A stretch of 64,000 nucleotides of DNA from Isoetes taiwanensis. Lineage: Eukaryota > Streptophyta > Lycopodiopsida > Isoetales > Isoetaceae. Below are positions 1-64,000 of the stretch, in pieces (positions within the stretch are counted from its first letter, which is position 1; each line of letters begins with the position of its first letter). The DNA lies in contig JAJEKV010000002.1 in the NCBI GenBank assembly GCA_021234155.1, forward strand, positions 1,022,164 to 1,086,163, given 5' to 3'. Both the position numbers and the translations under genes were made by a program. The notes below the pieces were generated by a model. That model saw nothing but the letters and a program-made list of their open reading frames with translations, was not told the DNA's origin and did no database searches.

Positions 1-1621
1 ATATAACGCCATAAATACGATATTCTCGGACCTGTCACCATACAAGTCTACCTAGGTAGCCTTGTATGCCCCGGATAAGTGGCAGGGTGCACATCTAAGT
101 TAATTGTTTAACTTAGATAACCTTTAGGATAAGGCCCATTTCCACATGGCCTTATCCTATTGGGCAACCGCCACACACCTCATCTTAGTGGTGCCAATGT
201 GGCATCCCACGCGGACCCACACCTATATGAGCTCTAACCCTAACCCTAGACCCTTTTCATGAACTAGCACCGAACTCTCATCCACGCAAGTTCAAACCCC
301 CGTTTCGAAAGCACCGTCATTATAGCCTAGCCCGGAGCAAAGAGCCCCCGGAAGGTGTGTATGATCGTAGAGGGAGTAAGCCTTCAACCACGCCTAGGAG
401 CATGGAGACGCCAGGGAATGGGAGGAAGCGCTTCGAGGAGGTAGGTTGAGTAGAGTTCATGTTAGTTCATCTGGAAGTTAGCACTCCAGATGGGTTAGTG
501 ATTCGTATCTAGAGTAGAGCCACCCTAGATCCTTCGTTGAACATCTTGAACCCTAATCAAGGAACCCTAACTGTTAGTTAGCTATGTATGATTAGGTTAA
601 GATGTTCATATGATGTTGATGTTGATCATGATGTGATGTATGTGATATTGGTTGATCATGTTGCTCCTCTTGTATTGGGAAGGGGGGTAGAGACCTAGGG
701 CCATATGTAGTATGCTCCTAGTGTAGATCCCTTAGTTCCTATTAGTATGCGGCCTGTGCATAGGAACCCACCGGGAAGCTATGATGTGACTCAGCACTCC
801 ACTGCGGGCTAGAGGCAAGATGGAGGGTGGATCCCCCCCGAAAGTGGGGGCTTGGGGATCCCATAGTGGGCTAGGCTTATGGTGGGTCACTTAGGTGGGC
901 CGAGCATGGGTCCGACACCTCCCCGGGGCAATGGTGTTGCCCCGCCTCTCAAGAGTTGCAAGTGTCGGCTTGGCTCTTGTTTTGGGGGTTCAATCGGTGC
1001 AGAATCGCGTGTGTCGTCACGATTCTCTAGTCGCCCGCGGAGCCTCTAGACCCGGGAAGGGGAGATGCAACCCTTCCTACCTCATCGGACCGGGGAGATG
1101 CAACACGAGTAGTCCCGATGGGTGATGCCATGGGATTGCATATCCTAAGGTTAGAGTCATGCCACAGCTTGGTCTAGCCCATCTGCAAAGTATGCACAGG
1201 AGGGGCGGATGGAGTGGTCAACCCTAGTCATTGTCTTATGCCAGCCCCGCCATTGTTATGACTCGGTCTGCTCTATCTTGAGGCTTAGCCAGTCAGTCGA
1301 CTACCCTATGTGTCAGAGCCACGGGTAGGAGCTCTCATGTTTTATGGTATATGATTATGTTCCTTGCATCTATGGATATGCGGTTGAGCTACCCTCGAGG
1401 TAGTATATTGTATTGTATTGCTAGTTCTGACGTGTTTATGCTTCCGCTGTGATAGGAGCCCATAGGGGAAGGGCGCGCAAGACACCTTCGTGTCCCCTTC
1501 CTGCACTACGGAGGTTCCAGAGTGCGGGATAGACGGAGGGCATGTGCGGTTGTTGAGCCGGACGGGGGATTTCCTGCCGAGTGTACGGCCGGGCGCCGTA
1601 TGTTTAACAGGGAGCGTCACA
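1..1621 (+). repeat. LTR of a Ty3/gypsy-like family, plus orientation, left tip outside window
   Basis: This stretch matches 49519-50795 in the same orientation and the LTRs at 35585-37198, 46701-48316 and 50796-52474 in reverse orientation. Shared landmarks include the segment around 665-780 (matching 50150-50270) and the segment around 1080-1290 (matching 50570-50790). It ends in GAGCGTCACA, matching the TGTGACG...CGTCACA termini of the family. The first roughly 20 bases of the LTR lie before the window. No primer-binding site follows base 1621, so it is either a solo LTR or the right-hand LTR of an element to the left. Open frames within it are not credible genes. Confidence 0.75.
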
Positions 1622-1823
1622 GGCTTGTTGTTCGAATTTGACCTCCACTTTTTATGCCAACAGTCCCTATACTGTTGTGCATAAGTGGTACCTTTTCTTG
1701 CTATCAGCTCCCAATAAGACACAAACATCTTTTCGTAATGGGTAAGAATAGGGTCTTGCTCAGGGTCCTCTTCAGCAAAGGCCATCCATGCAGCCCTGGT
1801 CTGATGAGCGAGAGCATTCCTTT
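1622..1823 (-). pseudogene. Coding scrap of an unrecognised protein, squeezed between two mobile elements
   Basis: On the minus strand an uninterrupted frame runs from the CACTA terminus (1823) to the LTR end (1622). The composition is protein-like: an acidic stretch followed by aromatic and basic residues (YEKMFVSYWELIARKG, then RDCWHKKWRS). I do not recognise the family. The frame continues into both flanking repeats, where it stops looking like protein. This suggests that only this 200-bp piece is ancient coding sequence and that both neighbours are later insertions. It has the same strand as the fragments at 35327-35550 and 48346-49515 and may be a distal exon of the same gene. Confidence 0.4.
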
Positions 1824-2160
1824 CACTACAAGAGAAAAGCTCTTTAACGTCAAAAAAATATGACTTAGAATCTAAAAAAGTACCATATGATGCTAATAAC
1901 GCTATTGAGGGCACAATGACACTATCACTGACGAAAATTGTAGCACCCATAGCACCATGCATAGTACCAAAATTAATGTCAATAATTATATCAGTATTCT
2001 CAAATGACACTATATTTGTTGTTAATACCATCAGAGGTAATACCATGTCTTACATTACTCTTACTATCAATATTATGATAGTTATAGTAATGACCATACA
2101 AATGCTATTACTTATAGCAATTACAATAAAGTCGTATTTAATTAAAGTGGGTCAAATCTC
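1824..2160 (+). repeat. Left arm with irregular TGATACTA-type subterminal repeats
   Basis: The arm begins at the CACTA-like terminus and contains many short variants of a TGATAC/GGTATCA word. It ends with an AATTAAAGTGGG block near 2137-2150. The same block occurs inverted at about 17566-17578, and diverged versions occur at about 22648 and 35029. CACTA elements characteristically carry subterminal repeats that bind the accessory transposase protein. Apparent frames on both strands here are repeat-driven, not genes. Confidence 0.45.
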
Positions 2161-2204
2161 AAAATTTGGGACTCAGACTGAAAATGGGACTCATACTAAA
2201 GAGA

Positions 2205-2535
2205 ATTCAAACTGAGGGGGAGGGAGAGGGGACGCACCTCGATAAGGAGAAGGGTAGGAGGAGAAGGAGGGAGGGGCCACAGATTGAAGAGGGGAAAGGG
2301 CTAAGTTGAAAGAAGAGGCGACAGGGGCATGGAGGGGAGAGGAGAGAAAAGGGCAAAGGAGGATGGGAGGGGATACGCTGGAAGAAGGGGGAGGGAAGGG
2401 GGGGAGGGAGAGCAAGGGGAGGGGAGGGAAGTGGCAAGGAAGGGGATAAGTTGGAAGAAGGGGATGGGGAGGAGGGTAGAGAAGAGCAAAGGGGCAAAGG
2501 AGGAGAGGGAGGGGCAAAGGGGGCAAGAGTCTCCC
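2205..2535 (+). repeat. Purine-rich (GGA/GAA) tract
   Basis: About 330 bases of plus strand are overwhelmingly G and A (runs such as GGGGAGAGG and GAAGGAGG), interrupted by few pyrimidines. Such tracts are polypurine-polypyrimidine low complexity and can form triplex DNA. Open frames on either strand here (poly-Pro/Leu/Ser or Gly/Glu/Lys proteins) are composition artefacts. Confidence 0.8.
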
Positions 2536-2565
2536 CCACCCCCTTCAAAATAATAATAATAATAT

Positions 2566-2612
2566 TAACAAGAAATTTATCGCGGCGGCCTCGCGAACAT
2601 TTCTCTTTTCTT
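2566..2612. repeat. GC-rich imperfect palindrome, copy 1
   Basis: An AT-flanked core (ATCGCGGCGGCC ... CGCGAACATTT) matches 6503-6556 almost word for word, except that the central GGCCGC present there is missing here. The outer bases AGAAATTTA and ACATTTCTCT are themselves nearly inverted. The two copies sit 3.9 kb apart in direct orientation. Confidence 0.6.
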
Positions 2613-5600
2613 ACTTGCTCCGGCACAGTAAGAGAAGCCACTGTAAGAAAAAACTATGGTACATTGAATAGGACTGCTTGAACAACTCCGCCATGGCCAG
2701 GCAGTCGGCTATGAACTGCTGGAAGATTGTCGCCATAGCCACGTCGCCCTGCCCTGCCGCACAAAATTGCAACAAACCCTACCTGCCAAAGAAACAAACC
2801 CGAATCGTGCTCCACAATAAGAAACCCTGCCCGTAAAAGAAAACCAAGACCATAAAATTCCCAAACCCCATATGCTGACATCAGCATTCTACGAATTTCA
2901 CATTAACAATAGCCCTCCAACCTTACTAAATCTTATGTAATAAACTACCCTTGCAACATCTTGGGAACTTACTCACAATAAGCTAAGGTTATTTGTTGAA
3001 CAATCTTCAGGATTGTTATATTTTCAATAATCTCAACTATTAAAGGTTAACTAAATGAACATTTCTTAAAATGAAAGGTTTGTTCTTTCCTCATGACACT
3101 GATAACCCAATTGCTTTGAAAAAATAAATTCATGCATTTGCTAAAATATTGGCATTTATTCATAATAGTAACAGTGTGCTTTTACCTCAGATAAGTCGAA
3201 CTCAATGTCTCCTTTCACAAACTGGATAAGGTTGGCTGTTGAACAATCTATGGATTGTTATACTTTCCATCATTTTGATTGCAAGTTCAAATCATTCAAA
3301 GGTCATCCAAAGGACCACAAGAAATGTTTATTATGTTGTTTAGATTCCCTCATGTTCTTTGAGTTGACGTGAGGGCGTGAGTAAAGACTGCCTCAATGGA
3401 TCCGCTTGACTTTATAATCAATAGGTTTAATTACGTGATTCATCAAAATCTTTTCAACATTCTAGTACATTTGATTGTTCTAGCTAGCTCAACATCAGTT
3501 GCTCGTCGTATTAACAAAAGTGAGAGTATCATTGCGATGAGAAAAAATGTGAATTAGAGCTATGATTATGTGGAATGCTCAATTTCAATCCTCCAAACTG
3601 GGCAATTGCCTATCATTTTGTAAAACTCACAGTTAACTTCATTATCTTGAGTTGCAGTTTGCAAAAGTTGAATGATGCCTATGCTTGTGGAAAATGTCTA
3701 ATTAACCTAGTTGTTCAGTTATGACAGCAGCTAGATGTCTGGTTTATACAAAATCATTACATTATGGAGAAGTTCTGGACTCGCGCAATTTGTACAAAAT
3801 AGAATCATGCTGGCTTCCATCACCAATCACCACTCTGCATGACAGATCTAAAAACAGAGCCCAAATTCCAAAAGCGTTTCAAATGGCTCATTTCTTAAGT
3901 ACCTGGCAGACAATTCCATGCAAGAGAACATCGAATCTCCACTTTAGATTATGTGTCTGTGCAGAGCTAAAAATCTACTATACTAGTTTTGGAAGTTCAC
4001 AAGCTGCTAGGAGTAAACTTGCCTAACCTATCAAATCAAAGCAAGCTTCAATTTTTTTTTGCTGGAAAAGACTAAAGGTAGCTAGGAAGCCACATAGTAC
4101 CCGAAAACTGAAAGAACCCAGAATGGCTTAAAAACTTGCCTTTGCAGAGGGGCAGTACAAATACTGTTAGAATACCAACACTGGTAATATTACTGTGACA
4201 AAGATTCAAACTCTATGTATTTAATATTACTGCTTTGAGGGTATTTATGTATTTGAATGCTGCCACTTTGCATCAGCAAAATATGCAAGTGCTTTGCGAG
4301 CTTGAGCGCTTTACCATAGCTCTGGAAAAGTAATATGAGTTGCTCCTGTGTGCAACTAGTCATTGGTCAACAATATCATACATAAGGCAGTTGTTTCTCT
4401 TTGCAAAGGCTTTCATTTCCTACAGGTAGCGCAAATGCATAAACGCATCCAACATCTTGTTAAAAGTTACAGTAATCCACAATGGGCCTCATAAATAAGA
4501 AACGAGTACATCCAAACCAAGCCTATTGAACTTTCCCAGTATGGAATCAACTTCATCTACCTTTTTCCAAAAACTATGCAAAAAATTAGGTTTAATAATA
4601 AAGTTCAACTGGATAAACAATAGACATGTGGGTGCATTTGCATGCACAATGGGCTGATCACATTGTAGCACAAAGAGGGCTTCAAAAGGCAACGGCCATA
4701 AACTTCATATCTAGCAAACTTTCAGAAAGAAGGTAACAGAAAAACAAATGGAAAGCAAACTAACTATATGAATATCAAGAACACACAAGACTCATTTGGA
4801 GCAAGTACTGCATCCCATTATTCCATGGGATTTCATTAAATATCTCTGCGTCCAACTACCAGATTTCCTGACCCACCCTTGCAATTGCAGTCAACATGTT
4901 ATTAATGTTTCCAAGATGGCACATGTTACCTTTATTCATATAAAAAAGGGATAAAGTCAAGTATATTTTGACTTCACTGTGACTAGTTTAAAAAAAAAAA
5001 GTTCTCATCAACAAAATAACACTTACCTTTTGCAGCAAAAGTCATAAGATGTTGCTGGGCCTCGCAAGCACATATGTCCAAAAGCTGCCGCATTTTGCAA
5101 AGACCCAACTCATTCTGGGTGTTCGAGGACTACCAAACCAATGTCTTACGTCAGTTGTGGGAGCACTGACCGTTATCATTATGGAACCAATTGATGCTTT
5201 CAGAAATAAGGATATTTCTATGTAACTGCAGAAATAAAGAGACCACCCGTTATTGACAAAGAAAATCTCTATGAAAGGTAATAGACTGACACAACATAAT
5301 GCACCAGACATTGGGCTCAAATGCAAAAACCTCACCTTTTCCCCAATTCTCATCTTTTGCTAACTTGACTACATCTTTTGCATGTGATGCGATACTCAAA
5401 CCCAGCAATCACCATAAGACTAGAGCATCTGAAGCATATGTCCAAGTCCAGCAGATACTGTACCTAATCTTCAGATATAAAAGGCTCTGCCAGTTGTAAA
5501 GCCTTGGCATCGCAATCACAAGCAAAATATAGCATGTTTTGCATATATACAGCCTGTTTTGTATCTTACATGTCGTAGAAGGTGTTTTTGCATCTTACAT

Positions 5601-5750
5601 ATTCTACTGGTAATCAGAGAGTTTCCAAAGGAGGCAGAATCCAAATGCTCCAAGTGGCAGGCAGAAAAAAACTGACAGAATATACATTGATGAAGATGTA
5701 GAAAAAGGGAAGAAAAAACATAAGTGGACTATTATGGTGCATGCAGAAAA
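2613..5750. other. No recognisable gene; contains a diverged internal duplication
   Basis: This is AT-rich sequence with only short open frames and no recognisable domain. Two diverged copies of a unit are visible: around 2985-3060 and around 3228-3300, each holding a small hairpin built on AACAATC...GATTGTT (near 3000-3020 and 3244-3262). A further possible coding scrap on the minus strand at 5042-5150 could not be assigned. Confidence 0.5.
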
Positions 5751-6068
5751 TCCGACCCTACAGAATCTGAGCTTGAAGCATCCGGTGGCGACCTTCCAGC
5801 ACTTTGCACAGCAAAAAGTTCCTTAAAAGGCAAGGGCCAAAAAACCACAATAGGAAGCTGCGACCTGCTTCAAAAAAGGTTGGACGCCATAGCCAAAGAG
5901 ATGCAGCACAAAAAACACGAAATTTTTTGTTGCCTGACTTATGGCGGCGGCCGCCTACCATCAATGGCCTCCATCGGAGCATTGGCGACAGGCAAGAGGA
6001 GTTGTTGGGCTTGGCAATTAAATGCGACCAGTGTTCCAATGAATCTAGTGTCGACTCCGATTCCCGGG

Positions 6069-6242
6069 CGTGGTATTTATCAACCACCGTCATGTTTGAA
6101 CCAAAAAAAATACACGAGGTTTTTGTGGACTTAACCAATTTTTGAGTGAGTGTCATGTTAAAACCACATTGAGAGAAAAAATACACGGAGTTTTTTTAGG
6201 TTCACGTTGGTTCAAACATGACGGTGGTTGATAAATACCACG
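6069..6242. mobile_element. MITE-like element with perfect 35-bp terminal inverted repeats
   Basis: Bases 6069-6103 and 6208-6242 are exact inverted complements (outermost bases CGTGGTATTTATC / GATAAATACCACG, innermost TTTGAACCA / TGGTTCAAA). They enclose 104 bp that contain two further related A-rich/TACACGAGG-like segments in direct order. The size and structure fit a miniature inverted-repeat element or a foldback. I see no convincing target duplication, so the superfamily is unknown. Confidence 0.65.
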
Positions 6243-6300
6243 ATTGACTCCGGTTGCCTATGGCATCGGTTCCACTTGCTTGCCTTTCAAGCAACATGCG

Positions 6301-6380
6301 CTCAGGAATCCGTCGGTTGCTTCGAACAAAAGCTTCTTAACTCAGGAATCCGTCGGTTGCTTCGATCAAAAGCTTCTTAA
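6301..6380. repeat. Tandem duplication, 2 x 40 bp
   Basis: The 40-base unit starting CTCAGGAATCCGTCGG is repeated immediately with a single A/T difference (6301-6340, 6341-6380). Confidence 0.9.
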
Positions 6381-6502
6381 CTCAAATCGAACACCTTGCA
6401 AAATCGACGGCCACGATAAGTGCCCTGGTGACACGAATATAATATTCGTCCAAAGAATTTTTCTATAGCATTTATATATGTTTAGATAATATAAATAAAT
6501 AA

Positions 6503-6556
6503 ATACAAGAAATTTATCGCGGCGGCCAAGGCCGCCGCGAACATTTCTCTTCCCAA
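6503..6556. repeat. GC-rich palindrome, copy 2 (perfect core)
   Basis: The core CGCGGCGGCC-AA-GGCCGCCGCG is a perfect 10-bp-arm palindrome. It is extended by inverted but imperfect AT flanks (AAGAAATTTAT and ACATTTCTCTT). It matches the copy at 2566-2612, and a looser relative occurs at 26335-26371. Confidence 0.7.
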
Positions 6557-7154
6557 CCGGCTCACTTCTTGGTTTGACGGCATGTGTGGACATTTGAACT
6601 TTGTTTTAATTTAAGTTCCGAATTCAAGAGCTGCTCGGGAAGTTATAGGAAATAATTTCAGAGCAGAAATGGTAGATTCGTCTTTGGAGTGTGAAGAGCA
6701 AATTGATTAAGAGGATGCAATTTCGCATCCGGTTGGTGCTTCTAAACCGGAAAGCTGCCCCATTCCAAAGCAGGAATCTGCTCATTGTTGCTGCTCCACA
6801 TAACATCCTCATCGACGTATTCTAATGTAAGGTCTGGAAGCAGCCAACCAAAAACCAATACGATTCGAATCTAGAATACACAAGACGAAAATATATAATT
6901 TCCTGACAGTATATCGTATCTTAGGTGAGATTTTTAATTTTGTACACACATTCAAGAGCATTTTTTGTGTCGGATTTTTTTTGAGGGAGCGTGTTCGTTT
7001 TTTTTTTATCGGATTTTTCTTGGGTGAGCGTGTACTGACGCCTGAGCCTGAGATCTTACATTCATCTCGTTTAGGTTTAACCTAAATTCATACGATTCAT
7101 TTTTTTGCTCTCTGCTCTCTTTAGCGTTTTCATCTTCAGTTGAGGTTTTGCACA

Positions 7155-8193
7155 ATGGGGATTTGTTTGTCGGTTTTCAAGAATTGGCCTTCATGGTCTA
7201 ACGAGTTAGTGGTCCGCGGCCGGACTTTAGAGGATCAACTAACTTAGTTAAATTTCAAGAGTCGTCTGCACAACAAAACCAGGAACCTGAGGCTAGAATT
7301 CCTGAACTAGCTTCTCAACTGCAGATGTTATAAAGAGAGATCACAGCGAGGAGCAGAAGCTACAAAAAGCTCTGGAAGAGGATTTTCAGAATGTAGAAAC
7401 TCAAATAGCCTAAGAAACTTCGAAACAGAATGAACGAGATTGAAGCTGCAAACGCCGCCACGCACAATCCTGGAAACCCTGATTCCGATTCATCTGCCAC
7501 TCCTACACTGTTCTCAACACCATGAATACTCGGCTAAGAGAGGCTGCAATATCCTTTGCAAAGGTTTTTGAACCCCATGTTGAATCCTGGCAATATCCTC
7601 ATACATTTGCTAAGAGAAGGCACAGGCACTTTGCTATCGCATCCTCAGTCTGCAGAGTATTATTCACCGGATTTGAAACTGTGGACTTTGGCAGGATACT
7701 GTACTGTGATTATGGATCCACCACAGCTGAGAAAACAGGCTTTTAAAACGTATGAGCTATTCCGAGAGGCCAAAGAGCAGAATATGTTGAAATATGATTT
7801 TTCATTTTCCAGGTTTTGCCAAATCAAAGGGGCAGATCTTTGCCGCGAAGCCGCAATTGGATATGAGTTGCATGAAGCAGTTACAGAATCATTTTTGAAG
7901 TTGGCAAAATAAATCTGGTTGATCCACAAAGTTGCGTGTAGTTTTCATCCCAGCCCTGCTACTGTGCTTCGGTTCAGTGATGGCGCCCCATTTGATGCTC
8001 GATATATGGAAAGTGTTAGCGTGGACGAAGAGGATGGATTTAAAACAGAGCCAGTGGTCGGATTTATAGTGATACCTGGATTTCGTGTTCGAGATCAAAC
8101 TTTCAAAAGCTATGTCTACCCAATGCGGCAATCCTTTTGCGCACAGCCAGATCGCTGCATATTGCGAATAAATTTCTGATGGAATGGTTCGAT
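7155..8193 (+). pseudogene. GIL1/IRKI-like (DUF641 family) pseudogene
   Basis: The conserved C-terminal half of the plant GIL1/IRK-interacting-protein family is recognisable. Frame 1 from 7522 gives RLREAAISFAKVFEPHVES and then AKRRHRHFAIASSVCRVLF. A second frame (7750-8150) gives FLKLAK, a stop, IWLIHKVACSF, then FSDGAPFDARYMESV and VVGFIVIPGFRV. The family acts in phytochrome-dependent gravitropism or receptor-kinase interaction in land plants. Upstream (about 7260-7500) is a coiled-coil-like Glu/Gln/Lys-rich stretch with stops. A frameshift lies between about 7690 and 7750, and an in-frame TAA at 7910-7912 falls where LAK-S-IW is expected. No introns are visible, so it could be a retrocopy or a decayed intron-poor gene. 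It is not functional. Confidence 0.75.
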
Positions 8194-8640
8194 CCAAATG
8201 CTCGTCCTTTGCCGGCCGGATTGAGGCTATGTTCGCATTCGCAGTGCAGAAGGCCCGAGACCAGAAAACACGAATTTAGACGCCATGCACCGCCATAGCT
8301 AGACACGTTATCAGAATCGGACGGAGAGGATTGTCCAGCAAAAACGTGGCAATAAAGCAGAGAAATAGATTGCGGCCCAGAAACTTTTCAAGGGAACAAA
8401 AAAGAAAAAAGGAAAATTACAATATGAATTACATAGGTAGAGAAAAATAAATAAATTACAGATTAATTAATTAGAGGACATATAAGTTAATATAATTATT
8501 TTGTCAATGTAATTAAATAGACAAATTAGAGAAACATAATTAATTAATTTAGCCTAGACATTAATTTAGCCTATACCATTTCTCGCCTCGCAAGGCGAAA
8601 ATGTGCAGGGGACTGAAGCCAGGCTGAAGCCAGGCTCCAT

Positions 8641-9003
8641 TGCCATCGCCATCTGTGGTATGGTGTGTGGATACCATGGCAAAGAGGGAATCTCCCGGGG
8701 GAATTTTGAGGTACGACAGTGTGCTTGAAACTCTGCCTTAGTATTGTTTCCTGCAATGCCACCAAGTACAAGCAACGGCGAGGTAACTAGCATCCAGATG
8801 AGAGTGATTACAGCAATGGTTCCAAATGGAAGGGCAGCTGTTGAATTGTAAACTATTGCAACTGTGTTCAAGAAAGCAAATGTCAAGAACAAGGGTCCGC
8901 AAAACAGGACACCTGTCAGAAGAATGTTCCGGACCTGCGAATGGATAGAACAGAACAGAACAGTTAAAAGTTCCACAATCAAGACACAGAACTCCAGCTT
9001 ACC
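8641..9003 (-). pseudogene. TM9SF (nonaspanin/EMP70) gene fragment with intact splice sites
   Basis: Minus-strand 8934-8641 encodes a stretch of the transmembrane-9 superfamily: LFCGPLFLTFAFLNTVA, then STAALPFGTI, VTSPLLVLGGIAG, AEFQAHCRTSKFPREIPSLP and IPQMAMA. Homology stops abruptly after IPQMAMA (8641), where the family continues into the next membrane helices. A GT-AG intron (8935-9002, 68 nt, acceptor CATTCGCAG) joins it to an upstream end AAAAACTGG at 9003, and splicing preserves the frame. TM9SF proteins are Golgi/endosomal membrane proteins of about 600 residues with nine helices. Only about 100 residues remain here, so this is a captured or truncated gene piece. Confidence 0.8.
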
Positions 9004-10560
9004 CAGTTTTTTGCAGCAGCAGCAGCGGCCGACGAAAATCCCCTGTTTGTGCTTCTGTGTTTCTACTTATGTTTGTGCTTCCGGCAGAGCTAGGATGCGA
9101 AACAAGGCGGGGCCAAAATATGGGCCTCCTTCTCTTCCTTGCTTCCTTCATGCCTCCTTCTCTTCCCGCAGGATCTGTCCAGCTCAGACCTCCATATCTT
9201 CAGGATTATGCTGCTGTCGCCAGCTATGGAGAGCTTCTTTTGGGTTCTGATTCTGCATAGTTATCCCAGTTTTGGCTGAGGAAAACACATTCAAAAGATA
9301 GCGCGAATTCAGAGAAGGGGCTCCGCCATCGGAATAGAAGACGCGCTGGCTTTTGAGAACAGATAATCTCCTCATGCTTGCCAAAAATATGGGCACAGAA
9401 CTTCAAATTAGATGTAATCCGGCAGCCTCTACCTCCTCCCAGCATAAGAACGAGGAGAAGGTCCGGCTATTGGCGCTGACGTAGCGGCATCCCCCTGCCT
9501 CCTCCTTTTTATCGTCCTCTACCATGAATCCTCTGTTTTTCTTCTTGTATCCTCTGTTGTGTGCTCTTTGCTGCTTCAATCAGCTCCGAGCCTTTTGAGT
9601 CTCGACCAAATTCTATTTTTCAATTGCTACAAGTCATTCCACCAAGACCCATGAAGAATAAGATAAGCCAGAGTAGGGCAAATCGGCCAAGCCGAAATTG
9701 ATTTTTTTCAGAAGAACGAGCAAGCCAGGATGCGGCTTTTTTATGCAAATCGGTCTTGTGGCAGGTCAAAAGTGCTTGGCAGAGAATTTAAAAGCCTGTG
9801 AAGGATTGAATCAATGAAAATCGGGCCTGTGGCAAGCCGAATTTATCCGATTTGAGGAGAGTATGCATGTTAGGTTCAGAAGTGCTTGCAAATCCAAGAA
9901 GAATGGACGAATCTGCCGGATCCTTTTCATCTGCCTCCTTCTATCATCTGCCTCCTTCTTTCTGTCCTTTGCTCTGCATTTTTGGATCTCACTCTCCATA
10001 GCTGTGAAGCTTTTGGTTGCGGGTCAATTCCAGTGGGAGCGATGGCTACGGGAGCTTCTTCCGGAAAGAAAGAGTCCAAGTGGTACAAAGGATCTTCGTC
10101 TCAAAGGTATGTACCAAATTTTAAAATTCAAGCATGGGCGGAAAAAAAGGGCGGGGTATTAGGAAAAAAGGGGGTAAAATAATACATTGAAAAAGAAAGT
10201 GTAAAATAAATGCTAATAATATAGGATTATATTTTGACGTGTCCCCAATTTCTCTTTTTATTAGTGTGCTACTATGTTCACACGTTAAACATTATGTTGC
10301 CATGATGCACGTTTTCTAGGCATATATTCTTAAAAATTGCCTTAGTGATGATTTGATTCTGATCTATAGTATTATATCCCACAGAGACAATGCACCAATA
10401 TGTATATGGGGAATTACGGAAACTATAGGAAATCATGGATGCTAACATAACAAAGAGTATCGAAGGATTATTGAGGGAGTATAATGCTGATAAGATACAC
10501 CAAACAGATTTATAAACAGGGTAGGAAAACATCTCAGTCGACGTCGGGTTACATTGGGCA
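9004..10560. other. Unassigned stretch with one exon-like segment (10041-10107, +)
   Basis: No domain is recognised. On the plus strand at 10041 an ATG opens a 22-codon segment (MATGASSGKKESKWYKGSSS...) that ends in AAAG followed by GTATGT, a good plant 5' splice site. It is preceded by a pyrimidine-rich leader (9920-9970). It looks like a captured first exon with its 5' UTR. The rest, including CT-rich short repeats near 9925-9965, shows nothing else supportable. Confidence 0.3.
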
Positions 10561-10565
10561 ATATA

Positions 10566-10607
10566 ACAGAACAGAATAGAATAGAATAGAATAGAATAGA
10601 ATAGAAC
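10566..10607. repeat. (GAATA)n microsatellite
   Basis: About seven near-perfect GAATA/GAACA units lie immediately upstream of the LINE region. The complementary (ATTCT)n repeat closes the LINE at 16215-16252. Confidence 0.85.
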
Positions 10608-10830
10608 AGAAAAGATAACTTAGAGAAAATGGACCATATTGCGAGAGATATTGACTCAGAACGAAACGGGTGGCGAACACGTCAAAACCAAGGGAAACAC
10701 AAGATGAGGGGCGACAGATAAGTGACAGATAGGCAGGGACAAGGATAATATGAATTGCAGAACGAGCCTCTTAGGGTACAATTAAGGCGGGACCGTTTGA
10801 AAGTACACAAAGAGAACAAAAAGAAATACA

Positions 10831-11190
10831 GAGTAAAAGGCGGACGGGGCAAGCTACGGGACAGAGAGGCTATGCCTCCGCCGTACACCAGGATAGCGAG
10901 GGCTAGACCCACCAACTGGTAACCCGGACCACCAAAAACTCGTTAATAACGGAAGGACAACATATGACTTATTCAGCGGGGTATGAAGAATACCCTGCCA
11001 TCGATTACGATTCATCAACATTGAGTAAAAGGTGGACGGGGCAAGATACGTGACGTTGAGGCCAAGCCTCCGTAGACACCAGGATAGCGAGGACCGGACC
11101 CACCAACCGGTAACCCGGACCACTAAAACTCACCATAATACCCGCGAACAACATATGACTTCTAGCGGGTATGAAGAATACCTCGATGAT
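10831..11190 (+). repeat. Tandem 5'-UTR monomers of the LINE (2 x about 190 bp)
   Basis: Units starting GAGTAAAAGG at 10831 and 11023 share GGACGGGGCAAG, CACCAGGATAGCGAGG, GGTAACCCGGACCAC and CATATGACTT in the same order (period 192). Repeated promoter monomers at the 5' end are known from some L1 families. Here they sit about 540 bp upstream of the first ORF1-like ATG. Confidence 0.7.
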
Positions 11191-11731
11191 GAACCTACCG
11201 GCACTATGGAAAAGGGGGATTATGGACAGGGGGGAGTTTCTACCCCTCGTCATAAGCCAGGGGGACGTGGGCACGGCCCCCCGCTGGTTCCATGACTCCA
11301 GCCCACCGAAATGACACATGCACAGAAATACAAAAATACAGAACTACAAGGGTGCGTAAATACAAAGAGTACGTTGGCTATTTGGTTCCCGGAAATTACC
11401 TAAAATACCAACGTAATCAATACGATAGGGTATCCACCCAATAATCAACCTCGAAAAACCCAAAAGGATCAACCTTGGGGCAAATGATCGAAGGGAGTTG
11501 AATGATAATAAAAAGAGATAGGCGGACTTAATTACTTGTCCGTTTGAATTTTGAATTTTGAAGTTCAAAATTAGAACGGTAAATTAGGAATAAAAATACC
11601 GCTTAGAAGCGAAAAATATATAGTCCCAGGCGAGAGAATACGGTTATCTTACAAGTGAGAGTCTAGCACCGTCGCGACCGCCTAGAGCCACCACCGAGTT
11701 TTTCCTCGCCATACGAGTTTCCTTTGCAAAC

Positions 11732-12358
11732 AAGCTATGGCCGACAAGATCAACAAAGCCAGCCGCCAGAGGAGATCGAGGTGGCAAGAGCCCCAAATGA
11801 GCCAACAGGATCTTAGGGACTTCCCCGGCGAGAGATGGATAAGCTGGTAGAATCAAAGATCCCGGATCGATGCTCTCAACGACCGGGTGAAAACGCGGTA
11901 ACAAGAATAAGATAGCCATCAATGGCTTGGACATGAGAGTAGGAGGGATGGAGAAGCTGAACGAGGAAATGCAGCGCAGAATGGACGAGATCGAAGAAGA
12001 GAAAGCAAAGATCTTGCAAAGGTTGGTTGAATTAGAGAAATCAAATGTTGAGTTGGATGCATGGGAATCATTTGATAGGATAAAGCCACATTTAATGGAA
12101 TATGAGGAGCAAAATAAAATTAAGCATGATGTTAGGCTAATTGGGATAGCAGAAAGGCCTAACGAGGATATATACCGAGTTACTGCAGAAGTGATAGAGA
12201 CGGTGTTCAAGGAACACAGAGGCGTCATCGTCAAAGCCCTCCGATCAGGTCAATGGAGGGGGAGATCGAGGCACATAAACTTGACACTGAGAGACATGGC
12301 AACCAAGGAGAGGATCCTGCGGATGGGATCCAGATTGAGAAATGGAATCAAAGTATAA
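11732..12358 (+). pseudogene. LINE ORF1-like protein (coiled coil plus RRM-like segment)
   Basis: A start ATG at 11732 opens a basic N-terminus (MADKINKASRQRRS), but the frame is broken before 11927. From 11927 an uninterrupted frame encodes a Glu/Lys/Met-rich coiled coil (MEKLNEEMQRRMDEIEEEK), followed by an IKHDVRLIGIAERPNEDI segment. That segment resembles the beta-alpha-beta start of L1 ORF1p-type RNA-recognition folds. ORF1 proteins bind LINE RNA and trimerise through the coiled coil. Assignment is from position and pattern, not from a strong signature. Confidence 0.5.
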
Positions 12359-12959
12359 GAGTCCTTAATGGTGATGCAGAGATAGGGGCTACACAGGGAA
12401 TTGGCCAAAGCCAGGGAACTGAACCAAGCAGGGATACAGGCGGGGGTCAAGAATGGCAAGGTCTACATACACAAGAGGGTAAGAGAGCAAATGACTCAAC
12501 CGCAAGAACAGACATAAATGGGTGGGGATAGCAAAATCAACTAAGGTAAAAGGAAAACATATACCCCCTCAAGTCTATACAACAGGGGGCCTGAGAACAT
12601 GACACTGGGGGAAGGACCGAGAATAATCACGGTGAAGGGAACCGTAATGGGGAGTAATAGGAAGAAGCGGAAGCGGGGAAACGGAAGAGCTTAAAGCAAA
12701 TACAGTGGGTTCGGAGGGCCAACCCCAACAATGAAAACCAGGGGGAGGCCAAGGAGAATAGGCAATGGCACAGAAAACATGGAGACCCCAAAGGAGCAAC
12801 CCTGGGAAGAGATTTATACATTATGGTACCGAACTGCACCGGCACCCATGGGATGATGGAGAAAGACTAGAAGGTGCCCATGGTCTTACATAATATGCCC
12901 GGACGAGACATGGGGAGCATAACGTTAAAAGGCTGCCAGAGGAGGAAGGATACCAGTTA

Positions 12960-15900
12960 TTCACATGCTGGAAAGACAGGGATTTTAAGATAGGGAGGGG
13001 GAGTGCAGGCCTGGCTTGTTATATAAAGAATAGTGTAGCCAACAATGCATGTATGTTACATTCAGATATCAATAAAAGGTATATGGTCTTGAATATCCAA
13101 TTGAAAAACAAACAAGAGATAGTTCTGATAATTACATATTACCCGCCAAAAAGTGATAAGCTAGAATTGCTGGATCTGGGAGAGAACATAACGAAATGGA
13201 AGGAACAGGGACCAGTGATTATAGTAGGAGATCTAAATGCCAGAACCAGACAAGAACAGGCACAAAGCACACACACGGACGAGAAGGATGGTCAGATAGT
13301 GTATACGGCAAGGACACAGGAATGGCAGAGGGATACAGAAGATAAGACAGAGGTCAATGCTAGGGGTGAATTACTGTTGGAAGTCTGCACGGCAACAGGG
13401 ATGATCATAGCTAATGGCGTGAGAAAATGGAAGGGATCAGGAGGTTTTACGAGCCAAAACACACATGGTAAGAGCATAGTGGATTATATAATTCTGAACG
13501 ATCAAGCAGCAGATAAGATAGAAGAGGTGATGCTACAAAAATGGCCGACTGGGAAAAGGGAAAGCCATAGACCGATTAAATTAACAATCAGACTGGATGG
13601 AAAGCCACAAAAAGATCGCGACACAAAAAAAGGATGATAAGGAAGACAGGTGAGGATTCAATTCCGTGAGAAATACGCAGTAAACCTTCATCCAAACGAT
13701 CGTGGAGGAAATGGGAACATGGGATTGGGGAAAACACAATGCGAAAGTGATAATGGAAACACCCCTCAATGACATCATGGTAAAGGTAGCAATGACGTGT
13801 TTGGGAAAAAAAAGATCAAAATCAGGAAAAAACAGGGCATTCAGAGCTTCAAGATGGTATGATGACGAGTGTAGAGAACACAAGAGGAGAACAAAAAGCA
13901 CAGGGAAAGGAGACATACCGAAGAAAAAGCAAAGATACATAAGATTATTCAGAAGAAAAGATACAATAACCTCGCTACAAAGCACCAATGGTATTTGGGA
14001 AAATTGTTGACAAAATAGCCCCGAAGATTCTGGAGGGGACTCAAAAACAAAGGAGGGGCAGCAATATGAAAGCAAGGAATGAACAAGAAGACATTGGAAC
14101 CGAGGGATGGGAGAGTTACCTGGACAAATTATACAAGACGGGGGCACCCCCGGTGCCAATACCAATGCAGCATGACCCGGACAAACCATGCTTCAACATG
14201 CTAGAAGTAATGCTAGCCCTAAACAGGATGGCTAACCATAAAGCACCAGACCTATACGGCCTGACCGTGGAACTGCTGAAGTGTGCAGAGACAGAAATTG
14301 GTAGACAGGTTACAGACATTTTCAATGGCATCATACATACAGGACTTCTAGACAGATGGACATACAATAGAGTCATACCCCTACATAAGGCAGGAAATAG
14401 AAGAGACCCAGGAAACTATAGGACGATAATGGTAAGCTCGATTTTCGCAAAATGGTTTGGAAAGGTTCTGGATAACGTGACTCTTCGGATATTAATAGAG
14501 CATAACAAAGTGCATGGGAGAAAATAATCACGCTTTGTAGATTTAAAAAGCATTTGATACAATTTCCAGAGAGAAGCCATTAAAAAGACCGATGGACATG
14601 CAAGCCCCGATAAATATGGTAGGATCGATCGCAAAACTATACCACAAGCTGTACGCTAAGATGGAAAAGGAGGGACAGCCGATAGTCTGTGACACTGGTG
14701 TAAAGTAGGGATGTCCGTTATCCCCAACTCTGTTTGGTATATACATAGATGCGCTTCTGAGGGGATACATAGCGTAACAAAGGGGATCGAATACGCCCCA
14801 CACTAGGAGACACGAAGGTACCAATAATGCTATATGCGATGATCTCGATGATGATGGCAACAAAAAACAAGGGGATGCAAGAATGCTCAAAATTCTAGAA
14901 ACGCCTGTGGAGGAGATCTGGCCGACAGCTGAATCTAGCAAAAACTAAGATAGTCATCTTTGGACACAAGAACAAGCATAAACCTTTCGTGATATAAAGA
15001 AAAAGAGATAGAGGAAGCAAATGTAATACGATATCTAGGTTATGATGCGCATGGCACAGGGAAATGGGCCAAGGGAGCTAACGCCAGATTCCAATCAGCT
15101 ATAGGAAGCTGCTTTAACATGAAAAACTTCTGTAACAGAAGCAAGATAACTGATTGGGACATCAAATGTTACCTACTCAGTGCAGCGGTAGCCACTACTC
15201 AATTATACGGAGTGTAGCATGGGGACCAGGTCTAACAGAAAGAAATTGGGAAAAGCAAGAAGGGATTCTTAGACAATGGCACAGACAGGAATTCAGGGTA
15301 AGGACAAACACGCCGCTGACAATCATGGTCCTCGAAACAGGGCAAAAGCCGATGGAGGTGAGAGCATGGGAGAGAACCATGAGGTACCTGCTCAGAGACT
15401 GTCCAGCATCGCAATCACCGAATCAGCAAAATCACACATCCTCGAAAACACTGGATGGTTTAAAGATGTGGCAACATGGACCGTATTGCATGGGATTAAA
15501 CCCGAAAGGACCTAATAGAAGAGGGGCAAGGAATGAGGAGTGGACGTACATAGCGACAAGAGCATGGTCATGAAGACACAGGACCCAAGATGACCGGCTC
15601 GCATGTTTTAACCCAGACAACAAATAGGACACCGTGATATACCGAGATAACACATTGGGGAAAAAACAGGGACATCCCGCCGATTCGGATGGGAAGTCAT
15701 GACCTAATAATCAAAAAGACGATGGAGAGGGGTAGACAAGGAGGACAGGATATGCGTAATATGTGACGGGGAGAATAGAGGATGAGAATCATATGCTTAA
15801 TGATCGGTCCGGCCTACTTTAGACATCGTGTGACGACATACGTAAATATAAGGTGGGGGGAACCAGTCCACAGGCTGATGACGATGACAGAATCATTACG

Positions 15901-16000
15901 GGATCTGGCAGACGCGATCCAAAGAATGACGACCAGACACAGAGAAGTACACAGTGAGAGAGGGCTTGTAATATGATCTGTACAAAGCGGGTCATACAGC
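12960..16000 (+). pseudogene. LINE ORF2 relic: APE endonuclease, reverse transcriptase, Cys/His tail
   Basis: Endonuclease: GSAGLACYIKNSV near 12993, the core motif VIIVGDLNAR near 13215-13245, and the terminal VDYIILND ... ESHRPI near 13480-13580 (SDH-type motif altered to ESH). Reverse transcriptase: NHKAPDLYGLTVELLK (about 14240) and VIPLHKAGNRRDPGNYRTI (about 14372-14430) are motifs 0-2. KKAFDT and GCPLSPTLFGIYIDALL follow around 14550 and 14707. The catalytic YADD position reads YAMI (about 14830). LNLAKTKIVIFGHKN (about 14930) and a YLG motif follow. A CVIC...H...C-like cluster lies at about 15745-15800. Stops and frameshifts are frequent (for example TAG at about 14706), so the enzyme is dead. 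Confidence 0.75.
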
Positions 16001-16214
16001 CTCACACAAATTGCTCAGCTAAAAGCTGATTGATAACGACGCATCACTGCACGGCCAAGAAGCCGAGATAAAGCGGGATGCTGGTATTAAAAGAAAAAAA
16101 GTCAGCCTTCAGAAAAGGCTACATTATAACAGCGTGATGTGCTAGTAGCACCCTTTTTTAGGGAGCTCGCCCATGCTACACAAGTCCAGGGGCCTTACGG
16201 CACAAGGGACATTA

Positions 16215-16252
16215 ATGTATTCTATTCTATTATATTCTATTCTTATTCTAAG
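16215..16252. repeat. (ATTCT)n tail of the LINE
   Basis: TATTCTATTCTATTATATTC and similar units. A stretch with the same irregular order (ATTCTATTCTATTATATTCT) recurs at about 27386. Confidence 0.8.
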
Positions 16253-16334
16253 GTAAAAAATTAACTTTGCGAAGATCATGATATATTTTACACCTTGTTT
16301 AACCCATTTTGAAGGTTTAAGACACAAAATGGGG

Positions 16335-16530
16335 ACAAGTACATATTAATAGGTCTAATGCATATTAATAGATTTAATGCATAGGTCTAATAGGCTCTCA
16401 TAGGTTTAATGCACATGTTTACATTGGTTTAATCATTTCAATGTGCTTTCATAGGTATATTACATAAATTTACATATTTTTAATGTATACTTTCATAGGC
16501 TTAATGCATAGGTTTAGATAAGTTTAGATT
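16335..16530. repeat. Irregular GGTTTAATGCATA repeat
   Basis: The words AGGTTTAATGCAT and AGGTCTAATAG recur at least six times with variable spacing, leading directly into the palindrome array. Confidence 0.6.
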
Positions 16531-17430
16531 GCGAGTCGAGAAAGGCTCTCATACTTGTGTTTTTCACTCTGAGCTGCCTTTCTTGACTCGGGAGTCGAGA
16601 AAGGCCATTAGAGGGGCCTTGAGATCTTTCTCAACTCGCGAGTTGAGAAAGGCCCTCAAAAACCTTTTTTTTCTATTTAAAAAAAAAGGAAAAAAAAAAG
16701 TTTTTTTTGGGCTCTGAGCTACGTTTCTCGACTCGCGAGTCGAGAAAGGTTGTTAGAGGGGCTTTGAGGGTCTTTCCGAGTCGAGAAAGGTCCTCAGCAA
16801 GCTTTTTTTTTGTTTTTTTCCTACACACCTGCCTTTTCCACAGAATTGGCCCATAGACCTGCGCTTTTCACTCTGAGTTGTCTTTCTCGATTCGCGAGTC
16901 GAGAAAGACCTTCAGACTTGCGTTTTCGCTTTAAGATATCTTTCTCGATTCGCAAGTTGAGAAAGGGCCTCAAACCTACATTCTTCAGAAATGGCCCTTA
17001 GAACTGGTTGTTTTCTTATTTGTATTGTCTGTAGCATCACTTGCATTAACTTGATTTTGCCTTTCTCGGTCGAACAGAAAGGACATGATCGGGAGCCATG
17101 GAAAGACCCGTTCATTGAGGAAAGAGGACGAGAAGATGTTGGCGACATGCATTGGTCATGCTAGCGTGTTCAGATTTCTATTCTCTTCAAGTTGCTCTTG
17201 TGACTTGGAACACCTCGCTGTTCCCAGTAGGTGGTCTGTGTGCGAAGATGATGTAATATTTGTGTCAGCCCGACCATCATGGTATCTTCAACCATTGTAA
17301 AATACAATGTAATACAATTATTTATGAATAAAAATTCATGGCAGATCAGCACTTTGTTTACAGAGAGATAGCATTTTCATTGGTTTTAGTTGCGCTCCTT
17401 ATCTTCTCGACTCGCTAATCGAGAAAAGTA
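16531..17430. repeat. Array of near-perfect CTTTCTCGACTCG/CGAGTCGAGAAAG palindromes
   Basis: A unit of about 150 bp occurs three times (starting near 16563, 16711 and 16866), each with two palindromes: 16578-16603 and 16626-16651; 16724-16747 and a half at 16772-16789; 16880-16909 and 16940-16965. The copy at 16626-16651 is a perfect 26-bp palindrome with no spacer (half CTTTCTCAACTCG) and 16724-16747 is a perfect 24-mer. Outliers are a half at 16531-16545, a decayed copy near 17056-17072 and one at 17404-17426. The spacers are also conserved (CTCTGAGCT before, GAGGGGCYTTGAG after). Function unknown. Confidence 0.85.
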
Positions 17431-17565
17431 GACCACATAATTTTCCGTAACATTTTTTTTCACAAAGGAAAACATGCATCTTCTAAAGCAATAATGCGGC
17501 TTTAAAAGTTTCCCTCGTCTTTTTCGTGTAAAATAACAGGGTTCCAAAAAAAAGTGGGAATGGAA

Positions 17566-18000
17566 TGAGACCCACTTTAATTAAATACGACTTAATACCA
17601 ATTATACCATCATCTATTGTATCACACGTGATGGCAATAATATATCAGTACACACAAATGACACTATGTATGTTACTAATAGCATCATGGATATTATCAC
17701 TACTTGCATCATTATTAACGTCAATAATTCTTCCATTTATAAACTGACTATACAAGTGTTATAACTTATATCAGTTATAGTATCACCTATAATGTCTTGT
17801 GTCAATATCTACAAATATGACACTATATGTGTTTCTACTATAGATATCTATTGCATCACCACTTGTATCAATGTGATGTTCTTATTGTTTTTATTTATGT
17901 TAGATGTAGTATCACTCATTTCACCACTCTTCATTGGCATTGGTATCATTTTCTTAGATATAAAATGGATTTTCATGTCTACCATTATAGAATAACAAAG
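17566..18000 (-). repeat. Arm of the CACTA-like family next to the transposase gene
   Basis: It begins CCCACTTTAATTAAATACG, the inverted match of the block at 2131-2150 and, more loosely, of 22648-22664 and 35029-35045. It then has many TGATACTA-like words. It lies just beyond the stop codon of the DUF4216 frame (18062). It could be the 3' arm of a smaller element running 17566-22664. Confidence 0.45.
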
Positions 18001-18061
18001 TAACTCAAGTTCATTGGCAAAGTACACAAATTGATTTTTTTAAGAAAAGATTCTACATTGG

Positions 18062-18833
18062 CTAAATCTCAATTGCCACTTCATCTCTTATATCATGTGC
18101 AATATCATCTAGTTCATCATCACCAAGCTGTAGTTGCAATAAATGTTGAGGCACAGTACCAATTTCTTCATTTCCGTCATCATCGTCATATTCTATAATC
18201 TGATGATTTGGTGAATCCCTTGGTAGACGTAGCATACCTTCAAATGAATTATCCTCGTTGTCAGTCGAATCATGACTTTCTACCTGATCACTTGCCATTT
18301 CATTTGTCTTCTCGAGCATCAATTCCCTCAAGTAAAAGGGTTGGGTCGGTCTCGAAGGATGATAAATCTATATGCATTAAAGTAGAAGGATCAATCATGC
18401 ATCGCGATGTAGGTGTTGCATGAAATACGATCCACCAATCAGTGTCCCTCTGATTTGTATGGAAGAAAACCTGCTCAACTTGTCTAGGATAAACAAATGG
18501 CTCATCCATTTCTCTTAAAAACTGTGTAGAGTTAACCTCATAAAAACCTGATGGATGTTGTCTCATTGTACAATTTCTCCCTCGATAACATGCTTTGAAC
18601 CACTTTGCTTTCAACACATTGACTTTGAAGGAGTGATAATCTACTTCAATGATATCCGTTATTTGACCAACATAATTCAGATCACTTTCTAATGGTTGAG
18701 TGTCTCTAGCTGAAGCTTGACTTTTTTGCTCAAAGCATGCTGCAATACCACTATCAAATGTAACTCTACTTCTATCAGTGCTCATGACTCAAAAATGTTG
18801 TCCATATGCCCACATTGATGTGTAGAATCTTGC
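18062..18833 (-). pseudogene. CACTA transposase 3' exon, DUF4216 domain
   Basis: This minus-strand exon follows a GT-AG intron (18834-18907, acceptor TTTTGTAG). Its translation has the DUF4216 pattern: a DSGIAACFEQKSQASARD segment (family: NSGV...SFASA+D), YVGQITDIIEVDYHSFKV, VLKAKWFKACY, EPFVYPRQVEQVFFHTNQRD and DWWIVFHATP. An acidic C-terminal tail (EYDDDDGNEE) follows. The tail (18331-18062) is one frame off the DUF4216 frame (18785-18300), so there is one indel or an unseen tiny intron. A TGA lies just upstream of 18785. DUF4216 accompanies TNP2-type transposases of CACTA elements. Inactive or nearly so. Confidence 0.8.
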
Positions 18834-18907
18834 CTACAAAAGTTAAAGATTAACAACATAGCAACAACTAAAGTGGAAACTTAAAATAATGTAAATTTGA
18901 GATATAC

Positions 18908-19800
18908 CTTCTTTGAACATCCAAGAGCTACATTATAGTCATCTACTGGAATTTTGACACCTTGACGTTCTGCTTCTTCCGGGCGTTTGGTCTAGTGGTA
19001 ACACACTAGTTCCTTAGCAATGTGGTCTCGAGTTCGAGACCGCCCAGAATCGCACTCGGTACTGTTGGGGGTCAAATCCCAACAAGGCCCAACCAAGCAA
19101 TGTAGTGTGGTGTGTGGTCACATGTCCAGTTGGATGCTGCCTAGTGGCGTGACGTTAAAACTACTATCTATCCATCTTACTTAACAACCACTCTCATGGC
19201 ATTGCTTCTGGCAACGGTTCAAGATCTTTTGAGGTCCTTGTGTTTTCCACGTCTTGCCCTCCTTCTTAAACCATGACTTTTTCTAGTTTCCTCTCTTTCC
19301 ATACAAGCAATCTTATATTGTTCTCTCCATGCATCTAGGCTATCACAGTTTGCCATTACCCACTTGTTTATCTCCAAGTACATTTCTTTGCTAAGTTTGC
19401 ATTCCACACCAATACCTTCAAGAACTTCTCCCATGTCTTCTATACATTGTTCTTTTTGCCATATGCGTGGAGCGTCAACATCTATTGATGTGATTGCATC
19501 ACTCATAAAGAAAAGAATCTCTTGCACGAAATACCCTTCAGCCATGCACGCTTCTGTTCTAGCCATCTGACGAACAAAGCCTTTCAAAACATTCATATAT
19601 CGTTCCAAGAAAAACATCCAATGACCAGGAGTTGGTCCAACCAAACGGATTTCTTCAGGAATATGTGCAAGAAGATGAAGTTGAAGGTCAAACAAGGCAG
19701 TAGGAAAGTTCCGCTCTAATATGCATAACAACTCTGCAACTTCAACCTCCATCATTGATATTTCAGAGGCATTGATCTCTTTTAACGATACCCATCTTTA
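18908..19800 (-). pseudogene. CACTA transposase exon, DUF4218 domain, split by a SINE
   Basis: Frame 19755-19219 carries DUF4218: VAELLCILERNFPTALFDLQ, LHLLAHIPEEIRLVGPT, HWMFFLERYMNVLKGFVRQM and ARTEACMAEGYFVQEILFF. In the family this reads: FPP.FFD...HL..HL..E....GP...RWMYP.ER....K..V+N+..PE.SIAE.Y. The exon then runs to a good 5' splice site (AAG|GTATAT at 18907) only if the SINE at 18978-19202 and one copy of its duplication are ignored, plus a one-base frame shift near 19220-19240. The exon is preceded by an acceptor near 19800. It is part of one minus-strand gene from about 20190 to 18062. Confidence 0.8.
18978..19202 (+). mobile_element. tRNA-derived SINE with 7-bp target duplication
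   Basis: The head is tRNA-like: CCGGGCGTTTGGTCTAGTGG contains a polymerase III box A (TGGTCTAGTGG, near 18987-18997), followed about 33 bp later by a box B (GAGTTCGAGACC, near 19030-19041). GGGCG and CGCCC can close the acceptor stem. A non-tRNA body and a CTATCTATCC-type tail follow. TGCTTCT flanks both ends (18971-18977, 19203-19209). The A box resembles tRNA-Gly/Glu types, but the anticodon arm is too diverged to assign. It interrupts the transposase exon precisely. Confidence 0.8.
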
Positions 19801-19859
19801 TATAAAAGTAAATGATTAAAATCACGTATTACAAAAAAAAGGGAGGTTTTCAATTAGTA

Positions 19860-20190
19860 TGATACCTTGCAAATTTGCCTAGTCGATAAATGGCGTCACG
19901 AATTCTTGGTGTCAAGCAATTATCTATGGCACATGGTAGTAGATGCTACATAAAGTTTAAAAGAAAATCTAGGTTTACCTGAAGAAACTTGTGCCAATCA
20001 TGTGATTTCAAGCCAGTAAGTTCACCATCCTTTATAAATGCCTGACGTACGTTGGTGTTCTCATTTTAGATATCACTTCTTTGACTTGTTTAATCTCTTG
20101 TTTGTTGAGAACCCAAGGTGCATCCTTGCACTTTCCGTTATCCAATGGCCACAATTGTGGCATGATTTTTAACTCTTTTAAGTCAATGAG
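19860..20190 (-). pseudogene. CACTA TNP2 transposase fragment
   Basis: Minus-strand sequence encodes GELTGLKSHDWHKFLQ (near 20035-19980) and then short frames. This corresponds to the conserved GMKSHDCHVL.Q segment of TNP2-type CACTA transposases, just upstream of the DUF4218 region as expected. The catalytic upstream part of the transposase is absent or unrecognisable beyond 20190. Stops and a frameshift interrupt it. Confidence 0.65.
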
Positions 20191-20781
20191 TTTTATAATA
20201 AAGAGAACCTTGCTGGTCTACATCAGTACAGCACTAGAGAGCTTTTAGATACCATGACTGATCACTGCATCTCTTCTTGGAGCATCTCTTCCAGGACAGA
20301 TCCAAGGTTTTGAACCTCTTATCACTCTTGCAGATCCAAGGATTGAACCTTTAGATTGAGGCAGCCTGTTTTTTAATTATATACAGATTGAAACCAGCAA
20401 GTTTATTCTCCTTCTTTATGCCCTTGCACTAAGTTTAGAATTTTTTACATATCCAGTTGCACATTGCCAACATATCCAACTGCAGGCTGCCTTTCTTTTG
20501 CATCCATCTTCTCATGAGCATTTTCCTAATCAGACAAGTGCCTATCTTTTGACATATCCAAGTGCATTTTCAGTGTCAACAAAGCATGTTTTTTATGATG
20601 TTGCTGCAGACTGTAGCATGTTTTCTATTTGTACTTATAACTTGGTATTTACAATGTCTTGAATTATTAGGTGTGTATATCTGGAGGCGGACAAATCCAT
20701 ATCGATAGGACAGGAAAGAAATTCATGAATTCAGCAGCAGAGTACATGAAATTTCATTGCCATGACATCCATCAAATATCG

Positions 20782-21885
20782 CCAAGAGTGAAGCGCGTGT
20801 AATTGCTGAGTTAAAAGCGCATTATGGTGTTGGGTTCTCAAAGCGTGATGTGTTAAAGAGACTTGGTCGGCAATGGAACCATTACAGGTTAGTATATTGC
20901 TTTATAATATTTCTTGCTATAAATCTTCCTTTCTAGATCTTCCATGCTTGTGAATTTTACATTACAGGACTAAATTAAGGAACGAGGTGAGGGAAGATCC
21001 CAGCATGGATCAACCCAACGAGGTTAGACAAGATTCTTGGGGATTGTTTAAAGAGGACAACAAAAAAGTATATGCTCGTTTTATACGAGCTGCTGCTGCA
21101 AGGCAAGAGAAGCAATGCACAGGCTCTGGTGGAGACGATTATATCAAAACAGAATTTGTATGTGGCTAAAGATGCCTTTTTCTATTTTAGTTCTTACTGA
21201 CCTTAAATGATCATGCAGTTTAGGCACTATTGTGGCTATCCAACGGATGTTTAACTTAGTGAGATTAAAAAGGCAGGTGGTTTTTTGTGATGGATTAAAG
21301 ATCAGGAAGTCTCGAATAAGAAGGTACATCCGGTTTTTATAGATTGTCGGGTTTTCGAGAAGGTACGTTCATATGTATAGTTTTTTCTTTACAATTGCCT
21401 TTCTATAGCGTGATAAATAAATCCTTGATGACTTTTTCTTGTATATGAAGGGGGAGGGGGGGAGGGAATATTGTTGAGCAAGAACAAAAGGAGAACGCTG
21501 AGTCCTCAAAAGACGAGTTAGACATAATTGGTTTGGATGAAGAGGTATGACTACAATTGAAATTTTTGAGTTCACAATATCACATTCTTTTAAGAACTTT
21601 CTAATGCTTATAATGCTGCTATGTAGGACAAGCGAGAAGGAGACAAGTGAATCATCTGATAATGATGGCAGCACTAATTCATCAAGTGCATCACCGGAAA
21701 GTTACTCAAGTAGCAGAGATGAGTCTGAAGGATCGCAAGTCAGACAATCACCACCGAAGAAGAAAAAACATGCCATGATATTGCTCGAGAAATATATTTA
21801 CGGCGTGGGGAATCTGAACCATCTACTTCAAATCAAACCTATAACCCTTGAGAATGCTTTATTTCAGTTTTATTGTACTACGTAA
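20782..21885 (+). pseudogene. Second CACTA-type gene (TNP1-like), spliced, divergent from the transposase
   Basis: Exon 20782-20887 (ARVIAELKAHYGVGFSKRDV, then LKRLGRQWNHY) is joined to exon 20968-21169 (TKLRNEVREDPSMDQPNEV, then DSWGLFKEDNKKVYARFIRA). The joining intron is a canonical GT-AG (20888-20967, CAG|GTTAGT ... TTACAG|G), and splicing restores an Arg codon in frame. Later exon-like pieces lie at 21208-21363 (ending AAG|GTACGT) and a Ser/Glu/Asp-rich part at 21625-21780. The first two exons resemble the plant transposase families that accompany TNP2 in CACTA elements. I assign it by context and pattern only. Confidence 0.45.
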
Positions 21886-22139
21886 TTTCAATTTTTATAT
21901 GCGCGCTTCGCGAAATCTTTGTTCTAGAATCTAAAGATATTAATATAAAGTTTTTGGATATTTGAACCACCTTATGATATATTTTGTGGTTTCCCAACTT
22001 TGATTCTTTATATATATACAATAAAATACAAATTAAAAAGTGCAAAAATCGAAAAAAAAAGGAAAAAAGTAATAAATATAAATAAAATATAAATAGGAAA
22101 ACAAAATAGAAATTGGATAAATAGGTGATATAACAAATA

Positions 22140-22690
22140 TTGCTAAATGTTATTAAAGTTGATGCTATTAGACCACTAGAAGGTTTGTAAAATGACTATA
22201 AAAGTGATAGTATTGTATGCTAGTTATGACTTTAGGAATGATATAAATTGTGATGTATGCTTGATACTATTTTGTATACATTCTGACCCTATAAACAGTA
22301 TTATACTTGACGCTGTTAGTGTTATAAGTTGTGCCAATTATGACATTAGGAATGACATAAATAGTGATAGTATGTTTGATACTATTTGGTACACTCTTTG
22401 ACCCTATACATGATATTGTATTTGACGCCACTAATGTAATTAGTTGTGACAAAATAAATGATACTAACTATGGTATATACGTTGACATAATAGATGACGT
22501 TAGTTATAGCATTAGAGGTGGTATAATGGTGATATAAAAGTGATGCCATAGATGACACTTTTATGTCAAGGTGGATGACACAAGGATGATACTAATGTTG
22601 ACGCTACAGACGATCTTACCAGTGACGATATCACAACCATCATTCAATTAAATTGGGATTATGTCTTAATTTTGGGATAAATTTTATATT
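22140..22690 (+). repeat. Arm with TGATACTA-type repeats, right of the transposase genes
   Basis: About 500 bp of imperfect repeats (TGATACTATTTG, TTGACGCTG, GGAATGATATAAAT and similar), ending in ACCATCATTCAATTAAATTG and GGGATTATGTCT. Those last 30 bases are the inverted match of 35016-35046. The arm also contains CACTAGAAGG at 22171. Confidence 0.5.
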
Positions 22691-23515
22691 GCACTTTTTT
22701 AGTAACTTTGTTAAATTCACTTTTTTAGTAACTTTGTTGCCCTTAGACTAGAATAGACGTTAACATATAATCACACACGGGAATATAAACTCACACCTTA
22801 ACTTCAAATTACAAAATCATATATCATGGAACTCAAGTAGTACACAACTTTTATTAACTGTAGAAAAGATACATAGTAATTGTTTTTCATTTTTCCACTA
22901 GCATCCCCAAGGATATGAGAACCTTATTCCTTACATCCCCGAGGTATTGTAACTCTCGCTTTACTAGGAATAGTTTTTGGAGTCCACGAGAGTACAATAC
23001 TTGTTTCAATGTCTAGCCAAAGATCGTGGATCACTTGGATTTCTCCTCCACCTCTTTGTCCAACAATCAATATCTTTCTTTATCTAAGACATTACTCAAC
23101 TGATGTACCGGACACCACCATTCCACGCGCACCTTATTGAAGTTAACATCACCTTCTTCTTTGCAAATATCCAGATAGTCCATCCCAACCACACCGGATA
23201 GGTCTCTAGATCTGGCCGGGTTTTACTACTACAAATTGGTTGCACTCCACGTCAAGAGAAGGTTCATAAGAATCCATGCCTAGATATTTTGGCCTATCCT
23301 TCTTAGGACCAACATAGTGTTTATCGATTGAGGAGGAGCATATGCCTTCACAATGCTACTAATGGTACCATCATCTTCGGCAGCAAGACCAGCTAATGTT
23401 TTCCACTTACTTTTAGGGAACCACCCTTTTTTCAGCTCTTCGAGGATGTGTCTACCTCATCCAACAAGTTGATCACCTTCTTCCAATAATCTATCAATGC
23501 ACGATTAGTGTCATC
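22691..23515. other. No supportable gene
   Basis: AT-rich at first, then (about 22900-23500) possibly the decayed 3' part of the minus-strand transposase-like gene to the right. No clear motif. Confidence 0.3.
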
Positions 23516-25801
23516 TCAATTAGTTTGCCAATGCTTGATGTAGTCATTGATGCCATCCTTAGTCAATCCCAATTGCTTGACTTCTTCAGTTGGTTTTAGA
23601 GCTTTTGGTTGACCAGAGATATCATAGGCTTGCCATTTGCATCCCCTCAAGGCCAAATTTCCCCCCCACCTCTCCACTTCTCCTCCTCCGGGTCTCATTT
23701 TCCATTGCATGATTGGAATCCCTTCTCTCACCCAAAAAGTGAATTGAAGAGGTCTAGAATGACCTTCCATGTCGAGAGCATAACCATCCACAAAACTCTT
23801 CCAATCGTGCACTTCTTCTATGATAGATCCTATAGGAGATGGATTTGTACATCCATGAAATATTTCCAATAGCCCGGAAAGTTGGTAACCTGCTCACGCC
23901 TCAATACATGACTATATTTTCCAAACAATGCATCCACATCCTCATGAGTATGTCCGGAGCATTAGGAACCCCAAATTGACTCTTTCAAAAACACCCACAA
24001 ATTAAGTAAGTAGGATAGGAAAGAAAACATCCACTGTTCTTATTTTGACCAGCACAATTATCTAGTTGCAAGAGGAACTTTCTTCAAGCATCTCGAGGTT
24101 TAGCACGAGATGTTGAAGCTCCAACATGTTCATTAGGTCCATTCATCCTAAATCTTGCCTTGCTAAACTTTTCAATACTATTAGGGTTCCATCCAACAAT
24201 GCACTATGTAGTGCCTGGCTAGTCAGAGGGATCCTCGTAGGTGACCATTGTAACCCTTCTCATAGTTTCTTAAACACCTCATGATACTCCCAATGTGAAA
24301 ATCTGGACCATCACTCCACAACTCTAAACCGAAATGGCCATAATAGGTCCGAGACCGCCCATGCAATATTGCCCCAGCCATTGAAATCAAGAAGGGTATG
24401 ATCTTCCACATGACTTGGGAATGTACTTGAATTGTGGAAGATAAGTCTTCGTTGGTCCATTTTATCATGTATAATACATAGATAGTTATTAGGTTCCATT
24501 GCGTATAAGGTCCTCCATATCCAATAAGTTGATCTACATGATAGTTGATCCGTCATATGGTCCTTCATATGTTCCCTTATCTTTGCCCTTAGACTTGGTT
24601 GCACGCCTTATCTAGTGTCTCCTTCAGCTTGGCACATAAATTGCACTTGGCAAAGTTGTTTGAAGTTGCTATGGTCACATGCTTGAAATGCCTATTCCAT
24701 AGCCTACTAAAACCCCTGGGCTGGGATATAGAGGCCACTCCAAGTTCAGAAGCAATGCATTTATTTCCTCTAATATGCTCTTCCGGGTACAATGGGATGG
24801 CAATCTCTTTCAACAATAACTCTACCCCTGCTCATCCTTCTTACTCTTATGTGGCATGTTTTTCTCATTGAAATCCACATATCTTTCAAATATTTCCTTT
24901 GCAGCTATAGTTCTTGAGGTAGGCCTTACCGTGGCGATGTTCCCATGCAATGCAATTTTACTACCATTTTCATGTCTCTTTTGCCGGTTATTGCCAAGAA
25001 GAGGTTGGAATTCCATGTATAGCCATCCATGCTTTTGAACATATCCACTTTCCATTCAATGGGAATCTTTTCTTCTTTGATCTTTCATCCCGAATTGCAT
25101 AGCCAAATATGGTGTACATGAAATTCCTCCCCTATCACACTTATGTTCCTGATATGTAGCTCTTGCTCCCACCAACTCCTCTATCGTGGAACATTCTAAC
25201 ACAAGAAAAACAACAACATTCACCTCCTCTAACCTTCATCATAGCTTCGGAGAACAATCATAATCCGACTTGCATCTTTTGGTGGGATAATGTTTGAAAG
25301 TTGGAAGTGGCCTCTTGCTACACCAGGTGAACATTGTTGACAATGGTTCTACATCTAAAGGAAACGTGTAGTTCCCCTCCGCTTGAATCGTCCCCTAGGC
25401 CATGCAACAATAGTTGGAACCTCTAGTTGCTTCACACAAGCTAGGCATTCTTGTTTGCCCGAACCCTTTTCCTTCCAATTGTCATATAATTTTGAGATTG
25501 CCACACCTAACCTGTCCTCCCCTAATCTTTCATCATTCACCGCATTGATAGGATCTGCTAGAACAATAATCCCTTCTCCCTCGCCTCTCTCATTTGCATG
25601 CATGCGGGATCTTGACCTTTTGTTTTTCAGGTCCAACTTTCGAGTATAAAGTATAATTTCCTTTCCTTTGGCATCATCCTTTTCATTTGAGGTCTTTTCC
25701 TTTCCTTTGCCATCATCAACATCATTTGTAGTCTTTTTCCTTTCCTTTGCCATCATCAACATCATTTGAGGTATTTTCCTTTCCTTGGCCATCATGTTCA
25801 T
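23516..25801 (-). pseudogene. Decayed transposase-like repetitive gene
   Basis: Consecutive minus-strand frames in order: a Lys/Glu/Asp-rich N-terminus (25801-25355); HENGSKIALHGNIATVRPTS, RTIAAKEIFERYVDFNEKN and MPHKS (25055-24822); FSRLWNRHFKHVTIATSNN, then FAKCNLCAKLKETLDKA (24816-24589); NNYLCIIHDKMDQ (24604-24311); a Trp/Gly-rich part (23869-23516). The order (HGN..., ...PH(K/S), a CxxC, a DKMDQ) recalls a DDE-type transposase-like family abundant in some green-lineage and other genomes. I cannot name it. Stops and frameshifts separate the pieces. The gene at 48346-49515 is a diverged relative. Confidence 0.5.
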
Positions 25802-26094
25802 TAGTTGGGGATTTTTTCCTTGCCTTGCTCAAAGATCATTGGGGGCTTTTTTTTTAGCATTTTGCATGCCATTGACCTAGAATGCATAAAAACATATAGT
25901 AAGTTAGCATATCCAAATAACCTCTCACTAACATGTTCATAAATGAAAGCCTCATATATGTCTTATTCTATTTGATCATTCTATTTATATAAATGGGATT
26001 CCCCAAGTTATTTTCCTCAACATTATATATAAATAAAACCCTCTACTTATAACCTTTCTAACTTTTTATCCTATAATAATCTTAGCAAAACTTT

Positions 26095-26371
26095 TAAGGT
26101 TATTAATTATAGGTTAGCAGTTTTAAGGTTAAGAAGTTTATTATAGGTTATTATAGGTTAGAAATTTTAAGGTTGGAAAGTTATTGTAGGTTAAAAGTTT
26201 TAAGGTTAGAACTAAGTTTTAAGGTCACTAACTTAACTATTAACTTATAACTTTTAAACTATTAACTTATAACTTATAACTTAACTTCTAAACTTTTAAA
26301 GTCACGGTCCTTAAAACAAAAAATCTTTGTAATAAATTTTCGCGGCAGTGATGATTGCGCGGTACGAAAAT
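26095..26371. repeat. TTAAGGTTA/TAACTTATAA repeats and a hairpin
   Basis: 26095-26230 repeats AGGTTA and TTTTAAGGTTA. 26230-26290 carries the complementary sense (TTAACTTATAAC), so the block can fold on itself. At 26335-26342 and 26364-26371 AATTTTCG and CGAAAATT bracket a GC-rich loop (CGGCAGTGATGATTGCGCGGTA). It is a loose relative of the palindromes at 2566 and 6503. Confidence 0.6.
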
Positions 26372-27120
26372 TGTTGAAGGCAGTTATTAATATGCAGTTA
26401 GTTCTCACTTTCGAACCTTTCTCTCACTTTCGAACTTGCTCTCACTTTCGAAGGCGCTTCGATTCCAAATCTCGCTTCTATTCCAAATCTCACTTCGATT
26501 CCAGTTCCAGGCGCTTCGAGGCGCTTCCAAATTCGGCTTTTGTCTGCTTCTCGGCTTCTATCTGTTTTTTATCTCCTTTTATCTACGTTTTCGAGCTTTT
26601 CGGCTCAAAGGTGTTTTCACCAGTACTATTTTCAAAAGGTTTAACTTGGTTTTTGGCTGGAAGGTGTTTTCGGCTCAAAGGTTTGTAGGCTTTTTTGGCG
26701 TTTCGGCTCTCTAACATGTTTCTGGCTTTTTTGGCGTTTCGGCTCTCTAACATGTTTCTCTAACATGTTTTCTGGTTTTTTGTTTTTGTGTTAAAGCTTC
26801 TCGGCTTCTCGGCTTCTCGGTTTGCTTCTTCTCGGCTTCTTCAGGTTCAAATCATCTGCTATTGTCTTCTCGAATCAAATCAACTTTGGTTTTTGATTTT
26901 TTGGTTTCGGCTCAAAGGCAAAGGCTCAATTCTCGGGTACAGAACACAAAATAGGTTAGTATTTCTGGCTTATTCTATTTATGAAGCAGGATATTTATTT
27001 ATAAGAGCAGGATCTATCTGAATAAGCAGGTTATTTATGATCTGCTCTTATTCTATTTATGAAGCTTGCCTATATGATCTGCTCTTATTCTATTTCACTA
27101 GCTCTTCCTCTATCTGTTTT
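26372..27120. other. Pyrimidine-rich TCGGCTTC/TTCGATTCC low-complexity stretch, no gene
   Basis: Short words (TTTCGGCTC, TTCTCGGC, CGCTTCGA) recur irregularly, and GGCGTTTCGGCTCTCTAACATG is duplicated (about 26696 and 26732). Open frames are Phe/Ser-rich artefacts. Confidence 0.5.
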
Positions 27121-27124
27121 AATT

Positions 27125-27245
27125 AATGATCTGCTCTATGATCTTGCTCTATGATCTATGATCTATGATCTATGATCTATCTGCTCTATAATCTATGATC
27201 TATCTACTGTATGATCTATCTGCTCTATGATCTTGCTTATATGAT
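27125..27245. repeat. (CTATGAT)n microsatellite
   Basis: CTATGATC/TATGATCTGCT units repeat about a dozen times, with interruptions. Confidence 0.85.
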
Positions 27246-27479
27246 TTTTGTCAGATTCCGCTCTTATTCTATTTCACTAGCTCTTCCTCTATCCGCTCTA
27301 AAGAATGAACTAAAAACAATGGACTAAATATTGAACTAAACAAGGAGTATAATTATTATATATCTGCTCTATCTGCCTTCATTCTATTCTATTATATTCT
27401 ACTGCCTTCATATTCAATCGCTTCATGTTTTGAATTCGCATTCGCATTATGCATTCTCATTAGAATAATATGTTAGAAT

Positions 27480-29800
27480 GGGAGAAATCGCTTCTACGAT
27501 TTCTATTTTTAGGTTCCGAATTTCCACTAGGTTAATCAAAGCGCCAGCGTGTTTTTAGTTTGGCTTTTCTATTCCACCACGGCTCTATACAAATCGGCGC
27601 CAAAGCGTAAAAATAGATCCGTGAAAAAATATAGCAAACGGCGCCGCTTTTGAATTATGTATGTTTAGAATCGCTTTTATGGCGAGAGTAATATATCATT
27701 TGCTAATGACTTAATTTCTCTCTTCTAGTGCCATGGATTTTCCTTATGCATGGACACTAGCTGATCCCGACCGATGGTTCTAGTTCAAATACACTTCCAA
27801 CGAGCGACCATCAACTCGGACCTCGCATAAGATATTACTTGAGTGTGTTGTTCAAAACGTTCAAGAGAGTTGGAGAATCCAATAGACACCAGACGAGGGC
27901 CAATGGTACACTTCCATCGCATCTATGGACATATCGTACTCCTCATGCTCTTAGTAAGGCTCATGCCAACAAATAAGTACGAGGATTTGCTTTATCTTAT
28001 CAAGGATCGATACAACACTGGGTTTGGAGACTCGACATCCGGGCAGGGAAGATGAGGATCCCGGCCATATCGGGTGGTTCGGGTGGGACTTTTATGGATT
28101 GGGCCGGCGAAGGGGGCTATGTGACATATTGTAGAGATAGAAAGAATTCGCTACCAAGCATTTTTGCGTAAGATGAAATGTACATACACTTTTTGAATAT
28201 GAATACAAACTTCAACCGGGCGCATTTTGCACTATAATTTTATGTCATTTAGTTTATTATGTTTTTTATATGCAATGTCGAAAACATTGAATCCTTTGAT
28301 GCCCTCCGCCCAAGATGACCAACCCCAAGAAACTATATATTTTCATTAATGTGTAGTTTCATGGGGTTGATATGGATCAAGCAAAGAACATCACAGTATT
28401 CAAAATTCACAACATCACGCAGATGTTATGATATATTCATTTCTTTTGAATATCCAAATATACATACCTTTTTCGACGCCCTTTGGCCATGCTACAAATG
28501 TGCCCACGCCACCAATCAGACGCATACCGGATGTCTTCTTGAAGAGCCTCATCTTCAGAATTGCAGCTTTATAATGGAAATCTTACGTAACTGCTTTCCA
28601 AGAGGAACACCATGACACATAGAACTTGATTCAGATCTTGATTTTACATAAGCCTACCTCCTGGCTTTCAAGTTTGTCGTTAAAAGATAGCATTCTTCTC
28701 CACAATCGATGAAGAACCGTAATGCATTGGAAAAAAATAGAGGACGAAAAATAGAGAACAAGAGAATGCATTCGAATGGAATCACACTCACCATAGCTCG
28801 GCAGACATCGAATGGGATTGAAGGCGGCTCGATCGAATAGGATTGAAGGCGCTAGATGGATCTTGGGCCCGATAGTAGGAATGATCTTGGGCGCCTCGAA
28901 AGTAGGAATGATCTTGGGCCCTGATAGTAGGTGGCCGATTAGGTGGTAGTAGATTGCCACATATGCGCTTTCTTGAAATTAATAATTAATGGTTCTTGAA
29001 ATTGCACTAAAAAGAAAAACACAATTTTAAATTTGTAAATGAGCGGATTCGCTGGTTAATTAAGGCTGTATAAATTTAAAAGGACGCCAATTTGAATTTA
29101 CGGTTTTAAATCGACGGCCAAGATTATGAACGATACATATAAGTTTAAACCAAAATCCCAGCCTCATACTATCCGCACTTGCGTTCAATGGCGCCTAGAG
29201 GATCTCGGTAGCCGCCGAGGGCGCCGGTAGAGGTGGGCTGACGATCCAAAGCACAAATGCAAAGCCCGGAGGTCTTCAACAAGTAGAAAGCACAAATCCA
29301 ACAAGCGCCTGTAATTGATCTGCTTTTTGTTCAGAATTGATCTCTCGTGTCCCTTTTTTGTTAGGTTTTTAGGATGTTTTTCTCAGTAATAATATAGTTA
29401 TTATCCAATAAGAAGCATATGTCCTCTAATGTTTGAGTTCATATGTCCCAAAAATGTATGGAAACAAATGCTTAATGTGTACTTTTAATTTCAGATGTGT
29501 CGCTTGAAGCTTGTATACTTAGTCGAACAAAGATTCAAAGAGCTAGTTGTGTTTTTTTATAGTTAGTTGTGTCCTCCGATGAAGATTCAACTCTTTAAGT
29601 TGCATTTTTATAGTTAGTTGTGTCCCGAGCATTTTGATTCGGACAAAAACGCCGGGCGCAGCTTTTAATTAGGCATTACATTAGTTTCTTTATCTTTCGT
29701 GTCATCGCTAAACGCCGCCAAGCGCCATTTATTGCATTTTGACCGATAAAACGCCACCGCCCCCCCCACAATAAACTAAATGAACTTGTCGTATTCATTT
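27480..29800. other. No recognisable gene; short tandem repeat at 28859-28935
   Basis: At 27709-27731 a segment CTAATGACTTAATTTCTCTC ending TTCTAGTG resembles the right terminus at 35183. Starting at 27733 a plus-strand frame (MDFPYAWTLADPDRWF) has protein-like composition but soon breaks. GATCTTGGGC...GTAGGAAT is repeated three times at about 28859, 28882 and 28910. Nothing else is supportable. Confidence 0.4.
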
Positions 29801-32800
29801 TCAAATCGCGCCAAGCGCTTTTGTTGTATATGTGTCGACAAATTTTATCCGAGCATAAAAAGATTAACCCATGTGCTATAATTTCACAGGATCACAAAGG
29901 ACAATCAAAAGAGGGAGGACCAAGCAAGGTAGACCTCTACACCCGTAAAAAGCAAAGGACAAAAGAAGATGTTAAGCATATGCACTGCAAAGATGTATTG
30001 ACGTTAGAAGATACATCCGAATAATAAAGGCTCGTAGAACCTCCATGTCCGTAAGAAGATCTTATAGAGGGGTCGAATGGTATGTGGAGATATTCAAAAC
30101 TGGTGGGAAGACAGACCTCATATTCATGTCAAGGTTAAGAGAGACTGATCAAATGAAGAAGCAGGGAATTCTTATTACATGTGAAGTACAGATCTATTCT
30201 TTCTCGCTTCGTAAGCTAGTTGAAGTGGGCCAAAACATAAGAAAAGCCTAAAGAAGATCAATCGATGCAAAGCAGAGCTCTTTTAAAGAGATCGCTTTAA
30301 GAGATCGCACGACATGGCCGATAACCTCTTCAAATTTGGTCGACAGTGGCGCAGCCATTGACTCCTATAAGAATATGCGAGGGGCTTACAAATGCTCGAC
30401 GAGCCATTAGCACGAGGCCCCCAAAGGTCTACTTACAGCAAGTGAAGGACAAGGAAGAAGCTAGCTCTAGAGGAAGAAACTACGGCGACAAAAGGCCTTA
30501 CAAGTGACGATGACAAGGCCAGCAGCTTGGAGGCAATGAGCAAATCAAGAAATATGCCGTCGACAAGTATCCACTGGCCTCGCCTTCACACATCCAAATA
30601 ACGTGGATAGGCTTTTCGTGTCCACTAAAGCTATTTATATCGCCAGAAGGTATGACAAGCAAAGACTCTTGGAGATATTGAACAAAGATGATCGAAAATC
30701 CGTAAAAAAAGCCAATGCCTCGCAGATGTAGTGCCTTACGATACCGTAACAAAAAAGGTAATCATCCGAGCAAGCCGAGGACTTCATCGAGAACCCGTAT
30801 ATACATTTTATGATAATAGATGGCCAAAGATTCAATAGAGGCCCGTAAGATTCTCATCAAGAAGGCACAAAGATACCGGAATCGCTTGTTCTATAAGTCG
30901 ATTCTCGTCGAAATCGCGGTTCCCGAGCCGGTCAACAACACCTTAGAACTAGTCAAATAAGCGACTCCTAAAATGACATGGGAAAACTTTCCTATACAAA
31001 AGGTAATTCTCTTCCCACATTTTTATTTTTCAGATACCAAATCGCGCCATCGCGATTTCATAGTAGAAGGCAATGGGTTCTCGGATGGTAGACGCCGTTC
31101 GTCAAATAATAAAATGCGCCGACGCGATTTTTATATTAGAATACAAGTTGAGCCACGCCGCAATTTGTATTCTAATATAAAATCGCCCAGCGCCATTTGC
31201 TTATACGACTAGAACCATCTAATATTTCAAAACCCTTTGTTATTTAGCGAAGGCAAATCGCTAATAGCTGACGGTTGCCTTCTAATATGAAATCGCTGGG
31301 CGCGATTATAAACTAGAAGGATTGTTTGAATTCACGATTATAAAGCTAACGGGTTATTCCTTGCATTCCTATATAGAGCAACTTCGGATGCTCTAAACCG
31401 GATTGAATATGGGAAGCCAATGCCTACCGCACAGGGCCACCCAAAAGCTACCAATTCAAGTTGCCGGAAAGGACACTTAGTCGACTATAATACAGACAAG
31501 ACCAAGAGCACCGATCAAAGAAAAAAAAGGAGATGAAAAGGGTGATGTCATTAAAGAACCAACTGCGCCTAAGGATGCCCGCAAGAAGATAGTTTTTGCT
31601 TCGTGATCCCGTGATGGGAGAAATGGAATGAATTCGGGGACGCCACGTGGAGAAAGAAGTTGCCGATTCACAAGGAAGATTTCTTCCCCGACACATCAAT
31701 TTTTGATATCCATATAACAGAGATGAGGAAGGCCCAGGATTGGAAGATCAAGAACTCATCTCACCCGATAGGTTAATCGAAAGGAAATCCTTTTACAAGA
31801 AAAACTCCCCAAAGAACAAAGGCTATGGAATCCTTTTGAAGATGCATGTGACGAAATGAAGAATATTAGAGTGCTCAAGAAGGCGGCTTGGTGAGGAATT
31901 GCAAAGGCTTACATCGTGAGTGGTCGTTGCTCCGAGTTAGGACTAATGCAAAAGTATAACGCCTCCAACCAACGGCCCCAAAGAAGTATGTATTTTGGTC
32001 CAAGGACTTTGTCAAGCAACGGGTTGAAGAACGCTTGCAAAGATCGGGATTCACACAAAAGTTGCATCCGACTTGAAACGAAAAGTCGCTGGTGGAAGCG
32101 CACCTTTGAGACTTAATCCACATTTTTTATCAAGTGGCCACCGGGTTTCAAGTGTGCCTTGCCGTAAAGTGGGTGAAGGTCCTCATGATATCACACTCTT
32201 CGCTTGATAGTCGAGGCGCCGATGATGGTCACTTGAAGACTATAATACGCTTCTTCAACATATGCAAAGTGGTTGCACGGCAATGCATTACACAATCGCC
32301 ACTATATGTCCCTCCGACATGTCCTATGCATATGCTCTAAGTGCCGCAAATGACTTAGAATGCGTGAAAGTCATACGACATTGCGATCCTCATAGATGAA
32401 ACCAAGGACGGTGACTTCAAAGACAAAGAAGTAAACTTTCTCATGTGCTTATTATTATGATAGCCATTATGGATGATAAGGAATATGAAAGGCTTAAGGG
32501 AAAAGCAAATGGAGAGAAACTAGCATGGCGGTGCTATCGGTTAGATGAACGATCCTCTGAAACGCCTTCTATCCGGAGCAAGAAGACAAGGGGAAGGCTG
32601 TCAAGATTGTGGAAGAGTTAGAGGAGGAAGAGGAGGATGAGGAAGAAAACGAGGATCGACCCAGCCTTGTGGGCCACATTAAGTATGAGCTCCTAACTTC
32701 ACATAAGGGGAAGCTAAACAAGAACGGGTTCTCTATGGACCTTTCCCAAAGATCTCATTGAAGCATTCTCATCCATTGGGGAACAACTTGTTGGAACTTC

Positions 32801-33240
32801 ACGTTGGAGGTTACATCGGTGAGAAGCTTTGAAGTTAGCAAGGAAATGCCGGCGTCGCCTCCGATGATCGAGCCAAATTTTTTTGGACCTCTTCTTTGAG
32901 AAAAGTACTAGAGGAAGCCCCTAGGGGACCAATCCAAGCAGGTGGCAAAAACAAAGCTTCTAGCTCTAAGGCGAAATACCTTCAGATTTGCTTAAGGAAC
33001 GGAGATTCTCGAGACAGGCATTGCTTGGCTCCAACATCATGGATGACATGGACGAAGCAGCGGATCTCCAAGTACCTATCGACATGCCTGTGAACATTCT
33101 TGGCCTCGAAAATATAGACCGTGATGACAATGCCAAGGATGATGATAATAACAATAATGATGATGAAGCGGACTCCAAATCGATAACACTAGCCAAAGAG
33201 CGTAAAGAGTAATGAACTATCAAAGCGTAGTTCACACCGC
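29800..33240 (+). pseudogene. Unrecognised decayed coding region
   Basis: Plus-strand pieces have coding-like composition (for example 30045-30251 with VEWYVEIFKTGGKTDLIFMS; an acidic Glu stretch near 32600-32650; 32988-33212 with a DDDNNNNDDEAD run), but frames change and stop repeatedly. Short AAATCGC/GCGATTT hairpins interrupt it. It could be the upstream part of the HAD-like pseudogene at 33540. I cannot assign a family. Confidence 0.3.
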
Positions 33241-34730
33241 ATGCATCTCAACCGATGTGGTTGGTGCTTCTAGCAGACGGAGGCAACTTCGAATAAAGAT
33301 GCAAGGGATGAAGAGAACACGGGAATGATGAAGACGAAAGGTATCGTGACAATGTTCCTTTCTTTAATATCCATGCATTTTACAAACTAGAAGATATAGA
33401 AATCGCTACCGGCGCGATTCGAGTTTCCTAGAACATACTTTTGAATTATGTTGACATGCATCATTAATGAAATCGCTACCGGGCGATTTTTGTTTTCCAT
33501 TTCGTCATCTCATACGCTATTGTTCTCCTTACGTAAATGATTTGGCTTCCCAAAAGTACCGGTCTTTGATTTGAATGGTGTGCTATGTAGAACATTACCT
33601 AAAGCCCAATTTGAAAAGTCATGGTATGCGCAACAACCATTTGAGACACGTACCAAATATGTTTACCCGCCCTTATCCGGCGGAGATGTTGAACCAGGCC
33701 TTCACCGCTTTGCAGTGCAATTTGGTCATCCATGGAGCATAGAAATATACAGATGTTTTGAAAGTAGTGCCTGAACTAAATAGAAATTAAGCCCATCCGG
33801 GATCAAAGCAAATGTGCTTCATTCACAAACCCTAAAGAACCGATGGGTAAAAGATATTTGTGAAATGCTTGCGCAACATGATGGATGCCCTAGGTGTTGA
33901 GGATAAGGAAGGCATGATCATCGTGGATGATGACGCTCTAAAGTGTTGCTTCAATCAGTCACGGTCCATTGAATCCGCCACCCTATCATCCTCAAGATTT
34001 TGACAAAGATGACTTCTGCTTAAACTTTGTTAGTGTCCTGCAGAAATAGCTTCAGGAAAAACTAATAAGAGATACAAACACTATACCCAAGAACTTGATC
34101 TGGATAGGGGAAATTGATGTGGACCTTGAGAAAATCGTTCTAGAAAGGGAACTTTTTGATATATATGTATACAGGAAATACACTTTTCAAAAAAAAGTTT
34201 TGAATATGAAATATACTTTATAATGAAAAGGTTTTGAATATATATTGTGTTCTTTTATCATCATTATTGGTTCTCTGTACGTATTATGTTTTTATATTAT
34301 GTGTACGGTTTGCTATACTTGCAATAATTTGTATGCATATACCATCAATTATTTTGGTGTGTATAAATAGGTATGCATGAAATAGCCCCTGAATCGGCTT
34401 CTTTGTCTCCGCCTTCTCCTTTGTTATTATGGCACATTCTATTACCCGCAAGATGAACCATGCGGACCTCTCGGAAAAGTGCCGCGAGCTAGAAATAGAA
34501 CTTCGTGGACTGGCTTGATGTCGCTTGCTATGAATCCCGTCCCGCTTCTATCCTGATCCCTTTGATGTTGTAATCCATCTTATATGGAATCCGTGAGCAT
34601 GGTTTGTTCATGATCGACAGGATCTCGTGACTTCAGGCAGCTGAGAGGACGATGAATCTGATTAGTTTTTGTAGTTTATGTTCTATTATAATGCGTTATT
34701 TATGCCAAATCGCTCCACCACAGCGATTTG
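31039..34730. repeat. Dispersed AAATCGC...GCGATTT mini-hairpins
   Basis: Copies: 31039-31058 (AAATCGCG-CCAT-CGCGATTT, perfect 8-bp arms); about 31112-31131 (AAAATGCG/CGCGATTTT); about 31179-31198 (AAATCGC/GCGCCATTT); about 31290-31308; about 33400-33419 (AATCGC/GCGATT); about 33470-33490 (AAATCGC/GCGATTT); 34706-34730 (CAAATCGCT/AGCGATTTG, perfect 9-bp arms). A 16-bp perfect inverted repeat, TTATATTAGAATACAA (31131-31146 and 31165-31180), lies between two of them. Confidence 0.75.
33540..34160 (+). pseudogene. HAD-superfamily, FCP1/NIF-like phosphatase pseudogene
   Basis: The frame around 33562-33774 reads VFDLNGVLCRTL (a DxNxV-type HAD motif I, DLNGVL, as in plant FCP1-like proteins), then RTKYVYPP and LHRFAVQFGHPW. 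Another frame near 33880-33960 gives MDALGVEDKEG, then IIVDDDALKC (motif III/IV-like DD), and near 34000 HPQDFDKDD. FCP1-like HAD enzymes dephosphorylate protein serine. Several frameshifts and stops between these pieces make it non-functional. Family assignment is from motif order only. Confidence 0.5.
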
Positions 34731-35010
34731 AACCACGAAAAATCTCTTTTGTAGCAACTTGCTTGTTGTTATTTACTTGTAAAGCATTACAATTTCAATG
34801 TTTAGATTTCGTTGTCGTCCGTGAATGTGCGAATTAATAGGCAATTTCCTGCTTTTTCAACGGCCTACATTCTGTCATAATATGGGTCATTTGCATCGAA
34901 TATTTGAATGCCTTTGCATTTTCGCATACAATGCATATTCCCAGCCCGAAAATGAACACAGTGCAAAAGTGTGGTTAATTCAATATAATGGTCAATAAAA
35001 TGCTTATACG
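34161..35010. other. No supportable gene
   Basis: AT-rich sequence with one mini-hairpin (34706-34730) and a possible short coding relic (34438-34520). Nothing else. Confidence 0.4.
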
Positions 35011-35183
35011 GCGCGATTTTGGAATAGACATAATCCCAATTTAATTGAATGATGGTTTCACTGATGTTATTTCATCAACGGGTTTAGTCATTCATTGTAT
35101 CAATTTCTAAAAAATTTCAAAACATGATTTTAAGTATATAAATGACAGAACTAATGACTTAAATTGTCTATTCTCTTGTAGTG
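35011..35183 (-). repeat. Right arm and terminus of the candidate CACTA element
   Basis: 35016-35046 is the inverted match of 22637-22668 (ATAATCCCAATTTAATTGAA...). The arm ends TCTATTCTCTTGTAGTG at 35183, the inverse of the terminus at 1824. Confidence 0.5.
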
Positions 35184-35326
35184 TTTTTTGATATCTTGGT
35201 ATGGGTCGAATATTTCAACTGGGTTATGCGGTTTATCCTTTACAAGGCCCACGTGGTGCGGACGTGCTACTACTCATCGAGCATTACTGAATCAAGCTCC
35301 ATTAGCATGGACTGTCTTGTAAGAGG

Positions 35327-35550
35327 CTAGAAGTCTCTAATTTCCTCGAGGCCGGAGGGAACCTGTCCAAGTGCATGCATCAGATTTGACCAGTAGTCAA
35401 TAACCTCATTCATGTAAGCATTAGACCATGAGTTCACACCAGCATGAGAGATCGTTGCCCAATGCATCATGTACTTCGCAATGTACTTCCACCTACCTAG
35501 GATTGGAGATGGGGAGATGTGCTTGCCTGTCTCCATGACACTGGCATCCA
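35327..35550 (-). pseudogene. 3' exon of an unrecognised minus-strand gene
   Basis: A 74-codon frame ending in TAG has convincing composition: VDASVMETGKHISPSPILGR, KYIAKYMMHWATISHAGVNS, SNAYMNEVIDYWSNLMHALG. Upstream lies ATGAG|GTG, usable as a 3' splice site. Upstream of that, a CTAAC branch-point-like motif sits next to the retroelement insertion. If the 12.7-kb element at 35585-48316 is removed, the frame at 48346-49515 ends AAG|GTGTGAG (a 5' splice site), and an intron of roughly 60 nt would join the two in phase. Function unknown. Confidence 0.45.
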
Positions 35551-35584
35551 CCTCATGGAGAATGTCTTTTTTTGGTTAGGACAA

Positions 35585-37198
35585 TGTGACGTCCCCTACT
35601 CCTTATACGATGCACACATCGTATCCGAAGGAGGAGCATTCCCCCTGGCAGCTACACTGACAGGGGCCATCCACCTGACTCCCACTCCCAGTGGAATGAG
35701 CCAACAAGGGAAGAATGGATGTGTCATTCACCCGTCTCCCATCGGGTCGACCTATCTGCGGAAGCGTGAATAAACAAACATGAGCACAAACTAACAGTAT
35801 ATAAATACAATCACCTCGAAGGGTGAGCACACCATCATCATCATATATACAACATCATCAGTATGATCAATATCAACAAGGGAATCCTACCCTAGGCTAT
35901 GACTCAAGAGGGTTCGACTGACAGCTTGGCCCCCAGAAGTCATTGCAGACAGAATTCATGGCAATGGATTTGGCTGGCAAAGGAACATGGCTATTGGGTA
36001 GTCCACTCCATCCGCCCCTCCTGTACACACTTTGCAGAGTGGCTTGATAGGTATTGGGACTGGACCGTAGCCTGCCGGATACGTAGCCAAGAGGGCTACT
36101 ACTGGATTGCATCTCTCCAGCCCCTATATGAGGCAGGAGGAAGGTCACCCTCCCTCCAGAGGCTTCCATGCTCAACACAGGTGGCTAGAGGGCCACTGCC
36201 CTTATTCGACTTGAACCCAATGGAGAGTGACGCATCACTCCACGGGTGTCGAGCCCATGCCTTGCCCACACGCAGTGACAAGGCATTAGACCTAGCTCAC
36301 TAGAATCCCTGGTAGGCCCACACCAGAGGGATTGATCTGTGTTGGGACAAGTACCTCCTTGTTCTGCCGGTCTGGCCTCTCCACCTTCAACCCGGTGGGC
36401 TCCTGTGTACAGGCCGCAATAATTGGGTACTAATGATACTATTCTAGGATCATCTTCTACAAAGCTGCTAGGGTCTTTACCCCCCTTCCCAATACATGGA
36501 GGTCATAGAATGAAATACCAACATTATCATAGAACTTGAAATGAAGAATATCATCTAATCTATTGACCTAAACAACAGAGTTAGGTTTTTTAGTTAGGGC
36601 TTATGATCTTGGGATCTATAAGGCCTCTATGGCTGAACGAATATGCTAAACTACCTCACTGCCTAGCCCAAAGACGGCTTTGCACAACAGAATGACTAGA
36701 TACCTGGTCCTTGACCTGCTCCGGATCCTCGGAATGCATCCATGCTCCTGATCTTGATGAAGATGGATGCTACTCGATGATCTATTGTGCAAAGACGGCT
36801 TTACAGAGCCGAGCAATGCGGAATGGGGTCTTGACTTCGCCGAAATGGCTCAAGGAAACCCTAAATGCGAAAAGGGAAAGAAGCTCTATGAAAACCCTAA
36901 AATGCAAAGAGAGGAAAAGGGTTTAGGGTTTAAGGGGGAACCCTTATATAGAAACCCTTATGGTTAGGTTAAAACATTGGCAAATGGGGTTTAGCCATTT
37001 GGCAATGGGGTCCATGGGGGTTATTAATTGTGTATGTTTATTTAACATGCACAATATTCAAAGTTGCCCCCTAGGTGCAACTCTTGCCCCCTAGGTGCGA
37101 CCTACTACAACCACCAAGTACATGTCATCTGTGACATGTACGGGTGATGTGGCATATAATATACGTATTCGGGGCGTATATTATGCTGGAACGTCACA
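35585..37198 (-). repeat. 3' LTR of the 12.7-kb element
   Basis: About 1614 bp, nearly identical to 46701-48316. It begins (plus strand) TGTGACGTCCCC and ends GGAACGTCACA. It contains two TTTAGGG-like words near 36915 and a TATATAA box near 36950. Confidence 0.95.
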
Positions 37199-37211
37199 TT
37201 CTCCCCACCTT
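37199..37211 (-). promoter_or_regulatory. Polypurine tract
   Basis: The minus strand reads AAGGTGGGGAGAA immediately upstream of the 3' LTR. This is the standard site for plus-strand priming in reverse transcription. The same word precedes the LTR at 52474. Confidence 0.8.
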
Positions 37212-37988
37212 GACTTGATGTTGTCCTCAGCATCACGCGTCTCCCCACCTTGGAAACCTGCATATCCTGCAATCACATTTAATGTACATACAATGCAATT
37301 ACTTCCAGGTGATATGTTAATTAATTGTAATTTATCCTTGCATAAAATCATATTATGGTGAGAGGCTCTTTCGTCCTCTACTTCATCATCTATTTCACAA
37401 AATTTTTATGGCTTATACCATAATTATAAACATAGTCCAAATTTTTTCCTACTTAATGCTCCTTGCCGTGTCCCCACAACACATTATGACAAAATTATGT
37501 GTTGCGAGTCTTCGTAGTGCCATTCCCCTGCCGCTCGACTCCTCTATTGGCCTGCAGGTCCAACACTACGTTAGTACACATTTAATTATTATAAGGGTTG
37601 GTTGTAGGGGAACCACCCATTAATTACAATTATATGAATGCAAGGCATATCTCCCAGCGTAGGAAGATTATGATTCTTCCATCGTGGCCGTGGAGACAGT
37701 GCCATATCATGCCTAGGATGTCAACTCATGCCTACATCTTTAGTTGCCTTTGGCGTGGAGGATGACGTCCTTCCCGTATTTGGGCGTGAAGGATAGAGTC
37801 CTCCCCATCAAGGCATTGACTAGAGGTGGTTTCCTATCAATGCATACCTTAATGACCTCTTATCTCTCAAGGTCGTCTACTTCCGTGGGACGTAAGTAGA
37901 CTTTTTAATCTACCTTCCACTCACCTATCGAGTCGATGTCGACTACTTCGGTGACGAGCCGACCCTTGCATTGCTCCATAAATTCGGG
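37212..37988 (-). other. 3' untranslated region of the retroelement
   Basis: Between the pol stop codon (37989) and the polypurine tract there is no open frame. It is alignable with 52488-53360 of the second copy (for example the CTACTTCCGTGGGAC region at 37877 and 53312). Confidence 0.6.
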
Positions 37989-39199
37989 CTACTGCTTCTC
38001 TAGATCTGATTGTAGCGCCCAAGTAGCATCTTCCACTGGTAAGTGTGTCCACTTCACAAGGTATTGGAGAAATTTTGACCTTCTTGTCTTCTTATAAGCC
38101 CTGTAAAGAAGGACCTCAAGGACGATTTCAAGCTGATTGTCCGTCATTTTCAGCAACTCGGTTGTCTCCAATATCTCCTCTGGATTAGGAGTGTGTTTCT
38201 TTAGGAGACTTACGTGGAAGACCCTATGGATTTTTAGATGTGCTGGCAGGTCCAACTTGTAGGCTTGGGTACCTACTCTTTTGGTAATCCTGAAAGGTCC
38301 AGCCCATCTTGGAGCAAACTTCTTGCAATTGCCGATGCGGAGCTTGGCCTGCTTCACCTTGATCTTCAACCACACCTTGTCTCCCACCTGAAATTCTCTT
38401 ACTGTCCTGCTTGTTGGTGATGCTTTTCTGCCTGCTTCTTGCTGCTAGGAGGTATCCCCTCACCTCCTCCACTAACTCTTGCATCTCCGAAAGCATCTGT
38501 TGGGAGACTTCCACCTTGGACACAGGATTGTGCCAAGTATCCGGATCCGGGGTAAGATATTGGTACCCGTAGTTGATCATAAAAGAACTCATCTGCTCCA
38601 AGACATTTGGAATTCGGAGTTGTTCCGCCTTTGTTTGTTGGCATATCTGGCACTTACGAATGTACCTTGCTATCTCCTTCTTCATGCCAGGCCAGAAGTA
38701 ACTGCTTCTAATTTTGCAGTATGTCTTCATAAACCCTGCATGCCCTGCTATGGGACTATTGTGTGTATCATGTAGGATTAGCTTCCTAACTCCTGAAGAT
38801 TCGGGTACACACAATTTGTTTTTATGGTATAGCAAGTTATTCTCCTTCTTATAGTGCCTAAATGTTTTTCTTTCCTTGTCGGTCCTGGCTTTCTTGCAAA
38901 GACTTGCCCAAACTTCCTTGAAGTCGGCATCTGTTGGCAAGCTTTCTTCAATTTTCTTGCTGAACTCGCTCGTGAGCGTCGAAATTGCATTACAATGCGT
39001 TCTTGTTGCCAAAGGCTTCCTAGAAAGAGCATCTGCAACCACATTGAGCTTTCCTGGCTTATAAATTATCTCGAAGTCATATTCTTCAAGGAATTCCATC
39101 CACCTCCTTTGCCTCAAATTGAAGAGCGGTTGTGTAAATATGTATTGAAGGCTTTGATGATCCGTATCTAGCTGGAATCTTCTTCCCAATAGATAGTGC
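37989..39199 (-). pseudogene. Pol C-terminal part: RNase H end, integrase without catalytic core, chromodomain
   Basis: Frame 39189-38400: LGRR-type start, TDHQSLQYIFTQPLFNLRQR (RNase H end), FEIIYKPGKLNVVADALSR, then the integrase zinc finger (HDTHNSPIAGHAG, then CQICQQTKAEQ; HHCC). Directly after KAEQLRIPNVLEQ the sequence jumps to FMINYGYQYLTPDPDTW, which normally follows the whole DDE catalytic core, so roughly 150 residues with all three acidic residues are deleted (junction near 38590). A frameshift near 38390-38400 leads into WLKIKVKQAKLRIGNCKKF, the GPF-like AGPFRITKRVG, and a C-terminal chromodomain (EVLLYRAYKKTRRSKFLQYL, VKWTHLPVEDATWALQSDLE). The first cage aromatic is absent, as in group II chromodomains. 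Confidence 0.9.
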
Positions 39200-40807
39200 C
39201 TAGATTCTTAAAGCTCTTACAATAGCCAGAAGCTCCTGATCATGCGTTGGGTAGCGCTGTTCCGCAACATTCATTTTCTTCGAATCATAGGTCACTACCC
39301 TTTCCTCCTGCATGAGGACTGCACCTGTTGCTATTCTGCTAGCGTCCGTCGCCACAAGCTTATCTTTGGCCGGGTCTGGCAAGACCAAAACTGGCGCCGT
39401 CGTCAATGCTTCCTTCAATGTGTCAAATGCTTTCTGGGCCTTACTTTGCCAATGAGTTGCTCAATCTTTTATCTTCCCTGCTTTCATAAGATCCGTTAAT
39501 GGTGCTGCTACCTTGATAAAGGTCTTGGCAAACCTTCTATAATAGCCTGCTAGGCCGAGGAAGCTCCTTACTTCATGTGTGTTCTTTGGTGCTGGCCAGT
39601 CTATCACTGCTTCAATCTTGGCAGGGTCCGTGGAGATGCCTTCCGCTATAATCACATGCCCTAGGTACTCCACTCTTTCTGTGGCAAAGTGGCACTTAGA
39701 TAGCTTCGCGAAGAGTTGATGCCTTCTTAGCTTTTCGAGCACCTTTCTCAAATGTTGGGCATGCTCTTCTAGAGATTTGTTGTACACCAAGATGTCGTCG
39801 AAGAAGACTATGATGAAAGAATCTAGGAATTCATGGAAGACATCATTCATGAGCCTCATGAAAGTTGTTGGAGCATTGGACAAACCGAATGGCATCACCG
39901 TGAATTCATAGTGGCCATATCTCATTCTCAAAGCCCACTTGTGGATGTCTTCTTCCTTGATCCTGATCTCGTGATAACCTGATCTCAAGTCTATCTTAGA
40001 AAAGACCTTCGCTCCCTGCAACTGGTCCATGAGATCATCTGATCTAGGCAAGGCATACTTATTCTTAATGGTGTGTTTATTTAACTGGCGGTAGTCAATG
40101 CACATCCTAAGGCTTCCATCCTTCTTCTTTACAAAAAGGATAGGCGCTCCAAAAGGAGAGACACTAGGTCTTATGAACCCTAGGTCTAGCAATTCTTGCA
40201 GTTGCTTCTTCAACTCCGTCAACTCTTCGGTTGACATTCTATAAGGTGCCTTGCTAGTTGGCTTAGTCCCTGGTTCAAGTGCTATTTCACACTCGACTCC
40301 TCTATAGGGTGGAAGCTGCTTGATCTCATCAGGAAATAAGTCCTGAAATTCCTTTATCAACTTTGCTATAGGCTTTGGGAGCTTTTTCACTGCTTTGGCC
40401 TCTTTCTCTTCTTCCGTCTCTTCCTTGTCCGCTTGGAGTCTGAAGATGTAGGCCACTTGCTCTTTCCTTATGCACTTAAGTAATTTCTCGCTCGACATGC
40501 ATTGCATAATTGGTGTTACTTCTTTACCTGCTATCTCGATGATCTTGCCTTCCGGCGTAGTTAAGGTCACCTTACGCTTTCCACAATCAATGATGGCTCC
40601 TGCTGGCCCAAGATAATCCATTCCTATTATCAAATCATATTTGCCGATGTTCATCACTTCGGTTCCCAATACTACGTTGACTCCCGGCAAGTCTATGTTG
40701 AAGTTAATTCTTTTTCCTGCTGTATGCCTGATTGCACCACTAGCCAACACAACCGGTCTAGGCTTTGACTTCAAGGGCTTAAGTCTAGGCTTTGACTTCA
40801 AGGGCAA
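39200..40807 (-). pseudogene. Pol: protease end, reverse transcriptase, RNase H start
   Basis: Frame 40807-39461 (448 codons) has [16 protein letters not shown] (protease C-part), then a full reverse transcriptase: [88 protein letters not shown], the catalytic [11 protein letters not shown], and [18 protein letters not shown] (39461-39463) separates it from RNase H (TDASRIATGAVLMQ, QELLAIVRAL; 39418-39200) in the same frame. A frameshift follows near 39195. A 27-bp in-frame tandem duplication lies at 40755-40803. The protease active site, in the gag frame just upstream, reads LIDTRR where DTG/DSG is expected. Confidence 0.92.
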
Positions 40808-42255
40808 AGTTATGGATGCGCCGTGTATCTATCAAGACTATGAAAGATTTTTCCTTGGCTTTCCCAGTTGTGAAGATTACTTGGTACTGGCTTTCTGCGT
40901 TCTCCGTATCAATGGCTGCAAAAATATGGCACTCACCATGAATATAGTCCGGTGCATCGTCGTCGTCAGCTTCTGTTGGTGTCTCCCATCCCATTTCCGT
41001 TAATGCTGCGTTCATCATCAGGGGGCAGTTGTTTGTCCTATGCCCTGGTTGGAAACACCTAAAGCACAGTTGCTTCTTTATGCACTCCTGCTTCTTCTCT
41101 TTGGGAATGGATTGCAAAAACTGTCTCACTGCCTTGGAATAGTTGGATCTCCCTCCTTGCTCTTTGAAGGTCACCTGTTTCTTATCCTGCTTGCCAGAGT
41201 TTGCATTGCCCTGCTTCCTATAATTAGCATTATACTAAGGCCTGCTGGCTGCTGGGCTCGCCGCTCTTGGGCTATAGCCTCCCGTGCCCTTTCCCTTGTC
41301 ATGGAAATACTACTGTCTTGGTGCATTCTCTTGGGGTCCCGTCCCTTGCAAGCTGACCGCTTTGGATTCCGCTTCTGACACGGTTCTGGGGTTGATTGCT
41401 CTTACTAGTTTCCTGATCTCTTCATTCAACCCCTCTATATAGCCCTCCACTGCGTGCCTTTCACTCAACTTCGGCACATAGAGCCTTAGTCTCATGAATT
41501 CCTCTGTGTACTTTTGAACTGATTTGTTGCCCTGCTGCAATCGGTAAAACTGCTGCATCATGTGACACTTGTGCTCTCTTGGCACATAATGGCGCTTGAA
41601 AGCCTTAGCAAACTTCTTGAACCTGCAACTGTCCCTGCTCAGTCCATGTGCTTTGGAGTAGCCCTTCCACCAAATCCTAGCTGCTCCCTTCAGGTTGGCT
41701 GTAGCTACTTTGCCTTTGTCCTTGTCCTTCATGCCATAGGCATTTCCATATTCCCTCATCTCGTCCAACCATGCTTCTGCTTCCATCCCTGACCTGCTAT
41801 CTCCTAAAAATTGCTCCAGCTTCCTTGCTTTCCATACATTACTGAGCGCTGAGTCGACCTTCTTCTGATAGTCAGATTGTGCCATGCCCCTATCATGGTT
41901 TGGGTTCTCCCGGCGGTCTTGCCTCTCTTCTTCCTGCTCTTCCGATCCGGAGTCAGAGTCTGAACTAGAGTCGGAGGAGCCGCCTGAGCTAGGTGATCTT
42001 CTTCTGTGGGTTCTCTTCCTTTGCTGCACTGTTCGGCCGGCCAGTGTTTCTGGCAATGGCATATTCTGGTCTTGCCCTCATGTTGCTGCTACTGCCAACA
42101 ATGCCCTTATCTCATGAATGTCGGATCGAATCTGTGATAGCTCTTCCTCTGGTGTTACTGCATCAAACTCTTGGCGTAGGTTTCTTGGCTAGAAACGCCT
42201 TGGTGGAGTACGCTCTTGGTCCTGATGTCCTTGTTGTTCAACATTTCTAGGTACT
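40785..42255 (-). pseudogene. Gag with zinc knuckle, broken by four in-frame stops
   Basis: Frame 42062-41310 holds a Ser-rich N-part and the retrotransposon gag core (LEQFLGDSRSGMEAEAWLDE, ARIWWKGYSKAHGL, YRLQQGNKSVQKYTEEFMRL, VEGYIEGLNEEIRKLV). The same frame continues at 41174-40785 with the CCHC zinc knuckle CFRCFQPGHRTNNC and the start of the protease. In-frame stops are TAG 42189-42191, TGA 42078-42080, TAG 41310-41312 and TAG 41235-41237. Both of the last two are followed by TAT. Pol lies in the +1 frame relative to gag. The gag start upstream of 42191 is unclear. Confidence 0.9.
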
Positions 42256-42447
42256 CTAGCTGCATACACATTAGATTATACTCTGATGATTAGTTCATTA
42301 TTTTGTCATTGCATTGGTTGTTTGATGATGTAATTGAGGGGACAAAATTATATGACAAGAAAACAAAATTAAGGTCATGGTTTATATTCATAGATATACT
42401 ATTGCTTTTACATTCAAGATATCAAAAAATTGAAAACATTATTAATT

Positions 42448-43858
42448 TTATTCCTGGAATTTCTTCAAATAATCAGGGTTGTCCTCCAAAACTTTCTTCA
42501 CTTGGGCCGTGCCGATTGTTCTCCCTAGGTTCCTAAGGATGTTTGTGGCCGTGCCTCCTTGAAGTGCTGTCACTAGGTCCTTGATCCTCCTATCCGAAGT
42601 ATATACCTCCCTCATTGCCAACCTGCCCTGCCGTCTGTAGGGGACTGCGAAGTTGAAGATACTTAATGCTATCGTTCTCTTGATAAGGACGACATGGTCG
42701 ATGTTTGGGGCCATCCGAGCATGATTTTCAAATCCCGAGAGGGCGATAAGCATAAAGACTCCTTCTTCACCCCGTGGGCTGAATTGACGGTGTATAACCG
42801 TTATTCTTCCATCTAGGAGTAATGGAAGATAGAACCTAAGGGCTTTATCATGCCCTGCTTCCTCAGCAGAAGTCGAGGTTGCCCTATGTCTTCCCGCGTA
42901 CTCGTCAACCTGCACCTCCTCCAGTTCTCTGAAGTCCTGGTGCACTAATTTCCTCAGGTTGATGATGCCTCCATGCTGCCCTGGTGCCGTTGCCGATGAG
43001 CTAGGTAAGAGTGCTGATGTCGACATACCCTTGATGCCCATGCGCTATTGGATTGCCAGGAACTCTTCTTCTGACGGCAATTCCCTCTCGGTCATCATTT
43101 GTCTGATGCCTGTGTAAGCCTCGATGTCCGATGACGTCTCGCCGGTGTATGTCTTGGCTTCCCCTTATGCTGACGGGGAAGTCTTGAGTTTCTCGATTGA
43201 TGAAGTCGTCGAGATCTGGTTGTTGTCGTAGGAGATGCAGAATTTCATCCACTCTGAAACCCATGTCTCTGCATTCTGGAAGATTTTTAATGTCATGGAG
43301 GCTTAAGTATGCTTCTCCTCCCATGAACACTGGGGTCAAGCTTGTTATTCCTTGCCCAAGTGGTGGGGCTCTTCTTGTTGCTCTGAGTCCTTCTTCGAAG
43401 CCTTGGAGCTGCTGCTCTGCCTGCTGCCTCTCCTGTTCTAGGTCGATGTCTTATGAATCCGATCCGTGTTCCTCCTCTTCTCCCTCCTGTTCGTACTCGA
43501 GGCGCATCTGCTCCTCTTCTGCTGCTGCCATGGCCATGGGTTCAACTTCTAAAGGCTGCAGTGAGGGTTCTCCTATCTGGGTTTGGCCTCGAAGAGATAG
43601 GAAAATAGCTATGGCTGTTGTATAGAAAAAGTACCTCCTCCTATTGACAGAGATAGACATATAATTGGGTAGGCGGACTGCTTTGTTCTCTAAGTACTTG
43701 TCTATGTTTGGGATATCCTGCAGGGCTGACTTAAGGGCCATGCTGGGGGCAAAATATCCTATGCAAGGTGGGAGTTCTACCAAGGACGGTCCTATCTTGG
43801 CATGGAACTCGAACATAATGTCTTGGTAAAAAGGGGTGGCATTGATGGTGGCTTCCAC
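42448..43858 (-). pseudogene. Accessory gene X between the H3-mimic gene and gag
   Basis: About 470 codons read through one in-frame TAA (43451-43453), one frame change near 43150 and one TAG (43045-43047). Pieces: MEATINATPFYQDIMFEFHA, an acidic EEEQMRLEYEQEGEEEEHGS stretch, FMGGEAYLSLHDIKNLPECR, then (43041-42448) LVHQDFRELEEVQVDEYAGR and ILRNLGRTIGTAQVKKVLED. I do not recognise any domain. Ty3/gypsy elements rarely carry genes upstream of gag (Ogre/Tat-type elements do), so its position is notable. Confidence 0.6.
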
Positions 43859-45112
43859 ATCAAGTTCCTTGTGGAAGACGGCAAAGATGGAGTTGAGTTG
43901 ATGTCAGCCTCGGCCACATGAGATGTGGCACTGTACCATCGCCTGAATGCAGTGGTTGCCATGGTCTATGAGCAGCTGGGGATGTCAAACAGATGGGAAA
44001 GCACCTTAGTGGCCTGAAAAATTGGCTTGGAGTGAGGAGCAAGGGTGTAGGATGCAAATGACACTTGTGGTCCTATTTATAGGCAAAACCCTAATTTTGG
44101 GAAAATTCAAAGTTGGGAAATATCTATGATTCTAAGCTCTAGGTATATAATTCACAGACTAACTATGCTAAAGAATGCATTCTAAGGATCCTATAGCAAC
44201 AAATTTCACCTAATTTGGGGAAAGTATGGACAAGCTAGGGCAATTTTAGTGTGACCACTCACCGCGGTGCACCGGGGTCGATTTGGGTTTGCAAACCCCG
44301 GGTGGTCCAAGCGCACTCGAGAGGGGTGGGGCCTTATTTGGGTCAAGGATGATGCCAAACATGGAAATTAAGGATGGAAACCTGCATATCTCGTCGAGGT
44401 AGGTCGGATTGAGCCCTTACTTGCCTCATTTGGACAAGTTTTGGCCTAGTTTTGGGGTCGACCACTCACACAGTGCGCCAGGGTCGAATCGGTTTGCAAA
44501 CCGAATTGGTCTGGGCGCACCCTGTGAGGGGTGTGGCTCCATTTGAGTTAGGGTTGGGCAATTTCTACAAACTAGGGGTCAAATCTTACATTAAGGTGAG
44601 CTGAGTTGAATGATATACTTACTTTCTGCATTTGGACAAGATTTGGCATCAAACCAAGCTCGACCACTCACACAGTGCGCCAGGGTCGAATCGGTTTGCA
44701 AACCGAATTGGTCTGGGCGCACTCTGTGAGGGGTGGGGTCAAAAACACTTGGGTTTGCTCCAAATTTGTTAATTCCAAGTATAGAACTTAGTAACACAAC
44801 CTACTTACACTTGATTTAACACATTGTATTAACAAAATTTATTTACAACAGTCTTAATATGGCTTCTTCTTTATGTATTGGGCTAGCCTTATATCCTTGG
44901 GCATACAAGCTACTCTTTTTGCATGCATAGCACATGCAACAGAGTCTTCGAAGTGTCTGACCACGTGCTGCTCGGCTGCCTCCTATAACGCGAGCAACAT
45001 ATCACCTGTAACTCGCTTGGACTTGTCGAATTCTTGCAAAATCTCCCGTGTCAGCCTCGCGAAGGGAGCTCTGGGGATGATAACTCTGGGGATGATAACT
45101 CTGCTGAAAATG
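43859..45112 (-). other. Non-coding stretch of the retroelement with three hairpin repeats
   Basis: No long frame. It holds hairpin copies at 44255-44330, 44462-44536 and 44664-44738 and a mostly AT-rich remainder. Confidence 0.6.
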
Positions 45113-46488
45113 TCAGATCTCCCGAGCAGCTCTAGAAAAATTGGAGTTCGCCTTCCTCTTTGGTGGAGCAGGTCTCTCAGGTGGCGGCTTCAGAGTGTTG
45201 TTCTTAGTCGGCCGGCCTCCTTCGACAAACGTGACCTTGTGCTCGTCATAATACTTGGAGTATTCTTCGTACATTTTCATGTACGAAGTGTACTCTTTCA
45301 GGTTCTTCCTATACTCAAGGTCCTGCTTGAGTATATACGACTCCCTCTGTGGCTTCGGCTTCTTGGTGCTGTCGCTGGGGTGCTTTGGCGACGGCCACCT
45401 AAGGTACGGGGGCACCCTTGCTACTACATCGTCCTCCTCCCGCGCTGTATTTGAGGGTCCCGAGCCCTCAGCTGGGTCGGGCATCCTAGTTCCCTCATCT
45501 GACTCAGTGTCAGATGAGGATGGAGGCTTCTCGGGGGCTGGCTCCTGGATAATGACTCCTTTGGCGGGAGTCGTCTTCATCTTGCGCTTTGAGTCCTTTG
45601 GCAGCGCAGGAGCTTTTCTTTTCGCTGCCCTCAGCTTCTCGCGCTCCTCCCGCCGCCTCTTCTTTTCCTCCCTCTTCTGCTTCTTCTCTTGCTTTCTCTT
45701 GCGCCCCTCCTCTTTCTCCTTGCGGCGCTCTTCTCTCTCGAGCTCCCTCTGCAATAACTCTGCTGCTTCTTCCACTGTGAGTTCTTGTGCTACCTCTTCA
45801 AGGCCTTGGGGCCGCTCCTCTTTCTGGTGCTCAGGGGCTTCCTCCTGGTGCTCAGGGGCCTCCTCTTGTGTATCTGGGTTAGGTTGGGCCTCCTGCTCTT
45901 CGTGATCCCGCTCGGCTCGCTCTTGAGCCCGTCGGGCCTTCTGCCGAGCTGCTCGCTCTTGGGCGCTCACATGTCCAGGGGAGACTGTAATCCGGGCTGT
46001 CTGTTTGGTGCGGGCCATGTCTTTGTTTGAAGCAATCCGAGCTCGGGCACCTAGAAATCGTTCTCTGGGACGAGTTGTTCTCCGAAGGCGCTGGGGACAA
46101 ATGAGGAACCCTAATTTTCTATTTATAGGCAGGGGAATTTTAGGGTTTGGACCTGCAATTTCATATTGGGCCAATCTGGAAGGTCTTATTGAAGATCTGA
46201 GAGGTACTTTAGGTTTGTTTAGCCAAAAAGCATCCACCACTCACACAGTGCCCTGGGCGCACTCTGTGAGGGGTCATCTCTTTTTGGGTCCAATTTTCAA
46301 TTTACAAGGGGTTTCTTAGTGTTATAACATGCAAAACTAGCTAGAATCAAGGAGATAAGCTGAACTGTACCATTACTTTAGCTAAATTACACATCTAACT
46401 AGGTCAACAAGGGTCCACCACTCACACAGTGCACCAAGGTCGAATTGGTTTGCAAATCGATTTGGTCTGGGCGCACTCTGTGAGGGGT
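44255..46488. repeat. Five copies of a roughly 75-nt dyad-symmetric hairpin
   Basis: Copies at 44255-44330, 44462-44536, 44664-44738, 46237-46274 (centre deleted) and 46418-46488. Outer arms are CCACTCACACAGTGCGCC and GGGCGCACTCTGTGAGGGG. The centre has a perfect inner palindrome TCGGTTTG/CAAACCGA. The two at 44462 and 44664 differ at a single position over the shared core. The array straddles the H3-mimic gene: three copies downstream of it and two between it and the primer site. Confidence 0.9.
45113..46018 (-). CDS. Retroelement accessory protein with histone H3 N-terminal tail mimic
   Basis: An uninterrupted 301-codon frame starts at ATG 46018-46016 (context AAAGACATGG, purine at -3, G at +4). 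An in-frame ATG 74 codons upstream exists, but its extension looks like leader sequence and overlaps a hairpin. Residues 1-9 are MARTKQTAR. Removal of Met (normal before Ala) exposes ARTKQTAR, identical to histone H3 residues 1-8, including R2, T3, K4, T6 and R8. It then diverges (ITVSPGHVS). Next come a basic/acidic helix (about 18-45), an EEAPEHQ repeat, a long charged coiled coil (about 85-140: REEREKL, KRKQEKKQKREEKK), a lysine-rich part that could serve as nuclear signal, an acidic PSSSDTESDEG (about 170), a Tyr-rich helix (EYTSYMKMYEEYSKYYDEHK, about 245-265) and a basic tail. I infer a nuclear chromatin-directed role. It could also be a coincidence fixed in one lineage. Confidence 0.7.
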   Translation of the reverse strand: MARTKQTARITVSPGHVSAQERAARQKARRAQERAERDHEEQEAQPNPDTQEEAPEHQEEAPEHQKEERPQGLEEVAQELTVEEAAELLQRELEREERRKEKEEGRKRKQEKKQKREEKKRRREEREKLRAAKRKAPALPKDSKRKMKTTPAKGVIIQEPAPEKPPSSSDTESDEGTRMPDPAEGSGPSNTAREEDDVVARVPPYLRWPSPKHPSDSTKKPKPQRESYILKQDLEYRKNLKEYTSYMKMYEEYSKYYDEHKVTFVEGGRPTKNNTLKPPPERPAPPKRKANSNFSRAAREI

Positions 46489-46687
46489 CACCTGTTCTTG
46501 GTTGTTTTAGGTTGGGTTTCTACTAACTTACTACTAACTTAGCATTAATCTATTTACTACACTAGAAATTGGAATAAAATTTCCAATTTTCGAGGTTCCT
46601 GCTTGGGTGGCTATCTCCCAAGGCTTGAATCTACTGTTAGTTCTATGGGAAAATGGTCAGTGCTCGATCTTGATCTGCCAAGATCAT

Positions 46688-46699
46688 GCTCTGATACCA
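46688..46699 (-). promoter_or_regulatory. Primer-binding site, initiator tRNA-Met
   Basis: The minus strand reads TGGTATCAGAGC, the classic plant initiator-Met primer site, one base from the 5' LTR end. It fixes the element orientation as minus. Confidence 0.97.
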
Positions 46700-46700
46700 C

Positions 46701-48316
46701 TTTCATGTCCCCTACTCCTTATACGATGCACACATCGTATCTGAAGGAGGAGCATTCCCCCTGGCAGCTACACTGACAAGGGCCATCCACCTGACTCCAC
46801 TCCCAGTGGAATGAGCCAGCAAGGGAAGAATGGATGTGTCATTCACCCGTCTCCCATCGGGTCAACCTATCTGCGGAGGCACGAATAAACAAACATGAGC
46901 ACAAACTAACAGTATATAAATATAATCACCTCGAAGGGTGAGCACAACATCATCATCATATATACAATATCATCAGTATGATCAATATCAATAAGGGAAT
47001 CCTACCCTGAGCTCTGACTCAAGGGGGTTCGACTGACAGCTTGGCCTCCAAAAGTCATTGCAGACAGAATTCATGGCAATGGATTTGGCTGGCAAAGGAA
47101 CATGGCTGTTGGGTAGTCCACTCCATCCGCCCCTCCTGTACACACTTTGCATAGTGGCTTGATAGGTATTAGGACTGGACCGTAGCCTGTCGGATACGTA
47201 GCCAAGAGGGCTACTACTGGATTGCATCTCTCCAGCCCCTATGAGGCAGGAGGAAGGTCACCCTCCCTCCAGAGGCTTCCATGCTCAACATAGGTGGCTA
47301 GAGGGCCACTGCCCTTATTCGACTTGAACCCAATGGAGAGTGACGCATCACTCCACGGGTGTCGAGCCCATGCCTTGCCCACACACAGTGACAAGGCATT
47401 AGACCTAGCTCACTAGAATCCCTAGTAGGCTTTACACACCAGAGGGATTGATCTGTGTTGGGACAAGTACCTCCTTGTTCTGCCGATCTGGCGCCTCCAA
47501 CTTCAACCCGGTGGGCTCCTGTGTACAGGCCGCAATAATTGGGTACTAATGGTACTATTATAGGATCATCTTCCACAAAGCTGCTAGGGTCTCTACCTCC
47601 CATCCCAATACATGGAGGTCACAGAATGAAATACCAACATCATCACAGAACTTGAAATGAAGAATATCATCTAATCTATTTACCTAAACAACAGAGTTAG
47701 GTTCTTTAGTTAGGGCTTATGATCTTGGGATCTATAAGGCCTCTATGGCTAAATGAATATGCTAAACTACCTCACTGCCTAGCCCAAAGACGGCTTTGCA
47801 CAACAGAATGACTAGATACCTGGTCCTTGACCTGTTCTGGATCCTCGGAATGCATCCATGCTCCTGATCTTGCTGAAGATGGCTGCTACTCGATGATCTG
47901 TTGTGCAAAGACAGCTTTGCAGAGCCGAGCAATGCGGAATGGGGTCTTGACTTGGCCGAAATGGCTCAAGGAAACTCTAAATGCAAAAAGGGAAAGGAGC
48001 TATATGAAAACCCTAAAATATAAAGAGAGGAAAAGGGTTTAGGGTTTAAGGGGGAACCCTTATATAGAAACCCTTAGGGTTAGGTTAAAACATTGGCAAA
48101 TGGGGTTTAGCCATTTGGCAATGGGGTCCATGGGGGTTATTAATTGTGTATGTTTATTTAACATGCACAATATTCAAAGTTGCCCCCCTAGGTGCAACTC
48201 TTGCCCCCTAGGTGCAACCTACTACAACCACCAAGTACATGTCATCCGTGACATGCACGGGTGACGTGGTAGTATAATATACGTATTCGGGACGTATACT
48301 ATGCTGGAACATCACA
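46701..48316 (-). repeat. 5' LTR of the 12.7-kb element
   Basis: Matches 35585-37198. The inner tip (46701-46708) is mutated relative to TGTGACGT. On the minus strand it starts TGTGATGTTCC and carries a TATA box at 48066-48058. Confidence 0.95.
48058..48066 (-). promoter_or_regulatory. LTR TATA box
   Basis: The minus strand reads CTATATAAGGG about 250 bp into the 5' LTR. The same word occurs in the 3' LTR and marks a likely polymerase II start. Confidence 0.55.
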
Positions 48317-48345
48317 GACAAAAGGGAGTCTCTTCACATTTTCTC

Positions 48346-49515
48346 TCACACCTTCACTAGTGATTCTCGACTGTGAGGCACCGTCTCCGCATTCTCGTCT
48401 ATGTACATAGACAGCAGAACATTTCCTGCTAGAGTGTGTGACCCATGTTTCTTTGAGCCCGTGTTACCATGTTCGGCAACTTTGTGATCAGCAAGGAAAA
48501 GTTTACGCCACTTATAGAAAGTTGACATCAGAATACCGTAGACTTTGTGCCATGCTTTCAAGCATACTTGCTTGTTATTTAGCATCACCTTCTGGACCTG
48601 TCCATTTTCTGAGCAAACGTCAAGCATGTTGAAAGTAAAGATGGTCCTGTCCGCAGCACTCATGTTCCAAAAGAAACTCCGCATGCACTTGATCTTGCAG
48701 GTGGAGGAACTGGCACAACATCTTCGAATGCAACAAAGCGAGGATTTGAAGTCTAGAATGGAAGCTGTAGTGATCTTTCTCTCAGCTTTAGCTGGCATAA
48801 TGGTTGGTGTTCGCGGTGTGCGATTCACCATTTTATAAGACCTCTTATGAGTCTTAGGAACTTCTACCTGCATGGCATAGGGTTCTGCCTCGATGTTCTG
48901 CTCTTTCATAGCCTTTAAGAGTGTCGATACTGTAACATTGTCCACTAACACCAAGGCATTGGACCACCTGACCAAGTCGTGCACCTGTGGCATTTCAGCA
49001 CAAGCTTGACATCTCATTGACGGCTTTTCTGGCATAGGACATATCTTCATTACAATGGCAGCCAGGAAGCCTTTCCCTAACCTCATGTCACCAACTGCCT
49101 GGTTATGATCAATGAAGATGATCACGCTGTGTCCATAAGGCATGTTGCAGCAGTCATGCAAAAGCATGCAGTTCCTCTCCACTAGCTCATCCTTTAAAAC
49201 ACCTTCATCACGACAGTTTTTTCTGAAGGGACCTTCTTGATCTTCCACCACCTGCCAGTTAATTTTTTTAACCGTACTGGCAGAGTGGATATATCAGGTT
49301 CAAACGCTTATACACTGTGCAGGCCACAAAATGAAACTCCGAACAACTCTCCGAGAGTTGCAATTTCGGCTTTCGGATATGGCAAACGCATGCTTCCATC
49401 CAACCTGCATAGACACTACCATGCTACCCTCGGGCAAGGGCAAGTTATGGTGTTTGCTGAAGCTGTGTACTTTGCCCTCGCCAACTTTGACACCATTGAA
49501 TAGTGTGGACCTCAA
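48346..49515 (-). pseudogene. 5' part of a transposase-like gene, split by the retroelement
   Basis: Frame 49515-49300 and frame 49251-48346 can be joined by an intron of about 53 nt (GTTTGA...TGGCAG|GTG) in phase. The second exon has IIFIDHNQAVGDMRLGKGFL, CQACAEMPQVHDLVRWSNAL, a Cys/Lys-rich part, LNNKQVCLKAWHKVYGILMS, TFYKWRKLFLADHKVAEHGN, TGSKKHGSHT and YIDENAETVPHSRESL. The HGN...ENxxxxPH order parallels 25055-24822, so both belong to one transposase-like repetitive family. It ends at a possible 5' splice site (AAG|GTGTGAG) 30 bp before the retroelement. The right end is cut by the LTR at 49519. Function unproven. Confidence 0.55.
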
Positions 49516-49518
49516 GTC

Positions 49519-50795
49519 TGTGATGTTCCCCTGAATATTATGCTATAAATACGTATATTTCTGGGCCACGTCATCTTGCAAATCTACTTTAATAGCCTTG
49601 TACACTATAGTAAGTGGAAATAGGAGCATGGCTAAGTTATTCATATAACATAGCCAACCTTGGGCATAGGGCCATTTCGACATGGCCTCACCCTATTACA
49701 TGGAACCCTAACCCATAAATGGCCAAACCCTAATCCTAGGCCATTTTTCTGGCTCTAATAGTCTTGGAACCTTGTTCGTGCTCAAAACTCCGTTTCAAGA
49801 ACCGTCTGCTATGGCATAGCATAGCACAGTAGCCATCGAAGCGTGCGCATATCGATAGGAGTGGACATTACTTCGAACACCTTGAAGGCCGTGGAGACGC
49901 CGGGAGCAGGAGGGAGTTCCTCGGGAGCAGGCGTTTGGGTTAGAGTCCTTTGTAGATCATCTGGAACTTAGGATTACAAATGAGTTAGCATTTCGTATCT
50001 CTGGTAGAGCCATTCTAGAATCCCCAGTCTAGATCTTGAACCCTAATCAATGAACCCCAACTGCAAGTCGGATGCATGTGATTAGGATTAGATGTTATTC
50101 TCTATTATTTATCATGTTATATGGATATATGATGTTGGTTGATTATGTTTGCTCCTCTTGTATTGGGAAAGGGGATAAAGACCTAGTGGCCATTATTTAG
50201 ATGATGCTCCTAGTTTAGACCCCTTAGTTCGTATTAGATGCGGCCTGTGCATAGGAACCCACATGTTTACGAGGGCTATGGAGTGGCTTAGCACCATACA
50301 ATGAGGCTAGTGGCAAAGTGGAGGGAGGTCCCTGCTGAGCACGGCTACTGGGGACCCATAGTGGGCTAGGCCTATAGTCGGTCACTTCGTGTGGACCGGG
50401 TATGGGTTGACACCTCCTAGATCAATGGTGTCGCTCTGACTCTCAAGAGCTGCAGGTGTCAGCTTGGCTCTTGTTTTAGGAGATTCAGTCGAATACGGAT
50501 CGTATGTCATCATGATTCTCTAGCCGCCCATGGAGCCACTAGTCCTCGGAGAGGGAGATGCAACCCCTCCTACCTCATCGGACCGGGGAAATGCAACTCG
50601 AAGTAGTCTCGATGGGTGATACCATGAGATTGCATATCCGGCAGGTTATAGTCACGCTAGAGCTCGATTTAGCCCGTTTGCAAAGTATGCACAGGAGGGG
50701 CAGATCGAGTGGTCAACCTTAGCCATTGTCTATAGCCAGCACCATCATTGTTATATCTTGGTCTGCTCTATCTTGAGGCCCAGCCATCAGTCTAC
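49519..50795 (+). repeat. LTR fragment, plus orientation, cut by a later insertion
   Basis: Starts TGTGATGTTCC and is collinear with about 1-1300 of the window at roughly four-fifths identity by eye. The last 300 or so bases are missing because a minus-oriented element begins at 50796. Confidence 0.8.
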
Positions 50796-52474
50796 TGTGA
50801 CGTCCCCTACTCGTATACGGTGCCCTCACCATATACAAACAGGAGTTCATCCCCCATACCAGCTCCATGCTAATGCACACCCTCCACATGACACCGCAAA
50901 CGTGGTGGCGGGTTCCGGTGGGAAGAGTGGAAGGGTCATTGCACCGTCTCCCTCGGGGCCTACCTAGTCTGCGGGCGTAAAACATACATGTCGTTAGCAC
51001 ATACATCAACATCATATGACCATCACGAAGGATGGTCCTCCACATATCTGCAAAGACAAAGATCAAGACATCACATAGGAATCCTACCCAAGGCTCGGAC
51101 TCAAAGGGATGACCCGACGGCTTGGGTCTCCTCGGAGTTCATTGCGGGCGAATTCATGGCAATGGATTTGGTCGGCATATGAACATGGCTTAGGGTTGTC
51201 CACTCCATCCGCCCCTCCCATTGCACACTTTGCGAGTGGTCTCAAAAGTGTCGGGACTGACCAGAGCTCACGGATGCATAGCCAAAGGGCTACTCCCGGG
51301 CTCATCCTCCCGATTCAGATGGGGCGGGTAGGGATCACTCCCTCCGAGAGATCTACATCTTTGACTCAAGGTGACTAGAGGGCCACCGCCTATTCGACCG
51401 AACCCACCGGAAAGTGAGCACCACTTCCGCGGTGTGTCGAGCCCATGCCTTGCCCACACGCGTGGCAAGCCATTGGACCTAGTCACAATGATCCCGGTAG
51501 GCTTTACACACCCGGAGGGATGGCTTCAAGAGTCGGGACATGAACCTCCTTCTCGGCCGGTCCGCCCCTTCACCCACATCCCTGTGGCTCTTGTGCAGTA
51601 GGCCGAATCTACAAGCAGTGCTAGAGAGGCTACTCTAGGAGCATCAACTACAAAGCTTTAGGTCTCTACCCCCTTCCCAATACAAGGAGTTCATAGAGAT
51701 ACATCATACATATACTTCACATGAGAACTAAAGAACTAGATCTAATCTACATCATAGAGTTAGGTTCTTTTGGTTAGAATCGCTATCTAGAGATCCTGAA
51801 GGGCTGCTATGGGCAATTTAATAGGCTAAACCCTATCTTGATTCAATGACTAGAAGATGGTTTAAGCTATTAAATTGACCAAATACCTAATCCTTGGCTT
51901 GCTTCTCTCTCGCCACGAACTTCGACCATCCCTGAAATGCTCGAATCAAGGGAAACTAATGATGCGGTTCTCTCATAAAGTTCAGGGAGGCGGTTTTAGC
52001 TCTTGAGGCAGCCAAAAACAGAGCTCTAAAACCCTAGAAACGAAAATGGGCAAGTTAGGGTTCTCCTACTTAAATAGACAAGGGGTTGGCTAGGGTTTCC
52101 AATTATCCCCTTTAGGCATGTGGGATAATTGGGAATGGGCCCACTTGCCTTTAATGGCTAGGTGGCCAAATGTGCCCACATGGAAATGTGTGCACCCAAT
52201 TAATGTGTACATTGGAAAATGTGCACATTAATTGCACACACTTGGGTATGGCCCACTTGGCATCAAGTGGCCACATGGAAATGTGTGCCCACATTAATGT
52301 GTACATTGGAAAATGTGCACATTAATTCTAATGCACATTCTTAGCAAGTTGCCCCTAGGGGCTACCCACTTGGCTACGTCGTATTACCGCGTCGGTCGGG
52401 GTGGCGTGTGCGGCGTGGCGGCAAAAGATGCGATACGCCCCGGGGCCGTATATCGCGGCCTTTGGAACGCCACA
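50796..52474 (-). repeat. 3' LTR of a second Ty3/gypsy copy
   Basis: TGTGACGTCCCC ... GGAACGCCACA. It is a diverged relative of the LTRs of the 12.7-kb element. It contains an internal duplication (about 52186-52240 and 52275-52330) built around a hairpin ATTAATGTGTACAT/ATGTGCACATTAAT. Confidence 0.85.
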
Positions 52475-54431
52475 TTCTCCCCACCTTGAAATGATGTCGT
52501 CCAAAGATCGTGGGTCTCCCCACCTTGAATCTTCCTAACCTGCAATCAACCCGATGCATACGTATACTACTATAATACTTACACAGTTATTACGATTACC
52601 TTAAGGTAATATTTTTAAATCATTATTACGCCATTACATTATCAAATAAGTTGTCAATTCGTAACTTCTACTAAAACAAGGTACTTATTAGTTTCTATTA
52701 TCACAACATTTAGTTTATCACAATTTAACACTTTCATATATAATTATTATTTAAGGTACTCTTCATTCCTTGCAACACATTCCAACAAAATTTGTGTTGC
52801 AGGTCTTCGCACCTTAAAATCCTGCATTAATTTTACAATATCTATAATTACATACTTACTATTTTAATTATTATAATTACTCTAAGGTAATGTTTAAGAC
52901 ATTACTATTTCATTATCCAATTAACTTATCACATCATAACTTAATCCACGCAAGGTAATTATTAACCTTACTTAATACAACATTTAAGTTTATCAAAGTT
53001 TAACACTACCTGCAGGTCGACACTACCTATTATTAATTATTAATAAAATTTTGGTTATATGGTGACCACCCCACCTATCTACATGGATGCATGGCTAATC
53101 TCCCGGCGTAGGAAGAGGGTGAATCTTCCATTATGGCCGTGGAGCGGCGCAGTATGCCTATATGCCGCTCATGCCTACACCTCTAGTTGCCCGGTGGAGG
53201 ATATCCTTCCCGTGGGAAGGATAGATTCCTCCTATCAAAGCATATATGGGGCTAAAGGTGCCTTTCCTATCAATGCATTCCTCAATGACCTCCTTTCTCT
53301 CGAGGTCGTCTACTTCCGTGGGACAGAAGTAGACTTTCTAATCTACCTTCCACTCGTCCAAGCGGAAACGCGGTCATGCCTACATTGACATTACACCACG
53401 CCCTAGAGATCACCGTAGTGGTCTCATCATCGCAGAACAACGCATGCAATCCATACCAAGCATAGGTTGCATGCGCAGATTAATCTTAACTACACATAGA
53501 ATTAATCTACACAAATCGACATGCCCGAGCGATTTTTTTTTCGGCTCCTTTTAATGCATGTGATTAACATAATTACCCTAAGGTAATATTTATGAATTAA
53601 CATTATCATATTATCGGATACATTACTTCCGATAGTACAATTAAATTTACTCTAAGCTTTGCAATATTTAACGACTTTTAGATCGCGATTATTTAAACAA
53701 TAACCCTACTTCCGACCTATTGTTACATAGACAAGGTTTTAATTATCATACACAAGAATTAGATGTGCTTCTTATTCTCTTCCTTGGGTCTGCATTACCC
53801 TTGGAAGTATATCCCTAAGATGCACTTAAGTATATCCTAAATTCTATTTTCTATTTATATTTATAAGGACCTATAGCTATCCTTGGAAGGAATTGCATCC
53901 TTATGAAGGATTAATTAACATGCTACTTCACATTATCGTTGTTATTTAACTTATTTCCCTATGATACATATCACGTACAACAATTTCTATCACGGTTATT
54001 AGGATCTATATTTAACTTATCAATAAGACACATTAAAGCTTATAATACATCGCATACCTTACCTAAGGCTAGAGCGCATCCACTCATTGAGCCGTCGAGT
54101 AGTTTGGAGGTGACTTGGTCGTTCATTGCTCCCATAGTTTTGCTCCACTTAGTTGGTGTAGTTAAGCTACTACGTCGGTCTCGCCGCGTTGAAGGCCTCT
54201 GAGCTATCTATCTATCTATCTTACGCTCTATTAAACCCGGCATGCCGAGTGAACTCTATTCTGAATTAGGTCAATTGATTGCAAATGCGTTCAATCATAA
54301 GATTGAGCCCTCCCACTTTCTTCGAAAAGAAAATGGTCCTGCACCCCTTCAATGACATTGCACACAACGTCATATCTATTCTCTCCCCTTAAGAGGTTAT
54401 ACGCTTCTTACTTAGCGCATTAAGTTACTAG
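52475..54431 (-). mobile_element. 3' internal region of the second Ty3/gypsy copy
   Basis: The polypurine tract word (52475-52487) and about 850 bp alignable with 37212-37980 follow the LTR. Beyond about 53360 similarity ends and no pol frame is found, so the copy is probably decayed or non-autonomous. It carries three ATTACCYTAAGGTAAT palindromes (52595-52610, an imperfect one at 52876-52891, 53572-53587) and a (CTAT)n run at about 54206. Its other LTR should lie to the right of the window. Confidence 0.6.
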
Positions 54432-55019
54432 CACACTAACCCCAAAATCTGCTCTATGTGTAGTTTTTTGCTGTCTTTTTTGCAAAAAAACAACACTTAA
54501 ACACCACCCATAGTAATGTTCCGAAAATGCTAGAAAACACGTGTAGTTTTTTAGTGTTGTTTTTTACACATAAAAGACGTGTAGTTTTTATGCGTGGTTT
54601 TTGGAAAAAACAACGCATAGTTTTTATGTGTAGTTTTCACCATGTAAAACAACCTGTAAATTCTATGTGTGGTTTAAAGAAAAACAACGTGTGTTTTTCA
54701 GTAAAAACAACATGGTTTCAAGTGTGGTATTCACCTATAAACAATGCATGGTCTTCATGGTCTTTCTGTGTTGTTTTTTTTTTAGTGTTGTTTCTAGTGT
54801 AACTAGACATTGTTTATTTTCAATATAAGTCACGTTGTTTTCGATATTACAACATGTGGAAAACTAATATTACTACAGTAAAAAGAAAAACTACATGGCA
54901 TGTCCACACATTGAAAAAAAAAAAAACATTGTTTTCATGCGTCGAAACTAAAATTACAACACTATAAAAAAATTACTACATGTCATGTCCATGTAGGCTT
55001 TTGATTTTCTTCACCTTAT

Positions 55020-55032
55020 GGGAATCGAACCC
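55020..55032 (-). promoter_or_regulatory. Isolated polymerase III box B / tRNA T-arm-like motif
   Basis: The minus strand reads GGGTTCGATTCCC, a perfect T-arm sequence, but no box A is found at the right distance. It may be a SINE relic. Confidence 0.3.
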
Positions 55033-58000
55033 AAACAAGTCCTTTCAGGCAATAACAATGAAATAGAATGTCTACAAAAGCATGGGCTAGCATTATCTAC
55101 TAAAAAATGAGAAGCCACTTACGATAATAGTGAACATGTATTTAATTGGTAACCTAATCTGCAAAAAATGCATATCAGTCTAACTGACCTCCTTTTATCG
55201 ATTATGGCAACATCTTTGCTTTTAGATTTGTTCCATGCTCAAAGCCACGGTTTCCTATTCCATGTCACCAATGGCTTATTAGGACAATATTTCATAAAAG
55301 GGAAAGAAGGGATATAGTAAAATCGCCATCCAAGTTAAAGAACCGCCTTCTTTTCTCTTCCAAGGTTGGGGTATCATGAATCTGGGGTACCATTTGGGGA
55401 ACTACGCTTTGAATGTGTGAAAAGGCAAGGAAACAGGGGTCAATTATGCAAAGACTGTGTTGTAGAACCGGGACACCTAAAGCTTTAGATAACAGAAGCA
55501 ATAGAACAAAAAACCGGAAACTAGGCTTTAAAAGCGTGTTTTGACAAAGGTAAGGAAACGAGAAGTTTGTCTTGCAACCTTTGTATGTAGAACCAGCAAA
55601 TTATAAGCTACCAAAGCAATAGAACAGAAACCCTTATCCTAACTAAAGGAGGAATACGAGAGAGAACCAAAAATTACTGCAAATACCTTTCAAAAAATGG
55701 CGTCAACAAGAATCTACATCATGATATCCTACGTAGGTGCACTTCTTAATCGATTGTGAGGTACAAATATGCTCAAGGACTAATTCCAACTTGTATAACA
55801 TGGTAATCATCCAAAACACAACTTTATCCTCCAAATATAATATCTGAGGATATCAGTTGTTATTATTACCTTTAGCTGTCTAAAAAGCTTGTGAATCAAG
55901 CAATGTTCGGACAACATTTCATGACCATTTCAATGTTGTAATGCCGCTTAGGAGCACTTCCAACAAATTACAGTTTACAAGCGCCATAGATCTATGGCCT
56001 TACGGCTTCTCTGCAAAGAAAGATGAAAATGTTAAGGAATAGAGATCAATGAAATAATAGCGACATGGTAGGCTCACCATAGATGATCGTTTACTCATGA
56101 GCTTTTACGCAAGCGTAATGCCTTTGCCACAATGAATCACAATGCTTCACCCCATCGATGTCCCTGTTTAAATAAAAATGATTAATCTGAAGGAAAAATA
56201 AAAGGGAAAAGAGGGAAGGAGGCCCGGCGTCTTCATGCTTGGTGGTTTGAGCTCTTGCCTCCTTTTTTGACCATTTTTTTTGCGATGCTAGAGCTCCTCG
56301 GATTAACTTCAAGTCTCTTAAGCAAACATAGATCTCTTACGCCAAATGACCATGGTAAGTTAACGCATCTCCGCCCTCTTATTCAAAAACAGGGGTTTGC
56401 ATCATATCCAGACGGCCCGCAGACAAAGTAATCCAAAGCAGCGGCCGATTTGCGGATCGTGAATCTAGATAAGGGGAAAACCGATTGTGTTTTGCACGTG
56501 CTGGATCTAGATAGAGATAAGCCATTGGGTTGCTTTGGTTTAGAGTAGACACAAAAATCCAAAACCGTACCTCCAATCTTTGCGAAAATCAAGCTAGCTA
56601 ACAAGGTAATTTTTTTCTTACGCAATGTAAGCTTTCTATCTCATAGCCGCGCCTTCATCCCCCACCGGTTGCCAACATCATTTCCTGGCCTCATTACCTT
56701 TGGTAAGCTTCAAAACTTCACCGGATTTCGGGCCGAGGTATCAAGCCGGCGCCTTCATCCTCCACCGAATTTTCCAACACTATTTTCCGGCCTCGTGCAA
56801 GCTTCAAGATGCTACATGCGCCATCGCCCTCGCCATCAGCTGGAGCCGTGGATCACTGGAGCCATCGCCATGGCCATACCAAAGCGCTAAAAGGCGGGAT
56901 ACACAGGCGGCGGGAAACAAAGCCGTTTAAGTCCAACCAATAGAATGAGAGGACACGGATCGAAATCCGGGCCGTTCATCTAGGCTTATCCCTACCGTCG
57001 AATTATAATATCTGTTTCCTATGATATTGCCAAGCGAGAATTAAGGGTTTTTGTTTTTGGGTTGCCGGAAGGGCCAACCCTAAGTCTAGTGGAGGTGAGA
57101 AAGGAATATGCCTTGTTTATACCAGAACAAGGGCCCAGATTTGAGCATGCGATGAGATGAAGGGGACCGATGAGATTCAAGATAGTGGACCTCTCATGCA
57201 AAAAAGCCGTGGGAGCCGGAGGAGAGCGGGGAATTCGGGAGTTTTCATGCGCGGAACGTTAGAGAGATAGGTAATGTGGAAAGCCCTACCTGCAAATCGA
57301 CTCATTCTTTCTTCATGGCTTCTGAACTTAACACAATCCAACTTAGATAGGGTGTACACCCACCACACCATCTTCAAAAGACCAATTTAGATAGGGTCTA
57401 CACCCACCACACCAGCTTCAAAAGACCACATTTGGCTTCGCACATACTCTACAACACAGCAAGTTTGGATTTAGGAACCAGGATTTAGAACCTTGGCTAC
57501 AGTTTAACTACCCACGAATTGCAGGTGATACACTCTTGTGAACACAACAATGGACTCATCCTGTTATGGAAGAACCACCGCATGAGGCTCATGGTCATTG
57601 ATTTTCTAGCAGGTATGTTATATTACAAATTGGTATCAATGTATGGAACTAAAGGCAACTTCCTTCCAACTTATAGGCACAATCGCAAATTTCATGGTTT
57701 GGACATGATGCATTTGGGCAGTGAAGTCTTTTGGTACACTGGCCTTCAAAGTCAGATTCTAGAATAATATTGTCTTCTATTGCAACATTTGGTTCTTTTC
57801 AACAAAGTAATAGGGAGCATTGATAGTGCATCCTTCATTTTAAACAAGAATTGTGTTCGCGCAAGGCCCATGGAGTTGCCATATGGAGTTATGTAGCACC
57901 AGAAGTGCAGAATTAGTTGATGTAGCAATGAAACACCAGCAGCATGATCCTTCATTGCAAATGTTGGCAATGTGGGAACGAGGCACGTATCACCAAGCAA

Positions 58001-58600
58001 CCTTACTTCATTAAAATGTAAGGACATTGAAGTAGGACATTTGTTGACTCAGCCAATAAGTAGTGCACCTGAACATGTGTTGGCAGGTTTGAGGCATGCA
58101 GTGAAATGGAGGACAACACACCATATTTTTGGTCAGGTCAACTTCTTTTCATTTGCCTAGCACGTAGTTATTTCTAGTATCATTGCCGACTTTACAGCAT
58201 GCATTTCAGCCTTCATCTACAGAATGCATGGGAGAAAAAAGCATGATTCAGGATACACATGTGGCAATACTTTCTCTTGGAGGCATTGATTCATGATCTT
58301 CACTGCACTTACTCATAGGTGTCTTCATTATTGTTGTACTTATCATATGCCGATGTAAGGAACCTCTCTTTGATGTTCTTTTGCATCCTACTTATAGTCT
58401 TAAAGCATGCTTAATCTCTGTAGTTTGGGAGTGATATCTCAAGAAAGTCCAATAAAAGAGACCTTGGTAGCTAATCGAGCATCTGCATGGTGAAAAGATC
58501 GAGAACAAACTATAGATTTCATGCATGCATTGAAGCCATATAAACTCGTGACTCCTCAAACTAAACTATGATCTATTGTGATCTTTTATTGGATGTAACT
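55033..58600. other. Interior of the 5.67-kb element, no recognised gene
   Basis: Only short frames. Duplications: about 56640-56715 against 56740-56806 (period 100) and a 44-bp tandem pair at 57343-57430 (TTAGATAGGGT...ACACCCACCACACCA). Several segments (56700-57200) are GC-richer and may be captured gene pieces, but I cannot assign them. Confidence 0.4.
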
Positions 58601-58679
58601 ATTGTCTTATGGACTTGAAGGTCTCTTCTGAGAATGATTCAAAGAATTATAAAAAATAAAATGTATATTTATCATAAAA

Positions 58680-59695
58680 TCGTTTCCCACGTGCCATGTT
58701 TGAGCCACCTTGGCATGTTGGAGCCTAGGTGGCCTTGGAGCCCGTGTGGCATGTTTGAGCCACCTTGCATGTTGGAGCCTGGGTGGCATGTCTTGATGTG
58801 TTGGAGCCTAGGTGGCATGTTTGAGCCACTTTGGCATGTTAGAGCCTAGGTGGCATGTTGGAGCCCACCTAAAGGTTATCATATTTCTTGCATAAAGTTG
58901 TAGTCATCATGTCCACATCACCACCATCTAGCCATGTCAACCAAAATTTGCCAACGTCACCCAATGAAAAGACCAAAGATGGACATCTTTTCATTTTTGG
59001 CCTAGTCAAAACTTGGCCTTGCTTAGTTGGCATGCCATCTCACCGCTTGAAATGCCTAGGTGGCATGCCTGAGCCACCTTGGCATGTTGGAGCCTAGGTG
59101 GCATGTTGGAGCCCACATGGCATGTTTCAACCACCTTGGCATGTTTGAGCCTAAGTGGCATATTTGGCACGTTGGAGCCTAAGTGGCATGTTGGAGTCCA
59201 GGTGGCATGTTGGAGCCCACGTGGCATATGTTGGAGCCTAGATGGCATCTTTGAGCCACCTTGCCATGTTTGTGCATAGGTGGCATGTTTGAGCCACCTT
59301 GGCATGTTGGAGCCTAGGTGGCATGTTGGAGCCACCTTGGCATGCTTGAGCCACCTTGGCATGTTGGAGCCTAGGTGGCATGTTTGAGCCACCTTGACAA
59401 GTTGGATCCCGCATGGCATGTTTGATCCACCTTGGCATGTTTGAGCCACCTTGGCATGTCGAAGCCTAGGTGTCATGTTTGAGCCACCTTGGCATGTTGG
59501 AGTCTATGTGGCATGTTTGAGCCACCTTGGCATGTTGAAGCCTAGTTGCCATGTTGGAGCCACCTTGGCATGTTTGAGCCACCTTGGCATGTTGAAGCCT
59601 AGTTGCCATGTTGGAGCCACCTTAGCATGTTTGAGCCACCTTAGCATGTTTGAGCCACCTTGGCATGTTGGAGCCTAGGTAGCATGTTTGAAGTC
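58680..59695. repeat. Hairpin-forming minisatellite (18-20 bp monomers)
   Basis: Two alternating monomers, TTGAGCCACCTTGGCATG and TTGGAGCCTAGGTGGCATG, fill 58687-58866 and 59055-59690. GCCACCTTGGC and GCCTAGGTGGC are inverse complements at 10 of 11 positions, so each pair can fold into a hairpin with a loop of about 8 bases. All long frames here on both strands are repeat translations. Confidence 0.9.
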
Positions 59696-60105
59696 AAATG
59701 CTAGTGAAGTGTGTCAAGCATATATAACTCTTGTATGCTGCCATTTTGTGGCAATAATGGCATGTGGACAACTTGGTCATACATGAATTTTTAGAAAACC
59801 TTAAAAAACCACATCTCAAAAAAACACTACCTTAAAAAACAACACCTTTAAAAAAAACATCCCTTCAAAAAACCATATGCTTGAGAAAACAACACATCCT
59901 TAAAAAAGACACTACACCTCCTTAAGAAACCACCCATTCTTTAAAAAAAAAAACTACATATTCTTAAGAAAAACTACAGTATATCCTTGGAAAACCACAC
60001 CCCCATATAACTACGTGTAGGTTTTTTCCAAATCTTCAAAAAAACAACACGTATTTTGTTTTTACTGTTGTTTTCAGCCGTGGACCAAATGTTGGGGTTA
60101 GTGTG

Positions 60106-63100
60106 TAGCCTTAGCTAACATATATAACCATCTAAGATGGATGCACATATTATGTTATCATTTATTTCAATATAGTTATGGGTTATCTACTTAGTTAGAA
60201 CGATTCTAAACCACAAGGTTTTGTCATGACGACAATTCCTTTTGTCTCAAAAGACTATTTGATTACTATAATTCTTATTTTAGATGTACCTTGCATGTAC
60301 TATTATTTTATTATTCTAGAGATTCCCCCTTTCTTAGTTATTTAAACTCTTGGAATATTCCTACCAATCGAATTGATGTCATCGTAACAAGTTGGCCGGA
60401 CTTGTTAGATTACTTCTTTTCTTTCAGTTGGATTATTCTTTAGGAGATACTAGATTTATACATGGTCAACAATTATCCTAGTAATGATTCCTTCTTAGTG
60501 AGGAGATCAATCTCACCAAGTGGTTTCAATACATTGGATGTCTTATTAAATCGTGTATAATTATAGTTACTCCTATGCATTTCCTTCCCAATCTTGACGC
60601 TTAGCTCAATATTGGGGCAATCCTTTCAGCGAGAATATCTGGAAATGCCTTCTAATCCCAATATGGATGTTACCATCCATACATTTAACCTACTAGGCCC
60701 CATGGCCTTAGATCCTTGAGCTTGCTAGAAGCTCATCCACTTGTTGCCTGCTTGAAGGAGCAAGGTAACGTTCTTCCGTCGCTCGATACTTGGGTCTCCT
60801 TGGCGGTGGATGCTCTTTGAAGTAGAGGTTGACTTTGTTAAGCTAGAAAGCCTCTCATTGCTTGGTGGCTTGATGGTGTAGTTGATCACTTGAAATCTTC
60901 CATGCCGCTTTTCAAAAGCCTGAAGGTGGCGTCCTTGAAAAAGATCTTTCATCTTGAACTCTTTATCTTGGCAGCTAAAGGACGACTCTGTATCCGATAT
61001 TGTTTCTTCGACTCCATCGATGTTTCATACATCGAGTCCTCTTGTCGTTATCGTGTTGCCCGAAGAGTGTTGACGATGTTGATTGCTTCACCCCTGCAAC
61101 TTGCATGACATCTCTTCCTTTGATCTGTTACGCTATGGGAGGGAAGAAATAACAAGGGAACTATACATGCAAAACATATAGCTTACATAATTACAATTAC
61201 TACTAGAGCTATTAGGTCTCCCTTGTGCCTCCATTCGAGTTGCACACCTACTCCTTGGCCTTGGCATCATCGGTGTTCCTCCGGTGCAATGGTGTTGACG
61301 ATCTATATCCTCCTATTTGTCGCGTCGGCTCATACCCGGGTAACTTGTTGAAATACTTGGGCCCTCCGACGTTTGTCGACTATGGCACAACACGCTTTGC
61401 ATCACATTCTAACGAAAGGTATCTTTGGTCGTTGATGCTTCGACATTTCCGATTACGCTTCGATCCCTCGTTCTCGGGCTGTAATTGTTCTCCCCTTCAT
61501 GATACTTGAAGCTATTTGGAGGCGTCTCTTGAGGTTTGTCTTGGCGATTCCTTTGGCAATACTCTTACGGGTTGTTCTCTTCTCGGTTGTTCTTTGAATC
61601 GTTCATCCTTGGGTTCACCAAGTTGCATGCAAGGCACGTGCAAGTCATCGGCTCGCCTCACCTAGTTGGTTCTCCATCGAGCTTCCAAACTTCCTCGTTT
61701 GATCCCCTCGATCACATGGCTTGGACATTGTCACGTTCCACTATCTTGCCGCCTTCTTGTCTTGAGGTACCTTCCGTTGGCTTTATTGTGCTTTCGTCCC
61801 GTTTTGATCCTCCCCGCTTTGCCTCACGGGAAGCTTCGTGGAAGAAGTCGGTTGCTAGCACTTCTCCATCTTTCGGTTCGACCTTTGTCCTTCTATGCAT
61901 GTCGGTCTCTTTGGCAAGTAAGGCATCATGACTCTCCTCCACGATGGCTCGGTTTGTCCGGGATGATGGATCCTTATCTCTGCGCGGCTTGACCCTTTAT
62001 GTTGAAGAAGTACACCGCCTTAGATATACTCTTGTTGTTGAATAGCACGGCTATTATCTTGAACTCTCTTTTTAGCCAAAGGTGCTTCATTTACTATCCT
62101 TGTCGTTAAAAGTGAATGCTTCTACCTTTACGTTTGGCGTGCCACATGTCGGAGATATGGTGGAAGCTTCTTCTCTTCTAGTTACCGGTAGGAGTACCTG
62201 ACATAAGCCATCACCTAGTTGTTGGAGGCATATCTCCTTGTCGCGGTGCCTTCGTAGAGTGCATCTCCATCTAATACACGTGTCATAGCGCATCACCCTA
62301 TATTACCATAAGTTGGAATTATGGTTGTCGAGATGTTGCCTTCTTAGTTGGCTTGTTGATGTCGGGGCGTTCCTCCTTTCATTGTTGAGGCCACTCATGT
62401 CCTAGGTTAGGTCAAGTCGCCACCGCTACAAGAGGTAGTGTTGCGCCGGCGATGTCCTGCAGTGCCGTGTTGATGATCTTGACATGACCCGGTGTTGTCT
62501 CTTATTCTAACATTGGGTGGCCGAGCAGTCTTCTGCTTGAGGGCATTTCCCGAAGTGTTTGGAGTTGAAGGTTTGCTTGGCCTCTAGTCGTTTCTCCCTC
62601 GTAGTTGCTCTTCCATTTTGATCTTGGGCTATAGTTGTGCCTCCTTGCTTCCTCCTTTGGTAGTCGAAGTGAAGGAGCTTCCTGATCATGTTTCTCCACT
62701 ATATATGTGGACACCCTAGATATACAATAGACATATACGCATTTACATTGGGATTTTAATTCATCCACTTTTGCAAAACAACTACGAAGATCTACCTAAT
62801 TATTTATACTCCTTTAGGGTTTCCCCTCCTTGATCGCGTTTGATACTTCGGTTTTGCTGCATCTTCTTCGTTCTGGTTGACTCCGGGATTCCTTGAGATG
62901 CTGCTACTATTGTTGAGCTTCGTGTCTGATCCGAGCTGATCACCTCAAGTTGCGAAGAGTGTTCGTCGATGTGATCCCTTGAAAAGATGCTCCTCCTTAT
63001 TGTGTATATTCGTCCGCGAGGAATCGGTAACCGCCACGTCCCTACATGCGGTTGTATCGTTGCAAGATTGCTGATTTCTTGGTGCCATTGATCGAGCTTG

Positions 63101-64000
63101 AGTAGGGTCACCTGGCTGTTGCAGTCGGGCATTCTTGAATGTCTTCGAAGCTCTGAGATCGTGGTCGGTAGGCAGGCATTGTCATTCCCCAGCGGGGTTG
63201 AATTTCCGAGTCGACTCCATTGCTTGGGCTTTGCTTTATTCGAGGTGGCTCACCCGCGCACGAAGTGTGGTCATCTCCATTGCCCCTACCATGGCTCCTT
63301 CCTCGTTTGCCTTTGCGTGATTTGTACCTGCTGGCTAGGTCGTCTCCTCCGTCCTTTGGGTCCTAACCATTCGAGTCTCGCACTCCTTGGCTGACGTAGT
63401 AAAGCCGTCCTTCCTTTGGTTTCTAGGTGTTCCTGGGTCCGGAATTCTGTTTGAGCGAGAATATTCTCCTCCTTGGTCTTGCCCCTAGTCTTGTCTGAGG
63501 CCTTCGAGTCGAAATGTTCCTTGATATCGTCTCCTCCCTCTCATGGTCTCCTACCTTTTTGGAACCGATGAAAGTTCTCCCATGGTGCAAGGGAGCCGGA
63601 GGCTCATCTTGGTCAGCCTTAGGTGCTTTGTGGTTGCCTAGCTTGGTTACTCCTTTTTGTTGACGTTGCGCTTGAGCTCTTTGGGGCAAAGGTCGTGGTG
63701 ATCTTCCCTCCGGTTTCTATACGCTCCGTGTCGCCATGAGTTGTCTCCTCGACGGAAGATTATGCCCTCGGCCCTAGCTCGTGATGCTAACGCGACATCG
63801 ATGCCTAACATCTTCACATGCACGTATTTTGTTGTCTTGCGTTCTTCCATTTGAAACTCATGTGCGTCGAGTTTGGTGAAGGCGTTGAGATCCTCTTTTC
63901 CGATGTGAGCTCGTGGGCGTGGTAGCCGGAGGTTGACATCTAGAACATTCTTGGTGCCGTTGGTTACCAATATTCTTCCCATTTGATGACGATTGATGAT
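60106..64000. other. Unassigned region, probably continuing the second retroelement copy
   Basis: After the TAG duplication AT-rich sequence runs to about 60700. From 60700 to 64000 the plus strand is rich in T, C and G with CTTCG/TTGGC words, and minus-strand frames (for example 63982-63647 with MGRILVTNGTKNVLDVNLRL; 63689-63423; 63132-62800) have Arg/Lys/Gln-rich, gag-like composition. No domain can be named. Confidence 0.3.

Follow-up and report, generated by a model that had tools for sequence, protein, structure and literature searches.

The window, by which we mean the whole 64,000-nucleotide stretch of Isoetes taiwanensis DNA that was analyzed, contains a Ty3/gypsy element that bears a chromodomain, has retained its two LTRs and is bounded by a TTGTC target-site duplication; an H3-like gene is situated between its primer-binding site and gag (Table 1). 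A preliminary description of this DNA had placed the frame studied here within a retrotransposon and had pointed to chromodomain-bearing Ty3/gypsy elements; the paired LTRs with TTGTC on both sides and a PF00385 match (E 7.2e-8) bear this out. The LTR pair is 95.5% identical (65 mismatches in 1605 aligned sites), which corresponds to a K2P distance of 0.042 (4.2%), and the primer-binding site TGGTATCAGAGC is presumably of the initiator-Met tRNA type. The domains follow the order gag, protease/reverse transcriptase/RNase H and integrase with a C-terminal chromodomain; by this domain order and the chromodomain we assign the element to the chromovirus type of Ty3/gypsy. It resembles other elements of this type in its LTRs, its TGGTATCAGAGC site, gag, reverse transcriptase, RNase H, H2C2 domain and C-terminal chromodomain, and differs from them in that two additional sense units, the H3-like one included, separate the primer-binding site from gag, and in the lack of a detectable integrase core in the present copy. 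Since only about 240 nt separate the H2C2 domain from the SH3 domain and none of the scanned element pieces matched an integrase core, this copy of the element is defective.

Table 1. Coordinates of the retrotransposon, its H3-like gene and the associated signals within the window.
Feature	Position	Strand	Evidence or remark
Target-site duplication TTGTC, 5' side	48317..48321	.	sequence
5' LTR (aligned part)	46707..48316	-	LTR TATA at 48066
Primer-binding site TGGTATCAGAGC	46688..46699	-	behind 5' LTR
Internal TATA box TATAAATAG	46119..46127	-	109 nt upstream of ORF1 ATG
ORF1, tail part of H3-like gene	45113..46018	-	MARTKQTAR... to ...SRAAREI, then TGA
H3 histone fold, first piece (A)	44986..45114	-	about H3 residues 60-92; contains 15-bp tandem duplication; other frame than ORF1
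In-frame TAG stop	44983..44985	-	at position of H3 residue 93
H3 histone fold, second piece (B)	44854..44982	-	H3 residues 94-131; ends KKKPY + TAA (44856-44854)
AATAAA	44838..44843	-	first base 11 nt past TAA of H3-like gene
Second internal TATA box (TATAAAT)	44075..44081	-	ahead of ORF2
ORF2 region, first open piece	43451..43858	-	no known domain
ORF2 region, second open piece	42448..43041	-	no known domain
gag capsid	41310..42062	-	PF03732 E 9.8e-18
Nucleocapsid zinc knuckle piece (weak)	40785..41174	-	PF13696 E 4.9e-4, PF00098 E 5.4e-3, both under cut-off
Protease remnant + reverse transcriptase	39461..40807	-	PF00078 E 2.1e-38, PF08284 E 4e-4
RNase H remnant + integrase H2C2	38224..39189	-	PF17921 E 1.4e-20, PF17917 E 6.6e-6
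Integrase C-terminus: SH3 + chromodomain	37989..38387	-	PF24626 E 9.6e-23, PF00385 E 7.2e-8
3' LTR	35585..37198	-	alignment reaches 35591; end ACGTCACA read to 35585
Target-site duplication TTGTC, 3' side	35580..35584	.	sequence

Searching the window with ten protein pieces of the element at E 0.01 gave no second match for any of them, and no second H3-like gene was found within the window. Scans of the window with Rfam at gathering score and for tRNAs returned zero matches each. At 51078-51697, 53080-53355 and 1184-1426 lie older sequences related to the LTR and the 3' internal part of the element, with 73-79% identity. Other residents of the window are a LINE-like endonuclease from an endonuclease-reverse transcriptase element at 13053-13637 on the plus strand (PF14529), DUF4216 and DUF4218 frames at 18300-19755 on the minus strand, and a long array of a 19-bp repeat at 58690-59760; a frame of 156 codons (59476..59006), in which SNMPRWLKHAKV-like units recur, remains open through this array. 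DUF4216 and DUF4218 are typical of plant CACTA transposons, and the two frames suggest a CACTA-type remnant and a plant genome.

The second of the extra units lies between the H3-like gene and gag (43960-42448, minus strand); it has a TATA box to itself and includes open pieces. Neither of the two scanned ORF2 pieces matched Pfam, and a single-sequence structure model of the second piece was uninformative (pLDDT 33.7). Palindromic hairpin repeats of 56-85 nt were observed on the minus strand at 46490-46411, 46282-46227, 44738-44657, 44536-44455 and, weakly, 44331-44247, on either side of the H3-like unit and also ahead of ORF2. Four of these five fold far better than shuffled sequences (z -3.6 to -5.6) and the fifth does not (z -0.66); the motif of the hairpin arm, allowing at most three mismatches, occurs eight times in the window, always inside 44463-46486.

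ORF1 comprises 301 codons plus TGA and opens with MARTKQTARITVSPGH. Its residues after the Met match residues 1-8 of histone H3 exactly, as had been described for the frame at 46018..45113 on the minus strand. The choice of the ATG holds as well: it is the first one of a frame whose phase is open upstream as far as a GTG at 46240, with no ATG in that stretch, and the same-phase ATGs above this GTG are separated from ORF1 by stops. The GC content per codon position (0.625/0.442/0.635) is coding-like, and ORF1 on its own gave no domain match in a Pfam scan.

A degenerate DNA pattern for MARTKQTAR has a single match in the window when as many as three mismatches are allowed, and none of 100 shuffles contained a match. 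As a yardstick for chance, a near-identical pattern, made narrower at a single position by CAR in place of CAN, was run over the prokaryote collection genome_contigs (257 Gb); this collection and viral_contigs are not plant collections and gauge chance only, not plant proteins. The MARTKQTAR pattern had no match in viral_contigs. Ten prokaryotic stretches matched, seven of which are H3 (L003, L006-L010 and, as a short H3 start, L004), presumably through eukaryotic contamination. The remaining three frames measure 22, 28 and 19 aa, and the 22-aa one reads MASTKQTAR; a non-H3 protein of at least 60 aa was not found among the ten. On these results we dropped a chance origin of the MARTKQTAR start, which the preliminary description had already considered very unlikely; the match is far beyond chance because of homology to H3. 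Relatives of ORF1, reverse transcriptase and gag were also sought in viral_contigs, where 12, 14 and 12 stretches, respectively, carried a short pattern and none was confirmed.

Directly past the TGA of ORF1, on the same strand and in a shifted frame, there is a degenerate H3 histone fold (45114..44857) with a single in-frame TAG. The preliminary description had confined the gene to ORF1; that frame exists, but the H3-like gene extends beyond its end to 44854. The first piece of the fold (A) reads DIFSRVIIPRVIIPRAPFARLTREILQEFDKSKRVTGDMLLAL, followed by TAG, and the second (B) has 42 residues before the TAA. Piece B matched PF00125 above the family cut-off (E 1e-6, profile positions 85-121) and piece A below it (E 1.2e-3, profile positions 53-83); the two stretches of the profile adjoin. 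In the PDB, the top match of piece B was histone H3 (E 5.6e-9), and the best 60 of its 173 matching sequences at E<=0.1 were named H3 or histone-domain protein; piece A matched weakly, with Drosophila CID (E 0.056) ahead of H3.1 (E 0.11). Profile, PDB search and alignment to H3 thus identify an H3-type fold, with piece A under the Pfam cut-off. Pieces A and B align gap-free to residues 60-131 of the H3 of L006, 35 of 71 readable columns being identical. R69, R72, R83, C110, H113, K115, R116, K122, D123, L126 and I130 are kept and R63, K64, K79 and T118 are changed, all of which we take to be DNA-contact, dimer or modified positions. The present copy does not possess an intact H3 frame, which is broken by the frameshift and the TAG.

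Tail and fold are collinear, since ORF1 ends in SRAAREI where H3 has TVALREI; the join between them carries the frameshift and the 15-bp tandem duplication. In the alpha-N region the likeness is limited to AAREI versus ALREI of H3, and PGTVAL ahead of it is absent. Residues 9-60 of ORF1 bear no likeness to the H3 tail (751 of 2000 shuffles scored equally well), and that of residues 9-301 is not significant (421 of 2000). Ile occupies the H3 K9 position, and there is no K9/K27 block: ARKS, ARKT and TARK are all absent from the ORF1 tail. A K27-like RAAKRKAPA, equalled by 42 of 2000 shuffles, was noticed post hoc and is not claimed. With canonical H3 and H3 variants (PF00125) the gene therefore has in common its first eight residues and the half-identical, gap-free fold; it differs from them by about 300 residues ahead of the aligned part (from H3 residue 60) instead of 59, by the missing K9, the half-diverged fold and the broken frame, and by its location in an LTR element.

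The preliminary description had interpreted the N-terminus as H3-tail mimicry by a retrotransposon protein, and an ORF1 without a known domain of its own would suit an unrelated protein that had acquired such a peptide. Histone-tail mimics are represented by the SNAG domain of SNAI1 at LSD1, by PAF15 and by influenza NS1, and they share with ORF1 an H3-like N-terminal or tail peptide beyond the core histones. These, however, are short motifs in unrelated proteins, whereas here an H3 histone fold follows immediately downstream on the same strand. We dropped mimicry on account of this adjoining fold and regard it as highly improbable. Judged from its sequence, the start of ORF1 came down from a genuine histone rather than arising as a short mimic. 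The suggested recruitment or titration of H3K4 machinery is unlikely at the present locus because this copy is defective, its histone frame being broken and its integrase incomplete.

Which kind of H3 gave rise to the gene bears on a further alternative, descent from the centromeric variant CENH3 instead of ordinary H3. The MARTK start, the long variable tail and the fast divergence are shared with CENH3/CENP-A, and the best PDB match of piece A, Drosophila CID, points in the same direction; fast divergence, the long tail, IPRAPF and the C-terminal KKPY are, in our estimation, reminiscent of plant CENH3, and we counted them in its favor. Loop 1 of CENH3 is longer than that of H3. In the H3-like gene it aligns gap-free at the length found in H3, two residues shorter than in a working version of the Arabidopsis CENH3 sequence, and the alignment score was 171 against the H3 of L006 versus 132 against this CENH3 version. 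Because the gene lacks MARTKH and PGTVAL and its loop 1 is no longer than that of H3, we did not file the gene as CENH3, and we consider such a descent unlikely. According to excerpts of PMC9842635, MARTKH and PGTVAL are reportedly invariant in the CENH3 species aligned by work cited there.

The H3-like gene owns a TATA box, an ATG, a TAA and an AATAAA. TATA boxes, start sites and AATAAA were called as sequence matches, and the transcription starts given here are presumed. From the presumed start at 46095 to the ORF1 ATG, the leader would measure 77 nt and contains no ATG, while for transcription beginning at the LTR TATA (presumed start 48040) 39 ATGs would precede that of ORF1. The 13-nt TGCCTATAAATAG at the TATA box of the H3-like gene is identical to 13 nt before ORF2, an equal score being reached by 1 of 500 shuffles. 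The H3-like gene thus appears to be a transcription unit of its own with a candidate private promoter. We are confident that ORF1 represents the N-terminal part of a broken, divergent, long-tailed H3-like gene that a chromodomain Ty3/gypsy LTR retrotransposon carries as cargo, together with the gene's own promoter and poly(A) signal, in the interval from primer-binding site to gag; this cargo gene is known from one copy in one element.

In our simulation, about 0.35 substitutions per site are required before unconstrained drift brings an H3 fold down to 49% identity. With substitutions only and the tail taken to be as old as the fold, the simulated number of stops in 386 codons was 10.2 at 0.3 and 12.1 at 0.4 substitutions per site, and the chance of at most one stop was 0.002 at 0.3 and 0/500 at 0.4. 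At 0.021 substitutions per site, half the LTR divergence, 1.0 stop is expected and 1 was observed. For the fold alone, the drift test gave a P of 0.385 for at most one stop, with conservative changes at 0.389 against 0.265 (sd 0.071); taken by itself, the fold thus gives no sign of constraint. Because one stop is seen where about 10-12 would be expected under drift, the H3-like gene seems to have stayed open during its divergence and to have broken, by frameshift, TAG and 15-bp duplication, after insertion. The simulation does not distinguish constraint within the element from constraint on a host gene that was captured later. The present copy of the gene is dead.

Long divergence under constraint could have taken place in the host, and only a single copy is seen; both would fit a one-off passenger, in which this copy or its recent parent captured a host H3-variant gene or pseudogene that plays no role for the element. 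Parallels are found in two reports: host sequences that elements have transduced are present as one copy or a few, most often in sense orientation, which is also the case here (PMC7264820), and a fungal hAT transposon captured H3 and multiplied it to hundreds of copies, all but the original being inactivated (PMC6710886). The H3-like gene, however, brings a promoter and a poly(A) signal, and the capture was therefore not from a mature mRNA alone; moreover, its 13-nt TATA core and the hairpin repeats recur at the ORF2 unit, as would be expected of a settled internal region. We give the passenger slightly less than an even chance. A nested insertion, through which the H3-like gene would have joined the element after the element's own insertion, for instance as a retrocopy, could draw on the hairpin repeats on both sides of the block and on the frequent nesting of plant elements described in part of PMC7264820. 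The TATA box, the lack of an A-run after AATAAA, the location of the gene on the gag-pol strand and a level of decay that agrees with the age of the LTRs all speak against it, and we view it as quite improbable.

The capture of H3 by transposons as such is already known. As far as the consulted sections of PMC6710886 go, a hAT DNA transposon has spread 784 H3-like copies in the single genome of Pseudocercospora fijiensis, and similar H3 captures are told for other fungi. The likeness to our element consists in a transposon with H3 coding sequence and broken copies; the fungal case concerns a DNA transposon for which an intronless transcript or retrocopy was inferred and whose copies were broken by RIP (same sections of PMC6710886), whereas the Isoetes gene has an LTR retrotransposon as its carrier, its own TATA box, a much lengthened tail and one copy. 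A Culex Helentron has likewise captured histone sequence bearing a stop and a frameshift, but, according to excerpts of PMC4067079, it is a rolling-circle element with short fragments that are 83-84% identical to host genes. Additional ORFs are known in plant LTR elements, also upstream of gag-pol (PMC7264820, in part), and the extra genes of plant Ty3/gypsy elements mostly lack known domains (PMC9289625, in part). The orchid Ty3/gypsy elements with an ORF for an AlkB-type m6A demethylase are comparable as plant elements with a host-type regulatory gene; as the same excerpts of PMC9289625 have it, their cargo is an RNA demethylase that was retained through several replication rounds and is active in vitro, whereas here it is a histone in one broken copy. 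In the openly accessible journal literature searched, we came across neither an LTR retrotransposon reported to carry a histone nor a captured H3 that combines a tail of 300 residues with a promoter of its own, and no paper joining ARTKQTAR with retrotransposon and gypsy; the word "histone" is absent from the available text of PMC5408684 and PMC6338049.

Most likely, the long-tailed H3-like gene was a self-contained unit that the element carried along. Its intact product might, with less certainty, have paired with H4 and entered nucleosomes, where its N-terminus would offer H3K4-type sites and not the K9 site. Chromatin or chaperone pools containing such a protein would be harder to mark by K9-type silencing because K9 is replaced by Ile and ARKS, ARKT and TARK are absent from the tail, and the element could thereby bias its own chromatin. 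Chromodomains of one plant group bind H3K9me, according to excerpts of PMC12786077, and changes in K9 marks may therefore help or harm the element. A broader proposal, that a plant retrotransposon lineage encodes a long-tailed H3 variant from a private promoter and that this variant, with the H3K4 end kept and K9 gone, helps to resist heterochromatin in nucleosomes of the element or the host, strikes us as rather unlikely. A diverged, long-tailed H3 that has its own promoter and resides in an LTR retrotransposon would tie a mobile element directly to the nucleosome, and, should the family have intact copies, one could ask whether a transposon rewrites its own chromatin by supplying a histone. 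What looks like a histone-tail mimic can, as this case shows, turn out to be the start of a genuine histone gene that has survived.
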